A stretch of DNA of 64,000 bases from NCBI GenBank assembly GCA_947500005.1, contig CANMQJ010000016.1:1-64000 (forward strand), read 5' to 3'. The notes below the pieces were generated by a model. That model saw nothing but the letters and a program-made list of their open reading frames with translations. It was not told the DNA's origin and ran no database searches. Shown piece after piece: positions 1-64,000 of this stretch. How positions within the stretch are numbered: the stretch's first letter is position 1; every line of letters starts with the position of its first letter. Source of the DNA: an uncultured Paracoccaceae bacterium (GTDB lineage Bacteria > Pseudomonadota > Alphaproteobacteria > Rhodobacterales > Rhodobacteraceae). Position numbers and translations under genes: made by a program.

Positions 1-618
1 ACCGGCGCCTTCCAGGCCGATGGCGGGCCGGTGGTGCTGCGGCTGGGCGGGTTCGACCTGGATTTCGATGACGAGGTTCAGGTGAGCCTGAACGGCACGG
101 CGCTGCGCTTCCTCGAGGCTGGCGTGAACGACGCCACGCAACCTTACGTGCTGGGCGTCTCGGGCGAGAAGGTGGAGGCGGGCGAGAACCTGCTCACCTT
201 CAGCCAGGAACGCGTGCCGACCTGGAAATGGGGCGTCACCGACATCTCCGCCACCCCGGCGGACATGGACCTCGCCCTCGACACGGTGGAGCGGGGCGTC
301 TACGGCAAGGGCTATGAGGGCACCTCCTCCGAGGCGGCGCTGGCGGTGTTCGACACCGATACCGACATGCTGCAACTCGACCTGCGCGGCTTCGACATCG
401 ACCTCGCCTCCGAGGTCGAGATCCTGCTCAACGGCCAGAGCCAGGGCTTCCTCTCCGGCGGCACCGCCAACAACAACACGCTGGCGGATTTCGACATGAT
501 GCTCGACCCGACCGACGTCCTCACCGGCTCCACCAACACCCTCGAATTCCGACAGGCCATCAACCCAAACTTCGCATGGGGCATAACCGAAATCGAGATA
601 TCGGCAGTCATGATGTGA
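1..618 (+). CDS. Hypothetical protein, 5'-truncated by the window edge; two related domains
   Basis: Frame +1 is open from base 1; internal repeat LRLGGFDLDFDDEVQVSLNG / LDLRGFDIDLASEVEILLNG; stop at 618. Confidence 0.75.
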   Translation, partial: TGAFQADGGPVVLRLGGFDLDFDDEVQVSLNGTALRFLEAGVNDATQPYVLGVSGEKVEAGENLLTFSQERVPTWKWGVTDISATPADMDLALDTVERGVYGKGYEGTSSEAALAVFDTDTDMLQLDLRGFDIDLASEVEILLNGQSQGFLSGGTANNNTLADFDMMLDPTDVLTGSTNTLEFRQAINPNFAWGITEIEISAVMM

Positions 619-776
619 ATCTTCACGGCCATGACCCAAAGGCGGGCCGATCCCTCCGGGTCCGGGCCGTTTCGCAGCGGTATTTCCATCCAGCAGAGAC
701 CGGGCCGGCCCGCCCACGCCGGGCTTCTCCAGCACCGCCCGAGCGTCCCCGCCCCGACGGGGCAGGTCGTCCCGCG

Positions 777-2306
777 CTAGATCACCTCTCCCGCCTCCAT
801 CCGCCTCAGGACATCGCCGGCCTCTTTCAACACCGTTTCGCGGCGGTCCGGATCCATCCGGTCGAAGGTCCGGTACATCTGCGCCATGCGCGGGTTGCCC
901 TCGAACCGGTCGCGATGCCGAAGGAGGAAATGCCAGTAAAGCAGGTTGAAGGGACAGGCCCCCTCCCCCGTCTTTCGGCTGACCACGTAATCGCAGGACT
1001 TGCAGTAATCCGACATCCGGTTGATGTAATTGCCCGAGGACACGTAAGGTTTCGACGCGATCACCCCGCCATCGGCGAACTGGCTCATCCCCACCGTGTT
1101 GGGCGCCTCGACCCATTCATAGGCGTCGGCATAGACCGCCAGGTACCATTCATGCACCTCGGCCGGGTCCACCCCGGCCAGCAACGCGAAATTACCCGTC
1201 ACCATCAGCCGCTGGATGTGGTGGGCATAGGCCTCGTCGCGCGTCTGCGCCACCGCCTCCGCCATGCAGCGCATCCTCGTCTCGGCGCCCCAATAGACCG
1301 GCGGCAGGGCGCGCTTGTGCTCCAGCGCGTTGCGCGCGGAATACTCGCGTCCCTCTAGGAAATAGATGCCGCGTACATATTCCCGCCAGCCCAGGATCTG
1401 CCGGATGAACCCCTCCACCGCATTGAGCGGCGCGCGCCCTTCGCGATACTCCGCCTCCGCCGCACGGCACACCTCCAGCGGATCCAGGAGGCCGAGGTTC
1501 ATATAAAGCGAGATCACCGCGTGGTAGAGGAAATGCTCCCCCCGCATCATCGCGTCCTGGTAATCCCCGAAGGATGGCAGCGCCTCGCGCATGAATTGCG
1601 AACAGGCCCGCCGCGCCTGGCCCCGCTCGGTCGCGAACCAGAACGGGCGCAGCGTGCCGAAATTCCCGCCGAACCGGTCCTCGACAAGCGCAAGCACCTC
1701 CTCGACGGTGTCATCGGGCGTGAAATGCATGGGCCGCGCCCGGTCGATCCCCTCGGGCGGCGGCTTGCGGTTCTCGCTGTCATAGTTCCACGCGCCGCCC
1801 TCGGGCTTGTCGCCATCCATCAGCAGGCCCGTCTTGCGCCGCATTTCGCGATAGAAATACTCCATCCTCAGCGCGCGACGCCCCTCGGCCCAAGCGCGGA
1901 AGTCCTGTCCCGAGCAGATGAACCGGTCATCGGCATGGAAATGCGTCCTGAGCGGCGTGTGCTTGAGCGCGTCGATCAACCGCCATTCGCCCGGCGTCGT
2001 CACCAGCACCTCCGACGCGCCCGCCTCCTCGGCCCGGCGCAAAAGCTCCGAGGGGATCGAGCCGCCATTGTCGGCCTCGTCGAGCCTTGAATAGGCGACC
2101 TGCCACCCCTCGCCGCGCAACTCCCCGGCGAACTTGCGCATCGCGGCGAATATCAGCGCGATCTTCTTGGGGTGATGCGGAACATATCCCGCCTCGGCCG
2201 CCACTTCCGCCATCACCACGAGGTCCCGTTCCTTGTCACCCGCGCGTAGCGCCGAAAGGGTCGGCGTCAGCTGGTCCCCCAGGACAAGGATCAGCCGCCT
2301 CACCAT
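777..2306 (-). CDS. FeS-BCP type cryptochrome/(6-4) photolyase-related protein
   Basis: 509 aa; N-term RRLILVLGDQLTPTLSAL, C-term Cys-rich CKSCDYVVSRKTGEGACPFNLLYWHFL typical of the iron-sulfur photolyase family. Confidence 0.9.
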   Translation of the reverse strand: MVRRLILVLGDQLTPTLSALRAGDKERDLVVMAEVAAEAGYVPHHPKKIALIFAAMRKFAGELRGEGWQVAYSRLDEADNGGSIPSELLRRAEEAGASEVLVTTPGEWRLIDALKHTPLRTHFHADDRFICSGQDFRAWAEGRRALRMEYFYREMRRKTGLLMDGDKPEGGAWNYDSENRKPPPEGIDRARPMHFTPDDTVEEVLALVEDRFGGNFGTLRPFWFATERGQARRACSQFMREALPSFGDYQDAMMRGEHFLYHAVISLYMNLGLLDPLEVCRAAEAEYREGRAPLNAVEGFIRQILGWREYVRGIYFLEGREYSARNALEHKRALPPVYWGAETRMRCMAEAVAQTRDEAYAHHIQRLMVTGNFALLAGVDPAEVHEWYLAVYADAYEWVEAPNTVGMSQFADGGVIASKPYVSSGNYINRMSDYCKSCDYVVSRKTGEGACPFNLLYWHFLLRHRDRFEGNPRMAQMYRTFDRMDPDRRETVLKEAGDVLRRMEAGEVI

Positions 2307-2965
2307 TCCACCCGCTTGCCCGCCCAGTCGAAGAACAGGCCGGTCTGCTCCGGCCCCAGCCCCTCGATCACCCGCATCAGGTTCTCCGCCGCCTCCCCTG
2401 GTGCCACGGCTGGGTGGCGGCCCAGATATTTACGCGTGAACTCCGTCTCGACGGTGCCCGGATGCAGCGCCACGCAAACCGCCTCCCTGTGCGTCCGCGC
2501 CAGCTCGATCGAGGCGGTATGCACGATCTGGTTCACCGCCGCCTTCGCCGCGCGATAGCTGATCCAGCCGCCGATCCGGTTGTCCCCTATCGACCCCACC
2601 CGCGCCGAGAGCACGGCAAAGACCGACCGCCCCTCGCGCGGCAAGAGCCGTCCCGCCTCGCGCAGCACCAGTGCGGGACCCACCGCGTTCAACGCGAACT
2701 GGTCCATCATCGCCCGCGCCTCGATGGCCCTGATCGTCTTCTCCGGCGCGGCCCCGCCGATCTCCAGCGCCCCCGAGGCCACGATCACCAGGTCGAAAGG
2801 CCCCTCGATCCCGCCCAGGACGCGCGTCACGCTCGCCTCGTCGGTCAGGTCCAGCCCGTCGCGCGACCGGCTCAGCCCCGTCACCGCGACCCCGCGCGCC
2901 TCGAGCGCCGCCACCAGTGCAGACCCGATCCCGCCCGAGGCCCCTATGACCAATGCGTTTTCCAT
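2300..2965 (-). CDS. SDR family NAD(P)-dependent oxidoreductase
   Basis: Rossmann GASGGIGSALV and SYRAAKAAVNQ catalytic motif; overlaps the photolyase start by 7 nt. Confidence 0.9.
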   Translation of the reverse strand: MENALVIGASGGIGSALVAALEARGVAVTGLSRSRDGLDLTDEASVTRVLGGIEGPFDLVIVASGALEIGGAAPEKTIRAIEARAMMDQFALNAVGPALVLREAGRLLPREGRSVFAVLSARVGSIGDNRIGGWISYRAAKAAVNQIVHTASIELARTHREAVCVALHPGTVETEFTRKYLGRHPAVAPGEAAENLMRVIEGLGPEQTGLFFDWAGKRVEW

Positions 2966-3001
2966 GACGCGCGAGCTAGCGGGAATGGGCGCGCCTTCAA
3001 T

Positions 3002-3024
3002 CCTTCATCTCTTTCAAAATACTC
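3002..3024 (-). repeat. Dispersed motif GAGTATTTTGAAAGAGATGAAGG, copy 1
   Basis: 22/23 identical to the copy at 13708-13730. Confidence 0.6.
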
Positions 3025-3120
3025 AAGACATCCCGCCCTCTCCGCCCGCGCAAGGCCCGAAAGACACGAGACGGAATTTCACCCTTTTCATCCGGCCGCC
3101 CCTCGGTATAACGTCGCGGC

Positions 3121-3204
3121 ATGATCGCCCGCGCAGACATATTTCTCGCCGCCGCCCGTCCGGGCGCGGTTTCGCGCGGCCTGCTGATCCTAATCCGCCT
3201 CTGA
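3121..3204 (+). CDS. Putative leucine leader peptide MIARADIFLAAARPGAVSRGLLILIRL upstream of leuA
   Basis: 27-aa ORF ending Leu-Leu-Ile-Leu-Ile-Arg-Leu (ctg ctg atc cta atc cgc ctc), TATAAC box at 3107-3112, stop codon inside a perfect 10-bp stem. Confidence 0.55.
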   Translation: MIARADIFLAAARPGAVSRGLLILIRL

Positions 3205-3249
3205 GCGTGCCACCCGGCGCGCCCGCTCAGAGGAGGATGCCTGCGCGCC
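3198..3249 (+). promoter_or_regulatory. Candidate leuA attenuator: mutually exclusive stems
   Basis: CCTCTGAGCG(3198-3207)/CGCTCAGAGG(3224-3233), interleaved with GGCGCGC(3216-3222)/GCGCGCC(3243-3249). Confidence 0.5.
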
Positions 3250-3295
3250 ATTCGCACCCAACAGGTTTCAGCATCAAAGACGGAAAGATCCCGAC

Positions 3296-4873
3296 ATGAC
3301 CCAAGCAGCGACCGAACAGGACCGCGTCCTGATTTTCGACACCACCCTGCGCGACGGCGAGCAGAGCCCCGGCGCCACCATGACCCACGAAGAAAAGCTC
3401 GAGATCGCCGAACTGCTCGACGAGATGGGCGTCGACATCATCGAGGCGGGCTTTCCCATCGCCTCCGAAGGCGATTTCAAGGCGGTGGCCGAGATCGCCA
3501 AACGCTCCAGGAACTCGGTGATCTGCGGGCTGGCGCGCGCCAACCCCACCGATATCGACCGCTGCTGGGAGGCGGTGAAGAATGCCGGCAAGCCGCGAAT
3601 CCACACCTTCATCGGCACCTCGCCGCTGCACCGCGCCATTCCCAACCTGACCCAGGACGAGATGGCCGAGCGCATCCACGAAACCGTCACCCACGCCCGC
3701 AACCTCTGCGACAACGTGCAATGGTCGCCGATGGACGCCACGCGGACCGAGTGGGACTATCTCTGCCGCGTTGTCGAGATCGCCATCAAGGCCGGTGCCA
3801 CCACGATCAACATCCCCGACACCGTGGGCTACACCGCGCCCGAGGAATCGGCCGACCTGATCCGCCGCCTGATCCAGACGGTGCCCGGCGCCGACGAGGT
3901 CGTCTTCGCCACCCACTGCCACAACGACCTGGGCCTCGCCACGGCCAACGCGCTGGCCGCCGTCGCGGGCGGCGCGCGCCAGATCGAATGCACGATCAAC
4001 GGTCTGGGCGAACGGGCGGGCAACACCGCGCTCGAGGAGGTGGTGATGGCGCTCAAGACCCGCCACGACATCATGCCCTGGCATACCGGCGTGGACACGA
4101 CCAAGATCATGCATATCTCGCGCCGCGTCTCGACCGTCTCGGGCTTCCCGGTGCAGTTCAACAAGGCCATCGTCGGCAAGAACGCCTTCGCGCATGAATC
4201 GGGCATCCACCAGGACGGCATGCTCAAGAACCGCGAGAATTTCGAAATCATGCGCCCCGAGGATATCGGGCTCGCCGGCACCTCGCTGCCGCTGGGCAAG
4301 CATTCGGGCCGCGCCGCGCTTCGCGACAAGCTGAACAACCTCGGCTACGAGGTGGGCGACAACCAGCTCAAGGACATCTTCGTGCGGTTCAAGGAACTCG
4401 CCGACCGCAAGAAGGAGGTTTTCGACGACGACATCATCGCGCTGATGCGCACCGCCGAGGATGCCGCGAACGACCATCTGCAACTGGTGTCGATGAAGGT
4501 GATCTGCGGCACCGGCGGCCCGGCCGAGGCCACGGTGGAGATGGAGATCGACGGAAAGGACGTGACCGCGACCGAAAATGGCGACGGCCCGGTGGACGCC
4601 GCCTTCAAGGCGATCCGCGCGCTGCATCCCACAAAGGCACATCTGCAACTCTACCAGGTCAACGCGGTGACCGAGGGCACCGACGCGCAGGCCACCGTCT
4701 CGGTCCGGCTGGAAGAGGACGGCATGATCGCCACCGGCCAGTCGGCCAATACCGACACGGTGGTGGCCTCGGCCAAGGCCTATATCAACGCGCTCAACCG
4801 CCTGATCGTGCGCCGCGAAAAGGCCGGGCCCGGCGCGGATGCGCGCGAGATCAGCTACAAGTACCTGACCTGA
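3296..4873 (+). CDS. leuA: 2-isopropylmalate synthase
   Basis: FDTTLRDGEQSPGATM, HCHNDLGLATANALAAV, HESGIHQDGMLK; 525 aa. Confidence 0.97.
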   Translation: MTQAATEQDRVLIFDTTLRDGEQSPGATMTHEEKLEIAELLDEMGVDIIEAGFPIASEGDFKAVAEIAKRSRNSVICGLARANPTDIDRCWEAVKNAGKPRIHTFIGTSPLHRAIPNLTQDEMAERIHETVTHARNLCDNVQWSPMDATRTEWDYLCRVVEIAIKAGATTINIPDTVGYTAPEESADLIRRLIQTVPGADEVVFATHCHNDLGLATANALAAVAGGARQIECTINGLGERAGNTALEEVVMALKTRHDIMPWHTGVDTTKIMHISRRVSTVSGFPVQFNKAIVGKNAFAHESGIHQDGMLKNRENFEIMRPEDIGLAGTSLPLGKHSGRAALRDKLNNLGYEVGDNQLKDIFVRFKELADRKKEVFDDDIIALMRTAEDAANDHLQLVSMKVICGTGGPAEATVEMEIDGKDVTATENGDGPVDAAFKAIRALHPTKAHLQLYQVNAVTEGTDAQATVSVRLEEDGMIATGQSANTDTVVASAKAYINALNRLIVRREKAGPGADAREISYKYLT

Positions 4874-4880
4874 CCGCCCT

Positions 4881-4977
4881 GGTGGGCCGGGGCTCCCGCA
4901 CCCGCGGGGCCCCGGCTGCGCCGGCCCCCCTGGCGGCTTTGGGCCCGGCGCCGCCCCCGTACCGGGCGCGGCGCGGC
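4881..4977 (+). repeat. Intergenic multi-hairpin repeat, copy A
   Basis: CCGGGGCTCC...GGCCCCGG hairpin, TTGGGCCCGGC core, GCGCCGCCCCCGTACCGGGCGCGGCGC hairpin; alignable to copies B-D. Confidence 0.6.
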
Positions 4978-5078
4978 TCCGCCCCCGGCAGCGTCGGCAC
5001 AACACGGCACAGGGATCATTGGCCCCCGTCACCATCGCGGCGCTTGACGATCCTCGGAAACTCTGGTCACCTTGGTCC

Positions 5079-5129
5079 ATGACACCGCGAATGACCCTCA
5101 CCTCGATGGCCTATTACCCGCTGCCTTAG
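5079..5129 (+). CDS. Speculative Tyr leader peptide MTPRMTLTSMAYYPLP upstream of the TyrA-like gene
   Basis: Short ORF with tandem Tyr codons (tat tac, 5112-5117) followed directly by alternating CCGCT/AGCGG segments. Confidence 0.3.
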   Translation: MTPRMTLTSMAYYPLP

Positions 5130-5223
5130 GGAGCGGAGCATCTGTCATGTTCGCCGCTGCCTTCTGCCAGCGGTCCGCGCCCCCCGATCACGACCCTGGC
5201 CTCCCTCTCTCCGGACCAGGTTC

Positions 5224-5991
5224 ATGTTCTCCTCACAGCCTTCCCTCACCATCATCGGTTTCGGCGCCTTCGGCAGGCTGCTCGCCCGCTACCTCGCCCC
5301 GCATGCGCGGGTTTCGGTGCATGATTGCAGCCCCGAGGCCCGACGCGCCGCAACCTCGCTCGGCCATACGGTCGTCGCGAATCTCTCCGGCATCGAGGCC
5401 GACATCGTGATCCTCGCCGTCCCCCTCCCCGCGCTGGCCTCCTGCCTGAACCGGCTCGCGCCCCACCTGCGCGCGGGCCAGCTGGTCATCGACACCTGCT
5501 CGATAAAGGAGGAACCCGCCCGGCTCCTGCGCGATACCCTGCCGCCCGCGGTCGAGATCCTGGCAACCCACCCCATGTTCGGCCCGCGCAGCGCCGCAAG
5601 CACCCTGGCCGGCGCACAGATCGTGCTCTGCCCGATCCGGGGACACGGCTGGCGCCGCCTCGCCGCATTCCTCCGCCACAGCCTGCAGCTCCGAGTCGTG
5701 CTCTCGACGGCCGAGGAGCATGATCGCCAGGCGGCGGTGACGCAGGGCCTCACCCATCTCATCGCCCGCGCATTGGCCAGCCTCGGCGATCAGCCGCGAA
5801 TCCGGACCCGCAGTTTCGAGATGATGACCGAGGCGCTGGCGATGGTGGCCGACGACGCCCCGGAGATCTTCGAGGCGGTCACCCGGCACAACCGTCACGT
5901 CCTGCCGCAATGCGAACGCTTCCTCGGCGCGTTGCGCGACCTGAGCGGCACCAGCCCGGCATCGGCGCGGGACCGGAGGCCGCCCAGGTGA
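5224..5991 (+). CDS. Prephenate/arogenate dehydrogenase-like protein
   Basis: IIGFGAFGRLLARYLAPHARV Rossmann motif, LATHPMFGPRSA typical of the TyrA family. Confidence 0.85.
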   Translation: MFSSQPSLTIIGFGAFGRLLARYLAPHARVSVHDCSPEARRAATSLGHTVVANLSGIEADIVILAVPLPALASCLNRLAPHLRAGQLVIDTCSIKEEPARLLRDTLPPAVEILATHPMFGPRSAASTLAGAQIVLCPIRGHGWRRLAAFLRHSLQLRVVLSTAEEHDRQAAVTQGLTHLIARALASLGDQPRIRTRSFEMMTEALAMVADDAPEIFEAVTRHNRHVLPQCERFLGALRDLSGTSPASARDRRPPR

Positions 5992-5997
5992 CCTGAC

Positions 5998-6087
5998 CGC
6001 GCCGCGCCCGGCACGGGCGCGGCGCCCGGCCCAACGCTTCGACTTGCATCTTCGATGCAGGGCAAAGGGGCGGGAGCCCCGCCCGAC
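5998..6087 (-). repeat. Intergenic multi-hairpin repeat, copy B
   Basis: Minus-strand GGGCGGGGCTCCCGCCC, GCATCGAAGATGC, GTTGGGCCGGG, perfect 11-bp stem GCGCCGCGCCC-GTGCC-GGGCGCGGCGC. Confidence 0.65.
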
Positions 6088-6873
6088 CTAAAGCGCCGCG
6101 AACAGCTTCGTCAGCCGCGCAGCCTCCGCCTCCAGACCCCAGGGCGCGTTGACCACGACCATCCCCGAGCCGACCATCCGGTGCCCTTCTCGTGCCGGGG
6201 GAAAGCGGACCTCGTGATGCAGCAACCCGGGCAGGTCCCGCGCCAGCAGCGCCTTGACCATATCCTTGTGACGCGCATCGCTCAGGATCGGATACCACAG
6301 CGCGATGACACCCACGTTCCACTTGCGGTGCAACTGGCCGACAATCCCCGGCAGACGGTCATACTCCGCCTTGATCTCATAGCTCGGATCGATCAGCGCC
6401 ATGCCCCGCCGCGGCGTGGGCGGCAGGATCGACTGCGCCATCTCGAACCCGTCCTGCCGATGCACCACCGCGCCGTAACGCGCCACGGCGCGCTCCAGCG
6501 CCGCGCCCTCCTTCGGGTGCAGCTCGGCCAGATGCATCGCGTCGCCCGGCCGCAGCAACTCGCCCGCGATCACCGGCGAGCCGGGATAGGCTGCCGCCCC
6601 CTCGCGCGCCCGCACGCGCTCCAGCACGCGCGCCAGCGGATGGGTGGCCCCGAACCAGCCAGCGCCCAGCGCCCGGCCCAGCCCCGCCTCCGCCTCGCCG
6701 GTCTTCACCGCCTCCGCGGCGTCCAGGTGGTAAAGCCCGCGCCCGGCATGGGTCTCGACATAGCTCAGCGGCTTGTCCTTGCGGGTCATGTAATCCAGCG
6801 CCACAGCCAGCAGCGCATGCTTGTGCATGTCGGCCAGGTTACCCGCGTGATAGATGTGCTGATAGGAAAGCAT
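6088..6873 (-). CDS. rlmJ: 23S rRNA (adenine(2030)-N(6))-methyltransferase
   Basis: MLSYQHIYHAGNLADMHKHALLA, MALIDPSYEIK; 261 aa. Confidence 0.93.
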   Translation of the reverse strand: MLSYQHIYHAGNLADMHKHALLAVALDYMTRKDKPLSYVETHAGRGLYHLDAAEAVKTGEAEAGLGRALGAGWFGATHPLARVLERVRAREGAAAYPGSPVIAGELLRPGDAMHLAELHPKEGAALERAVARYGAVVHRQDGFEMAQSILPPTPRRGMALIDPSYEIKAEYDRLPGIVGQLHRKWNVGVIALWYPILSDARHKDMVKALLARDLPGLLHHEVRFPPAREGHRMVGSGMVVVNAPWGLEAEAARLTKLFAAL

Positions 6874-7020
6874 GCCTGCCCTGTTCGCTGAACCCTCCGG
6901 TCCGCAGGTGGCTAGCGCGAATGTGGCCGGCAGGCAACGCCGGGGCAGGAAAGCCTAAGGCGGAAACGCGCTGATTTGCCCGGAAACAGACCTTTCACAT
7001 ACTGCGCGCGCACCCTATAA

Positions 7021-8172
<1,152 letters not shown>

Positions 8173-8230
8173 CGCGCCCACCCTTTGAGGCGCGCGCCAC
8201 GCGGGCACGCCCCCGAACGGAAGGAGCAAA

Positions 8231-9139
8231 GTGGCAAAGGACCGCCATCAGCGCGACGATTATGCAGGCCCCCTGCGCAGGTTGCTGCTGGGGGTGATCC
8301 TGCTGTGCCTGCTGGGCATCTTCCTTGTTTGGCGCATCGACAGCCCCCGCGTCGAACGCTTCCGTGCCCAGGTGATCGACCGCGTCGTCCCCTCGATGGA
8401 CTGGGCGATGGTTCCGGTCACCGCCACGGTCAATCTCGTCCGCGACTTCCAGAGCTACCAGGCGCTCAGCGAGCAGAACCGCGAGCTGCGCTCCGAACTG
8501 CGCCAGATGCGGGCGTGGAAAGAGGCCGCGTTGCAGCTCGAACAGGAAAACGCGCGGCTGCTCGATCTCAACAACGTCCGGCTCGATCCGCGGCTGACCT
8601 TCATCACCGGCGTCGTCATGGCCGACAGCGGCTCGCCCTTCCGGCAGTCGGTGCTCCTCAACGTCGGCGCGCGCGACGGTATCGTCGATGGCTGGGCGGC
8701 GATGGACGGCATCGGGCTGGTCGGCCGCATCTCGGGCGTCGGCCAGAACACCGCGCGCGTCATCCTGCTCACGGATCCTGCCAGCGCCATTCCCGCCACC
8801 ATCCAGCCCTCGGGCCAGACCGCGCTGATCGTGGGCGACAACACCGCGGCGCCGCTCGTGGATTTCCTGGAAAATCGCGACTTCGTCCGCCCCGGCGACC
8901 GCGTCATCACCTCGGGCGATGGCGGCGTCTTTCCCGCCGGCCTGCTGATTGGCCAGGTCGCGCAGGACCCCGGCGGCCGGCTGCGCGTGCGGCTCTCGGC
9001 CGACTACGAGCGGCTCGAATTCCTCCGCGTGCTGCGCCACCACGGGACCGAGACGCCCTCCGACCCCGGCAGTATCGTCGCGCCCGGTGGCCCCGCCGAA
9101 ACCGCCACCGCCGTCCCGCAGGGAGGGGTCGATGGCTAA
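8231..9139 (+). CDS. mreC: Rod shape-determining protein MreC
   Basis: Position between mreB and mreD; single TM then coiled coil and MreC core (DGVVDGWA, GLVGRISGVG, VGDN). Confidence 0.93.
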   Translation: MAKDRHQRDDYAGPLRRLLLGVILLCLLGIFLVWRIDSPRVERFRAQVIDRVVPSMDWAMVPVTATVNLVRDFQSYQALSEQNRELRSELRQMRAWKEAALQLEQENARLLDLNNVRLDPRLTFITGVVMADSGSPFRQSVLLNVGARDGIVDGWAAMDGIGLVGRISGVGQNTARVILLTDPASAIPATIQPSGQTALIVGDNTAAPLVDFLENRDFVRPGDRVITSGDGGVFPAGLLIGQVAQDPGGRLRVRLSADYERLEFLRVLRHHGTETPSDPGSIVAPGGPAETATAVPQGGVDG

Positions 9140-9671
9140 TCTCTCTCCGTCTCGGCTCTGGGTGATGCGGCTGGCCTATCTCGGCCTCGCGCTGCTGATC
9201 CTCTTCTTCCACCTGCTGCCGCTCGACACGATGCCGCGCCACTGGGCACCGCCCGATCTGCTGATCGCGCTGACCTTCGCCTGGGCGATGCGGCGGCCCG
9301 ATTTCGTCCCGTCCCTCTCCATCGCGCTGGTCATGCTGACCGCCGACCTGCTGCTGCACCGCCCGCCCGGCCTTCTGGCCGCGCTGGTGGTGGGGGGTGC
9401 CGCCTATCTCAAGGCGGACCGCGTGGGCCTGTCCGAGGCCAGCTTTCTCGGCGAATGGGTCTCGGTCGGCCTGGTGCTGGTCGGAATAGCCGTGGCCAAC
9501 CGCGTCGTCCTGGGGATCACGGCGGTGGATCAGGCGCCCTTCTGGCTCACCGTGATCCAGCTGGTGCTGACCATCGCCATCTACCCGCTGGTGGTGCTGG
9601 CCAGCCAGGTTCTCTTCGGCGTGCGCCGCCTGGCCCCGTCCGAGGCCGAAGCGATGGGAGCCCGGACATGA
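9132..9671 (+). CDS. mreD: Rod shape-determining protein MreD
   Basis: Multi-TM ORF from ATG 9132, overlaps mreC by 8 nt, followed by mrdA. Confidence 0.88.
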   Translation: MANLSPSRLWVMRLAYLGLALLILFFHLLPLDTMPRHWAPPDLLIALTFAWAMRRPDFVPSLSIALVMLTADLLLHRPPGLLAALVVGGAAYLKADRVGLSEASFLGEWVSVGLVLVGIAVANRVVLGITAVDQAPFWLTVIQLVLTIAIYPLVVLASQVLFGVRRLAPSEAEAMGART

Positions 9672-11614
9672 GACGCAATCCCCGCGAACTGGAACATACC
9701 CACAAGGTCTTCAGCCGCCGTGCCCTGCTGGTGGGCGGCATCCAGGCCGCGATGGTCGGCGGGCTGGCCATGCGGATGCGCTACATGCAGGTCGAGCAGG
9801 CCGACCAGTTCCGCCTGCTGGCCGAGGAGAACCGCATCAACCTTCGCCTGATCCCGCCCACGCGCGGCGAGATCTTCGACCGCGAGGGGCGCATCCTCGG
9901 CCGCAACATCCCCTCCTACCGGATCGTTCTGGTGCCCGAGGATGCGGGCGACGTGGACAAGGTGGTCGCCGATCTGGGCCAGCTGGTCATGCTCGACCCC
10001 GAAGAGCTGGAGCGCGCCCGGACCGAGATGCGCCGCTCGCCCCCCTTCCTGCCCATCACCCTGGCCGACCAGGTGACGTGGGAGGATATCAGCCGCGTTG
10101 CCGTCAACGCCCCCGCCCTGCCCGGCGTCACGCCCGAGGTCGGCCTGACCCGCGTCTATCCACGGCACGAGGATCTGGCCCATGTCGTGGGCTATGTCGG
10201 CCCGGTCAGCGATTACGACCTCAGCCAGCTCGAAGACCCCGAGCCCGTGCTGCGTATCCCGCGCTTCCAGATCGGCAAGGTCGGCCTCGAAGCCAAGCAG
10301 GAAGATCTGCTGCGCGGCAAGGCCGGCTCCAAGCGGGTCGAGGTCAACGCCTCGGGCCGCGTCATGCGCGAGCTCGACCGCCGCGAGGGCGAGCCGGGCG
10401 CCGATCTGCAGCTGACCATCGACGCCGACCTCCAGGAATACGTTCAGGCCCGCCTTGGCGGCGAAAGCGCGGCCGCCGTCGTGCTCGACTGCGCGACGGG
10501 CGACCTGCGCGCGATCTCCTCCTCGCCCAGCTTCGACCCCAATCTCTTCGTGCGCGGCATCTCGGTCGCCGATTACCGCGCCCTGACCGAGGACAAGTAC
10601 CGCCCACTGGCCAACAAGACGGTGCAGGGCGTCTACCCGCCCGGCTCCACCTTCAAGATGGTCACCGCCATGGCCGCGCTCGAAGAGGGGCTGATCGGCC
10701 CCGACGACACGGTCTATTGCCCCGGCTATCTCGAGGTCAGCTCCCGCCGCTTCCACTGCTGGAAACGTGGCGGCCACGGCCATGTCGATCTTCAGAACTC
10801 CCTCAAGCAGAGCTGCGACGTCTATTACTACGATCTCGCGCTCAAGGTGGGCATCGACAAGATCTCGGCCATGGCCAACCGCTTCGGGCTGGGCGTGCGC
10901 CACGACCTGCCGATGTCCGCCGTGGCCGCGGGCCTCGCCCCCGACCGCGCGTGGAAAAAGCGCGTGCATGACCAGGAATGGCTGGTGGGCGACACCGCCA
11001 ACGCCGCCATCGGCCAGGGCTTCATGCTCGCCTCGCCGATGCAACTTGCCGTCATGACCGCGCGCATCGCCACCGGGCGCGAGGTCGCGCCGCGCCTCGT
11101 CAAATCCGTCAACGGGGTCGAAACCCCCTCGGGCGCGGGCGAACCGCTCGGCATGAACGAGAACAACCTCCGCCAGCTGCGCCGCGCCATGTATGCCGTC
11201 TCCAACGACCGGCGCGGCACCGCCTATGGCAGCCGCATCATCGACGACGCCTTCCGCATGGCGGGCAAGACCGGCACCAGCCAGGTCCGCAACATCACCG
11301 CAGCCGAACGCGCCGCCGGCGTGATCCGCAACGAGGACCTGCCGTGGGAGCGGCGCGACCACGCGCTCTTCGTCTCCTTCGCGCCCTACGAGAACCCGCG
11401 CTATGCCGTCTCGGTGGTGATCGAACATGGCGGCGGCGGCTCCAGCGCCGCCGCCCCGGTCGCCCGCGACGTGATGCTCCAGGCGCTCTACGGCGGCAAG
11501 CCCCCGCTCGACGCCTATCCGAAAAAGGATCGCGGCCGCATCCAGGCGCTCCAGGAACGTCTCGAACGCGAACAGCGCCCCCGCGCCCGGCCCGACGAGA
11601 AGGACCGCGCATGA
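9668..11614 (+). CDS. mrdA: Penicillin-binding protein 2
   Basis: PPTRGEIFDREGRILGRNIPSYR, PPGSTFKMVTAMAALEEG (SxxK), GKTGTSQV; ATG 9668. Confidence 0.96.
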   Translation: MRRNPRELEHTHKVFSRRALLVGGIQAAMVGGLAMRMRYMQVEQADQFRLLAEENRINLRLIPPTRGEIFDREGRILGRNIPSYRIVLVPEDAGDVDKVVADLGQLVMLDPEELERARTEMRRSPPFLPITLADQVTWEDISRVAVNAPALPGVTPEVGLTRVYPRHEDLAHVVGYVGPVSDYDLSQLEDPEPVLRIPRFQIGKVGLEAKQEDLLRGKAGSKRVEVNASGRVMRELDRREGEPGADLQLTIDADLQEYVQARLGGESAAAVVLDCATGDLRAISSSPSFDPNLFVRGISVADYRALTEDKYRPLANKTVQGVYPPGSTFKMVTAMAALEEGLIGPDDTVYCPGYLEVSSRRFHCWKRGGHGHVDLQNSLKQSCDVYYYDLALKVGIDKISAMANRFGLGVRHDLPMSAVAAGLAPDRAWKKRVHDQEWLVGDTANAAIGQGFMLASPMQLAVMTARIATGREVAPRLVKSVNGVETPSGAGEPLGMNENNLRQLRRAMYAVSNDRRGTAYGSRIIDDAFRMAGKTGTSQVRNITAAERAAGVIRNEDLPWERRDHALFVSFAPYENPRYAVSVVIEHGGGGSSAAAPVARDVMLQALYGGKPPLDAYPKKDRGRIQALQERLEREQRPRARPDEKDRA

Positions 11615-12750
11615 GCTATCTCGAGTATAACGTCAAGGCGACCCCCTCGGGCCTGCGCAAGGTTCTCTACATGAACTGGCCGCTCACGCTGCTGCTGATC
11701 TCGACGGCCTGCGTGGGGTTCCTGATGCTCTACTCGGTCGCCGGCGGCTCCTTCAGCCCCTGGGCCGAACCGCAGATGAAACGCTTCGTCCTTGGCCTCG
11801 CCGTGATGGGCGTGGTGGCGATGGTGCCCATCTGGTTCTGGCGCAACATGGCGGTGGTGGCCTACGGGCTGTCGATCCTGCTCCTGGTCGCGGTGGAATT
11901 CGTCGGCGCCACGGGCATGGGCGCCCAGCGCTGGATCGACCTGGGCTTCATGCGCCTGCAACCCTCCGAACTGATGAAGATCACGCTGGTGATGCTGCTC
12001 GCCGCCTATTACGACTGGCTGCCCGCGCCGCGCACCTCGCGCCCGTTCTGGGTGCTCGTTCCGGTGGTGATGATCCTGTTTCCCACCTTCCTCGTGCTGC
12101 GCCAGCCCGATCTCGGCACCGCCATCCTGCTGATGACGGCGGGCGGCGGGCTGATGTTTCTCGCCGGTGTCCACTGGGTCTATTTCGCCGCCGTGATCGC
12201 CGCCGGCGTCGGGCTCGTCTCGGCGGTCTTCCAGAGCCGGGGCACCGACTGGCAGCTGCTCAAGAACTACCAGTATCGCCGCATCGACACCTTCCTCGAT
12301 CCCTCCAGCGACCCGCTCGGCGCGGGCTATCACATCACCCAGTCCAAGATCGCGCTCGGTTCGGGCGGCTGGTCGGGGCGCGGTTTCATGCAGGGCACCC
12401 AATCGCGGCTCAACTTCCTGCCCGAGAAACATACCGATTTCATCTTCACCACCCTCGCCGAGGAGTTCGGCTTCATCGGCGGCATGTCGCTGCTGATCCT
12501 CTACGCGCTGATCCTCGTCTTCTGCCTCTCCACCGCGCTCGCCACGCGCGACCGCTTCTCCGCGCTGGTCACGCTGGGCATCTCCATCAACTTCTTTCTC
12601 TATTTCGCCGTGAACATGTCGATGGTGATGGGCCTCGCCCCGGTCGTGGGCGTGCCGCTCCCGATGGTCAGCTATGGCGGCTCGGCCATGCTGGTGCTGC
12701 TGGCCGCCTTCGGCATCGTGCACAGCGCGCATATCCACCGCCCCCGTTAG
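11611..12750 (+). CDS. rodA: Rod shape-determining protein RodA
   Basis: FtsW/RodA/SpoVE family: GAQRWIDLGFMRLQPSELMK, LVLRQPDLGTAI, MVSYGGSAML; ATG 11611. Confidence 0.96.
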   Translation: MSYLEYNVKATPSGLRKVLYMNWPLTLLLISTACVGFLMLYSVAGGSFSPWAEPQMKRFVLGLAVMGVVAMVPIWFWRNMAVVAYGLSILLLVAVEFVGATGMGAQRWIDLGFMRLQPSELMKITLVMLLAAYYDWLPAPRTSRPFWVLVPVVMILFPTFLVLRQPDLGTAILLMTAGGGLMFLAGVHWVYFAAVIAAGVGLVSAVFQSRGTDWQLLKNYQYRRIDTFLDPSSDPLGAGYHITQSKIALGSGGWSGRGFMQGTQSRLNFLPEKHTDFIFTTLAEEFGFIGGMSLLILYALILVFCLSTALATRDRFSALVTLGISINFFLYFAVNMSMVMGLAPVVGVPLPMVSYGGSAMLVLLAAFGIVHSAHIHRPR

Positions 12751-12762
12751 AAAAGGCCCCGA

Positions 12763-13695
12763 ATGACCGCCAACATCCTCTTCGCCGCCAAGCCGGACCG
12801 CTGGACCACATACGAGGCGCCGCTGCGCCGGGCCCTCGACGCCACCGGCGTGGCCTACGACCTGCGCACCGATTTCCCGCCCGAAGAGGTCCACTACATC
12901 GTCTACGCCCCCAACAGCGCAGTGCAGGATTTCACCCCCTACACGCGGCTCAAGGCGGTGCTCAACCTCTGGGCGGGGGTCGAGAACATCACCGGCAACG
13001 AGACCCTCACCGTCCCGCTCGCCCGGATGGTCGATCACGGGCTGACGCAGGGCATGGTCGAATGGGTCACCGGCCACACGCTGCGGTATCACCTCGGGAT
13101 GGATGCCGACATCCTGGGCCAGGACGGCACATGGCGCAAACATGTCCCCCCGCTCGCCGCCGACCGCAAGGTCACCGTGCTGGGCCTGGGCGAGCTCGGC
13201 CGCGCCTGCGCCGAAACGCTCGTCTCTCTCGGCTTCGACGTCACGGGCTGGAGCCGCTCCGCCAAGGAAATCCCTGGCATTCGCTGCCTGCACGGCGCCG
13301 AGGGGCTGCCAAAGGCGCTCGCCACGGCGGAGATCCTCATCCTGCTGCTGCCCGACACCCCGGCCACCGAGAACACGCTGAACGCCGACACGCTCGCCCG
13401 GCTCCCGCGCGGCGCCTGCCTGATCAACCCCGGCCGCGGCACGCTGATCGACGACGACGCGCTGCTCGCCGCGCTCGACTCGGGCCAGGTGGGCCACGCC
13501 ACGCTCGACGTCTTCCGGGTCGAACCGCTGCCCGCCGAACACCCCTACTGGACCCACCCGAACGTGACCGTGACGCCCCATATCGCGTCCGAAACCCGCC
13601 CCGACACCGCCTCGCAGGTCATCGCCGAGAATGTCCGCCGGGGCGAGGCGGGCGAACCCTTCCTTCACCTCGTGGACCGCAAGCTGGGCTACTAG
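12763..13695 (+). CDS. Glyoxylate/hydroxypyruvate reductase A-type 2-hydroxyacid dehydrogenase
   Basis: VTVLGLGELGRACAETL, LLPDTPATENTLN, INPGRGTLIDDDALL. Confidence 0.9.
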   Translation: MTANILFAAKPDRWTTYEAPLRRALDATGVAYDLRTDFPPEEVHYIVYAPNSAVQDFTPYTRLKAVLNLWAGVENITGNETLTVPLARMVDHGLTQGMVEWVTGHTLRYHLGMDADILGQDGTWRKHVPPLAADRKVTVLGLGELGRACAETLVSLGFDVTGWSRSAKEIPGIRCLHGAEGLPKALATAEILILLLPDTPATENTLNADTLARLPRGACLINPGRGTLIDDDALLAALDSGQVGHATLDVFRVEPLPAEHPYWTHPNVTVTPHIASETRPDTASQVIAENVRRGEAGEPFLHLVDRKLGY

Positions 13696-13707
13696 GCGCT
13701 CCCTGCC

Positions 13708-13730
13708 CCTTCATCTCTTTCCAAATACTC
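13708..13730 (-). repeat. Dispersed motif GAGTATTTGGAAAGAGATGAAGG, copy 2
   Basis: 22/23 identical to the copy at 3002-3024; lies between convergent genes. Confidence 0.6.
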
Positions 13731-13768
13731 GCGCCGCAGGCTTGCGCCGCAAGGCGCAATCCCCGCGT

Positions 13769-15784
13769 TCAGGCACCCACCAGACCCCGCCCCCGAAGCA
13801 GCGCATCGACCCCCGGCAGGCGCCCGCGGAACGCGGTGTAAAGATCCGCGGCCTCGACCGATCCCCCGGTGGACAGGATATGAGATTCCAGCGCCTTCGC
13901 CCGCTCCGCGTCGAACGGCCCGCCCGCCTCCTCGAAGGCCTCGAAGGCATCGGCATCCATCACCTCCGACCACATGTAGGAATAATAGCCCGCGCTGTAG
14001 CCGTCCCCGGAAAAGACATGGGCGAAATGCGGCGTGGCATGGCGCATCCCGATCGCGTGGGGCATCCCGATCCCTTCCAGCACCTGGGCCTGTTTCGCCA
14101 TCGGATCGGCAGGGGCCGGGCCCTCGTGGAATTCCAGGTCCACCAGCGCCGAGGCCACGTATTCCACCGTCTGGAACCCGGTCCCGTGCTTTGCCGCCGC
14201 CAGCACCTTGTTCAGCAGCGCCTCCGGCATCGGCTCCCCGGTCTCGGCATGGGTGGCGAACTCGGCCAGCACCTCGGGCACTTCCAGCCAGTGCTCGTAA
14301 AGCTGGCTCGGCAGCTCCACGAAATCGCGCGCGACGGAGGTTCCGGAAATGCTCTCATAGGTCACGTCCGACAGCATCTGGTGCAGCGCGTGGCCGAACT
14401 CGTGGAACAGCGTGCGCGCGTCGTCCCAGGACAGCAGCGCCGGATCGCCCTTGGCGAAGTTGCAGACATTGACCACGATGGGCGCCTGCGCTTTCGGGAA
14501 CTTCGCCTGCCCCCGGATCGCCGTGCACCACGCGCCCGACCGCTTCGAGCCGCGCGCGAAGTAATCCCCGATGAACACCGCCACATGTCGCCCGTTCCGC
14601 TTGACCTCCCAGGCCCGCGCGTCGGCATGATAAAGCGGCACGTCCAGCGGCGCGAATTCCAGCCCGAAGAGACGGTTGGCGCAGGAGAACGCCGCCTCGA
14701 TCATCCGCTCCAGCTGGAGATAGGGCTTCAGCTCCGCCTCCTCCAGGTCGTGCAGCGCCGCGCGGTGCTTCTCCTCGTAATAACGCCAGTCCCAAGGTTC
14801 CAGCGGGCCGTTCACGCCATCGGCCTGCATCAGCCGGGTCAGCGCCTCTTCCTCCCGCGCCGCCTGCGCGCGCGCAGGCTCCCAGACCGCCATCAGCAGC
14901 TCGCGCACCCGCTCGGGCGTCTGCGCCATCTCGGTCTCCAGCTTGTAATCGGCGAAACTCTCATAGCCCAGCAGCCTGGCGCGCTCCTCGCGCAGCTTCA
15001 GGATCTCGGCGGCGATCGCGCGATTGTCCGTCTCGCCGCCATTGGCCCCGCGTGCGGCCCAGGCGGCATAGGCTTTTTCCCGCAGGTCGCGGCGCGGCGA
15101 GAATTGCAGGAACGGCACGATCAGCGAGCGCGACAGCGTCACCACCGGGCCATCCGCCCCCGTCTCACGGCCGGCCGCCCGCGCGGCATCGACGACGAAG
15201 CCCGGCAGCCCCTCCAAATCGGCCTCCGACAGTTCCATGAACCATTCCCGCTCATCGGCCAGCAGGTTCTGGGTGAACTGCGTGCCAAGGCTGGCCAGCC
15301 GCGACTTGATCTCGGTCATCCGTGCCTCTTCGGCCCCTTCCAGCGCCGCGCCCGCGCGCACGAACCCGCGATGGGTCAGCATCAGGACCCGCGCCTGTTC
15401 CGCCGTCAGGTCCAGCTCCTCGCGCCGCTCCCACAGATCGCGCACCCGCGCGTAAAGCGCATTGTTCGAGGAAATCGCCGAGAAATGCGCCGACAGCTTC
15501 GGCGAGAACGCCCGCTGCAATTCCTCGCGCGCAGGCGTGCTGTCCGCCCCCGCCACGGTGAAGAACACGCCCAGCACCTTGTCCAGCCCCTCGCCCGCCG
15601 CCTCCAGCGCCTCGACCACATTGGCGAATGTCGCGGGCTCGGGGTTGTCGGCAATCGCCTCGATCTCGGCCTTGTGCCGGGCCAGCGCCTCTTCCAGCGC
15701 GGGCGCGAAATCCTCGTCGCGGATCATGTCGAAGGGCGGCAGGTCGAACGCGGTGCGCCAGGGCGCCAGGATGGGGTTGCTCAT
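13769..15784 (-). CDS. M3 family metallopeptidase (oligopeptidase A / dipeptidyl carboxypeptidase-like)
   Basis: HEFGHALHQML zinc motif; 671 aa. Confidence 0.94.
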   Translation of the reverse strand: MSNPILAPWRTAFDLPPFDMIRDEDFAPALEEALARHKAEIEAIADNPEPATFANVVEALEAAGEGLDKVLGVFFTVAGADSTPAREELQRAFSPKLSAHFSAISSNNALYARVRDLWERREELDLTAEQARVLMLTHRGFVRAGAALEGAEEARMTEIKSRLASLGTQFTQNLLADEREWFMELSEADLEGLPGFVVDAARAAGRETGADGPVVTLSRSLIVPFLQFSPRRDLREKAYAAWAARGANGGETDNRAIAAEILKLREERARLLGYESFADYKLETEMAQTPERVRELLMAVWEPARAQAAREEEALTRLMQADGVNGPLEPWDWRYYEEKHRAALHDLEEAELKPYLQLERMIEAAFSCANRLFGLEFAPLDVPLYHADARAWEVKRNGRHVAVFIGDYFARGSKRSGAWCTAIRGQAKFPKAQAPIVVNVCNFAKGDPALLSWDDARTLFHEFGHALHQMLSDVTYESISGTSVARDFVELPSQLYEHWLEVPEVLAEFATHAETGEPMPEALLNKVLAAAKHGTGFQTVEYVASALVDLEFHEGPAPADPMAKQAQVLEGIGMPHAIGMRHATPHFAHVFSGDGYSAGYYSYMWSEVMDADAFEAFEEAGGPFDAERAKALESHILSTGGSVEAADLYTAFRGRLPGVDALLRGRGLVGA

Positions 15785-15854
15785 GCGGGATCTCCTTTGC
15801 GGCTCAAGCTAGGGGCGGCGGGCGCCGGGGTCCAGAGGACATGCATCAAGACAA

Positions 15855-15943
15855 GGGGCGCTCCCGCCCCCTGCGGCGCCGCCCTGCCGGGCGCCCTCCT
15901 CGGTGTTGGGCCCGGCCGCGCGCCTGCCGGCGCGCGGCGGTGG
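15855..15943 (+). repeat. Intergenic multi-hairpin repeat, copy C
   Basis: GGGGCGCTCCCGCCCC, GGCGCC...GGCGCC, GTTGGGCCCGG, perfect 10-bp stem GCCGCGCGCC-TGCC-GGCGCGCGGC (15916-15939). Confidence 0.65.
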
Positions 15944-16057
15944 CACGGTTTCCCCGACGTATTCGCGGTCAGGTTGAGCGGTTGCCTGCCACTCACGTTG
16001 ACATTTGGCCCCCCGTCCTGATCTTAGTCACTGACAATCGCCCAAGGGGAAATTCTC

Positions 16058-16933
16058 ATGCCGAACAACGGAACCGCACATATACTCACCCTGCTGGAAG
16101 CGGATTTCGCCGGCATCGTCGACGAATGGGTCGGCGCGCAGATCGAAGAGGGCGTCAAGCGCTCCGACCTCTTCTCCGATGCCGAAAGCCGCGCGCAAAG
16201 CACCGAACTGCTCAAGGCGCTCGCCAAGGGCATGCGCGCCAATGACAACACCGTCGAGTTCGACTTCAGCGCCGATGCCTGGGACGACCTGCGCGCCGTG
16301 CTGGCCGACATCACCCGCGAACGCGTCAATCGCGGCGTCACGCCGACCGAGATGGCCACCTTCATGCTGGCGCTCAAGGGTCCGCTCTTCGACCGGCTCC
16401 GCTCCAGCCTCGGCAAGGATGCCGAGGCGCTGGTCGAGCAGATCATGCTGGTCTCGCGCCTGGTCGATTCCTTCGCGATCCATACCAACGAGGTCTTCAT
16501 CGCCGAGCGCGAACAGATCATCGACCGTCAGCGCGAGGAGATGATGGAGCTTTCGACCCCCGTGGTCGAACTGTGGGACCGCGTCCTGACCCTGCCGCTG
16601 ATCGGCACGCTCGACAGCGCACGCGCGCAGGAAGTCATGGAAAACCTTCTGGAAACCATCCTGCAACGCCAGGCCGAGGTGGTGATCGTCGACATCACCG
16701 GGGTCGGCACCGTCGACACCCAGGTGGCCCAGCACCTGCTGCGCGCCGCCGCCGCGGTGCGGCTGATGGGGGCCGAATGCATCATCTCGGGCATCAGCCC
16801 GATGATCGCGCAGACCATGGTGCAGCTGGGTATCGACGTGGGCTCCGTCTCCACCCGCCAGAACATCCGCGCGGCGCTGGCCGACGCGCTGCCCAAGGTC
16901 GGCTACAACATCCACCGGGTCAAGGACAGCTGA
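16058..16933 (+). CDS. RsbR-type stressosome co-antagonist (RsbRD-like N-domain + STAS)
   Basis: C-terminal STAS domain with VVIVDITGVGTVDTQVAQHLLRAAAAVRLMGAECIISGISP; first gene of RsbRST module. Confidence 0.9.
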   Translation: MPNNGTAHILTLLEADFAGIVDEWVGAQIEEGVKRSDLFSDAESRAQSTELLKALAKGMRANDNTVEFDFSADAWDDLRAVLADITRERVNRGVTPTEMATFMLALKGPLFDRLRSSLGKDAEALVEQIMLVSRLVDSFAIHTNEVFIAEREQIIDRQREEMMELSTPVVELWDRVLTLPLIGTLDSARAQEVMENLLETILQRQAEVVIVDITGVGTVDTQVAQHLLRAAAAVRLMGAECIISGISPMIAQTMVQLGIDVGSVSTRQNIRAALADALPKVGYNIHRVKDS

Positions 16934-16934
16934 G

Positions 16935-17291
16935 ATGTCCGGGGTCGCCGCCATCAACCTGGTCGAGAACGCGCTCCTCGTCTCGATACAGGACGACGTC
17001 ACCGATACCGACATCATCGAGCTTCAGGACACGCTCTCGCAGCGCATCGCGCTCGAGGAGAACATCCGCGGCGTGGTGCTCGACATCTCCGCGCTCGAGA
17101 TCGTGGACACCTTCGTGGGCCGGGTGATCGCGCAGCTCGCGGGCATCGCCCGGCTGCTCGACGCGCAGACCTTCGTGGTGGGGATGCGCCCGGCCGTGGC
17201 GGTGACGCTGGTGGAACTGGGCATGTACCTGCCCGAATCGCGCACGGCCCTCAGCCTCACCCATGCGCTTGCACAGCTCAAGCGTGGCTGA
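16935..17291 (+). CDS. RsbS-type stressosome STAS protein
   Basis: Single STAS domain GVVLDISALEIVDTFVGRVIAQLAGIARLLDAQTFVVGMRP; 118 aa. Confidence 0.9.
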   Translation: MSGVAAINLVENALLVSIQDDVTDTDIIELQDTLSQRIALEENIRGVVLDISALEIVDTFVGRVIAQLAGIARLLDAQTFVVGMRPAVAVTLVELGMYLPESRTALSLTHALAQLKRG

Positions 17292-17688
17292 GCGCGGCAG
17301 GGACCTTCTCCGCTTGCCGCTCAAGACCAATCGCGACGTTGTCGCCGCCCGCCAGGCCGTCGCCCGCGAACTGAAGGCCCGCGGGGCCCGGCCGATCCGG
17401 GTCACCCGCTTCGCCACGGCGGTCAGCGAGATCGCCCGCAACACGGTCCTGCATGGCGGCGGCGGCTCTTTTGCGGTTTTTCTCGACCCCGCTTCGGGCT
17501 ATCTCATGGTCGAATGCCGCGACGCGGGCGAGGGCATCGCCGATCTCGACCGCGCCATGACGGATGGCTACAGCACCGGCGGAAGCATGGGCCGGGGCCT
17601 TGGCGGCGCGAAACGGCTCGCCGACCGGTTCGAGATCGAGACCGGTCCGGGAAAGGGAACACGGGTAATACTGGGCGCCAGGCTATGA
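17284..17688 (+). CDS. RsbT-type serine/threonine kinase
   Basis: GHKL ATPase: RFATAVSEIARNTVLHGGGG, CRDAGEGIADLDRAMTDGYSTGGSMGRGLGGAKRLADRFEIETGPGKGTRV; GTG 17284 (ORF open from 17263). Confidence 0.88.
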   Translation: MAERGRDLLRLPLKTNRDVVAARQAVARELKARGARPIRVTRFATAVSEIARNTVLHGGGGSFAVFLDPASGYLMVECRDAGEGIADLDRAMTDGYSTGGSMGRGLGGAKRLADRFEIETGPGKGTRVILGARL

Positions 17689-18692
17689 AGCGATGGATCG
17701 ACATCAACGACCGAAGCGCCATCGCCGCGATCCGCAGGCTCGCGCGGCGCTATGCCTCGGGCCTGAACCTTCCCGAAACACGCCTCGACGCGCTCGCCAT
17801 CGTGGTGACCGAGGCCGCCACCAACATCCTGCGCCATGCCGGACGGGGCCGCGCCCTGATCGAGGTGATCGAGGGCGCGGGCGTGCGCAAGATCGCCCTC
17901 GTCTTCGCCGATCACGGCCCGGGCATCACCGACATGGACCGGATGATGCAGGACGGCTACAGCAGCATGCCCGATTCCTCGGGCCTGGGCCTGGGCTCCA
18001 TCCGGCGGCTCTCGGACACGTTCGACATCTACTCGACCCCGGGCGAAGGCACGACCATCACCTGCTCCTTCGCGTCCGAGGATGACCCCCCCTATGCCGA
18101 TACGCTCGCGCTTGACGGTCTGCGCGTCTGCTACCCCGGCGCGAATGTCTGCGGCGACGACATGATGGTGCGCCCCGGCGCGGGCCATACCGACATGCTG
18201 CTCTGCGACGGTCTGGGCCATGGCAGCCTCGCCGCCAAGGCATCCGCCGAGATCGTCGAGATCGCCCGCCACCTGCACCTCGCGCCCGCCGAAACCATCG
18301 CCCATCTCAGCCGCGAGATGGTCGGCCATCGCGGCGCCGTGGCGGCCATGGCGCGGATCGACCACGCCACCGGGCAGCTCGACTATTCCGGCCTCGGCAA
18401 CATCACCACGCTCTGCCTCGGCCCCGAGACGCATAAACGCCTCGCTGTGCGCGACGGGCGGATCGGCGGCGCGCCGACTCGCGGCTTCAACGAACAGGTG
18501 ATGCTCAACCCCGGCGACCTGGTGATCCTGCACAGCGACGGGCTCAAGACGCTGGGCGACCGCGACCTTCCGCCCGCCCTGCTGGCCCGCAGCCCGATGC
18601 TGATCTGCGGCCACCTTCTCGACCGCGCCTTTCGCGGCCGCGACGATGCAAGCATCCTCGTGATGCGCTGGCTCGGAAGGGCCGCCGCATGA
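17685..18692 (+). CDS. RsbT-like ATPase domain fused to SpoIIE/RsbX-like PP2C phosphatase
   Basis: N-term VVTEAATNILRHAGRG/DHGPGITDMDRMMQDGYSS; C-term GDDMMVRPGAGHTDMLLCDGLGHGSLAAKAS ... HSDGLKT; 4-nt overlap with RsbT. Confidence 0.88.
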   Translation: MKRWIDINDRSAIAAIRRLARRYASGLNLPETRLDALAIVVTEAATNILRHAGRGRALIEVIEGAGVRKIALVFADHGPGITDMDRMMQDGYSSMPDSSGLGLGSIRRLSDTFDIYSTPGEGTTITCSFASEDDPPYADTLALDGLRVCYPGANVCGDDMMVRPGAGHTDMLLCDGLGHGSLAAKASAEIVEIARHLHLAPAETIAHLSREMVGHRGAVAAMARIDHATGQLDYSGLGNITTLCLGPETHKRLAVRDGRIGGAPTRGFNEQVMLNPGDLVILHSDGLKTLGDRDLPPALLARSPMLICGHLLDRAFRGRDDASILVMRWLGRAAA

Positions 18693-19819
18693 AACCGGTC
18701 CGGCTGACGACGCTCCGGCTGGAGAAATCCGCCGACATCATGCGCCTGCGCGAGGTCGGCATGGCCATCACCACCAAACTTGGCTTCGCCACCTTCGAAC
18801 GCACCCGCACCGTCACCGCGATGATCGAGATGGGACGCAACGCGATCGAACACGGGCATCGCGGCCGCGCCACATTCGCCCTGTCCGAGGTGCTGGGCCG
18901 CACCGCCATCCAGTTCACCGTGCTCGACCAGGGCCGCGGCATCCCCGAGGACGCGCTCAAGGGCAAGCCCGGCACTGGCCAGGGGCTTGGCCTCGGCCTG
19001 CGCGGCGCCCAGCGCATCGCCTTTTCCTTCGATGTCGAAAGTGGCGCCGAGGGCACCAGGATCGAGGCCGTCTTCCGCCCCTCCGCCATGCACCGCCTGA
19101 CCGACGCGCTGGTGGCCGAGGTGACCGAGGTCATCACCACCATCGACGACTCCGATCCCACAGCCGCGCTCACCGAACAGAACCGTGAACTGCTCGAGGC
19201 GCTGGCCGAACGCGATCTGCTGATGCAGGAATTGCACCATCGCGTCGGCAACAACCTGACCCTGATCGGTGCGCTGATCCGCATGACCGCCACGCAGTCG
19301 GGCAGCGCCGAGACGAAACAGGCCCTGCTGGAACTCGACACGCGCGTCTCCTCGCTCGCCAAGGCGCATGAGCTGATGCAGCAGGCCGCCAAGGAGGGCA
19401 CCGTGCCCGCCGGCAAGCTGCTCGAGGATGTGGCGCTGAACACCGAACGCGCCTTCAACACCGCAGGGCGACAGGTCAGGATCACCGTGAACTGTCCGCC
19501 CCTCGAACTCGACGGGCGCGTCGCGGTGGATATCGGCCTCATCGTGGGCGAGCTGATCACCAACGCCTACAAACATGCTTTCGAGGGCCGTTGCGAGGGC
19601 ACCATCACCGTCACGCTCGCCGAGGCCGAAGAGGGCGGGCTCGACCTCGTCGTGACCGATGACGGGGTGGGCCTTGCCGCGGATGCCGAACGCCCCGAAC
19701 GCTCCGACTCGCTGGGCTGGCGTCTCATCCGCACGCTGGTCTTCCAGAACGACGGTACGCTTTCGGTCGAAAGCGAGGGCGGCATGACCGTCCGCATCCA
19801 CCTCATCCCGGCAGAGTAG
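18689..19819 (+). CDS. Sensor histidine kinase with N-terminal RsbT-like GHKL domain and C-terminal HisKA_2/HATPase
   Basis: N-term MIEMGRNAIEHGHRGR/DQGRGIPEDALKGKPGTGQGLGLGLRGAQRI; then ELHHRVGNNLTLIGALIRM H-box and LIVGELITNAYKHAF ... VTDDGVGL. Confidence 0.87.
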   Translation: MKPVRLTTLRLEKSADIMRLREVGMAITTKLGFATFERTRTVTAMIEMGRNAIEHGHRGRATFALSEVLGRTAIQFTVLDQGRGIPEDALKGKPGTGQGLGLGLRGAQRIAFSFDVESGAEGTRIEAVFRPSAMHRLTDALVAEVTEVITTIDDSDPTAALTEQNRELLEALAERDLLMQELHHRVGNNLTLIGALIRMTATQSGSAETKQALLELDTRVSSLAKAHELMQQAAKEGTVPAGKLLEDVALNTERAFNTAGRQVRITVNCPPLELDGRVAVDIGLIVGELITNAYKHAFEGRCEGTITVTLAEAEEGGLDLVVTDDGVGLAADAERPERSDSLGWRLIRTLVFQNDGTLSVESEGGMTVRIHLIPAE

Positions 19820-19850
19820 GACCGGCGTCACCGAACGCTGCGCACCTCTT

Positions 19851-20465
19851 TCAGGCTCCCCGCCGCCGCGCCAACCGCCAGACCCGCAGGTCGATCAGCA
19901 CCCGCACCAGCGCCGCGACGACCAGCAGGCACAGCACCAGCTTGGACACCGTTCCCATCGTCCCTTCGATCAGCACCGCGTGCACCACGCTTGTCACCAC
20001 CACCAGCGCAACCGCCGCGCTGTGCCCGATCCGCCAGGCGCGCGGCCGCAACCGGTCGCGCAGAACCGCCAGCAAGGCGGCGGCGAACACGCCCCACATG
20101 GCGATCACGCCCCAGTCGGAAAACGGTGTCGGCGAGGTGAAGGTCAGCGCATCCACCACGTCCGGGGGGCTGGTGATCCACAGCCCCGCAACGTGGACGA
20201 TGACGGCCAGGACCAGACCCGCGCCCACGACCCGGTGGACAAGCCGCCCCCGGCGCACCGGCAACCCCGGCAGGTATCCCCCCGCCAGCAAGGGCTGGAT
20301 CAGCAGCAGCCCCAGCGCCACGATGCCGGCAAACCCGGCCACGACATAGACGGGCTGGCGCCATTGCAGCAGCGGGCTCGCGGCGGCGATGCCCAGAGGC
20401 ACCACGATGGCCGCCGCCACGGCCAGCCAGACCGACACCGCCCTGAGGCCGGGCATTGCCGTCAA
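19851..20465 (-). CDS. Ferric reductase-like transmembrane protein
   Basis: Hydrophobic multi-TM protein with His residues in TM segments (GRLVHRVVGAGLVLAVIVHVAGLW, GHSAAVALVVVTSVVHAVLIEGT). Confidence 0.7.
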   Translation of the reverse strand: MTAMPGLRAVSVWLAVAAAIVVPLGIAAASPLLQWRQPVYVVAGFAGIVALGLLLIQPLLAGGYLPGLPVRRGRLVHRVVGAGLVLAVIVHVAGLWITSPPDVVDALTFTSPTPFSDWGVIAMWGVFAAALLAVLRDRLRPRAWRIGHSAAVALVVVTSVVHAVLIEGTMGTVSKLVLCLLVVAALVRVLIDLRVWRLARRRGA

Positions 20466-20950
20466 GCGGGCCGAAGCACGAAATCGGCGCTCAGGCTCGT
20501 GTCGCTTGCGCTGCGCATCACCGGACGCAGGAACACCGTCTCGAACTCCCCGCTGTCATAGGCAAGATGGCCGTGCGGCTGGCCAAAGGCCGGCACGATC
20601 TGCGGCATCTCCAGCCGGAATTCGCCATTTGCATCGGTCAGTGTCGCCCCGTGGCTCTGCGGATCGCGCTCGTGCCCCTCGGTGGTATGCGCCCAGATCT
20701 GGATGCGCTGACCGGCCAGCGGGGCCCCGTCGCCGGCGCGGCGCACGGTCCCGGTCATCCAGAACCCGCCGCCGCCGATCCGCTCGACGATGGGCGCGCC
20801 GGGGCGATAGTTGTTGGCCCCGCCCCGCATCGACGGCGTGGGCGCGACACCCTGCGCGCGGGCGGGAACGATCAACCCGCTCGCGCCCGTGGCCACCACC
20901 GAGGCGGCGGCGACAAGCAAACTGCGGCGGGTGGGTGCGGTCAAGGTCAT
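20462..20950 (-). CDS. Tat-signal intradiol dioxygenase-like protein
   Basis: TRRSLLVAAASVVATG Tat-like signal; GQRIQIWAHTTEGHERD ... GEFRLEMPQIVPAFGQPHGHLAYDSG. Confidence 0.75.
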   Translation of the reverse strand: MTLTAPTRRSLLVAAASVVATGASGLIVPARAQGVAPTPSMRGGANNYRPGAPIVERIGGGGFWMTGTVRRAGDGAPLAGQRIQIWAHTTEGHERDPQSHGATLTDANGEFRLEMPQIVPAFGQPHGHLAYDSGEFETVFLRPVMRSASDTSLSADFVLRPA

Positions 20951-21132
20951 GTCGGTTCCTCCTGCCAGTCAAAGGACGGTCCGACCAAGATCGTGGCCGG
21001 ACAGGGGGGGGGCGGGTCGCGCGGTCATCCGCGCACCGCTTTCGGGAAAAGATAATGCACCCGGCGCACAGGGCGAACCTTGCCCACAATTTCGTGAACG
21101 CTGGTTTCCGGCGCGCGGCATCCCCCCCGGGA

Positions 21133-21148
21133 CGTTTTGTACAAAACG
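21133..21148. promoter_or_regulatory. Perfect palindrome CGTTTTGTACAAAACG, candidate operator
   Basis: 16-bp perfect dyad; half-site ACAAAACGGTCAAA at 21141-21154 recurs at 21173-21186. Confidence 0.5.
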
Positions 21149-21189
21149 GTCAAACCGCCCCGGAAACGCGGCACAAAACGGTCAAAACC

Positions 21190-23376
21190 CTACTGCAGAA
21201 GACCCGCGAGCACCTTGTCCGGTGTCGCCGGCAGATCGCGGATGCGCACGCCGCAGGCATGGTGGATCGCGTTCAGAACCGCCGCCCCCGCGCCGCAGAT
21301 GCCCAGTTCCCCGATACCCTTGGCCTGCATCGGGCCGGCCCAGGGATCGCGCTCCTCGACGAAATGAACCTCCAGCGGGGGCACGTCGGCATTGACCGGG
21401 ACATGGTATTCGGCAAGGTCGCGATTGACCATCCGGCCAGTGCGCCGGTCATGGGTCACGCCTTCGGTCAGGGCCATTCCGATTCCCCAGATCATCCCGC
21501 CATGGCATTGAGAACGCGCGGTTTTTTCGTTCAGAATGCGCCCCGCCGCAAAACATCCCAACATCCGCCTCACACGGGTTTCACCGGTCACGTCGTTCAC
21601 CGCGACCTCGGCGAAATGGGCGCCGTAGGTCGATTGCATGACCTCCTCCAGCGCGTCGCCGGGCTTTACGTGGCCGTGGCCGACAAGGCTCTCGCCACCC
21701 AAGATCTCCTCCAGCGGCTGCGTGACGTTCCCGCAGGTCGCCTGCCCGTCCTTCAGCGTCAACTCCGCCTCGTCACATCCCATCGCATCCGCGATCCGCT
21801 GCCGCAACTCCATCGCCGCCAGCCACACCGCCGACCCCGTCGACGCCGCCCCCCACGATCCGCCGGAGCCCGATCCGGGCGGCAGGTCGGTGTCCCCCAG
21901 ACGGGTTTCGACCTTGTCGGCGGGAAGGCCCAGAAGCTCGCCGGCGATCTGGGTCAGGATCGCGTAAGTACCTGTTCCGATGTCGGTTTGATCAGTTTCA
22001 ACGACCGCGCCGCCGGCCGTCAGGCGCACCCGCGCCTGGGCCTCGGAGAGGATGTTCACGCGGAAAGCCGCAGCCATGCCGGTGCCGATCCACCACTCAC
22101 CCTCGCGGCGCGCGCGCAGCTCGGGGTCCCGGTCGAACCAGCCGAACCGCTCTGCCCCCTCACGCAGGGTCGGCTCCAGCATGTGCGAAGAGAACGGTAT
22201 GCCCTGTTCGGGATCCTTCTCGGGGATGTTGCGCAGGCGCAGCTCCACGGGGTCCATCCCGGCAGCGCAGGCCAGTTCATCCATCGCGGCTTCGAAGGTC
22301 GTGACACCCACCGCCTCGCCGGGCGCACGGACGGATCCGGCGGCAGGCCGGTGAATCCGCGCAACCTCTTTGCGAATAAGCCGATTTTCCGCCGGATAGG
22401 CGAAGTGCGTGCCTTGCGTCACCGGCTCGGAAAACGGCTCGTCCGGCAGGTTCGAGACCAGCACCTCATGCCCGAGACCCGTCAGCCGCCCGTCGCCGTC
22501 GGCGGCCAGACGGATATGCTGGCGCGTCTCCGAGCGGCGGGTGACGACCTCGAACATCTGGCGGCGGTGCAGCACGACGCGCACCGGGCGGCCAAGCTCC
22601 CTGGCGGCGATGGCTGCGGCTACTGCCTCGGGCGAGATGCCCAGCTTGGAGCCGAAGCCGCCCCCGACGTAAGGCGACAGAAGCCTGACGTTTTCCGAAT
22701 CGATGCCGAGGCAGTCGGCCAGTTCGTTTCGGTTGTATTTCAGCATCTGGAGCGAAGCGCGCACCGTCACCTTGTCCCCGTCCCACCAGGCGACGGCGGC
22801 ATGAGGCTCCATCGGCGCGCTGGTCATCGAGGGGGTGGTATAGACCGCATCGACCGTGTGCGCGGCGCTGGCCATGGCCTTGTCCAGATCGCCCCGGACA
22901 AAGCGGTTGCCCTCGGATTCCTCCGTTTCGACCGCCTGCGGATCGATGGGGCCTTCCTCGCCCGACAGGCCCAGCTTGACCGATTGGGCGGCATGGCGCG
23001 CAGCCTCGAAGCTTTCGGCCACGACCAGCGCGACGGCCTGCCCGGCATAGGCTGCGTGGTCCACCCCCTGCACGGGCGCTTCGTCCATCGTGCCCTGGGC
23101 CGCATTGCGGACCATTCGCGGGTCGTGGATCACGGCCAGCACTCCGGGCATGTCGCGTATTTCGGCTTCGTTCGAAAGGGTTACATCACCCTGTGCCGGG
23201 GCGCTGACCAGCATGCCGAAGGTACAGTTCCCGGGCAGATCCTCGGCCGCGTAGAGGGCCTCTCCGGTGACCTTCAAGAGCCCCTCGGGCCGGTCCATCG
23301 GCGTGCCCAAGATGCCCTGCGCCAGATCGTCGGCGCGGTTTTTACTCTTTCCATCGACCTTCATATCAAGGCTCAT
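21190..23376 (-). CDS. Xanthine dehydrogenase/aldehyde oxidoreductase family, molybdopterin-binding subunit
   Basis: [22 protein letters not shown]-type start, [24 protein letters not shown]-type C-term; ATG 23376. Confidence 0.93.
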
Positions 23377-24347
23377 AACGTGGCCTCCTCGAGAACGGCC
23401 CGCAGCGCACGGCGCGCGAGGGGGAGTTTGAATTCGGTGCCCTCCTGCGGCTGCGCACCTTGCAACAGGATGTCGGCCGCTTCGTCGAAAAGGTCCGCCG
23501 AGGGTTCCGCCCCGGCCAGCAACGCATCGACCTCGACATCCCGCCACGGCATCGGAGCGAGCCCGCCAAAGGCGACCGAGGCATGGGAGATCCGGCCCTC
23601 TTCCATCTCGATCACAGCGGCGACCGAGACGAGTGCAAAGGCGTAAGAGGCCCGGTCGCGCACCTTGCGATAGACTTGGCGCGTGCCCTTGGGGGCGGGC
23701 AGCCAGACCGAGGTGATGAGGTCGCCAGGCTCCAGCACGGTCTCGATATGCGGCGTGTCCCCGGGCAGGCAATAGAACCTGTCCATCTCATAGGCCTTGG
23801 CTGGCCCGTCCTGCGGCTGCACCTCGATCCGGGCGTCAAGGGCGCGCATGGCCACCGCCATGTCGGAAGGGTGCAGCGCGATGCAATGTTCCGAGGTTCC
23901 GAGGATCGCATGATTGCGCGTCTCGCCCCCGATCGCAGCGCAGCCGGCACCGGGGCTGCGCTTGTTGCAGGCGCTGTCGGTGTCGTAGAAATACGGGCAG
24001 CGCGTGCGTTGCAGCAGGTTGCCGCCGGTTGTCGCCTTGTTGCGCAATTGACCGCTGGCCCCCGCCAGGAGAGCGCGGGACAGGACGGGATAGTCCTGCC
24101 GGATCCGTGCATCCGCCGCCAGATCGCTGTTGGTGACGGTGGCGCCGACGCGCAACCCGCCATCGCTTTCTTCGATCCGGTCGAGGCCGAGGCGGTTGAT
24201 GTCCACCAGCTCGCCGGGTGCCATCACCTCGAGCTTCATCAGATCGACCAGGTTGGTGCCGCCTGCGATGAACTGCGCCTCGGGGGCGAAAGCGGCTGCG
24301 CAGGCGTCCGAGACGTTTTCGGCACGGGTGTAATCGAAGGGCCTCAT
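23373..24347 (-). CDS. Xanthine dehydrogenase family, FAD-binding subunit (PaoB/YagS-like)
   Basis: [51 protein letters not shown] Cys cluster; ATG 24347. Confidence 0.93.
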
Positions 24348-24844
24348 GCGCGTTCTCCCGCCTGGCGGATCGCCGCGTTGATGCCGGGATAGCATGAGCA
24401 GCGACAGATATTGCCGCTCATCCGCTCGGATATTTCCGCCTCGGTCAGGCCGTATTCGCCTTCGAGCGTTTCGCTGACATGGCTGGGCCACCCTTCGGCA
24501 AGCTCCTGCAACATGCCGGTGGCCGAGCAGAGTTGCCCGGGCGTGCAATACCCGCATTGAAACCCGTCATGTTCGACAAATGCCTGTTGCAGCTCGCCGG
24601 GTTTGCCGTTGGCCAGACCTTCGACAGTGGTGATCTCGTCGCCGTCATGCATGACCGCGAGCGACAGACAGGAATTGATGCGCCGCCCGTTCACCAGAAC
24701 GGTACAGGCCCCGCACTGGCCGTGATCGCAGCCCTTTTTAGAGCCGGTGAGATCGAGGTGAACGCGCAGCGCGTCGAGCAGGGTCACGCGAGGGTCCAGC
24801 TCAAGCTGTCTCTCCGTGCCGTTGACGGTCAGGGTGAGGGTCAT
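24344..24844 (-). CDS. (2Fe-2S)-binding subunit of the molybdenum hydroxylase
   Basis: [24 protein letters not shown] ... [13 protein letters not shown] ... CRCSCYPGI. Confidence 0.95.
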
Positions 24845-24922
24845 GGTGGCTCCGTTATGGCTGATTGCGGCGAACCGGTTCGGGGGGCCAACCCGGTTGG
24901 CGCGAGGATTGTTCCCTCGGTC

Positions 24923-26338
24923 TCAGGACCCGCTTTGCAGATCGCCGGGCAATGGATCGTCGTCACGCTGCCACGGACCCTCCTGCCCGGTCTGGGCGCA
25001 GATCTGGCGCAGCGCGGTCTGCAACCCTTCGGCCAGGGTCGGGTGATAGAAGGGCAGATCAAGCGCTTCGGTCGCGGTGGCCCCGCATTGCATGGCCCAG
25101 GCCAGCAGATGCGCCAGATGCTCGGCCCCCGGCGCGCACAGCGCCGCCCCCGTTAGCTTGCCCTCGGCTCCGGTAGCGTGGATATGGCAGATGCCATGCG
25201 CCTGCCCCATCGTGCGCGCACGACCTTGGTTGCCGAAATCCACCTCGCCGCTAAGGCAGTCCTCGCGGCTGTCGGGCAGGACCCCGACGATCGCGGTCTC
25301 GGGCCGGGTGAAGGTGATGGCCAAGGGCACCTTGCGCACGGCGCGTGCCACGTCGGGCCATGTCGCGGCATTCCTTCCGGCGATGGTTCCCTCGTCGGAT
25401 GCCTCGTGCAGAACGGGGCGGTCGGCATTCGCGTCGCCAGCGATGAAAACCGCCGCTTCGCCGCATTGCATCGTTGCTGGATCGAAGACGGGCGTTCCGT
25501 GATCGTCGAGATCCAGTCCGGCCTTCTCAAGATCGAGACCGTCGAGACTGGGAGGGCGACCGGCTGCCACAAGCAGACGCTCGAACACCGCCGAATTGCC
25601 CGACCAGTTCAGACGCACACCGCCCGGGTCCGGTTCCGCCTCGGCTTCGGTGTTGAGATGAATGGAGAATTCGCGGGTCAGCGCACCATAGAGACTGCCA
25701 CTTTGCGCCTTGGGCAGGCCGGCGATCAGGCCCGTCCCCTCGAAGACCTCCACATGCACGTCGAGCCGGGCGAGAGCCTGTGCGAGTTCCAGTCCCAGAG
25801 GCCCGGCCCCGATCACGCCGACGGAAGCAGGAAGATCCTCCAGATCAAACAGGGTTTCATTGGTCAGAACCCTGTCGGACACCGAGGCAAACGCCCCCGG
25901 AAGCGCTGCGGATGATCCGGTTGCGATAACCACGGCGCGTGCCTCGACCGTGTCGCCATTGTCGAGCGTCAGCTTTCCCGGTTCCTCGAACCGGGCGCGG
26001 GCGGTCAGGCAGGTCCCCTCGGGCAGTTGTGCGATGGAGGCGCGAACACCGGCGACGAAATCGTCGCGCAGCGCGCGCAGACGCTCGAACACAGCGGGCC
26101 CTTCGATGCGTGGCGTGGCCCTGATGCCGAAGCGATCGGCCCCGCGCGCGGCCTGCGCCGCGTCGGCGGCGGCGATCAGCAGTTTCGAGGGCATGCAGCC
26201 CACCGTGGCGCAGGTCGTGCCGGCAAAGACGGGGTCGATCAGCAGGGTTCGCGCCCCGGCCTCGCGCGCATGGCGTTCGGCCGCAAGCCCGGCGGTTCCG
26301 GCGCCGATCACGGCGACATCGGTCTGGTGGAGCGTCAT
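24923..26338 (-). CDS. Dihydrolipoyl dehydrogenase-like pyridine nucleotide-disulfide oxidoreductase
   Basis: VIGAGTAGLAAERHA, TTCATVGCMPSK redox pair, GVIGAGPLGLELAQ, HPTLAEGLQ. Confidence 0.9.
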   Translation of the reverse strand: MTLHQTDVAVIGAGTAGLAAERHAREAGARTLLIDPVFAGTTCATVGCMPSKLLIAAADAAQAARGADRFGIRATPRIEGPAVFERLRALRDDFVAGVRASIAQLPEGTCLTARARFEEPGKLTLDNGDTVEARAVVIATGSSAALPGAFASVSDRVLTNETLFDLEDLPASVGVIGAGPLGLELAQALARLDVHVEVFEGTGLIAGLPKAQSGSLYGALTREFSIHLNTEAEAEPDPGGVRLNWSGNSAVFERLLVAAGRPPSLDGLDLEKAGLDLDDHGTPVFDPATMQCGEAAVFIAGDANADRPVLHEASDEGTIAGRNAATWPDVARAVRKVPLAITFTRPETAIVGVLPDSREDCLSGEVDFGNQGRARTMGQAHGICHIHATGAEGKLTGAALCAPGAEHLAHLLAWAMQCGATATEALDLPFYHPTLAEGLQTALRQICAQTGQEGPWQRDDDPLPGDLQSGS

Positions 26339-26467
26339 GGAAGTCCTCGTTCAGGTATGTCGTGGAACAAACCCCTGCGCTGTGCGTGGGTTCCGCCCAG
26401 CCATGAAACCAACTGCGCCGCGCCCGCGTTGGCCTTGCGTCTTTCGTGCTGAGAGGTTCTGCAAGCC

Positions 26468-27289
26468 ATGGCATCCCGTGCAATCTGGAAAGGACAGCTT
26501 CGCCTGTCGCTGGTGTCGATCCCGGTGGAGATCCACTCGGCCCGGGAATCGAGCCGCAAGATTTCATTCCGGCAGATTCACAAGCCTTCGGGAAAGCCCG
26601 TGCGCTATCAGAAGATGGTGCCCGGGGTCGGACCCGTCGAAACCGATGAGATCATGAAGGGATATGAGACCGACAACGGCGAATATGTTCTGATCGAACC
26701 TGCGGATCTGGACGCCATCAAGCTGGAGACGAAGAAGACGCTGGAACTGGTGCAGTTCGTCGACGCCTCGGAGATCGCCCCGATCTGGTTCGACCGGCCC
26801 TATTACCTGGTGCCCACCGACGACCTGGCAGAGGACGCCTATCGCGTGGTACGGGATGCCCTGCGCCAGACGCGGAAGACCGGGCTGGGCCAGCTGACGA
26901 TGCGAGGCAAGGAATACCTGTGTGCGATACGCCCCTGCGGCGACGGTCTGCTGCTGGAGACACTGCATTACGAGGAAGACCTGCGTTCTGCCGAGCCGCT
27001 CTTTTCCTCCATCGCGGACGAGGCGGCCGACGAGGAATTGCTCGAGGTCGCGACACAGCTGATCGAACGCAAGACCGCACCCTTCGACGCCACCGCCTTC
27101 GAGGACAGCTATGCCAGCGCCTTGAACGAGCTGGTCCAGAGCAAGGTCAAGAACCGCAAGACACCGCGCGCCAAGAGCTCCGATACCGACAAGAGCGATG
27201 AGACCAACGTGGTCGACCTGATGGACGCGCTCAAGAAAAGCCTGAAAGATACGCCCAAGAAGCGCAGCACCCGGAAGAAAGCCTCGTGA
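26468..27289 (+). CDS. ku: NHEJ Ku protein
   Basis: MASRAIWKGQLRLSLVSIPVEIHSARES ... ISFRQIHKPSGKPVRYQKMVPG. Confidence 0.95.
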   Translation: MASRAIWKGQLRLSLVSIPVEIHSARESSRKISFRQIHKPSGKPVRYQKMVPGVGPVETDEIMKGYETDNGEYVLIEPADLDAIKLETKKTLELVQFVDASEIAPIWFDRPYYLVPTDDLAEDAYRVVRDALRQTRKTGLGQLTMRGKEYLCAIRPCGDGLLLETLHYEEDLRSAEPLFSSIADEAADEELLEVATQLIERKTAPFDATAFEDSYASALNELVQSKVKNRKTPRAKSSDTDKSDETNVVDLMDALKKSLKDTPKKRSTRKKAS

Positions 27290-29733
27290 GCCTCAAGACC
27301 TATTCCGAGAAACGCGATTTCGATATCACCCCCGAACCTCGCGCCGAGGTGATCGAGGCGGGCGGCGAGCGGCTGGCCTTCGTCGTGCAGAAACACGATG
27401 CAAGCCGGCTGCATTACGATTTCCGTTTGGAACATGGCGGCGTGCTGTGGTCCTGGGCGGTGACCAAGGGCCCGTCAACCGATCCGTCCGAAAAACGGCT
27501 GGCCGTGCGGACCGAGGATCACCCGATTTCCTATGGCGATTTCGAGGGGACCATCCCCGAGGAGGAATATGGTGGCGGGACCGTGATGCTCTGGGACCAG
27601 GGATGGTGGGAGCCGCTGCATGACCCTGCCGAGGGGATCGCGAGCGGCAAGCTGCATTTCCGTCTTCATGGCGCGCGGATGCGGGGCGGCTGGGTTCTGG
27701 TGCGGATGCGCGGCAAGAAAAACGAGAAGCGCGAGAACTGGCTGCTGATCAAGGAAAAGGACGATCATGCTGGGCGGACCGCTGACGCCTTGACGAACAA
27801 GTACCGCGTCTCGGTCACCACGGGACGCTCCATGCGGTCCATCGCGGCAGGGACGGAGCCGTTGGGAGCGGTCGAGCATGATGCCCCCCTCCCCCGGTTC
27901 CGGAAGGTTCAGCTGGCAACGCTGCGCGACGCACCGCCTGAGGGAGAAGGCTGGATCCACGAAGCGAAATACGACGGCTATCGTTGCCTGATGGCGGTGG
28001 GCAAGGGCGGCGTGCGGCTTTACACTCGAAACGGCAAGGACTGGTCGGACCGGTTTGGCGCGCTGTGCGGGCCTGCGGCGGCAATTCCCTGCGGTGCGGC
28101 ATTGATCGATGGCGAGGTGATCGCAGGCCCCGGCGGAGGGGATTTCTCGACCTTGCAGACGGCGCTCAAGAAGGGCAACCCGCTGACCTTCTACGCCTTC
28201 GACCTCCTGTCGCGCGACGGCGAGGACCTTACCGATGCCCCCCTGACCGAACGGCGCGCGGCGCTGGAGGAAATGCTGGGCGATATGCCGCCGCGAGGGC
28301 CGATCCGGCTGAGCCCGTGCATCGAGGGGCCGGGCGAGATGGTTCTGGCCGCGATCTGCGATGCGGGTGGCGAGGGCATCGTCTCGAAGCGTTCCGAGGC
28401 CCCATACAAGGGTGGGCGTGGGACCGCCTGGATCAAATCGAAATGCATCCGGCGGGCGGAGTTCGTGGTCATCGGTTGGTCGCCCTCGGACAAGCGCGGG
28501 CGCGCATTTTCGTCATTGCTTCTGGGCAGCTATGAGCACGGCGAACTCGTCTATCGCGGCCGGGTCGGCACCGGGTTCGACAGTGACGATCTGGACGCAT
28601 TGAAAAGCAAGCTGGACCGGATTGCGCGCAAGACCAGCCCGGTGCCCGGAGACCTTCCGTCAGAAACGAAAGACGCGCAATGGGTGACGCCGAGCCTGGT
28701 GGCCGAAGTGGCCTATACCGAATTCACCGCCGAAGGGCGCATCCGTCATGGCGTGTTTCACGGGCTGCGCGAGGACAAGGAGGCCAAGGAAGTGAGTGCG
28801 AAGGCAGAGGCGGAAACCGATAGCGGCGATGACGGAGACACCGAAATCGGCGGCATGCGCATCTCGAGCGCGGGGCGCGTCGTCTATCCCGACGCCAAGG
28901 TGACCAAGGGCGACGTCGCGCGGCATTACGCGTTGGTGGCCGACCGGTTTCTCGACCATGCCGCCGACCGGCCTGTGTCGCTGCTGCGCTGTCCCTCGGG
29001 GATCGAGGATGACTGCTTCTTCCAGAAACACGCGGGAAAGGGCTTTCCCGATGCGCTGGGGACCGTGGCGATCGAGGAAAAGGACGGCGAAACCGCCGAT
29101 TACATGTACCTTCCCAATGCCGAGGCGGTGCTGGGCGCAGTGCAGATGGGGACGCTGGAATTCCACATCTGGGGGGCCGCCCGCGACAAGCTGGAGAAGC
29201 CCGACCGCATGGTCTTTGACCTGGACCCTGACGAGGGGCTGGGCTTCGACCGGGTGAAGGAGGCCGCCTTCGAGATCCGCGACGCGCTGGACCGGATCGG
29301 GCTGGAGACGGCGGCGATGGTGACCGGCGGCAAGGGCGTGCATGTGATCGTGCCGCTGCGGCGAACGGCGGGCTGGGACACGGTCAAGGGGTTTGCCCAG
29401 ACCTTCTGTCACGTGCTGGCCGAGCGCCACCCCGACCGCTACACCGCGACGATGTCCAAGGCCAAGCGCAAGGGGCGGATCTTTCTGGACTGGTTGCGCA
29501 ACGAGCGCGGCGCCACGGCCATCGCGCCCTATGCCCTGCGTGCGCGGTCCGGCGCGCCGGTTGCCGTCCCGGTCGAGTGGGACGAACTAAAGGCGCTGAA
29601 GGTCGCGAACGGTTTCAGGATGGGGGACATGGAAAAACGCCTCTCGCGCGCCTGCCCCCTGTCGAGGCCCGCTCCGCGCTCCATCGGGAAATCGGTCGTC
29701 GAAGCGTTGGAGGACTGGGCCGGAGACAGTTGA
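27286..29733 (+). CDS. ligD: DNA ligase D
   Basis: PE domain (FVVQKHDASRLHYDFRLEHGGVLWSWAVTKGPS), ligase KYDGYRC, polymerase domain; 815 aa; 4-nt overlap with ku. Confidence 0.95.
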   Translation: MSLKTYSEKRDFDITPEPRAEVIEAGGERLAFVVQKHDASRLHYDFRLEHGGVLWSWAVTKGPSTDPSEKRLAVRTEDHPISYGDFEGTIPEEEYGGGTVMLWDQGWWEPLHDPAEGIASGKLHFRLHGARMRGGWVLVRMRGKKNEKRENWLLIKEKDDHAGRTADALTNKYRVSVTTGRSMRSIAAGTEPLGAVEHDAPLPRFRKVQLATLRDAPPEGEGWIHEAKYDGYRCLMAVGKGGVRLYTRNGKDWSDRFGALCGPAAAIPCGAALIDGEVIAGPGGGDFSTLQTALKKGNPLTFYAFDLLSRDGEDLTDAPLTERRAALEEMLGDMPPRGPIRLSPCIEGPGEMVLAAICDAGGEGIVSKRSEAPYKGGRGTAWIKSKCIRRAEFVVIGWSPSDKRGRAFSSLLLGSYEHGELVYRGRVGTGFDSDDLDALKSKLDRIARKTSPVPGDLPSETKDAQWVTPSLVAEVAYTEFTAEGRIRHGVFHGLREDKEAKEVSAKAEAETDSGDDGDTEIGGMRISSAGRVVYPDAKVTKGDVARHYALVADRFLDHAADRPVSLLRCPSGIEDDCFFQKHAGKGFPDALGTVAIEEKDGETADYMYLPNAEAVLGAVQMGTLEFHIWGAARDKLEKPDRMVFDLDPDEGLGFDRVKEAAFEIRDALDRIGLETAAMVTGGKGVHVIVPLRRTAGWDTVKGFAQTFCHVLAERHPDRYTATMSKAKRKGRIFLDWLRNERGATAIAPYALRARSGAPVAVPVEWDELKALKVANGFRMGDMEKRLSRACPLSRPAPRSIGKSVVEALEDWAGDS

Positions 29734-29804
29734 GCCCGGTCAGGAACCGAACGCGCACGCAACCGTTGATCTGAAGCCGCAACGTGCAACGAAAGGCGGA
29801 TCCC

Positions 29805-30032
29805 GTGAGCGACAAATCCCCTCCCCAATCTGGAAAGACCGAGAGCCGCGACAGCGGGCCGAAATCGGGCCCTGCCGCAGCCAACCGCCTGCGCGAGCGG
29901 ATCGACAGGGGTGACACCGACGACCCCTCTGCCGCGCCGCTCGGCACCGATGCCGAGGCCGGGGGACACCCGCCGTCACGCGAGGAGGTCCGCCGCGCGG
30001 AAAAAGCCATCAGGAAAGGAAATTCTGAATGA
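29805..30032 (+). CDS. Small charged hypothetical protein
   Basis: 75 aa from GTG 29805 with AAGGCGG Shine-Dalgarno-like sequence; overlaps sodC by 4 nt. Confidence 0.6.
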   Translation: MSDKSPPQSGKTESRDSGPKSGPAAANRLRERIDRGDTDDPSAAPLGTDAEAGGHPPSREEVRRAEKAIRKGNSE

Positions 30033-30568
30033 AACGTCAGTTCCACCGTCCCCGCCGCATGCCCAGATCGCTAGCCTCGCACATGTTGCGCGCGGGCGCG
30101 CTTGGTCTTGTGCTGGCCGCCCCCGCCGCGGCGCGCGCAGAGCCCGCCGAGGCTATCTTCAGCTCTGCCGACGGACAGGAGATCGGCAGCGCGCAATTGA
30201 CCGACACGCCCAATGGCCTGTTGATCGAACTGGACCTTTCCGGCCTGCCTGCTGAGAGCTGGGTCGGGTTCCATATCCACGAGAACGGCGCCTGCGATGC
30301 GCAAGACGGATTCAAGTCTGCCGGCGGTCATTACGCCGGGGCGGCTGGCGCGCACGGTTTCCTCGTCGAGGAGGGGCCCCATGCGGGCGACATGCCCAAC
30401 CAGTATGTGAGCGCTGAGGGTATCCTGAAATCGCAGGTCTTCAATGCGCAGGTGACGATGCAAGATGTCTCGGGCCGCGCTTTCATCATCCATGGTGGCT
30501 CGGACGATTATGAAAGCCAGCCCTCGGGCGATGCCGGGCCGCGCATTGCCTGCGCGATGATCGACTGA
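30029..30568 (+). CDS. sodC: Superoxide dismutase [Cu-Zn]
   Basis: WVGFHIHENGACDAQDGFKSAGGHYAG, FIIHGGSDDYESQPSGDAGPRIACAMI. Confidence 0.93.
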   Translation: MKRQFHRPRRMPRSLASHMLRAGALGLVLAAPAAARAEPAEAIFSSADGQEIGSAQLTDTPNGLLIELDLSGLPAESWVGFHIHENGACDAQDGFKSAGGHYAGAAGAHGFLVEEGPHAGDMPNQYVSAEGILKSQVFNAQVTMQDVSGRAFIIHGGSDDYESQPSGDAGPRIACAMID

Positions 30569-30571
30569 ACC

Positions 30572-30660
30572 CGGGCGGGGGCTCTCCCGCCCCCGCGGCC
30601 GCATCGGAGATGCGACCTGGCGGCGTTGGGCCGGGCCGCGCGCCATTCGGCGCGTGGCGG
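30572..30660 (+). repeat. Intergenic multi-hairpin repeat, copy D
   Basis: CGGGCGGGGGCTCTCCCGCCCCCG, GCATCGGAGATGC, GTTGGGCCGGG, GCCGCGCGCC-ATTC-GGCGCGTGGC. Confidence 0.65.
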
Positions 30661-30665
30661 GCGGG

Positions 30666-31739
30666 TCAGGATGCGGTCCGTCCCGCTTGCGCCCCACCGC
30701 AGATTGGGCAATCCGGACGCGGCTTGAGCGTGATCTTTCTGCTTTCCCCGTAGAGCGCGTCATAGATCAGCATCTCTCCGCGCAGCGTCATGCCCGCCCC
30801 GGTGATCACCTTGATCGCCTCGACCGCCATCATCGACCCCACCACGCCGGGGAGGGGCCCGACGACACCCGCCTCGGCGCAGGAGGGCGCAAGGCCGGGT
30901 GCGGGCGCCTGGGGGAAGATGCATTGGTAGCAGGGGCCGCCCCTCGCGGGATCGAACACGCTCAGTTGCCCCTCCCATTGCGACAACGCGCCCGAAACAA
31001 GTGGCTTGCCCCCGGCGACGGCCGCCCGGTTGGCAAGGTAACGCGTATCGAAATTGTCGGTCCCGTCCAGGATCAGATCGTAATCGGTGAAGAGATCGGC
31101 GGCGATCTCCTCGGTCAGGCGGCGGTGGTAGGGGCGGACCGCCACGTTGGGATTCTGCGCCTCCATCGCCTCTTTCGCTGAAAACACCTTGGGCTTGCCG
31201 ATATCGGCATCCCGGTGGATGACCTGCCGCTGAAGATTGGCATTCTCCACTACGTCATCATCGATCACGCCGATGGTGCCCACCCCGGCTGCCGCCAGGT
31301 ATTGCAGCGGAGGGGAGCCGAGCCCGCCCGCACCGATCACCAGAACGCGGGCCTGCTTGAGGCTTTTCTGCCCCGGGCCGCCCAGTTCCCGCAACACGAT
31401 GTGACGGGCGTAGCGTTCCAGTTCAGCCTCGGAAAAGCGATTTTGGCCTTGCGAGACGGTATCGCGCGGCGGCGCTTCGTTCGCGACTGCCCTTTCGCGC
31501 AGTCGCGCAAGCCACTGCCTGTAGACAAGGGCCAATACCGCGAAGCCCGCGAGGATCAGCCAGAGCGCAGGGGATTTTCCGGTGGCCTCGCGCAGCGGGT
31601 GCCCATCGGGAAGAATGAGCTGCACCACAAGCACGACCCCGAACAGGACAGCGAGAGAGGTCCAACGTGCAGTGCGCGAGGCCCCGAGGGCCCAACCGGC
31701 CCCCCAAAGAAAGGCGGCAAGGAGCAAGACCAGAAGCAT
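30666..31739 (-). CDS. moeB: Molybdopterin-synthase adenylyltransferase-like (HesA/MoeB/ThiF family)
   Basis: RYARHIVLRELGGPGQKSLKQARVLVIGAGGLGSP, DGTDNFDTRYLANRA. Confidence 0.9.
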   Translation of the reverse strand: MLLVLLLAAFLWGAGWALGASRTARWTSLAVLFGVVLVVQLILPDGHPLREATGKSPALWLILAGFAVLALVYRQWLARLRERAVANEAPPRDTVSQGQNRFSEAELERYARHIVLRELGGPGQKSLKQARVLVIGAGGLGSPPLQYLAAAGVGTIGVIDDDVVENANLQRQVIHRDADIGKPKVFSAKEAMEAQNPNVAVRPYHRRLTEEIAADLFTDYDLILDGTDNFDTRYLANRAAVAGGKPLVSGALSQWEGQLSVFDPARGGPCYQCIFPQAPAPGLAPSCAEAGVVGPLPGVVGSMMAVEAIKVITGAGMTLRGEMLIYDALYGESRKITLKPRPDCPICGGAQAGRTAS

Positions 31740-32194
31740 CAGCCGCGCCCCGTCGACCCAAAACCGCCCGCGCCACGCGTGCTTTCGCTCAATTGTTCCG
31801 CCAATTCAAAGCTCGCCCGCAGTACGGGCGCGACCACCATCTGCGCGACGCGGTCTCCGTGGACGATCTCGAACGCCTCTTGCCCGGCGTTGAGCAGGAT
31901 GACAGCCAGCGGCCCGCGATAGTCGCTGTCGATGGTCCCGGGCGTGTTGGGCAGGGTGATGCCGTGTTTGAGCGCCAGACCCGAGCGCGGCCGCACTTGG
32001 ATCTCGTAGCCTGCGGGAATCTCTACCCGAAGCCCCGTCGGGATCAGCGTACGCGCGCCGGGTTCCAGCATCACCGTCCCGCGGTCGGGCAGGTTCGCGC
32101 GCAGGTCGGCGCCGGCCGCACCGTCCGTCTCGTAGGCGGGCAACGGAATTTCCGGATCGGCGCCTTCTTCGCGGATCACGCGGATAGCCAGCAT
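31739..32194 (-). CDS. dut: dUTP diphosphatase
   Basis: [46 protein letters not shown]. Confidence 0.96.
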
Positions 32195-32227
32195 ATGCAG
32201 TCCTTTCCTCTTGTTGTTGCGCTCTGC

Positions 32228-33430
32228 TCAGCGCGACAGGACGTCCGCGATCCGGCAGGCCAGACGCGTGGCAACCGCATCCTTGCCCATGCGCGGCCAG
32301 TCCTCGGCCCCCTCGGCGGTGATCAGGGTGACGGCATTCTCGGACCCGCCCATGATACCGGTGGCCGGGCTGACATCATTGGCCACGATCCAGTCGCAGC
32401 CTTTGCGCGCGCGTTTGGCCGTGGCGTGTTCCAGCACGTTGTCCGTCTCGGCGGCAAAACCGATTACGAGGGGCGGCCGCCCCTCCCTCATCTGCGAGAT
32501 GCGCTTCAGGATATCGGGGTTTTCGGCGAATTCGAGCGTGGGCAGCCCATCGCGGGTCTTTTTCAGCTTGCGATCCGAAGCCGAGGCCACGCGCCAGTCG
32601 GCGACGGCCGCGGCGAACACGCCTGCATCGACCGGCAGGGCGGCAGTCACGGCCGCGTCCATCTCGCGCGCGCTCTCGACCCGGACCACCTCCACCCCCT
32701 GGGGCGGGGGAACCGAGGCCGGGCCGGTCACGAAGACGACATGCGCCCCGATCGCGGCCAGCGCCTTTGCCACGGCCGTGCCCTGGGCGCCCGAGGACCG
32801 ATTGGCGATGTATCGCACGGGATCGATGGGCTCGTGCGTCGGGCCGGACGTGACCAGGATACGCTTGCCGGCCAGAGGGCCGTTTCCGAGCGCGGCATCG
32901 ATGGCCGCGACGATTTCCATTGGCTCCGACATGCGGCCCGGCCCGTATTCGCCACAGGCCATGTCGCCCGAGTTCGGCCCGACGAAACGGATTCCATCTC
33001 CGGCAAGAAGGTCCCGGTTCCGCCGGGTTGAAGGATGCTCCCACATGCGCACGTTCATCGCCGGCGCCAGCAACACGGGCGTATCGGTCGCCATCAGCAG
33101 GGTCGAGGCCAGATCATTTGCCAGCCCACCGGCCATCTTGCCCATCAAGTCCGCCGTTGCGGGCGCGACGACCACCAGGTCGGCGGAGCGTGACAGCTGG
33201 ATATGTCCCATTTCGGCCTCGGCCGTGAGATCGAACAGATCGCGATGCACCTTCTCACCCGCCAGGGCCGAAACCGACAACGGCGTCACGAACTCCTCTG
33301 CGGCGCGGGTCAGCACAGGGGTCACGGCGGCGCCGCGTTCGCGCAGACGGCGGATCAGGTCGAGCGACTTGTAGGCCGCGATGCCGCCGCCGATGATCAG
33401 CAGGATGCGTTTCGAATTCAGCATGGGCAC
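32228..33430 (-). CDS. coaBC: Phosphopantothenoylcysteine decarboxylase / phosphopantothenate-cysteine ligase
   Basis: KRILLIIGGGIAAYKSLDLIRRL, APAMNVRMWEHPSTRRN, ILVTSGPTHEPIDPVRYIANRSSG. Confidence 0.96.
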   Translation of the reverse strand: MPMLNSKRILLIIGGGIAAYKSLDLIRRLRERGAAVTPVLTRAAEEFVTPLSVSALAGEKVHRDLFDLTAEAEMGHIQLSRSADLVVVAPATADLMGKMAGGLANDLASTLLMATDTPVLLAPAMNVRMWEHPSTRRNRDLLAGDGIRFVGPNSGDMACGEYGPGRMSEPMEIVAAIDAALGNGPLAGKRILVTSGPTHEPIDPVRYIANRSSGAQGTAVAKALAAIGAHVVFVTGPASVPPPQGVEVVRVESAREMDAAVTAALPVDAGVFAAAVADWRVASASDRKLKKTRDGLPTLEFAENPDILKRISQMREGRPPLVIGFAAETDNVLEHATAKRARKGCDWIVANDVSPATGIMGGSENAVTLITAEGAEDWPRMGKDAVATRLACRIADVLSR

Positions 33431-33508
33431 GCCCCTCGCGGTTGCGGTCGCGTGCGACCATAGGCAAGCGCGCAGGCCTTCGCCAGCGGTTTCATGGCCG
33501 GATCGGCC

Positions 33509-34333
33509 TCACTTGGTGAAGGCGGCGCAAGGATCCTCGCGCTCGGCGGCGGGGCTGTCGAGCACGAAATCGTAGGTTCCTTCGATCTCGCCGGCCTCGG
33601 ACTGCCCCAGCACGAAAACCCGCAATCCCGGCCGCATCCGTACCAGGAAGGTCGGCACGCCACGATCCTTGCGGGCGTGGCCGTTGCCGGTGATCACGGC
33701 GACCGGCCCGCCGGTTTCCTCGACCGCGCGCAGGATGGCGCGGGTCAGCACGGCGTCCCGCAGGCGCTGGATGGCGACCATCTGTGGCAAAAGCTCGGCA
33801 GGCAGCGCATCGCAATGCGCGCGCTGCTGATCGGCCTCGCGCGCGGCCTGTTCGTCGGACGGCAGGGGAATGGTCAGGCCGAACCGCGCCGCGTCGGCGC
33901 CAAAGGCCACGGCGGGACCGGTCTCCATCGCTGCGCGGGCCGCGGGTCGGGGAACCAGCGCGCCATAGACTGGCGCCTGAGGCGCGGCGCGAAAGATCGG
34001 CATATACATCGTGAGGGGCGGCCAGCCGGATTCGGCCCAACGGATCGTCCTGGCCAGTTTGTCCGGCGCCGCCACCAACTCGGCGTTTACCAGCCCCGCG
34101 GCCTCCTCTGTCAGCATTTCCCAGACGACGGCCGTCGGGGAGATTGCCGCTACGGCCTCGGCCTGCACCCGGTGATGGTCCGGGTTGTCATGCACCTCGC
34201 CCAGGATCACCACATCGGCGGCGCGCATCGCGTCCTTGATACTGGATGGGATGGTATCAGCAGCGAAGGCCGCCCCGAATGGAGCGGCCAGAACCAGCGC
34301 AAGGGCGCCGAACAGACATGTTGCTTTTCTCAT
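33509..34333 (-). CDS. ChaN family (heme-binding lipoprotein-like) protein
   Basis: DVVILGEVHDNPDHHRVQAE, signal peptide, VAVITGNGHARKDRGVP. Confidence 0.85.
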   Translation of the reverse strand: MRKATCLFGALALVLAAPFGAAFAADTIPSSIKDAMRAADVVILGEVHDNPDHHRVQAEAVAAISPTAVVWEMLTEEAAGLVNAELVAAPDKLARTIRWAESGWPPLTMYMPIFRAAPQAPVYGALVPRPAARAAMETGPAVAFGADAARFGLTIPLPSDEQAAREADQQRAHCDALPAELLPQMVAIQRLRDAVLTRAILRAVEETGGPVAVITGNGHARKDRGVPTFLVRMRPGLRVFVLGQSEAGEIEGTYDFVLDSPAAEREDPCAAFTK

Positions 34334-35208
34334 GCTAGGAAGTTTTGCACCTCGCGCGACTGAGCTTCAAGGCTCTTGCGCATCTTGGCAAAGGCCGCAG
34401 CCTCAAGCTGGCGCACACGTTCCTTGCTGAGACCCAATTCCTGCCCCAGGCTTTCCAGGGTCCGCGCCTCGTCGCGCAGCTTGCGTTCCCGGACAATGAA
34501 CCGCTCCCGGTCGTTCAGTCCCTGCATGGCCGTGACCAACCATTCGCGCAGTTGGGCATTGTCGTGCCGGTTCTCGACCGTCTCGGCGGCCTGCGTGCTT
34601 TCATCCTCGAGGACATCAATCCATTCGCGCCCTTCCTCGTCGGAGGCCTGCATCGCGTTGAGCGAGAAATCGGAGCCGGAAAGGCGACCCTCCATCATTT
34701 CGACATCGCGCAGGGGCACACCGATCTCGGTTGCGATCAGTTGATGAAGCTGATGGCGGTCAAGCTGCATTCCATCGGACGCCGCTTCGCGCTCCAGCCG
34801 GGCCTGTACGCGACGCATGTTGAAAAACAACGATTTTTGCGAGGAAGTGGACCCGGTCCGCACCATTGACCAGTTCCGCATCACGTAATCCTGGATCGAG
34901 GCCTTGATCCACCACACCGCATATGTCGAGAAGCGGACCCCACGGTCGGGATCGAACTTGTCGGCCGCCTTCATCAGGCCAAGCCCGGCCTCCTGTATGA
35001 GGTCGTTCATGGGTGCGCCGTAGCGCTTGAACTTGGCCGCCATCGATATGGCCAGCCGCATGTAAGCGGTTATCAGCCGGTGAAGGGCCTGCTCGTCGCG
35101 CTGATCCCGCCACGCATAAGCCAATTTCAGCTCCGTCTCGGCGTCGAGTAGCTCAGCCTTCATGGCCTTGCGCGACATCGAGTGGTCCTGTGAACTATCC
35201 AGTGCCAT
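34330..35208 (-). CDS. rpoH: RNA polymerase sigma-32-type factor (RpoH, probably the RpoHII type)
   Basis: LITAYMRLAISMAAKFKRYGAPMNDLIQEAGLGLMKAADKFDPDRGVRFSTYAVWWIKASIQDYVMRNWSMVRTGSTSSQKSLFFNMRR; ATG 35208. Confidence 0.93.
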   Translation of the reverse strand: MALDSSQDHSMSRKAMKAELLDAETELKLAYAWRDQRDEQALHRLITAYMRLAISMAAKFKRYGAPMNDLIQEAGLGLMKAADKFDPDRGVRFSTYAVWWIKASIQDYVMRNWSMVRTGSTSSQKSLFFNMRRVQARLEREAASDGMQLDRHQLHQLIATEIGVPLRDVEMMEGRLSGSDFSLNAMQASDEEGREWIDVLEDESTQAAETVENRHDNAQLREWLVTAMQGLNDRERFIVRERKLRDEARTLESLGQELGLSKERVRQLEAAAFAKMRKSLEAQSREVQNFLA

Positions 35209-35267
35209 TGTCGTCTCCCTGATCGTCAGGTGGGCGAACCCGGTTGTCTTGCTTTGCGTCTTTGCCC

Positions 35268-35297
35268 TCGATACGCAGGAAAACTGCGGATGGATCA
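35268..35297 (-). promoter_or_regulatory. Candidate RpoE (ECF) promoter TGATCC-N18-TATCGA for the rpoH-type gene
   Basis: Minus-strand TGATCC (35297-35292), 18-nt spacer, TATCGA (35273-35268), about 60 nt upstream of ATG 35208. Confidence 0.45.
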
Positions 35298-35314
35298 CTA
35301 CAAAGGTAATTATT

Positions 35315-35836
35315 GTGACCCGAATATTAACCCTCGTGCTGGGCGGTGCAGCATCGGGCAAGTCCGCCTGGGCGGAACAATACGTGGCAAACACTGGAAA
35401 ACCCCGCATGTACTTGGCGACTTCACAAGTATTTGATCGCGAAATGCGGGAAAAAATCGATCTTCATGTCGCGCGTCGCGGGTCCGGATGGCGGACGGTC
35501 GAGGCACATCTGGATCTGGGAGCCGTCCTGACCGAACTGGGCGAAGCCGATGTATGCCTGATCGACTGCGCGACCATGTGGTTGAGCAACCATCTGCTGG
35601 CCGAGAACGACCTGGTCGAGGCACAGGCCGCCCTGTTCTCCGCCTTGCGCGCCTGCAAAGGCGAGGTGGTCGTTGTGTCGAATGAGGTTGGGCAGGGCAT
35701 TGTCCCGGAAAACGCACTGGCCCGCAGGTTTCGAGAAGCGCAGGGACGGCTGAACATCGCCTTGGCGGCCCAGGCGGACAGGGTCGTTCATGTCGTTGCC
35801 GGGCTGCCCCGAACGCTCAAGGGAGACTTGCAATGA
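35315..35836 (+). CDS. cobU: Adenosylcobinamide kinase / adenosylcobinamide-phosphate guanylyltransferase
   Basis: LTLVLGGAASGKSAWAEQ, LIDCATMWLSN, VVSNEVGQGIVPENALARRFREAQGRLNIALAAQAD; GTG 35315. Confidence 0.93.
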   Translation: MTRILTLVLGGAASGKSAWAEQYVANTGKPRMYLATSQVFDREMREKIDLHVARRGSGWRTVEAHLDLGAVLTELGEADVCLIDCATMWLSNHLLAENDLVEAQAALFSALRACKGEVVVVSNEVGQGIVPENALARRFREAQGRLNIALAAQADRVVHVVAGLPRTLKGDLQ

Positions 35837-36411
35837 CCCGTCTTCACTTTGTCCGCCATGGCCCGACCCATGCCAAGGGAATGGTCGGATGGTCGGACCT
35901 GCCCGCCGATCTGAACGACACCGCCCTGCTGGAGCGTCTGTCTGCATATCTGCCCGCCGAGGCGTTGGTGGTGTCCTCGGACCTCATCCGGGCCGCTGAC
36001 ACGGCCACCGCGATCCAGGGTGGCCGCCGCCGCCTGCCGCATCGCCGCGACCTGCGCGAGATCAATTTCGGCGCATGGGAGTTGCGCCGCTTCGACGACG
36101 TCGAATCCGAGGACCCGCAACTGATCCGAGCCTATTGGGAAACGCCGGGCGAGATCGAACCTCCCGGCGGCGAAAGCTGGAACGCCGTTCGTGCGCGGGT
36201 GGATGCCGCGATAGATACCCTGATCGCAACACATCCCGGGACCGATCTGATCGTCGTCGCGCATTTCGGGGTGATCCTGACCCAAATTCAAAGAGCGGCC
36301 GGAATGAGTTCGAACGAAGCCTTCTCTCACCGCATCGACAACCTTTCGGTGACCGAGATCACGCGCCTGCCGCAAGGTTGGGAAACCGGGCGGATCAATC
36401 ACCTTCCGTGA
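35833..36411 (+). CDS. Histidine phosphatase family protein (CobC-like)
   Basis: RLHFVRHGPTHAKGMVGWSD; REINFGAWE; 4-nt overlap with cobU. Confidence 0.88.
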   Translation: MTRLHFVRHGPTHAKGMVGWSDLPADLNDTALLERLSAYLPAEALVVSSDLIRAADTATAIQGGRRRLPHRRDLREINFGAWELRRFDDVESEDPQLIRAYWETPGEIEPPGGESWNAVRARVDAAIDTLIATHPGTDLIVVAHFGVILTQIQRAAGMSSNEAFSHRIDNLSVTEITRLPQGWETGRINHLP

Positions 36412-36470
36412 TACCACCCCGCACAAAAGCGCGTTTTACCGATCAGAGGCGGCATGGCTAAGCTACGTAA

Positions 36471-37154
36471 ATGACATATGACCTTTATATCGGCGATCGC
36501 CTTTTCTCCAGTTGGTCGTTGCGCGGCTGGCTCATGTTCGAATGCTTCGGCCTGCCCGTGCGGACACACATGGTGGGGCTGTATTCGGAAACTATGGCGA
36601 GAGACATGGCCGAATTGGCCCCCGCGCGACTGGTCCCGGCTCTGCGTCTGCCCGACGGCACGGTTGTAGGCGAAACCTTGGCTATCGCCGAAACCCTGAC
36701 CGAGCGGCATCCAGAGGCGGGGCTTTGGCCCGCCGATCCCGCCATGCGTGCCACTGCCCGCTGGCTTTGCGCCGAAATGGTCGCGGGATTTTCGGCGCTG
36801 CGCGGCGAGTGTCCGATGCAACTGGCCCATGTCTGGCGCGGCTTCTCCGCATCGCAGGCCGTGCGTGACGATATCGCACGGATAGAGGCGCTCTGGGCGC
36901 ATGCGCGCAATCTCTCCGGTTCGACACAGGGGCCGCTCTTCGGGGAGTTCTCGCTGGCGGACGTGTTCTATACCCCGGTCGCGGCGCGGATCGTGGGTTT
37001 TGGTCTACCGGTCTCCGAGGAAAACCGGGCCTATTGCCTGTCACTCCTTTCCCGTGACGAGGTGAAACGATGGCGCGCCGAGGGGCTGGGCATCACCTAT
37101 GACCCCTTTCCCTATCCGCAGGATCTGCCTACCGATCCTTGGCCCGTCGGCTGA
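36471..37154 (+). CDS. Glutathione S-transferase family protein
   Basis: LYIGDRLFSSWSLRGWLMFECFGLPVRTH; VPALRLPDGTVVGETLAIAETL. Confidence 0.87.
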   Translation: MTYDLYIGDRLFSSWSLRGWLMFECFGLPVRTHMVGLYSETMARDMAELAPARLVPALRLPDGTVVGETLAIAETLTERHPEAGLWPADPAMRATARWLCAEMVAGFSALRGECPMQLAHVWRGFSASQAVRDDIARIEALWAHARNLSGSTQGPLFGEFSLADVFYTPVAARIVGFGLPVSEENRAYCLSLLSRDEVKRWRAEGLGITYDPFPYPQDLPTDPWPVG

Positions 37155-37167
37155 TCCCCGGCATGCG

Positions 37168-37213
37168 TTAACACTTCTTAAACCACCCAAGCGCTAGCAA
37201 TATCCCGTTAACC
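37168..37213. promoter_or_regulatory. Cluster of TTAA(C) half-sites upstream of the comM-like gene
   Basis: TTAACACTTCTTAA (37168-37181, spacing N6) and GTTAACC (37207-37213) within 65 nt of ATG 37230. Confidence 0.3.
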
Positions 37214-37229
37214 AAATGACGGGAGCAAC

Positions 37230-38744
37230 ATGGTCGCCCGCGCCTATACCGTGGCCTTTCAGGGGGTCGAGGCCCGCCCCGTCGAGGTGCAATGCGCCGT
37301 GACGCCGGGCCTGCCCGCGTTTTCCATCGTGGGCCTGCCCGACAAGGCGGTCTCCGAGGCGCGCGACCGGGTGCGCGCGGCCCTGTCCGCGATGGCCATC
37401 GCGCTGCCGTCGAAACGGATCACCATCAACCTCTCGCCCGCAGACCTGCCCAAGGAGGGCAGCCATTTCGACCTTCCCATCGCTCTCGCGCTTCTGGCGG
37501 CGCTTGAAATCGTGCCGGCGGATGCCGCCGAGCAGACCGTTGCGCTTGGGGAACTGTCGCTTGACGGCTCGCTCGTTCCGGTTGTGGGCGCGCTGCCCGC
37601 CGCGATGACGGCAGCGGAGGAGGAGCGTACGCTGCTTTGCCCCAAGGGATCGAGCGCCGAGGCCGCATGGGTCGATGCCGCGCAGGTGATCGGTGCCCAG
37701 ACACTGGCCGAGGTGGTCCGGCACTATACCGGCCAATCGCCCTTGCCTGCCGCGCAACCGGGCGAAGTGATCGCGCAGCCCTTCGCCCGCGACCTGCGTG
37801 ATGTGAAGGGGCAGGAGCGCGCCAAGCGCGCGATCGAAATCGCCGCCGCCGGACGCCATCACCTGATCATGATCGGAACACCCGGATCGGGCAAATCCAT
37901 GCTCGCCGCACGCATCCCAGGCATCCTGCCCCCGCTTACGGCAGCGGAGGCTCTGGAAACCTCGATGATCCACTCGCTTTGCGGACTGCTCGACGAGGGC
38001 GGGATCGACAGAACACGCCCCTTCCGCGAGCCGCACCACACCGCCTCGATGGCGGCCATCGTCGGCGGCGGAAAGGGCGCGAAACCGGGGGAAATATCGC
38101 TGGCTCACAACGGCGTGCTGTTCATGGACGAGTTTCCCGAGTTCCCGCGCACCGTCCTGGAAACCCTGCGCCAACCCATCGAGACGGGCGAGGTCATGGT
38201 GGCCCGCGCCAATGCCCATGTCCGCTATCCATGCCGCTTCATGCTGGTCGCGGCTGCCAATCCCTGCAAATGCGGCTACCTGTCAGATCCGGCCCGCGCC
38301 TGCTCGCGCGCGCCCGGCTGTGGCGAGGATTACCTGGGGCGCATATCGGGGCCCCTGATGGACAGGTTCGACCTGCGCCTCGAAGTGCCTCCCGTCAGCT
38401 TCTCGGATCTCGACCTGCCCCCGTCTGGAGAGGGTTCGGCAGCGGTGGCCGAACGGGTGGCCGGCGCGCGCGCCATTCAGGCGGGCCGATACGCGGGCGA
38501 GGCGCGCGTCAGGCAGAACTCCGATATCGAGGGACAGCTTCTCGAAGAGATCGCGACCCCCGATGCCGAGGGGCGCGCCCTTGTCACCCGGGCCGCGGAA
38601 CAGTTCGGGCTCTCGGCCCGCGCCTATCACCGCATCCTGCGTGTGGCGCGCACCATCGCCGATCTCGATGCCTCGGAAACCGTGCGCCGACCGCACGTCG
38701 CCGAAGCGTTGAGCTTTCGCATATCGGCACGGGTCGCCGCCTGA
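37230..38744 (+). CDS. YifB/ComM family Mg chelatase-like AAA ATPase
   Basis: GLPAFSIVGLPDKAVSEARDRVRAAL, GTPGSGKSMLAARIPGILPPL, FMDEFPEF. Confidence 0.95.
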   Translation: MVARAYTVAFQGVEARPVEVQCAVTPGLPAFSIVGLPDKAVSEARDRVRAALSAMAIALPSKRITINLSPADLPKEGSHFDLPIALALLAALEIVPADAAEQTVALGELSLDGSLVPVVGALPAAMTAAEEERTLLCPKGSSAEAAWVDAAQVIGAQTLAEVVRHYTGQSPLPAAQPGEVIAQPFARDLRDVKGQERAKRAIEIAAAGRHHLIMIGTPGSGKSMLAARIPGILPPLTAAEALETSMIHSLCGLLDEGGIDRTRPFREPHHTASMAAIVGGGKGAKPGEISLAHNGVLFMDEFPEFPRTVLETLRQPIETGEVMVARANAHVRYPCRFMLVAAANPCKCGYLSDPARACSRAPGCGEDYLGRISGPLMDRFDLRLEVPPVSFSDLDLPPSGEGSAAVAERVAGARAIQAGRYAGEARVRQNSDIEGQLLEEIATPDAEGRALVTRAAEQFGLSARAYHRILRVARTIADLDASETVRRPHVAEALSFRISARVAA

Positions 38745-38770
38745 GCGGTTCACCCCGCGCAGATCCACAA

Positions 38771-38789
38771 AATCCGGAGAGTTCTCCGG
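38771..38789 (-). terminator. Rho-independent-like terminator for gshB
   Basis: CCGGAGA-GT-TCTCCGG hairpin (38774-38789); on the minus strand followed by ATTTTGT. Confidence 0.6.
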
Positions 38790-38793
38790 CCCG

Positions 38794-39726
38794 TCAGAGC
38801 CGCGCCTCGATGGCTTCCCAGATGCGACCCGCGACATTCACCCCGTCGAACCGCTCCAGTTCCTGGATGCCGGTGGGCGAGGTCACGTTGATCTCGGTCA
38901 GGTAATCACCGATCACGTCGATACCAACGAAGATCTGCCCCTTCTCCCGCAAAAGCGGTCCGATCGCGGCGCAGATCTCGAGATCGCGCTCGGTCAGCCC
39001 GATCTTTTCCGGCCGCCCGCCCACATGCATGTTCGACCGTGTCTCACCCTCAGCCGGCACGCGGTTGATCGCGCCCACCGGCTCACCATCGACAAGGATC
39101 ACGCGCTTGTCGCCATTGCTTACATCGGGCAGGAATTTCTGCACTATGAGCGGTTCACGCGAGAAACCGGTGAACAACTCGTGCAACGAACCGAGATTGC
39201 GGTCATTGGCATCGAGTCGGAAAACCCCTGCCCCGCCATTGCCGTAAAGCGGCTTGAGGATGATGTCGCCATGCTTGGCCTTGAACGCCTTGATGGTGCT
39301 GAGATCGCGCGCAATCGTGGTGGGCGGGGTCAGATCGGGGAAATCCAGCACCAGCAGTTTCTCGGGATAGTTCCGAACCCAGAACGGGTCGTTCACCACC
39401 AGCGTCCGCCCCTTGAGACGATCCAGAAGATGCGTCGAAGTGATGTAGTGCATGTCGAAGGGTGGATCCTGGCGCAGCCAGACCACATCGAACTCGGCCA
39501 GGTCGACCTCGCGCATCGGGCCAAGTTCGGCGGGATCCCCCGCCACCCGCCGGACGGCCATGTCGTGGCCGCGCGCCGTGATGCGTCCTTCCTGATAGGC
39601 GAGGTGATCGGGCCCGTAGTAGAACAGCTCATGCCCGCGCGCCTGCGCCTCCTCGGCGAGGCGAAACGTGCTGTCGGCGTTGATGTTCACGGCCCCGATC
39701 GGGTCCATCTGAAAGGCGATCTTCAT
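38794..39726 (-). CDS. gshB: Glutathione synthase
   Basis: [48 protein letters not shown]. Confidence 0.96.
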
Positions 39727-39791
39727 GGCGCACGTCCCTTAGGTCTGACGCCCCGATACATGGCCTGTCCCGCCGGGGGGATCAATGGCGT

Positions 39792-40163
39792 TCAGCCATG
39801 CCCGAACGCGTTCTCGAGGATCTCGGCGGCCCCTGCCCCATCGACCAGGGCCACGTCGAACCGGGCGGGGGTCAAGCTTCCGCAGGGTTCCGTGTCGAGG
39901 AATTCGGCGGCCGATACCTGTATTCGCTCCATCTGCCGCCTGCTCAATCGTTCCGCCGCACGCGCGAAATCCCGGCTTTTCTTGACCTCGACAAAGATCA
40001 CGGTTTCGCCGTCGCGGACGATCAGGTCGATCTCACCGCCCTGTCCGCGCCACCGCCGGCAAGCAATGGTCAACCCGCGCCGCTCGTAAAGCTGCGCGAC
40101 GATTTCTTCGGCCGAATGCCCGGCGTGATATCCCGTTTCGCCGTGCCGGGCGCGCTGCGCCAT
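39792..40163 (-). CDS. YraN family (UPF0102) nuclease-like protein
   Basis: HSAEEIVAQLYERRGLTIACRRWRGQGGEIDLIVRDGETVIFVEVK; ATG 40163. Confidence 0.9.
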   Translation of the reverse strand: MAQRARHGETGYHAGHSAEEIVAQLYERRGLTIACRRWRGQGGEIDLIVRDGETVIFVEVKKSRDFARAAERLSRRQMERIQVSAAEFLDTEPCGSLTPARFDVALVDGAGAAEILENAFGHG

Positions 40164-40164
40164 A

Positions 40165-41040
40165 TCAGTCCTTTCCCATAGCGAGGGCGCGTTGATAGAC
40201 GGTGCGCCGCTTGAGCCCGAAGGCGCGCGCGACAAGATCGGCGGCATCCTTGACGGAATGGTCGGCCAGCGCGTCGCGCAACGCCGAATCTATGTCGGAG
40301 TCACTGACGGTTTCTGAACCGGCGCGATCGACCAGAACGACAACCTCGCCCTTGACCGGCTCGGCTGCGATCTGTTCAGCCAATTCAGAGAGTGTCGCGC
40401 GGCGAACTTCCTCGAATTTCTTGGTCAGCTCCCGGCACATGGCGGCCCGTCTGTCGGTGCCCAGAACGTCGGCCATGTCCGCAAGGCTCGCAGCCAGCCG
40501 TTTGGGCGATTCGTAGAAGACCAGCGTGCCGGGAATGGCCCGAACTTCCTCCAGCCGCGTGCGCCGGGCCGACGCGGCCGAAGGAAGAAAACCGGCGAAA
40601 AAGAACGCATCAGTGGGCAGCCCCGCCAAAGTGAGAGCCGCAAGAACCGCCGACGCGCCGGGCGCCACGCTCACCGTATGACCGGCCTCGGCAGCGGCGC
40701 GCGACAGGTCATACCCCGGATCGGCGATCAGCGGCATGCCGGCCTCCGAGGCGTATGCGACGGAGCGCCCCTCGGCCAGCGCCGCCAACAGCTTGGACCG
40801 TGCGCCCGCACCGCTGTGATCGTGGTAGGCAATGATCCGCCGTCCCTCGAGCGGCACACCATGAATCTCCATCAGCCGCCGCAGACTGCGCGTATCCTCG
40901 GCCGCGATCACATCGGCCGAGGCCAGAACGTCCAGCGCCCGTAGGGTCATGTCGCGCGCGGTGCCGATCGGCGTCGCCACGAAATGCAGTCCCGGCGGCA
41001 AACTGACCTTCTGGAAATTCAATGCTGGACCCGCTTTCAA
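40165..41040 (-). CDS. rsmI: 16S rRNA (cytidine(1402)-2'-O)-methyltransferase
   Basis: LHFVATPIGTARDMTLRALDVLASADVIAAEDTR, SEAGMPLIADPGYDLSRAA. Confidence 0.95.
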   Translation of the reverse strand: MKAGPALNFQKVSLPPGLHFVATPIGTARDMTLRALDVLASADVIAAEDTRSLRRLMEIHGVPLEGRRIIAYHDHSGAGARSKLLAALAEGRSVAYASEAGMPLIADPGYDLSRAAAEAGHTVSVAPGASAVLAALTLAGLPTDAFFFAGFLPSAASARRTRLEEVRAIPGTLVFYESPKRLAASLADMADVLGTDRRAAMCRELTKKFEEVRRATLSELAEQIAAEPVKGEVVVLVDRAGSETVSDSDIDSALRDALADHSVKDAADLVARAFGLKRRTVYQRALAMGKD

Positions 41041-41109
41041 TGGTGTCTATGATCTGATCTCGATCGGACCAGGCAGATCGACTGCCGGACAGAGGAGTTT
41101 CTCTTTCTT

Positions 41110-42285
41110 ATGTTTGCCCTTTTCAAGCCCGCCCGCAAGCTTGCCCTGACCGCCGCTGCGCTTGCTGCAACCGCGTTCCTTTCGGCCTGCGAACCGGTCG
41201 CCGTCGGCGGAGGAGGTCCCAGCATCGACACCTCGGCACCGGTTCCGGTGGCCCTGCTGGTGCCGCGCGGATCAGCGCAGGCCGGAGACGCGGTCCTGGC
41301 GCAGAGCCTGGAGAACGCGGCACGTCTGGCTATAGCGGACCTTGGAAACGTGCAGATCGACTTGCGCGTCTACGATACCGCCGGCGATCCGAACCGCGCC
41401 GCCGCGGTTGCCAGCCAGGCGGTAGACGAAGGCGCCCGGATCATCCTCGGGCCTGTTTATGCCCAGGCCGCGAATGCGGCGGGCCTTGCGGTGCTCAACC
41501 GTGACATCAACGTGTTGAGCTTTTCCAACAATGCGAGCATCGCCGGTGGAAACGTCTTTGTCCTGGGACCGACCTTCGAGAACACGGCCAACCGGCTGGT
41601 GAACTACGCCACGCGCCAGGGCAAGAGCAACGTCGTGGTCGTGCATTCCACCGATGCCGCCGGTCAGCAAGGCAGGGCCGCCGTCGCGCAAGCCCTTTCC
41701 GGCAGCCGTGCCCGCCTTGCCGGCAGCGTCGCCTATGACCTGTCGCAACAGAGCGTCATCGCCAGCGTCCCACAGATCAAGGCCGCCATCGAGAGCAATG
41801 GCGCCGACACGCTGTTCCTCACGTCGACCACGGCCGGTGCATTGCCGCTTTATTCGCAGCTTCTGCCGGAAAGCGGGATGCGATCGCCAACGCCGCAATT
41901 CATCGGCCTCACCCGTTGGGACATACCGGTTCAGACGCTTGAACTGCCCGGTGTGCAGGGCGGCTGGTTCGCCCTACCGGATCCCAGCAAGTCGCAGGTG
42001 TTCCGCCAGCGGTACCAGACAGCTTACGGCAGTGCGCCGCATCCGATCGGTGGGCTTGCCTATGACGGTATCGCCGCCATCGGGGCGCTTGTTGGGCAGG
42101 GCAAATCCGACGCGCTCACCGGTCGTGCCCTGACGCAGGGCGCAGGCTTCCAGGGGGTCGGCGGCGTGTTCCGCCTTCGCCCGGACGGCACCAACGAGCG
42201 TGGGCTTGCCGTAGCGACGATCCAGAACAAACAGGTGGTTGTGATTGACCCTGCCCCGCAAAGCTTCTCCGGCGCCGGTTTCTGA
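41110..42285 (+). CDS. Penicillin-binding protein activator (LpoA-like periplasmic-binding lipoprotein)
   Basis: Lipobox-like TAFLSACEP, VALLVPRGSAQAGDAVLAQSLENAARLA, ILGPVYAQAANAAG. Confidence 0.85.
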   Translation: MFALFKPARKLALTAAALAATAFLSACEPVAVGGGGPSIDTSAPVPVALLVPRGSAQAGDAVLAQSLENAARLAIADLGNVQIDLRVYDTAGDPNRAAAVASQAVDEGARIILGPVYAQAANAAGLAVLNRDINVLSFSNNASIAGGNVFVLGPTFENTANRLVNYATRQGKSNVVVVHSTDAAGQQGRAAVAQALSGSRARLAGSVAYDLSQQSVIASVPQIKAAIESNGADTLFLTSTTAGALPLYSQLLPESGMRSPTPQFIGLTRWDIPVQTLELPGVQGGWFALPDPSKSQVFRQRYQTAYGSAPHPIGGLAYDGIAAIGALVGQGKSDALTGRALTQGAGFQGVGGVFRLRPDGTNERGLAVATIQNKQVVVIDPAPQSFSGAGF

Positions 42286-45067
42286 GGCCCCGAATCCGCT
42301 CACTCCGGCCTTGCCGGGCGACCTGATCTGCGATCCCGCCGCCGTGTTCGACCCGGCGGCGGTTCTGGGTCGGGTGAATGCCGCTGTCGAAAGCTCTTCC
42401 GATAACGCGGCCCTGCGCACCGAAATCGTGCGGATCCTGCGCGAGATCCAAGCGCAAGGCCGCTCCGCGATCGCGGACGAGTTCGGAGCGAAACCCTTCG
42501 CCGCAAGGCCGTTGACTCGCGCCTATACCTACCTGACTGACGGCCTTGTGCGCACGGCGCTTTATGTCGCCAGCGAGCACATGCATCCGCTTGCAAACCC
42601 GACCGAGGGCGAAAGGATCGCCGTGCTCGCCGTAGGCGGTTACGGCCGGGGCGAAATGGCACCGTTTTCCGATGTCGACCTTCTGTTCCTGACGCCTTAC
42701 AAGGTCACCGCCTGGGCCGAGAGCGTGATCGAATCCATGCTCTACATCTTGTGGGATCTGCGGCTGAAGGTGGGCCATGCCTCGCGTACGATCCGCGACT
42801 GCGTGCGGCTGGGCTTGGAGGATTTCACCATCCGCACGGCTATGCTGGAACACAGGTTCCTGGCAGGGCACCAGCCGCTGGCGAATGATCTGGATCGCGC
42901 CTTGACGGCCGAAGTGTTCAAGGGCACCGGCCGCGACTTCGTCGAAGCCAAGCTCTCGGAACGCGACGCGCGCCACCGAAAGCAGGGCGAGCGCTATGTG
43001 GTCGAGCCCAATGTCAAGGAGGGCAAGGGCGGGTTGAGGGACCTCCAGTCGCTGTTCTGGATCGCCAAATATATCTACGGCGTGCAGGACGCCGCCGAAC
43101 TTGTCCCCCTGGGGGTGTTCACGCGTGAGGAATTCGCGACCTTCACGCAGGCCGAGGAATTCCTTTGGGCCGTGCGCGCACATATGCATCTGATCACCGG
43201 CCGGGCCACCGAACAGCTGACCTTCGACCTTCAGGTCGAGGTCGCCGAACGCATGGGATATGAGGACCGTGCCGGGCGTCGCGGCGTCGAGATCTTCATG
43301 CAGAAATATTTTCGCGAAGCCACGCGGGTGGGAGACCTGACCCGCTTCTTCCTGACCAAGCTCGAAGCGGCGCATGTAAAGAACGAGCCGTTGCTGGAAC
43401 GCATCTTTCGCCGCAAGCGCAAGGTCAAGGAGGGCTACCGGGTCGTCAACAACCGCCTCGATGTCGTCGACCCCGAGGCATTCCTGTCCGAGAAGGTGAA
43501 CCTGTTGCGTCTCTTCGAGGAAGCCTTGCGCACCGGCATGTTGATCCACCCGGACGCGATGCGCCTGGTGACGGCGAACCTGCACCTGATCGACGACGAG
43601 ATGCGCAACGACAAGGAAGCGCGGCGCATCTTTCTCGACCTGCTGCTGCGACATGGCAATCCCGAGCGTGCCTTGCGCCGGATGAACGAGCTGGGCGTTC
43701 TGGCGGCCTTCCTGCCCGAATTCGAACCCATCGTCGCGATGATGCAGTTCAACATGTATCACAGCTACACGGTGGACGAACACACGATCCAGTGCATCGC
43801 CCAGTTGGCACAGATCGAGAAAGGCGAGTTGGTCGAGGATCTGCCCGTCGCCTCGGGTATCCTCAAGCAGGGTGTGAACCGAAAGGTCCTCTACGTCGCG
43901 CTCCTGCTGCATGATATCGGAAAGGGCCGGCCCGAGGATCACTCGATCCTGGGGGCGCAGATCGCCCGCCGGGTCGCGCCCCGCCTCGGCCTGAGCAAGG
44001 CTGACAGCGAAACGGTGGAATGGCTGGTCCGCTATCACCTCGTGATGTCCGACATGGCGCAGAAACGCGATATCGCCGATCCCCGAACCGTGCGCGATTT
44101 CGCCAAGGCGGTGCAGACGGTCAAGCGACTCGACCTGCTGACGGTGCTTACGGTGTGCGACATTCGCGGTGTGGGCCCCAACACCTGGAACAACTGGAAG
44201 GCTGCGCTGATCCGCGCGCTCTATCGCCAGACGCGCCGCGCGCTCGAAGGCGGGATGGAGGCGCTGACGCGCGAGAACCGGGGCGTCGAGGCGAAGAAGG
44301 CCCTGCGCGAGGCGCTGCCCGACTGGCCGCGCGCCCTGCTCAAACGTGAGACGGCACGCCATTACGACCCCTACTGGCAGGGTCTGCACGTGACCGCCCA
44401 TGTCGATTTCGCCGAGATGCTGCGCACGCTCGAGGAAAAGGGCGACCCGGGCGGGATCGAGATCCGGCTGTACCCGGATGAGGATCGCGACGCCACCCGT
44501 GCCTGTTTCGCGATGGCGGATCATCCCGGGATCTTCGCCCGGATCGCCGGCGCGTTGGCGCTGGTGGGCGCGAATGTCGTCGATGCGCGCAGCTACACCA
44601 CCAAGGATGGATGGATCACCGACGCCTTCTGGGTTCAGGACGCCGAGGGCCACCCGTTCGAATCCGCGCGCCTGGAACGGCTGACCAAGATGATCCACAA
44701 GACCCTCAACGGCGAGGTGGTGGCCCGTGACGCACTGGTGTCGCGCGACCGGATCAAGAAGCGCGAAAAGGCGTTCAACGTCCCCACCCATATCACCTTC
44801 GACAATGACGGGTCGGACATCTACACCATCATCGAGGTCGATACCCGCGACCGGCCCGGCCTGCTCTACGATCTCGCGCGGGCGCTTGCGGCGGCGAATG
44901 TCTATGTGGCCAACGCGGTGATCGCGACCTACGGCGAGCAGGTTGTCGACAGTTTCTACGTCAAGGACATGTTCGGATTGAAATACTATTCCGAGGCCAA
45001 GCAACGCGCCCTTGAGGCGCGGTTGCGCAAGGCCATCGCCGAAGGCGCCGAGCGGGCGGCCAAATGA
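42245..45067 (+). CDS. glnD: [Protein-PII] uridylyltransferase
   Basis: VLAVGGYGRGEMAPFSDVDLLFL nucleotidyltransferase, HDIGKGRPEDHS HD domain, two C-terminal ACT domains; start codon uncertain (TTG 42245 overlaps upstream gene). Confidence 0.95.
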   Translation: MTLPRKASPAPVSEAPNPLTPALPGDLICDPAAVFDPAAVLGRVNAAVESSSDNAALRTEIVRILREIQAQGRSAIADEFGAKPFAARPLTRAYTYLTDGLVRTALYVASEHMHPLANPTEGERIAVLAVGGYGRGEMAPFSDVDLLFLTPYKVTAWAESVIESMLYILWDLRLKVGHASRTIRDCVRLGLEDFTIRTAMLEHRFLAGHQPLANDLDRALTAEVFKGTGRDFVEAKLSERDARHRKQGERYVVEPNVKEGKGGLRDLQSLFWIAKYIYGVQDAAELVPLGVFTREEFATFTQAEEFLWAVRAHMHLITGRATEQLTFDLQVEVAERMGYEDRAGRRGVEIFMQKYFREATRVGDLTRFFLTKLEAAHVKNEPLLERIFRRKRKVKEGYRVVNNRLDVVDPEAFLSEKVNLLRLFEEALRTGMLIHPDAMRLVTANLHLIDDEMRNDKEARRIFLDLLLRHGNPERALRRMNELGVLAAFLPEFEPIVAMMQFNMYHSYTVDEHTIQCIAQLAQIEKGELVEDLPVASGILKQGVNRKVLYVALLLHDIGKGRPEDHSILGAQIARRVAPRLGLSKADSETVEWLVRYHLVMSDMAQKRDIADPRTVRDFAKAVQTVKRLDLLTVLTVCDIRGVGPNTWNNWKAALIRALYRQTRRALEGGMEALTRENRGVEAKKALREALPDWPRALLKRETARHYDPYWQGLHVTAHVDFAEMLRTLEEKGDPGGIEIRLYPDEDRDATRACFAMADHPGIFARIAGALALVGANVVDARSYTTKDGWITDAFWVQDAEGHPFESARLERLTKMIHKTLNGEVVARDALVSRDRIKKREKAFNVPTHITFDNDGSDIYTIIEVDTRDRPGLLYDLARALAAANVYVANAVIATYGEQVVDSFYVKDMFGLKYYSEAKQRALEARLRKAIAEGAERAAK

Positions 45068-46608
45068 AGCCTATCCGCCTGGTCGCGGGCATGTTCACCG
45101 TCGGGTCCTGGACCTTGATGAGCCGGATCCTGGGGTTCCTGCGGGAAATCCTGCTGACGGCCTATATAGGTCCCGGCCCCGTGATGGATGCCTTCGTGGC
45201 CGCGTTCCGGCTGCCCAACCTGTTCCGCCGCTTCTTCGCCGAAGGGGCGTTCAACGCGGCCTTCGTGCCTATGTTCTCGAAGCGTTACGAGGCGGGCGAG
45301 GATGCGCAGGGCTTCGCGCAGGATGCGTTCAACTTGCTTGCGTTTTCGGTGCTGGCGCTGGTGGGGCTGGGCATGGTCTTCATGCCCGCGCTCGTATGGC
45401 TCACCGCCGAAGGGTTCGTGGGCGATGCGCGGTTCGGCATGACGGTGGAGTTCGGCCGCATCGTTTTCCCGTACATCCTCTTTATGTCGCTGGCTGCGCT
45501 GTTTTCCGGGGTCCTCAATGCGACCGGGCGCTTCGCGGCCGCAGCCGCCGCGCCGGTCCTGCTCAACATCTTCGCCTGTAGTGCGATGATCGGGGCGGCC
45601 ATTCTGGGTCAACCGGTTATCGACTGGCTGGTTCTGGTGATCCCGGTCGCCGGTGTGGCGCAACTGGCCATGGTCTGGACCGCAGCGCGGAACGCCGGAA
45701 TCCGCATCCGCCCCGGCCTGCCCCGACTGAGTTCCGAAATGCGCCATATGGTCCGCGTCGCAGTCCCGGCAGCGCTCGCCATGGGTGTGACGCAGGTAAA
45801 CCTTGTTGTCGGGCAACTCGTCGCCTCGCGAACCGAGAACGCGGTCAGTTGGCTGTTCGCCGCTGACCGCCTCTATCAACTCCCGCTTGGCGTGGTCGGC
45901 ATCGCGGTCGGCGTGGTTCTACTGCCGGACCTGTCGCGCCGGCTCCGCGCCGAGGACAGTGAGGGCGCGCGTCACGCCTTCTCCCGTGCCGGTGAGTTTT
46001 CGCTTTTCCTTACCCTGCCCTCGACCGTGGCTTTCGTGGTAATGCCCTTGCCACTCGTCTCGGTCCTTTTCGAACGCGGCGCCACGGGCCCCGAAGACAG
46101 CGCCGCCATCGCACTGGCCACCGCCATTTACGGGCTGGGCCTGCCCGCTTTCGTCCTCCAGAAAGTGCTGCAGCCGCTGTTCTTCGCCCGCGAGAACACC
46201 CGCGCGCCCTTTCACTATGCCGTTGTCGCGATGATCATCAACGCCGCCATCGCATTCGGCCTGTACCCCGTCCTGGGGTGGATCGCCCCCGCCATTGCCG
46301 CGTCGGTCGCGGCCTGGGCTATGGTTCTCCTCCTCATGCTCGGTGCACGATCCATGGGCGAGGTCGCGCAGTTCGACGCCCGCTTTCGCCAACGTATCTG
46401 GCGCATCCTGCTCTCCACCGCGATCATGGGCGCTCTGCTCTGGATCGCGCTCGAGGTTTTTGGCTGGACGACGCAATTGCCGCATTGGCGCTACCTTGCG
46501 CTGGCGGGCTTCATTGCCTTGGGCGGCGTCAGCTATTTCGCCGCCGCCCATGTAACCGGTGCCTTGCGGATCAGCGAATTGCGGCAGGCCCTGCGCCGGG
46601 GGCGCTGA
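45064..46608 (+). CDS. murJ: Lipid II flippase MurJ
   Basis: SRILGFLREILLTAYIGPGPVMDAFVAAFRLPNLFRRFFAEGAFNAAFVPMFS. Confidence 0.96.
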   Translation: MKPIRLVAGMFTVGSWTLMSRILGFLREILLTAYIGPGPVMDAFVAAFRLPNLFRRFFAEGAFNAAFVPMFSKRYEAGEDAQGFAQDAFNLLAFSVLALVGLGMVFMPALVWLTAEGFVGDARFGMTVEFGRIVFPYILFMSLAALFSGVLNATGRFAAAAAAPVLLNIFACSAMIGAAILGQPVIDWLVLVIPVAGVAQLAMVWTAARNAGIRIRPGLPRLSSEMRHMVRVAVPAALAMGVTQVNLVVGQLVASRTENAVSWLFAADRLYQLPLGVVGIAVGVVLLPDLSRRLRAEDSEGARHAFSRAGEFSLFLTLPSTVAFVVMPLPLVSVLFERGATGPEDSAAIALATAIYGLGLPAFVLQKVLQPLFFARENTRAPFHYAVVAMIINAAIAFGLYPVLGWIAPAIAASVAAWAMVLLLMLGARSMGEVAQFDARFRQRIWRILLSTAIMGALLWIALEVFGWTTQLPHWRYLALAGFIALGGVSYFAAAHVTGALRISELRQALRRGR

Positions 46609-46638
46609 AGCGCCGGGTGCAAGGCCGCCGAACTGCGA

Positions 46639-47319
46639 TCAGTCGTGCCTGATCCGCCCACGGATCCGCGCCCAGCCACCAGGAGCCACGAAAAAGCTGA
46701 GCAGGAAACCGGTTCCGAAGCCTGCCAGATCGGCCACCCAATCATTGGTTCCCCCGAACAGCAGGCCGAAGATCAGCTGGATTCCCATCAGGAACAGGAT
46801 CAGCGTGAAGGCCCGCGCCTGGTTCTCTCCCACCAGGGACAGCCGCCGCCAGAGGATCCAGGTGAACGCCCCGATCAATCCATAGACCGGGGGAAATCCG
46901 CCGATGAGCCACGCCTCGTCGAGAAGCAGCCCCCAGGCCAGCGCGCCCCCGACGCCGGACAGGACGAAAACGGCCAGCATCGCGGCACCGCCGAAGAGTT
47001 CGGCCACCATCTTGCCCATCGCCAGCAGGAACACGCAGACGAAAAGGGTCTGTGTGAAGGTTCCGTTCACGAAAGGATAGCTGATGAACCGCAGAAGATG
47101 CATCGCCGGGGCCTGTCCCGTCTCGACCATCCAGTTGAAGATCTGGCCCGAGAACCCGTAGCTCTGCAATGCGTCCAGCCGCCAGCCGACGGCGCCGGGT
47201 CCGCCGACGATGCCACGGGCACCCAGCGTGAAGGCCAGCTCCACGCCGATCATGAACAACACCAGCGCCACCACCACGGGCGGCAGCGGGTTGACGGGGG
47301 ACATATTCGGACTGCTCAT
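46639..47319 (-). CDS. Rhomboid family intramembrane protease-like protein
   Basis: Multi-TM, FISYPFVNGTFTQTLFVCVFLLAMGKMVAELFG, LSGVGGALAWGLL; ATG 47319. Confidence 0.75.
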   Translation of the reverse strand: MSSPNMSPVNPLPPVVVALVLFMIGVELAFTLGARGIVGGPGAVGWRLDALQSYGFSGQIFNWMVETGQAPAMHLLRFISYPFVNGTFTQTLFVCVFLLAMGKMVAELFGGAAMLAVFVLSGVGGALAWGLLLDEAWLIGGFPPVYGLIGAFTWILWRRLSLVGENQARAFTLILFLMGIQLIFGLLFGGTNDWVADLAGFGTGFLLSFFVAPGGWARIRGRIRHD

Positions 47320-47419
47320 CGGCCTTTTCCTTTCATCGAGGGGCGCCGGGCCATGTTGACGTCCCTTTGCCCCATGGGTAAGCGACGGTGGCCGATTTTT
47401 CCAGACGGGGAGCCCATCA

Positions 47420-48439
47420 ATGACCGAGACGCAGTTCACGCAGCGCGTGTTTTCCGGCATCCAGCCTTCGGGCGGGCTCACGCTGGGCAATTACCTGGGC
47501 GCATTGAAACGATTTGCGCAAAGCCAGAACAGCGGCGTGCAATCCATCTACTGCATGGTCGATCTGCACGCCATCACCGTCTGGCAGGATCCCGCCGCGC
47601 TGACCCGCAACACGCGCGAACTCTGCGCCGGGTTCATCGCGTCGGGCATCGACCCCGAACGTTCCATCCTGTTCAACCAGAGCGGGGTCCCCGAGCATGC
47701 GCAGCTGGCCTGGATCTTCAACTGCGTCGCGCGGATGGGCTGGATGAAGCGCATGACGCAATGGAAGGACAAGGCCGGGAAGAATTCCGAGAACGCGTCG
47801 CTGGGCCTGTTCGCCTATCCGGCGCTCATGGCCGCCGACATCCTAGTCTACCATGCCACCCATGTGCCGGTGGGAGAGGATCAGAAACAGCATCTCGAGC
47901 TGACGCGCGACATTGCGATCAAGTTCAACAACGATTTCGGCATTGATTTCTTTCCGATCACCGAACCTGTGATCGAGGGCGCCGCGACCCGCGTCATGTC
48001 CCTGCGCGACGGCACCAGGAAAATGTCCAAGTCCGACCCATCGGACATGAGCCGGATCAACATGACCGACGACGCCGACGCCATCGCGCTCAAGATCCGC
48101 AAGGCGCGCACGGATCCGGACCCGCTTCCCGACAGCCTGGAGGGGCTCGACGACCGTCCCGAGGCGCGCAATCTCGTCAATATCTACGCAGCCCTCGCTG
48201 ACGTGACACCGGAACAGGTCATCGCCGATCATGCGGGACAACAGTTCGGCACGTTCAAGCCCTCGCTCGCCGATCTTGCGGTTGCAAAGCTTTCGCCCAT
48301 CTCGACCGAAATGGCGCGCCTGATGGACGAGCCGGCCGAGATCGACCGTATTCTTGCACGTGGAGCGGAGCGCGCGAGAGAGATCGCATCACCGATCCTC
48401 AAGCGGACCTACGAGATCGTGGGTATGGTCGGCGCCTGA
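47420..48439 (+). CDS. trpS: Tryptophanyl-tRNA synthetase
   Basis: [30 protein letters not shown]. Confidence 0.97.
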
Positions 48440-48443
48440 GGTC

Positions 48444-48477
48444 AAAAAGGCCGGAGCGTCCTCCCGACGCTCCGGCC
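48444..48477 (-). terminator. Intrinsic terminator between convergent trpS and Leu dehydrogenase genes
   Basis: Perfect 11-bp stem GGCCGGAGCGT(48449-48459)/ACGCTCCGGCC(48467-48477); TTTTT tract on the minus strand. Confidence 0.8.
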
Positions 48478-48505
48478 CTCCCCTCCCTCTGACGCGGGCC
48501 TGCCC

Positions 48506-49555
48506 TCAGGCGGCTTCGCGCGCCAGCGTTTCATCGACGATCGCCTCTGCAACCTGATGCGGGCTCACGCCGCGCTGGCTGGCACGGGTCAGGATCCGGT
48601 CCATCGTGCGGTCGAGCGCCTCCAGCTTCTCCGCCACCCAGGCCTCCCGCGACTCGATCCGCAGGATCTCGGTCGCCACGTTGACGATACCGCCCCCGTT
48701 GGCAACGAAATCGGGCGCATAGAGGATGCCGCGTGCGTGCAGACGGGTGGCATCTTCGGGCGTGGCGAGTTGGTTGTTCGCGCCACCCGCGACCGCCTGA
48801 ACCCGCAACGCCGGGATCGTCGCCTCGTTCAGGATCGCGCCGATCGCGCAAGGGGCCAGGATATCCGCCCGGGTCGCAAGAATGGCATCGGGGGTCACCG
48901 CGGTCGCCCCGAACCGCTTCACCGCTTCGGCAACCGCCTTCTCGGCCACGTCAGCGACGGTCAGCCTCGCCCCCGCGCCGTGCAGCAAGGCGCAGAGATG
49001 CATGCCGACATGACCAAGGCCCTGAACCGCGACGTGGCGACCGTCGAGGTCGTCGGAGGAGACCCGATGCCGCGCCACCGCCCGGATCGCGTTAAAGATA
49101 CCGCGCGCGGTCACCGGAGAAGGGTCACCGCTGGCAAAGGCACCATCGGACAACCCCGCAACGAACCGGGTCCGCGTGCCGATTACCGCCATGTCGGCAG
49201 GCGTCATGCCCATGTCCTCGGCCGTCCAATACCGCCCATCGAGCGCCTCGACCGCTTCGCCAAACGCCGCCAGCAGCTCAGGCGATTTCTGCGCGCTTGG
49301 ATCGCCCATGATGACGGCCTTGCCACCCCCGAGCGGCAATTCCGCCGCAGCGTTCTTGTAGGTCATGCCGCGCGAAAGGCGCAGCGCATCTTCCAGCGCT
49401 TCTGCCTCGCTGCCATAGCGGCGCATCCGCAAGCCCCCTGCCGCCGGCCCCAGTTGCGTCGAGTGCACCGCGATGAAGCCTGTCAGCCCGCTGACCGCGT
49501 CCTCTACCCTGACCACCTCTTCATGGCTTGGCACGGCGACTGTCGTGAGTTTCAT
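48506..49555 (-). CDS. Leu/Phe/Val-type amino acid dehydrogenase
   Basis: HSTQLGPAAGGLRMRRY, LPLGGGKAVIMGDP, VAVQGLGHVGMHLC; ATG 49555. Confidence 0.9.
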   Translation of the reverse strand: MKLTTVAVPSHEEVVRVEDAVSGLTGFIAVHSTQLGPAAGGLRMRRYGSEAEALEDALRLSRGMTYKNAAAELPLGGGKAVIMGDPSAQKSPELLAAFGEAVEALDGRYWTAEDMGMTPADMAVIGTRTRFVAGLSDGAFASGDPSPVTARGIFNAIRAVARHRVSSDDLDGRHVAVQGLGHVGMHLCALLHGAGARLTVADVAEKAVAEAVKRFGATAVTPDAILATRADILAPCAIGAILNEATIPALRVQAVAGGANNQLATPEDATRLHARGILYAPDFVANGGGIVNVATEILRIESREAWVAEKLEALDRTMDRILTRASQRGVSPHQVAEAIVDETLAREAA

Positions 49556-49687
49556 GGTTCTGCCTCCCTGAATGACGAGGCGACATATGCCATGGACGAC
49601 GGAGCGGTTTTCACCAAAATTGCCTTTCCGACAACCTTGGGTTAGAGCTTTCCTCCAACTTTCCCTGCTCACGTGGAGGAATCCGTC

Positions 49688-50146
49688 ATGGACGCGATCG
49701 ACCGCAAGATCGTCCGCGCATTGCAGCGCGATGGGCGCATGAAGATCGCCGATCTCGCGGAATCGGTCGGCCTGTCACCGACGCCCTGCGCGCGCAGGCT
49801 GGACCGCTTGCAGGAAAGCGGAATCATAACCGGCTACGCGGCGCAGGTGGATCCGGCAAAACTGGGCTTGCCCGTCACCATCTTCATCTCGGTCGAACTG
49901 GACCAGCAGGATCGTCGTGCGATCGACGCGTTCGAGCGGGCGATCGCGACCTGCGACGAGGTAATGGAATGCTACCTGATGACGGGCTCCCGTGACATCC
50001 TGCTACGGGTCGTGGCCGCCGATCTGGCAGCTTTCGATGCCTTCCTGGAACAGCGGCTGATGCAGATACCCGGCATCCGCAACCTGCGCTCCAACTTCGC
50101 CCTTCGCACGATGTTAAAGCGCGACGCGCTCCCCTTGCGGCGCTAG
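49688..50146 (+). CDS. Lrp/AsnC family transcriptional regulator
   Basis: MDAIDRKIVRALQRDGRMKIADLAESVGLSPTPCARRLDRLQESGIITGYAA; divergent from the amino acid dehydrogenase. Confidence 0.95.
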   Translation: MDAIDRKIVRALQRDGRMKIADLAESVGLSPTPCARRLDRLQESGIITGYAAQVDPAKLGLPVTIFISVELDQQDRRAIDAFERAIATCDEVMECYLMTGSRDILLRVVAADLAAFDAFLEQRLMQIPGIRNLRSNFALRTMLKRDALPLRR

Positions 50147-50206
50147 GGCTGGACCTTCCCCCGGGATGGACCTAGTCTCCGCGCGACATGCGAGGGAGGG
50201 ACCACA

Positions 50207-51070
50207 TTGGCGACCGGCAAGAACATCCGCACCTATTTCAACGGCGCCTGGCACGACGGCGACATTCCGGTCATGAACGCGGCCGACCACGGCGCATGGC
50301 TGGGATCGGGCGTGTTCGACGGGGCGCGCTTCGTCAACGGGTTGACCCCGGACCTGGACGCGCATTGCGCGCGCGTGAACCGCTCGGCGAAGGCGCTGAT
50401 GCTCAATCCCACCGTCACGACCGAGGACATGGTCGAGATCACGCGCGAAGGATTGAAAGCCTATCCCAAGGATGCGGCGGTCTATATCCGGCCGATGTAC
50501 TGGGGTATCGACGGCGACACGACAGCGATCATTCCGCAGCCTGAAAAGACAGGCTTCGCAATCTGCCTCGAAGAGATCCCGATGGCGCCCGAGACGGCAT
50601 CCGTCACCTTGACCCGCACCCGCTTCCGCCGCCCGGTGCTCGAGGACGCGGTCGTCAATGCCAAGGCCGGTTGTCTCTATCCCAACAACGCCCGGATGCT
50701 GGCCGAGGCGCGCTCCAAGGGTTTTTCCAATGCTCTGGTGGCCGACGCCATGGGCAACGTGGCCGAGACCGCGACCGCCAATATCTTCATGGTCAAGGAT
50801 GGTGAGGTCTTCACCCCCATTCCCAACGGCACGTTCCTGGCAGGGATCACACGCGCACGGCATATCGCCAACCTCGAGGCGGACGGGGTCAAGGTTCATG
50901 AAACAGTGCTCGGCTTCGAGGATTTCCACGACGCGGACGAGGTCTTCATGTCCGGGAACATGACCAAAGTCATGCCTGTGACGGCCTTCGACGACACGCA
51001 GTACCAGATGGGTCCGCTCACACGGCGCGTGCGCGAGATGTACTGGGACTGGGCCGCCTCCACCGCCTGA
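50207..51070 (+). CDS. Branched-chain amino acid aminotransferase family protein
   Basis: HGAWLGSGVFDGARF, VVNAKAGCLYPNNARMLAEARSKGF, EVFMSGNMTKVMPV; TTG start 50207. Confidence 0.92.
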   Translation: MATGKNIRTYFNGAWHDGDIPVMNAADHGAWLGSGVFDGARFVNGLTPDLDAHCARVNRSAKALMLNPTVTTEDMVEITREGLKAYPKDAAVYIRPMYWGIDGDTTAIIPQPEKTGFAICLEEIPMAPETASVTLTRTRFRRPVLEDAVVNAKAGCLYPNNARMLAEARSKGFSNALVADAMGNVAETATANIFMVKDGEVFTPIPNGTFLAGITRARHIANLEADGVKVHETVLGFEDFHDADEVFMSGNMTKVMPVTAFDDTQYQMGPLTRRVREMYWDWAASTA

Positions 51071-51130
51071 GCCGGTTGCCAGCCCAAGCCTGCTGGGGCA
51101 TCATCGGTCGGTCAACAAGGATGAAACCCG

Positions 51131-51586
51131 ATGCGCAAGTTCCTCGTCGTCCTCGACGACAGCCGAGAATGCCTGAACGCGATGCGGTTCGCGGCAATGC
51201 GCGCCTCCAACACCGGGGGCGGGGTGACCATCCTTTCGGTGATCCCGCCGGATGAATTCAACCACTGGATCGGCGTCGGCGAGGTTATGCGGGAAGAAGC
51301 CCGCGAAAGGATCGAGGCGCATTTCGAGGTCTTCGCCAAGTGGATGCGCGACAAGCAGCAAGTCGAACCTGAGTTGGTGATCCGCGAGGGTGAGCCCGTG
51401 AACGAAATCATCGCGCAGGTCGAGGAGGATCCCGATATCGGCGTTCTCGTCCTGGGTGCCGGCACAGGGCGCAAGGGACCGGGCCCCCTCGTCGCACAGT
51501 TGACGCGGAACGCGGGAACCCTTCCGATCCCGATCACGATCGTGCCCGGCGATCTGAGCAAGGAAAAGCTCGAGGCGATCACCTGA
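51131..51586 (+). CDS. Universal stress protein family
   Basis: FLVVLDDSRECLNAMRFAAMRAS, DPDIGVLVLGAGTGRKGPGPLVAQL, PITIVPG. Confidence 0.87.
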   Translation: MRKFLVVLDDSRECLNAMRFAAMRASNTGGGVTILSVIPPDEFNHWIGVGEVMREEARERIEAHFEVFAKWMRDKQQVEPELVIREGEPVNEIIAQVEEDPDIGVLVLGAGTGRKGPGPLVAQLTRNAGTLPIPITIVPGDLSKEKLEAIT

Positions 51587-51637
51587 GTCCCCGCAGGGAC
51601 GTAAAGCGTTTGCGCCCGATGAACTTCGAGAGTACAG

Positions 51638-51654
51638 TTTAGAACAATTCTAAA
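51638..51654. promoter_or_regulatory. Irr box / iron control element-like dyad TTTAGAACAATTCTAAA
   Basis: Perfect TTTAGAA-N3-TTCTAAA dyad 2 nt upstream of a TTGACT-N17-CATATC promoter. Confidence 0.7.
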
Positions 51655-51656
51655 CC

Positions 51657-51685
51657 TTGACTTGCTGCGCTGGCATCCGCATATC
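51657..51685 (+). promoter_or_regulatory. Sigma-70-like promoter for the NifU-family gene
   Basis: TTGACT (51657-51662), 17-nt spacer, CATATC (51680-51685). Confidence 0.5.
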
Positions 51686-51711
51686 CGGTGCACCATCACG
51701 GAGGCTGTCCC

Positions 51712-52275
51712 ATGTTCATCCAGACCGAATCCACGCCGAACCCGGCAACGTTGAAGTTCCTGCCCGGCCAGACTGTTCTGGATGCCGGCACGGCTGACTT
51801 CCCTACGCCCGACGCAGGTGAGAAATCGCCGCTGGCTCGGCGCATCTTCGCGGTTGACGGCGTAACGGGCGTTTTCTTCGGCAATGATTTCGTGACCGTG
51901 ACAAAGAAGGACGGGGTCGAGTGGGATCATGTCAAGCCCGCGATCCTTGGTGCCATAATGGAGCACTACCAGTCCGGCCAGCCAGTCATGGGCGCCGATG
52001 CACAGAGCGGCTCGGGCCATGCCGAACACTCGGGCGAGGATTCGCATGTGGTGGACCAGATCAAGGAACTGCTCGACAGCCGCGTCCGCCCTGCGGTTGC
52101 ACAGGATGGAGGCGACATCACCTTCCACGGTTTCGACCGCGGCGTGGTCTATCTGCACATGCAAGGTGCCTGCGCCGGCTGCCCCTCCTCGACGCTCACG
52201 CTGAAGATGGGGATCGAGAACCTGCTGCGCCATTACATCCCCGAGGTCACAGAGGTGCGCCCGGTTGCCGTCTGA
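51712..52275 (+). CDS. NifU family (Nfu-type) Fe-S scaffold protein
   Basis: MFIQTESTPNPATLKFLPGQTV N-domain, C-terminal VAQDGGDITFHGFDRGVVYLHMQGACAGCPSS CxxC motif. Confidence 0.95.
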   Translation: MFIQTESTPNPATLKFLPGQTVLDAGTADFPTPDAGEKSPLARRIFAVDGVTGVFFGNDFVTVTKKDGVEWDHVKPAILGAIMEHYQSGQPVMGADAQSGSGHAEHSGEDSHVVDQIKELLDSRVRPAVAQDGGDITFHGFDRGVVYLHMQGACAGCPSSTLTLKMGIENLLRHYIPEVTEVRPVAV

Positions 52276-52855
52276 CACGGTCATTCTCGGCTTCGATACA
52301 TCGGCCGCGCATTGCGCGGCCGCTTTGTTGCGGGGTGAGGAGATCGTGGCAGCCCGTGCCGAAGACATGGGTCGCGGGCAGGCAGAACGGCTTGTGCCTC
52401 TCCTCGAGGAAACGCTGGCCGGGGGTGGCGCCGTGTGGGCCGATCTTTCGGCAATAGGCGTCGGCGTCGGTCCGGGCAATTTCACCGGTATCCGGATTGC
52501 GGTCTCGGCAGCGCGCGGGCTCGCGCTTGGGCTGGGCATTCCGGCGGTCGGCGTCGACGGGTTCGCCGCGCGTCGTCCCTTCTGCCCCGCCGGGACCATA
52601 CCCGCGATTTCCGCGCCACGGGACCAGGTGTTCATCTGCCCCCCGAACGACGTCCCACGCTTGATGCCGAGGATCGAAGCCGAAGCACTATCCCCGCTGT
52701 ACGAAGACATAAGCCCCGCATTGCTGGCCCAGGCTATCGCCCGCCAGGCGGCTGCGCGCTGGAGGGAAACGACCGAACCGCCCGCACCGCTATATCTGCG
52801 ACCGGCAGACGCCGCGCCTTCACGCGATCTGCCGCCGATCCTGCTGGACCCATGA
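52265..52855 (+). CDS. tsaB: tRNA threonylcarbamoyladenosine biosynthesis protein TsaB
   Basis: ILGFDTSAAHCAAALL, GVGVGPGNFTGIRIAVSAARGLALGLGIPAVGVDGF. Confidence 0.93.
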   Translation: MPSDTVILGFDTSAAHCAAALLRGEEIVAARAEDMGRGQAERLVPLLEETLAGGGAVWADLSAIGVGVGPGNFTGIRIAVSAARGLALGLGIPAVGVDGFAARRPFCPAGTIPAISAPRDQVFICPPNDVPRLMPRIEAEALSPLYEDISPALLAQAIARQAAARWRETTEPPAPLYLRPADAAPSRDLPPILLDP

Positions 52856-53307
52856 CACCCGATGAAATGGCCCGAACCCATGCCGAAGCCTTCACGCAGG
52901 CCCGGCCCTGGGCGGCCGAGGAGTTCGCGGAGCTTCTGACCGGACCGCATGTGCGTGTCTTCGGTGACGCGATCTGTTTCGCGCTTGTGCAGATCCTCGG
53001 CTCCGAGGCAGAGCTCCTCACCATCGCGACGCATCCCGCCCACCAACGCAGGGGTCTTGCCCGCCGCGTGATGACGCAATGGCATGACGCGGCACATGAT
53101 GCAGGCGCCGAAAGGGCATTCCTGGACGTAGCAGCGGACAATGCCGGGGCGATGGCCCTCTACGCGTCCTGTGGTTACACCTCCTGCGGCCGCCGGAAAG
53201 GGTATTATCGTCGGGCCACGACGGAAAGCGTGGATGCCGTTGTCATGCAACTGGACTTGACGGTCCGCAAGGAAAACCGCCCCAAGGGCAACCAAGAAAC
53301 CGGTTGA
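52852..53307 (+). CDS. rimI: GNAT N-acetyltransferase, RimI-like
   Basis: LTIATHPAHQRRGLARRVM, AFLDVAADNAGAMALYASCGYTSCGRRKGYY; adjacent to tsaB. Confidence 0.88.
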   Translation: MTPDEMARTHAEAFTQARPWAAEEFAELLTGPHVRVFGDAICFALVQILGSEAELLTIATHPAHQRRGLARRVMTQWHDAAHDAGAERAFLDVAADNAGAMALYASCGYTSCGRRKGYYRRATTESVDAVVMQLDLTVRKENRPKGNQETG

Positions 53308-53408
53308 CCGCCCCCCCTGCCTGCGGCCTTAATTGCGGTCAGGATCGCGGCCGCCCCCATAAATCAAGGACGGTCGCGCAAAACCACAGAACCCAACGGG
53401 AGTACAGC

Positions 53409-54407
53409 ATGACCCTCATGAAATCGCTGATGAGCGCCGCCGCCGCAATGGCCCTGTCCGCCGGTGCCGCGCTGGCCGAGCCCGCGCTTATCTTCGACCT
53501 CGGCGGCAAGTTCGACAAGTCCTTCAACGAAGCGGCCTTCAACGGCGCACAACGCTGGGCCGAGGAAACCGGCGGCAGCTTCCGCGAAATCGAGTTGCAG
53601 TCCGAAGCGCAGCGCGAACAGGCCCTGCGTCGTTTCGCCGAGGCCGGCGCGAACCCGGTGATCACGATGGGTTTTGCAATGGCCGATCCGCTGAGCACCG
53701 TCGCACCCGATTATCCTGACACCAAGTTCGTCGTGATCGACGTGAACTGGCTTGACGCGCCGAACCTGCGGCAGGTGAGCTTTGCCGAGCACGAAGGCTC
53801 GTATCTGGTGGGTATGCTTGCCGCGATGGCCTCGGAAACAGGCACCATCGGCTTCATCGGTGGCATGGACGTTCCGCTGATCCGGCATTTCGGCTGCGGC
53901 TATGCCCAAGGCGCCAAGGCCGTCAACGAGGATATCGAGATCGTGGCGAACATGACCGGCACCACGCCGGCCGCCTGGAACGACCCGGTAAAGGGATCCG
54001 AACTGACCAAGGCCCAGATCAGCCAGGGCGCCGACGTGATCTATGCAGCCGCCGGCGGGACGGGTGTAGGCGTTCTGCAGACCGCCGCGGATGAGGGTGT
54101 CCTTTCGATCGGCGTGGACAGCAACCAGAACCATCTGCATCCGGGCCAGGTTCTCACCTCCATGCTCAAGCGTGTCGATGTCGCCGTCTACGAGGCGATG
54201 AAAGCCGGGGAAGACGTGGAAACCGGCAAGTTCGAACTCGGCCTCGCCGATCAGGGCGTCGGCTATGCTCTGGACGAAAACAATGCGGAGCTCATCTCGG
54301 AAGAGATGAAATCCCGCGTCGACCAGGCGCGCCAGGACATCATCGACGGCAAGATCGACGTGGTGAGCTATTACGAGAACGACAGCTGCCCGGCACTGAA
54401 CTTCTGA
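53409..54407 (+). CDS. BMP family ABC transporter substrate-binding protein
   Basis: Signal peptide; IFDLGGKFDKSFNEAAFNGAQRWAEE, GFIGGMDVPLIRHFGCGYAQGAKAV; ATG 53409. Confidence 0.94.
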   Translation: MTLMKSLMSAAAAMALSAGAALAEPALIFDLGGKFDKSFNEAAFNGAQRWAEETGGSFREIELQSEAQREQALRRFAEAGANPVITMGFAMADPLSTVAPDYPDTKFVVIDVNWLDAPNLRQVSFAEHEGSYLVGMLAAMASETGTIGFIGGMDVPLIRHFGCGYAQGAKAVNEDIEIVANMTGTTPAAWNDPVKGSELTKAQISQGADVIYAAAGGTGVGVLQTAADEGVLSIGVDSNQNHLHPGQVLTSMLKRVDVAVYEAMKAGEDVETGKFELGLADQGVGYALDENNAELISEEMKSRVDQARQDIIDGKIDVVSYYENDSCPALNF

Positions 54408-54445
54408 GACCAGGGCGCCGGTTCCCCGGAGCTGGCGCCACATCC

Positions 54446-54507
54446 GCTCATCTTGCCTGCACAGGCATTCTTCGGCGCGAAGAGGTCCCCGAAAGGGGCC
54501 GATGAGC
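54446..54507 (+). ncRNA. Candidate structured intercistronic RNA, four-way-junction fold
   Basis: GCTCATC/GATGAGC closing stem around three hairpins: TGCCT-GCAC-AGGCA, CTTCG-GCG-CGAAG, CCCC-GAAA-GGGG. Confidence 0.4.
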
Positions 54508-54530
54508 CCTCCCGGCCATCGAGGTAAACC

Positions 54531-56060
54531 ATGACCGTCCCCGCCATCGAGCTCAAAGGGATATCGAAATCCTTTGGCCCCGTTCAGGCCAACAAGGACA
54601 TCTCGATCCGTGTCGCCCCCGGTACCATACACGGCATCATTGGCGAGAACGGCGCGGGAAAATCCACGCTCATGAGCATCCTCTACGGCTTCTACAAGGC
54701 CGATTCCGGCGAGATCTGGATCAATGGCCGCAAGACCGACATCCCCGACAGCCAGGCTGCCATCGCCGCGGGCATCGGCATGGTATTTCAGCATTTCAAG
54801 CTGGTGCAGAATTTCACGGTCCTGGAAAACATCATCCTCGGCGCCGAGGACGGCGGGTTGCTGAAACCCTCGCTTGCCAAGGCGCGCGGCGCGCTCAAGG
54901 ACCTGGCCGCGGAATACGAACTCAATGTCGATCCCGACGCACGCATCGACGCCATCGGCGTAGGCATGCAGCAGCGGGTCGAGATCCTCAAGGCGCTCTA
55001 TCGCCAGGCCGACATCCTCATCCTCGACGAACCCACCGGGGTTCTCACACCGTCGGAAGCGGATCAGCTGTTCCGCATCCTGTATCGGCTCAAGGACGAG
55101 GGAAAGACCATCATCCTCATCACCCACAAGCTGCGCGAGGTGATGGAGGCGACCGATACCGTTTCGGTCATGCGGCGCGGCCAGATGACCGCGACGGTCA
55201 AGACCTCCGAGACCAGCCCCGAACAGCTGGCCGAACTGATGGTGGGCCGCAAGGTTCTGCTGCGCGTCGACAAGGCGCCGGCACGGCCGGGCAAGCCGAT
55301 CCTAGAAATAGAGAATCTGCGGGTGACGGACAGCAAGGGCGTCGAGCGGGTCAAGGGCATCGACCTGACCGTGCGCGCCGGTGAAATTCTTGGGATTGCG
55401 GGCGTCGCAGGCAACGGTCAGTCTGAACTTCTCGAGGTGTTGGGCGGCATGCGTGAGGGGACCGGAACCGTGCTCCTCAACGGTACGCCGCTGGCGCTGA
55501 GTGGGAAGGGATCCGATGGGCAGGCCCGCCGCGCCCAGCATATCGCCCATGTGCCAGAAGACAGGCAGCGCGAGGGCCTCATCATGGAGTTCCACGCCTG
55601 GGAAAACGTCGCCTTCGGCTATCACCGTGACCCGGCCTATCGGACAGGGATCTTCATGAACAACGCCGCCTTGCGCGCCGATACCGACCGCAAGATCGAG
55701 AAATTCGACGTGCGCCCCGCCGATGGCTGGCTGGCGGCCAAGAATTTCTCGGGCGGCAACCAGCAAAAGATCGTGGTGGCACGCGAGATCGAACGGAACC
55801 CCGACCTCTTGCTGGTCGGACAGCCCACCCGCGGCGTCGATATCGGCGCGATCGAGTTCATCCACAAGCAGATCGTCGCCCTGCGCGACGAAGGCAAGGC
55901 GGTGCTCCTTGTCTCGGTCGAACTGGAAGAGATTTTTGGCCTTGCCGACCGGATCGCGGTCATGTTCGACGGTCACATCATGGGCGAACGCCTGCCGCAT
56001 GAAACCGACGAGAAGGAGCTTGGGCTGATGATGGCCGGGATTTCCGGGGAGGCCGCCTGA
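54531..56060 (+). CDS. ABC transporter ATP-binding protein (duplicated ATPase, simple sugar/nucleoside type)
   Basis: GENGAGKSTLMSILYGFY, second half GVAGNGQSELLEVLGG, SGGNQQKIVVAREIERNPDLLLVGQPTRGVDIGA. Confidence 0.95.
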   Translation: MTVPAIELKGISKSFGPVQANKDISIRVAPGTIHGIIGENGAGKSTLMSILYGFYKADSGEIWINGRKTDIPDSQAAIAAGIGMVFQHFKLVQNFTVLENIILGAEDGGLLKPSLAKARGALKDLAAEYELNVDPDARIDAIGVGMQQRVEILKALYRQADILILDEPTGVLTPSEADQLFRILYRLKDEGKTIILITHKLREVMEATDTVSVMRRGQMTATVKTSETSPEQLAELMVGRKVLLRVDKAPARPGKPILEIENLRVTDSKGVERVKGIDLTVRAGEILGIAGVAGNGQSELLEVLGGMREGTGTVLLNGTPLALSGKGSDGQARRAQHIAHVPEDRQREGLIMEFHAWENVAFGYHRDPAYRTGIFMNNAALRADTDRKIEKFDVRPADGWLAAKNFSGGNQQKIVVAREIERNPDLLLVGQPTRGVDIGAIEFIHKQIVALRDEGKAVLLVSVELEEIFGLADRIAVMFDGHIMGERLPHETDEKELGLMMAGISGEAA

Positions 56061-56061
56061 C

Positions 56062-57210
56062 ATGGACAGAATGCCCAAATGGGCCGATGTGGTCCTGATT
56101 CCGCTGATCAGCCTGATCCTTGCCGCCGCCCTGTCGGCCCTGGTCATTCTGGGCATCGGCGAGGATCCGGTCGCCGCCGTCAAGCTGATGGTGCAGGGCG
56201 CGATGGGCTCTACCTATGGTTGGGGTTACACCCTCTATTATGCCACGAATTTCATGTTCACCGGCCTGGCCGTCGCAGTGGCCTTTCACGCACGGCTGTT
56301 CAACATCGGCGGCGAAGGGCAAGCGATGCTTGGTGGTCTGGGTGTCGCGCTGGTTTGCCTCTACATTCCCTGGCCGCACTGGACCCTGGCCCTGATCGGT
56401 GCCTGCGCGGGGGCAATGCTCTTCGGCGCGGCCTGGGCTGCGATCCCGGCTTATCTTCAGGCCAAGCGGGGAAGCCATATCGTCATCACCACCATCATGT
56501 TCAATTTCATCGCGGCGGCGGTGCTGAACTACATGCTGGTGAACGTGATGAGGCCTCAGGGTTCGATGGACCCGGCCTCGGCCCGCTTCCCCGAGGCAGT
56601 GCAGCTGCCCACGCTGCATGAACTTCTGCTGCCGCTGGGTATCAACTTTTCCAAGGCCGCGCCGGCAAATGTCTCACTGATCCTCGCAGTCCTCGCCTGC
56701 ATCGTGGTCTGGGCGCTGATCTGGCGTACGCGGCTGGGCTACGAAATACGCGCCTATGGCCACTCCGAGACCGGCGCGCTTTACGCCGGTATTTCGCCGG
56801 TGCGCATCACAATGGTCGCCATGCTGATCTCGGGCGCGCTTGCCGGGCTGATGGCCACGAACAACGTGATGGGCGAAGCGGAACGGCTGGTGCTCAACTC
56901 GACCGAAGGTGCCGGCTTCATCGGTATTGCCGTGGCCCTGATGGGGCGCAGCCATCCGTTCGGCGTGTTCCTGGCCGCGATCCTGTTCGGCTTTCTCTAC
57001 CAGGGCGGGGCCGAGCTGGCCCTCTGGACGACGATCCCGCGCGAGTTGATCGTGGTGATCCAGGCGCTGGTGATCCTCTTTACCGGCGCGCTCGACAACA
57101 TGGTGCGCATTCCGCTGGAACGCCTTTTCATGTCCATGAACCGCAAACGGCGAAACCGTGGCGAAGGCGCACCACTGCCCGAGCGCAAACCCACGCAGCC
57201 GTCGGAATGA
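56062..57210 (+). CDS. ABC transporter permease
   Basis: BPD_transp_2-like: NIGGEGQAMLGGLGVAL; GLMATNNVMGEAERL. Confidence 0.93.
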   Translation: MDRMPKWADVVLIPLISLILAAALSALVILGIGEDPVAAVKLMVQGAMGSTYGWGYTLYYATNFMFTGLAVAVAFHARLFNIGGEGQAMLGGLGVALVCLYIPWPHWTLALIGACAGAMLFGAAWAAIPAYLQAKRGSHIVITTIMFNFIAAAVLNYMLVNVMRPQGSMDPASARFPEAVQLPTLHELLLPLGINFSKAAPANVSLILAVLACIVVWALIWRTRLGYEIRAYGHSETGALYAGISPVRITMVAMLISGALAGLMATNNVMGEAERLVLNSTEGAGFIGIAVALMGRSHPFGVFLAAILFGFLYQGGAELALWTTIPRELIVVIQALVILFTGALDNMVRIPLERLFMSMNRKRRNRGEGAPLPERKPTQPSE

Positions 57211-57220
57211 GGGGCGCAAG

Positions 57221-58186
57221 ATGGATTTCCTGACGATCATCCAGATCCTCGACTCGACCATCCGCCTGTCGACGCCGCTGCTGCTGGCCTGTCTTGCAGG
57301 GCTCTTTTCCGAAAGGTCCGGCGTGTTCGACATCGGGCTCGAGGGCAAGATGCTGATCGCCGCTTTCTTTTCGGCTGCCATCGCCGCGGTGACGGGCTCC
57401 GTCTGGCTGGGGCTTCTTGCAGGGATCGCATCCTCGATGGTTCTGGCCGGGCTGCATGGGCTGGCCTCCATCACGTTTCGCGGCAACCAGCTCATTTCCG
57501 GCGTGGCGATCAATTTCCTTGCCGCGGGCATGACGGTTCTGATCGCACAGGACTGGTTCCGCCAAGGTGGGCGCACACCCTCGCTTATCGGCGCGGGCCG
57601 CTTTGCCCCGATCGAATTGCCCTTTGCCGGGGCGTTGGCCGATGTGCCCGTGCTGGGGCCTATCTATTCCGAGCTACTCTCGGGTCATTCCATCCTTGTC
57701 TATTTCGCCTTCGCCGCAGTTCCCGCCACCTGGTGGATACTGTTCCGCACCCGCTTTGGCCTGCGTTTGCGGGCCGTGGGCGAAAACCCGGCTGCGGTGG
57801 ATACGGCGGGCGTGTCGGTCGTTGGTCTGCGCTATGCCGCCGTTGGCATCGCCGGCATTCTCTGCGGCATCGCCGGGGCCTATCTGGCCACCGCCCTTCA
57901 GGCAGGCTTTGTGAAGGACATGACCGCCGGACGCGGGTTCATCGCTCTGGCCGCGCTGATCTTTGCCAAGTGGCGTCCGTGGCACGCGATGGGTGCGTGC
58001 CTTCTCTTCGGCTTCCTTCAGGCGATTGCCTTGCGCTTCCAGAATATCGACCTTGGCGGGCTGATCATCCCCGTTCAGGTGATGGATGCGCTGCCCTACA
58101 TCCTGACCGTGGTGATCCTCGCGGGATTCGTCGGCAAGGCGATCCCGCCCCGTGCGGGTGGCGAGCCCTATGTGAAGGAGCGCTGA
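57221..58186 (+). CDS. ABC transporter permease
   Basis: LFSERSGVFDIGLEGKMLIAAF, FRGNQLISGVAINFLAAG; ATG 57221. Confidence 0.93.
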   Translation: MDFLTIIQILDSTIRLSTPLLLACLAGLFSERSGVFDIGLEGKMLIAAFFSAAIAAVTGSVWLGLLAGIASSMVLAGLHGLASITFRGNQLISGVAINFLAAGMTVLIAQDWFRQGGRTPSLIGAGRFAPIELPFAGALADVPVLGPIYSELLSGHSILVYFAFAAVPATWWILFRTRFGLRLRAVGENPAAVDTAGVSVVGLRYAAVGIAGILCGIAGAYLATALQAGFVKDMTAGRGFIALAALIFAKWRPWHAMGACLLFGFLQAIALRFQNIDLGGLIIPVQVMDALPYILTVVILAGFVGKAIPPRAGGEPYVKER

Positions 58187-58277
58187 TAAGGCCAGTTCGG
58201 AACATAGGATCGGTCCTGTCTGCTGCGGGACAGCAAGCGATATTGATTTAAAGCCCGGCGGGGGTCTATGAGAGATC

Positions 58278-59201
58278 ATGCAGATATACCTCCCCATCGC
58301 CGAAGTGTCTGTGAACGCGTTCCTGCTTCTGGGGCTGGGCGGCATGGTCGGTGTGCTTTCAGGCATGTTCGGCGTAGGAGGCGGGTTTCTCATGACGCCG
58401 CTCCTGTTCTTCATCGGTATTCCACCGGCGGTGGCCGTCGCCACCGAAGCGAACCAGATCGTCGCCTCGTCCTTCTCGGGCGTGCTTGCACATTTCCGGC
58501 GCAAGACGGTGGACCTGAAGATGGGAACCGTGCTGCTTGTCGGCGGCCTGACGGGCGCGGCGCTTGGCGTCGTGGTCTTCAACTATCTCAAGAGCCTCGG
58601 TCAGGTCGATCTTCTGGTGAAGCTTTGCTATGTCGTCTTTCTGGGCGTTGTGGGCGGCCTGATGTTCATCGAAAGCCTGCAGGCGTTGAGAAAGGCACGC
58701 AGATCGGGCGGTTCCCCTGCCCCACGCCGGAAACAACGCGGATGGGTTCACGCGCTTCCGTTGAAGATGCGTTTTCGGACCTCGGGCCTCTATATATCAG
58801 TAATCCCGCCCGTGATCGTCGGGATCTTCGTCGGCATCCTCTCCGCGATCATGGGTGTCGGCGGCGGCTTCATCATGGTGCCTGCGATGATCTATATCCT
58901 GGGCATGCCAACCAAGGTCGTGGTCGGGACCTCGCTTTTCCAGATCATCTTCGTCACGGCCTTTACAACCATGCTGCACGCGACGACCAACTTCACGGTG
59001 GATATCGTGTTGGCTGTTCTCCTGTTGGTGGGCGGGGTCATCGGGGCACAGTTCGGAACGGTGATCGGCGCCCGCATGAAGGCCGAACAACTGCGCATTC
59101 TCCTCGCCGGACTGGTGCTGCTGGTTTGCGGCAAACTGGCACTGGACCTGTTGTTGCAACCCAACGAACTGTACAACCTCGGCACCGCCGGAGGACATTG
59201 A
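58278..59201 (+). CDS. TauE/SafE family sulfite exporter-like membrane protein
   Basis: GVLSGMFGVGGGFLMTPLL and GILSAIMGVGGGFIMVPAMIY paired motifs. Confidence 0.9.
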   Translation: MQIYLPIAEVSVNAFLLLGLGGMVGVLSGMFGVGGGFLMTPLLFFIGIPPAVAVATEANQIVASSFSGVLAHFRRKTVDLKMGTVLLVGGLTGAALGVVVFNYLKSLGQVDLLVKLCYVVFLGVVGGLMFIESLQALRKARRSGGSPAPRRKQRGWVHALPLKMRFRTSGLYISVIPPVIVGIFVGILSAIMGVGGGFIMVPAMIYILGMPTKVVVGTSLFQIIFVTAFTTMLHATTNFTVDIVLAVLLLVGGVIGAQFGTVIGARMKAEQLRILLAGLVLLVCGKLALDLLLQPNELYNLGTAGGH

Positions 59202-59962
59202 TGCGCTGGCTTCTTTCCATTCTTCTCATGCTTCTCCCCGCCTTCGCGCAGGGAGAGGAGGTCGTGCTCGGCCTCAGCAAGGACAATGTCGCCATCACCA
59301 CCAGCTTCAACGGGTCCGAGATCCTGATCTTTGGCGCAGTCAAACGCGAAAGCCCCATCGATGCCGAGAACCCGCTCGAGGTGGTGATAACCGTGGCCGG
59401 TCCGTCCGAACCGGTCGTGGTCCGGCGCAAGGCGAACAGGTTCGGCATCTGGGTCAACACGGATGCGGTCGAGGTCGATCTTGCCCCGAGTTTCTATGCC
59501 GTCGCGACCACTGGTCCCTTCAACGAGGTTCTCAGCAACACCGAGGATTTCCGCCACAAGATCTCCATCGATCGGGCGATCCGATCGGTCGGGGCCCCAG
59601 CGAACATTTCCGATGCCGAAGCCTTTACCGCCGCGCTCATCAGGATCAACCGGAGCAAGGATCTGTACCAAATGCTCGAGGGGCAGATAGCGCTCGACGA
59701 ACAGACGCTCTTTCGGACGCGCATCGACCTGCCTGCGGACCTGACCGAAGGCAATTACGCGACCCGGATCTTCCTGACGCGCGATGGACAGATCGTCTCG
59801 CAATACGAGACGGCCATCGAGGTTCACAAAGTGGGGATGGAGCGGTTCCTTTACACGCTGTCGCGCGAGAACCCTGTTGTCTACGGCTTGATGTCGCTGG
59901 TCATCGCGATCGCCGCGGGTTGGGGCGCATCGGCTGGCTTTCAGCTGCTGCGCAACTCCTGA
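59201..59962 (+). CDS. TIGR02186 family protein (secreted/C-terminal TM, unknown function)
   Basis: EEVVLGLSKDNVAITTSFNGSEILIFGAVKRESP; adjacent to TauE/SafE; ATG 59201. Confidence 0.8.
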   Translation: MRWLLSILLMLLPAFAQGEEVVLGLSKDNVAITTSFNGSEILIFGAVKRESPIDAENPLEVVITVAGPSEPVVVRRKANRFGIWVNTDAVEVDLAPSFYAVATTGPFNEVLSNTEDFRHKISIDRAIRSVGAPANISDAEAFTAALIRINRSKDLYQMLEGQIALDEQTLFRTRIDLPADLTEGNYATRIFLTRDGQIVSQYETAIEVHKVGMERFLYTLSRENPVVYGLMSLVIAIAAGWGASAGFQLLRNS

Positions 59963-59966
59963 ACCA

Positions 59967-60695
59967 TCAGCCGCGTCCTATGTAGGGCATGGTGGTCGCC
60001 ATGACCGTCATGAACTGTACATTGGCCTCCGGCGGCAGGGACGCCATGTGGAGCACCGAACGCGCCGCGTCTTCCACCGCCATCGTGGGATCAGGCTCTC
60101 GCCCTGCGGCGCGTGCCGCGTCGGCCAGCCCTTCGACCATTGGCGTCCGGGCATTGCCGATATCGATTTGTCCGCAAGCAATACCAAAGGGCCGTCCATC
60201 AAGGGAAAGCGCCCGCGTCAAACCCGTGATCGCATGTTTCGTTGCGGTGTAATGGACAGAGCCCGGGCGCGGCACATGGGCGGCAATGGACCCGTTGTTA
60301 ATGATCCGCCCACCTTGCGGATCTTGTCGCCGCATACGTCCGAAAGCCGCCCGAGCGCACAGGAACATACCGTTAAGATTGACATTCACCGAACTATACC
60401 AGTCCTCCAGCGTGATCTCGTCGATGGGGCCGCCCCTGGCAAAAATTCCGGCATTGTTGAAGAGGGCATCAAGCCTTCCGGTTTCTTCTGCGAAACGGTC
60501 AAAGGCGGCTTGGACCGCTTGGGGATCGGTGACGTCGGCCACCAGCGGAATCGCGTTCTTCCGCCCTTGAGCCATGTCTTGCAGTTTCTCGGCGCTACGC
60601 GCCAACAGACCGACCCTCCAGCCTTCGTCCAGGAAAAGCTCCGCCGTGGCGCGACCGATACCCGAACTCGCACCAGTCACGATGATCGTCTTCAT
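59967..60695 (-). CDS. SDR family oxidoreductase
   Basis: IIVTGASSGIGRATAELFL, NNAGIFARGG, HYTATKHAITGLTRALS. Confidence 0.93.
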   Translation of the reverse strand: MKTIIVTGASSGIGRATAELFLDEGWRVGLLARSAEKLQDMAQGRKNAIPLVADVTDPQAVQAAFDRFAEETGRLDALFNNAGIFARGGPIDEITLEDWYSSVNVNLNGMFLCARAAFGRMRRQDPQGGRIINNGSIAAHVPRPGSVHYTATKHAITGLTRALSLDGRPFGIACGQIDIGNARTPMVEGLADAARAAGREPDPTMAVEDAARSVLHMASLPPEANVQFMTVMATTMPYIGRG

Positions 60696-62224
60696 GTCTC
60701 CTCCGCCTCCAGGGACAGCGCGGCGGCGGGCACCTTTCTCAGGTCATCTACGCGCAAGGGATACATCGGTTTGGAGAGGCGATTGCGAACCACCCAGATC
60801 AGCCTTTCCTGCGCGCGCGTAATCGCCACATAGGCCAGTCGTTTCCACAGGGGCTGTCCCGCCTCGCTCCGCCCCATTCGCGCGGCGGCATAGATGTCGG
60901 GCGCAAAGACTTGGACCGTATCCCATTGCGAGCCCTGTGCCTTGTGAATGGTGACGGCCGCCCCGTGGAGGAACGTCGCGCCCATCCGCGCAGCAAAGGG
61001 GATGAAGGGTTCTCCCTCATCCGGTTTCTCGATCTTCACGATCGAGGCCGCTGAGACCTGAGGGTCCTCTGCCCCCATCACGTGCAGCCGCGAGAACCCG
61101 GGCCGCTTGCCTGGCCCCAGATAGATCACCTGCGCCCCCTTGATCAGTCCCCGCGCCTCGAGGTCGAGCCGTTTCTTGCGATGCTTGAGCGGCAATTCGA
61201 GCCCGTCGCAGATCAGCGGCTCGCCCTCCAGCAACTCGGTTTCGGGCGCTCCATGCACCTGCCGGAACGCATTGATCAGCCGGATACGCGTCGCATTCCG
61301 CCAGACCAGGACCGGGCTGCGCGCCATCAGGTCGACTTCCACCCGTTGCCCCCAGACCACACGATCATCCTGGCGCGCTTTGTCCTCGATCATTGCTTCG
61401 AAGTCATCGAAACTCAGATCGGGATCCGCAAGGGCATGGGCGAGGTCCAGGATGGGGTTGTCCGCCTCCTGCCTGTGAATCCGGTGCAGCATCAGTTTGC
61501 GCGGTTCCGGCAAACCGTCAAAAACCATCGAGCCTGACTGGTTCACTGGCGCCAACTGAGCCGGGTCGCCAAAGAGCAGGAGCGAGGGGAAGATTTCCTT
61601 GAGATCCTCGAATTGTCGGTCATCCAGCATCGAGGCCTCGTCCACGAAACCGATATCGAGCGGCTCTTCGCGCCGTTTCCAGCCGGTGATGAAATCCGAC
61701 CCGCGCAACCCCGCCGTTGCCAGTGCACCGGGTATGGATTTCATCCGCTCGTAAAAGGCGGCTGCCCGATCCAGCGCCTCATCCGTCAGCCCTTCGATCT
61801 CGGGGCGCTCTCCTTCCCCTGCAAGCCACTCCGCGATGCGCTCGTATTCCGGATCATAGACAGGCGTATAAAGGATGCGATGGATCGTCGTTGCCGGAAC
61901 CCCGCGCAGTCGCAACACGCTGGCCGCCTTGTTTGTCGGCGCAAGGATCGCAAGACTACGCCGCTCCCGCGCGCGGCGGCTTTCGTAATCACCCGAGACG
62001 ATCTGGACTCCGGCTCCCTCGAGCGACTTGTAGAGTTCGGCAAGAAGGAGTGTCTTGCCGGAACCTGCCTTGCCGATGACGGCCATCACTCCTGAGCTTC
62101 CAGTAGTCTCGGGGCGCAGGAGGGCTTCATCCTCAAGATCTATACCCGCAGCGCGCAGCATTTCCGCCACGCTGTCGAACGCGGCGGCCTGATCATCTGA
62201 GAATTGAACTTGAAGGCTGGACAT
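60692..62224 (-). CDS. ATP-dependent RecD/Dda-like DNA helicase
   Basis: VIGKAGSGKTLLLAELY Walker A, GFVDEASMLDDRQFEDL, FGDPAQLAPV, TIHKAQGSQWDTV, YVAITRAQERL. Confidence 0.92.
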   Translation of the reverse strand: MSSLQVQFSDDQAAAFDSVAEMLRAAGIDLEDEALLRPETTGSSGVMAVIGKAGSGKTLLLAELYKSLEGAGVQIVSGDYESRRARERRSLAILAPTNKAASVLRLRGVPATTIHRILYTPVYDPEYERIAEWLAGEGERPEIEGLTDEALDRAAAFYERMKSIPGALATAGLRGSDFITGWKRREEPLDIGFVDEASMLDDRQFEDLKEIFPSLLLFGDPAQLAPVNQSGSMVFDGLPEPRKLMLHRIHRQEADNPILDLAHALADPDLSFDDFEAMIEDKARQDDRVVWGQRVEVDLMARSPVLVWRNATRIRLINAFRQVHGAPETELLEGEPLICDGLELPLKHRKKRLDLEARGLIKGAQVIYLGPGKRPGFSRLHVMGAEDPQVSAASIVKIEKPDEGEPFIPFAARMGATFLHGAAVTIHKAQGSQWDTVQVFAPDIYAAARMGRSEAGQPLWKRLAYVAITRAQERLIWVVRNRLSKPMYPLRVDDLRKVPAAALSLEAEET

Positions 62225-62265
62225 GGCGCGACACTACAACCGCCCGCCGTAGCCTGCCAGCGCAA

Positions 62266-62904
62266 TCAGGCGCTGCGCGCCACCCGAGGTTTCGCGGTTG
62301 GGCCGAACGCATTCCGAAACCACAGCCTGGACAGCGCGCGGGGCAGGCCTGCCTTTGAGGCCACCCGATCATTCACCTCCACCGAGCAGGGCCAGAGACC
62401 TACAGATATCCGGTCGCGTCCCTGGCCCTCGGACCCCAGTATCTCGGGCGAAGCGCCAAGCATCCGGTAAAGACGAACCATCCGTGCGTCGAAAACTCCG
62501 GCGACATGGCTAAGGCCGAACCCTTCCATCAACTCTCCGGCCGTAAGCATGATTGCACCTGCGACGCGCGCCTGGGCCGTGCGCGAAAGGCAGAACCGAG
62601 TCGCTTCCCAAATCAAAGGAGAACAGATGGGCGCGCCACCGGTCAGGTGACCGAAAATATCGTTTACCATGACAGGGCCAGTGGCCGGAAGGAAACGCAT
62701 CGATCCCCCATGGGTTCCGTCTTCTTCCTCCCATATCGCGTAGATCGGGTTCAGCGCGTCATACTTGTCACGCTCTTCGCCATTGGCATCCACCTGAACG
62801 TCCCATCCCAGACGTGTTCGGAATTGGTCGGCCCTGTCCCGGAACATCGATCTTGCGAGTTCGGGATATCGGTGCAACTCGTCACCATAGAGATAGCGCA
62901 GCAT
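62266..62904 (-). CDS. Acyl-homoserine-lactone synthase (LuxI family)
   Basis: MLRYLYGDELHRYPELARSMFRDRADQFRTRLGWDV ... YDALNPIYAIWEEEDGTHGGSMRFLPATGP; ATG 62904. Confidence 0.92.
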   Translation of the reverse strand: MLRYLYGDELHRYPELARSMFRDRADQFRTRLGWDVQVDANGEERDKYDALNPIYAIWEEEDGTHGGSMRFLPATGPVMVNDIFGHLTGGAPICSPLIWEATRFCLSRTAQARVAGAIMLTAGELMEGFGLSHVAGVFDARMVRLYRMLGASPEILGSEGQGRDRISVGLWPCSVEVNDRVASKAGLPRALSRLWFRNAFGPTAKPRVARSA

Positions 62905-62986
62905 GAGATTTCCCCTTCTCGTCCGCTCATGGAACAAAGGGGGTACGGAAAAAGGGTTAACATCCGGTCATCGAGACGCGCGGGAC

Positions 62987-63706
62987 TTAAACCACTATCA
63001 AACCCCGGCTCATGGCGGTCGCTATCGCATGGGTCGTGTTGAGAGCGCCCAACTTGAAACGCGCGCTTTCGATATAGACGCGCAGGGTATGCTCGGAGAT
63101 GGACAGCGAGTGCGCCACCTGCGCCCTGCTGTACCCCAAGGCCAGAAGCGTCATCGCATCCACCTCGCGGGGCGACAACGCACGCGACATCTCCGGCTGG
63201 CGATTGGCCTCGAGTTCAAGGGCCTTCCGGTTGAAGTAATGCGCCAGCAGGATCAGGTCGCGGCCGTAACTTTCGGTAAACTCAGCCCAAGCCGCGTCAT
63301 CACAGGTGTGGTTCGCCGTGAAGAGCGCGAATTGGCCGTGCGGTCCCCGGATCGGGATGGAAAACCCCTGGTTCCCGACACCATGTTCCAGGGCATCCTT
63401 CAAAAAGGCCTTGGCAGCCTTCGAAGACCAGTCCAGCCTCTTCCAATCCACCGGATGAAAGCGCTGAAAACACCCGAGAATTACCGGATCGATCCGCAGG
63501 TAGTTATGTTCGGCATACCTTGCGATCCATGTCTCGGAATAGGTGGCAGCACCGTATTGCTCCCCCGCGCTGTCCACCCAGTGATAGACGATATGGTCGA
63601 TGCCCAGCGTATCGCGTAGCTGCACAGTGACGCGTTCGAGATCCTCAAGCGCGCTGGTGGCAACCAGGGCTTCCATGATCGGATCGAGATCTACCTTTGT
63701 CCCCAT
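62987..63706 (-). CDS. LuxR family autoinducer-binding transcriptional regulator
   Basis: Autoinducer-binding domain plus HTH LSPREVDAMTLLALGYSRAQVAHSLSISEHTLRVYIESARFKLGALNTTHAIATA; ATG 63706. Confidence 0.92.
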   Translation of the reverse strand: MGTKVDLDPIMEALVATSALEDLERVTVQLRDTLGIDHIVYHWVDSAGEQYGAATYSETWIARYAEHNYLRIDPVILGCFQRFHPVDWKRLDWSSKAAKAFLKDALEHGVGNQGFSIPIRGPHGQFALFTANHTCDDAAWAEFTESYGRDLILLAHYFNRKALELEANRQPEMSRALSPREVDAMTLLALGYSRAQVAHSLSISEHTLRVYIESARFKLGALNTTHAIATAMSRGLIVV

Positions 63707-63863
63707 CGGCGAGTGTCCAAGCCCCTTCCCGATTGGACGCAAGCTCGGCGGCCGCGATCAGCCGGGTATCGTCCAGCTGTTCGGCAAGCGCTTTCAGCCC
63801 ATTTGCCGTGGCAAATGCCTTGAGGTCCGAGAGTACGTCCAAAATCCACTCATTATTCGCCAT
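63645..63863 (-). CDS. Small hypothetical protein overlapping luxR
   Basis: MANNEWILDVLSDLKAFATANGLKALAEQLDDTRLIAAAELASN..., 72 aa, overlaps luxR by 62 nt in another frame. Confidence 0.6.
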   Translation of the reverse strand: MANNEWILDVLSDLKAFATANGLKALAEQLDDTRLIAAAELASNREGAWTLADGDKGRSRSDHGSPGCHQRA

Positions 63864-63882
63864 CAGAGTCTCCCCCAAAGAG

Positions 63883-63897
63883 TTAACGAAAGGTTAA
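63883..63897. promoter_or_regulatory. Canonical CtrA-type site TTAA-CGAAAGG-TTAA
   Basis: TTAAC(N6)TTAA full site 20 nt upstream of the small ORF-luxR-luxI cluster. Confidence 0.55.
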
Positions 63898-64000
63898 GAC
63901 AACTATAGCATGCACTGCGATTGTTAGGATATTCGCCGGTTTCCACTCCCCCAAAATGGCGAGGTCGCGAACTGCAAGCCATTGAAACCGAGGGGTCGCA

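Follow-up and report, generated by a model that had tools for sequence, protein, structure and literature searches.

A stressosome operon of Alphaproteobacteria that ends in an RsbT-like/HisKA_2 histidine kinase, a candidate input to the PhyR-NepR-EcfG response

Results

A five-gene stressosome operon

The outputs of Gram-negative stressosomes are little known. The window (the whole 64-kb stretch of DNA that was analysed, from an uncultured Paracoccaceae bacterium) carries on its forward strand, at positions 16058-19819, five almost adjoining or overlapping genes in the order RsbR-RsbS-RsbT-T/X-T-HK. T/X is an RsbT-like domain fused to a phosphatase, and T-HK, the last gene, is an RsbT-like domain fused to a histidine kinase.

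16058..16933, + strand: RsbR, 291 aa, with an RsbRD_N sensor domain (16091-16402) and a STAS domain (16565-16837)
16935..17291, + strand: RsbS, 118 aa, a single STAS domain (Pfam, 2e-8) with a PDB match to RsbS
17284..17688, + strand: RsbT, a standalone GHKL kinase, 134 aa from the GTG start or 141 aa from an ATG at 17263
17685..18692, + strand: T/X, 335 aa, with an RsbT-like domain (17718-18065) and an RsbX/SpoIIE-type phosphatase domain (18183-18671)
18689..19819, + strand: T-HK, 376 aa, with an RsbT-like GHKL N-terminal domain (about 18704-19078) and a helical linker
19229-19441 and 19526-19804, + strand: kinase half of T-HK, HisKA_2 (His184 at 19238-19240) and C-terminal ATPase domain, respectively (Pfam)

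The initial annotation described five tightly coupled genes, and the spacings that it gave hold at these coordinates. Along the operon they are +1, -8 (with the GTG start of rsbT at 17284), -4 and -4 nt; the alternative ATG start of rsbT at 17263 would make the overlap with rsbS longer than 8 nt. All of its domain calls likewise agree with a Pfam profile search and with PDB sequence matches. RsbR yields E-values of 2.7e-19 for RsbRD_N and 4.7e-16 for STAS and matches RsbR proteins of the Vibrio and Listeria stressosomes in the PDB, the closest solved structure being that of Vibrio vulnificus (7O0I). Alignment to the PDB sequences predicts S187 (codon 16616-16618) and T221 (16718-16720) as phospho-acceptors of RsbR, and in RsbS, Thr59 (17109-17111) aligns with the position of the phosphorylated Ser. 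We take S187 and T221 to correspond to T171 and T205 in B. subtilis numbering. RsbT matches HATPase_c_2 (1.2e-10), and T/X matches both HATPase_c_2 (2.8e-14) and SpoIIE (8.7e-11), with PDB matches to RsbX (3W40) and SpoIIE (3ZT9). The genes of an RsbRST stressosome are therefore all present in one operon: an RsbR with sensor and STAS domains, a single-STAS RsbS and a GHKL-type RsbT, with Ser or Thr at the expected sites of RsbR and RsbS.

T-HK joins an RsbT-like domain to a HisKA_2 kinase

Pfam recognizes HisKA_2 (1.9e-14) and two HATPase stretches in T-HK, so that the protein has the phosphoacceptor and ATPase domains of a HisKA_2/HWE kinase. Its best PDB sequence match is the EL346 kinase (4R39), and its best NCBIfam match is PhyK, a match that covers the C-terminal part only and lies far below the PhyK cut-off. 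Both GHKL domains of T-HK have N, G1 and G2 boxes, and His184 is invariant across an alignment of 17 orthologues; in the RsbT-like domain these boxes and the Glu four residues ahead of the N-box Asn are intact in 17/17.

The AlphaFold model of T-HK (mean pLDDT 83, pTM 0.54) has two GHKL domains, with a long helix leading into the phosphoacceptor domain, and its best Foldseek match is the EL346 kinase domain. Since the search with the whole model was swamped by kinase domains, the N-terminal domain was folded and searched separately (pLDDT 87, pTM 0.82); SpoIIAB was then the top match, and RsbW and UsfX also matched well. These matches point to the class of GHKL proteins that partner STAS proteins. 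The GHKL fold on which the initial annotation had staked its reading of this domain is thus present in the model.

Three successive genes (those of RsbT, T/X and T-HK) each encode an RsbT-like domain, as had been proposed. We placed these domains in a tree of 78 GHKL domains with three kinase ATPase domains as outgroup, which is built on 135 columns and leaves many forks unresolved. The window RsbT falls with other standalone RsbT, and the N-terminal domains of T-HK (23/23) form one clade among the RsbT domains (SH-aLRT 95). Those of T/X stand apart as a separate lineage.

Surroundings of the operon

The annotated neighbours of the operon are metabolic or cell-wall genes unrelated to the stressosome, and they are conserved between close relatives only. 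A tblastn search of the 64-kb window detected no homologue of PhyR, NepR, EcfG or a receiver, and RsbU, RsbV, RsbW and SigB are absent next to RsbRST at this locus, in line with the earlier statement that RsbU/V/W and a response regulator are missing there. The accompanying statement that no sigma factor lies beside the operon is true locally and misleading for the genome, as contig C7 carries a complete general stress response locus, with a PhyK-like kinase, the ECF stress sigma factor EcfG, the anti-sigma factor NepR (49 bits) and PhyR (345 bits). PhyR, NepR and EcfG, the partners of HWE/HisKA2 kinases in the general stress response, thus all occur in the window genome. An EcfG-type promoter motif is present at the nepR/phyR genes of this genome and was found upstream of 0 of 23 operons of the window's type, which leaves autoregulation of the operon without evidence; such promoters are found on some general-stress pathway genes and are not required.

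Distribution of the operon

Of the 295 genomes of the order, 11 encode T-HK in full length (the window genome and 10 of the 294 others), and a close RsbS is found in these 11 and in no other. All 11 keep the five-gene order, so that the kinase co-occurs with RsbRST in relatives as the initial annotation expected. The same operon lies on four Erythrobacteraceae contigs, one of which is truncated by the contig edge. It is plasmid-borne in Phaeobacter (58 records), Alloyangia and Salipiger and thus behaves as an accessory module; Phaeobacter inhibens DSM 17395 offers a cultured example (PGA1_RS18475-18495). A class-wide sample added a single further genome with T-HK at E < 1e-35, G638, and a search of 385 alphaproteobacterial genomes with an RsbS profile brought up 14 with a stressosome.

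Output types of related stressosomes

Three arrangements were distinguished downstream of RsbRST. In type A, T-HK has a HisKA_2 kinase half (the window's order, Erythrobacteraceae, the G638 genus, G388 and G497). In type B the kinase half is HisKA, usually with REC (G353, G565, G688 and G725); G730 also has a HisKA-type T-HK, and RsbRST was not found on its 14.8-kb stretch. Type C has a separate RsbX and a kinase, and among the kinases scanned for RsbU_N (G191, G538 and G645) all three carry this domain; G227 and G021 look like type C. Other stressosomes lead to a GGDEF-EAL protein (G476) or to a kinase with neither adaptor (G474). Hybrids of an RsbT-like domain with HisKA also occur on plasmid MP1 of Deinococcus radiodurans.

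As the N-terminal domain is common to the type A and type B kinases, the kinase half has changed behind a retained adaptor. From the alignments and the tree, the RsbT-like domain is the constant adaptor and the kinase half the part that is exchanged between lineages. A HisKA_2 tree is compatible with either one or two acquisitions of the kinase half.

The window operon shares with the RsbRST-SigB system of Bacillus and Listeria its RsbR, RsbS and RsbT with STAS and GHKL domains, the phosphorylatable sites and an RsbX-like phosphatase. It differs in lacking RsbU, RsbV, RsbW and SigB, in having a histidine kinase as output, in the fusion of RsbX to an RsbT-like domain and in the RsbRD_N sensor of RsbR. 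Operons of the Vibrio type (PMC9237108, PMC10014275; G191, G227 and G021 within the order) likewise place a histidine kinase after RsbR, RsbS, RsbT and RsbX and have no sigma cascade. However, their RsbX is a single-domain protein, the published cases have a globin-coupled RsbR, the kinase is of the HisKA type (with RsbU_N in G191) and a receiver gene follows. In the window operon the phosphatase is fused and the HisKA_2 kinase carries an RsbT-like domain, and tblastn detected no receiver gene in the window, downstream or elsewhere. The type B hybrids, including that of D. radiodurans MP1, have the same gene order and the same RsbT-like N-terminal domain, but their kinase half is a classical HisKA with one or more REC domains, and the alphaproteobacterial cases often have no PhyR in the genome. 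With the HWE/HisKA2 stress kinases PhyK, EL346 and RT-HK, T-HK shares the HisKA_2 phosphoacceptor and ATPase half, EL346 being its best fold match. Those kinases take their input from PAS, LOV or other sensors, whereas the input of T-HK is RsbT-like and its sensor would be the stressosome.

Link of the type A kinases to PhyR

In 5/5 species of the G638 genus the operon begins with phyR, which lies on the same strand 15-16 nt ahead of rsbR. The receiver Asp motif is kept in all five, and Pfam finds the sigma-like domains in the G638 protein. Genomes of this genus have three PhyR each, and with two of them outside the operon the operon copy looks dedicated. We regard this linkage as the strongest single evidence for PhyR as the target of T-HK. 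All phyR-linked operons belong to one genus and thus represent one evolutionary event, and their T-HK are about 32% identical to that of the window.

PhyR was present in 18/18 tested genomes with a HisKA_2-type T-HK and in 2/5 with a HisKA-type T-HK (Fisher p 0.006, with relatedness ignored; Erythrobacteraceae were outside the sample, and G565, 89% complete, was within it). G470 was left out because its kinase is cut by a contig end. Within the order the background of PhyR is high (199/295 genomes), so that p is 0.012 for its presence in 11/11 T-HK genomes; with genera as the unit of counting, the co-occurrence is weak (7/7, p 0.07).

In the window's order phyR does not adjoin the operon. By tblastn, the 8-19 kb neighbourhoods of the orthologues contain no receiver or sigma gene except in Salipiger, where strain CCB-MM3 has a single-domain receiver about 520 nt upstream of rsbR. 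The proposal that the output of the stressosome runs into a two-component pathway is thus supported and can be narrowed: the kinase is of the HisKA_2 type, PhyR is encoded in the genome, and phyR lies in the operon of a distant genus.

Discussion

The PhyR response commonly receives its input from HWE/HisKA2 kinases, one of which phosphorylates PhyR in Rubellimicrobium thermophilum (PMC12148442). This input sometimes runs via a single-domain regulator (PMC5964349). We consider it likely that the stressosome governs T-HK through the RsbT-like domain of this kinase and that T-HK feeds PhyR-NepR-EcfG.

In such a system RsbR and RsbS would assemble into a core, with the standalone RsbT and the RsbT-like domain of T-HK docked on the STAS domains. 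It is reasonable to suppose, as the initial annotation did, that the extra RsbT-like domains compete for or dock on this core. Under stress, RsbT would phosphorylate the conserved Ser/Thr residues of RsbR and RsbS and detach. The RsbT-like domain of T-HK may be released or rearranged likewise, altering the helical linker and either switching the HisKA_2 half on or turning it from phosphatase to kinase. T-HK would then phosphorylate PhyR, directly or via a single-domain regulator, phosphorylated PhyR would capture NepR, and EcfG would be freed. The RsbT/RsbX fusion may strip RsbR and RsbS of phosphate and so reset the core. Once released, RsbT of B. subtilis binds the N-terminal domain of RsbU and orders a coiled-coil linker that activates the effector; it has been proposed that effectors of different kinds, including kinases, can be exchanged under this logic (PMC12143880). 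The type A and B kinases bear the RsbT-like domain themselves, so that the core could hold and release them without an intermediary.

The most serious alternative, though an unlikely one in our view, is that PhyR is an indirect target of T-HK or no target, and that T-HK addresses a single-domain regulator. In Caulobacter and Sphingomonas, MrrA/SdrG receive phosphate from HisKA2/HWE kinases, and MrrA hands phosphate on to PhyK (PMC5964349); the window genome encodes several small receivers, and the Salipiger receiver near rsbR fits this reading as well. Yet a search of the other type A loci found no such receiver close to the operon, the FATG(G/Y) motif occurs in 0 of the small receivers fetched from the window genome, and the G638-genus operon holds phyR, not a single-domain regulator. 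An output unrelated and unlinked to the operon, such as the orphan regulator proposed for Vibrio that would control motility or second messengers, would make PhyR merely a common bystander. It draws on the frequency of PhyR in the order and on the other outputs of related alphaproteobacterial stressosomes, including the GGDEF-EAL protein, but phyR within the operon in all five species of the G638 genus and the contrast in PhyR between HisKA_2-type and HisKA-type genomes make it very improbable.

SpoIIAB/RsbW-type GHKL proteins dimerise, and this favours a reading of another kind, in which the RsbT-like domain of T-HK acts as a Ser/Thr kinase or pairs with RsbT in a dimer, and T-HK is a second input or feedback enzyme rather than the output. 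The intact boxes and Glu of this domain in every orthologue aligned mean that it could be catalytic. We nevertheless think this reading quite improbable, as the kinase half stays intact and is swapped for other kinase types behind the N-terminal domain, as would be expected of an output, and as type C kinases bear in place of the RsbT-like domain RsbU_N, the RsbT-binding output domain of RsbU.

Taking the output through T-HK to PhyR as the preferred reading, we lean, if with a little more reserve, towards a wider one in which two general stress responses are wired together: a STAS Ser/Thr partner switch would act through a phosphohistidine relay on the PhyR-NepR-EcfG partner switch, and the RsbT-like domain would serve as a portable plug by which kinases of various types are connected to the stressosome. 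Operons that join a stressosome to a histidine kinase, those of the Vibrio type, are known, and a survey of globin-type RsbR lists eleven downstream architectures (PMC9237108); its query was a globin-coupled RsbR, whereas that of the window is of the RsbRD_N type. Stressosome and PhyR systems have been treated separately (PMC3999984). In the open-licence literature we found no paper that joins a stressosome to PhyR, none that covers Phaeobacter together with a stressosome and none that describes the RsbT-kinase fusion. The fusion and the link to PhyR provisionally appear to be new.

As the kinase family of T-HK is often wired to PhyR and as phyR lies in the operon of one genus, the question is directly testable in Phaeobacter inhibens. 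If the wiring is as proposed, a SigB-type sensor hub would have been joined to the EcfG response, and a duplicate of RsbT would have become an adaptor that can be placed ahead of different kinases.

Conservation of the RsbS phosphorylation site

The phosphorylated residue of RsbS is normally a serine. In the alignment, the window RsbS carries a threonine at this site (codon 17109-17111; VDTF versus VDSF), as is common to the type A sequences (RsbT-like domain fused to a HisKA_2 kinase) aligned from the window's order and from Erythrobacteraceae. Serine occupies the site in the genus of G638, where phyR opens the type A operon, and in type B (HisKA kinase) and type C (separate RsbX).

Related arrangements in other bacteria

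Stressosome and RsbT-kinase arrangements were also found in the following stretches:
L231, Deinococcus radiodurans MP1, 5953-11757: operon RsbR-S-T-(T/X)-(T-HisKA-REC)-kinase, T/X being an RsbT-like domain fused to an RsbX/SpoIIE-type phosphatase
L233, Streptomyces sp. Mg1 plasmid, 6968-11827: stressosome that includes a T/X fusion, then a SpoIIE-type phosphatase and a further GHKL protein
L205 (genome G574), 7513-11278: stressosome operon with two standalone RsbT-like genes in tandem, then RsbX and a HisKA kinase
L166 (genome G730), 8196-9515: RsbT-like-HisKA kinase

MP1 is a 177-kb plasmid of the model organism D. radiodurans; the annotation of its operon goes no further than naming STAS, anti-sigma and ATP-binding proteins. 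The Streptomyces plasmid is linear. No RsbRST was found near the G730 kinase within the 14.8-kb stretch.

Regulatory elements and receivers

On contig C7 of the window's own genome (L103), a near-palindromic EcfG-type motif, GGAACCAATCAGCGTGTCCGTTGGTT, lies between nepR and phyR (about 7500-7525) and matches whichever strand is read.

One receiver gene lies near rsbR in Salipiger sp. CCB-MM3:
L169, plasmid, 4466-4834, same strand as rsbR: single-domain response regulator

Located about 520 nt upstream of rsbR, it is a possible alternative partner of the RsbT-like-kinase fusion.
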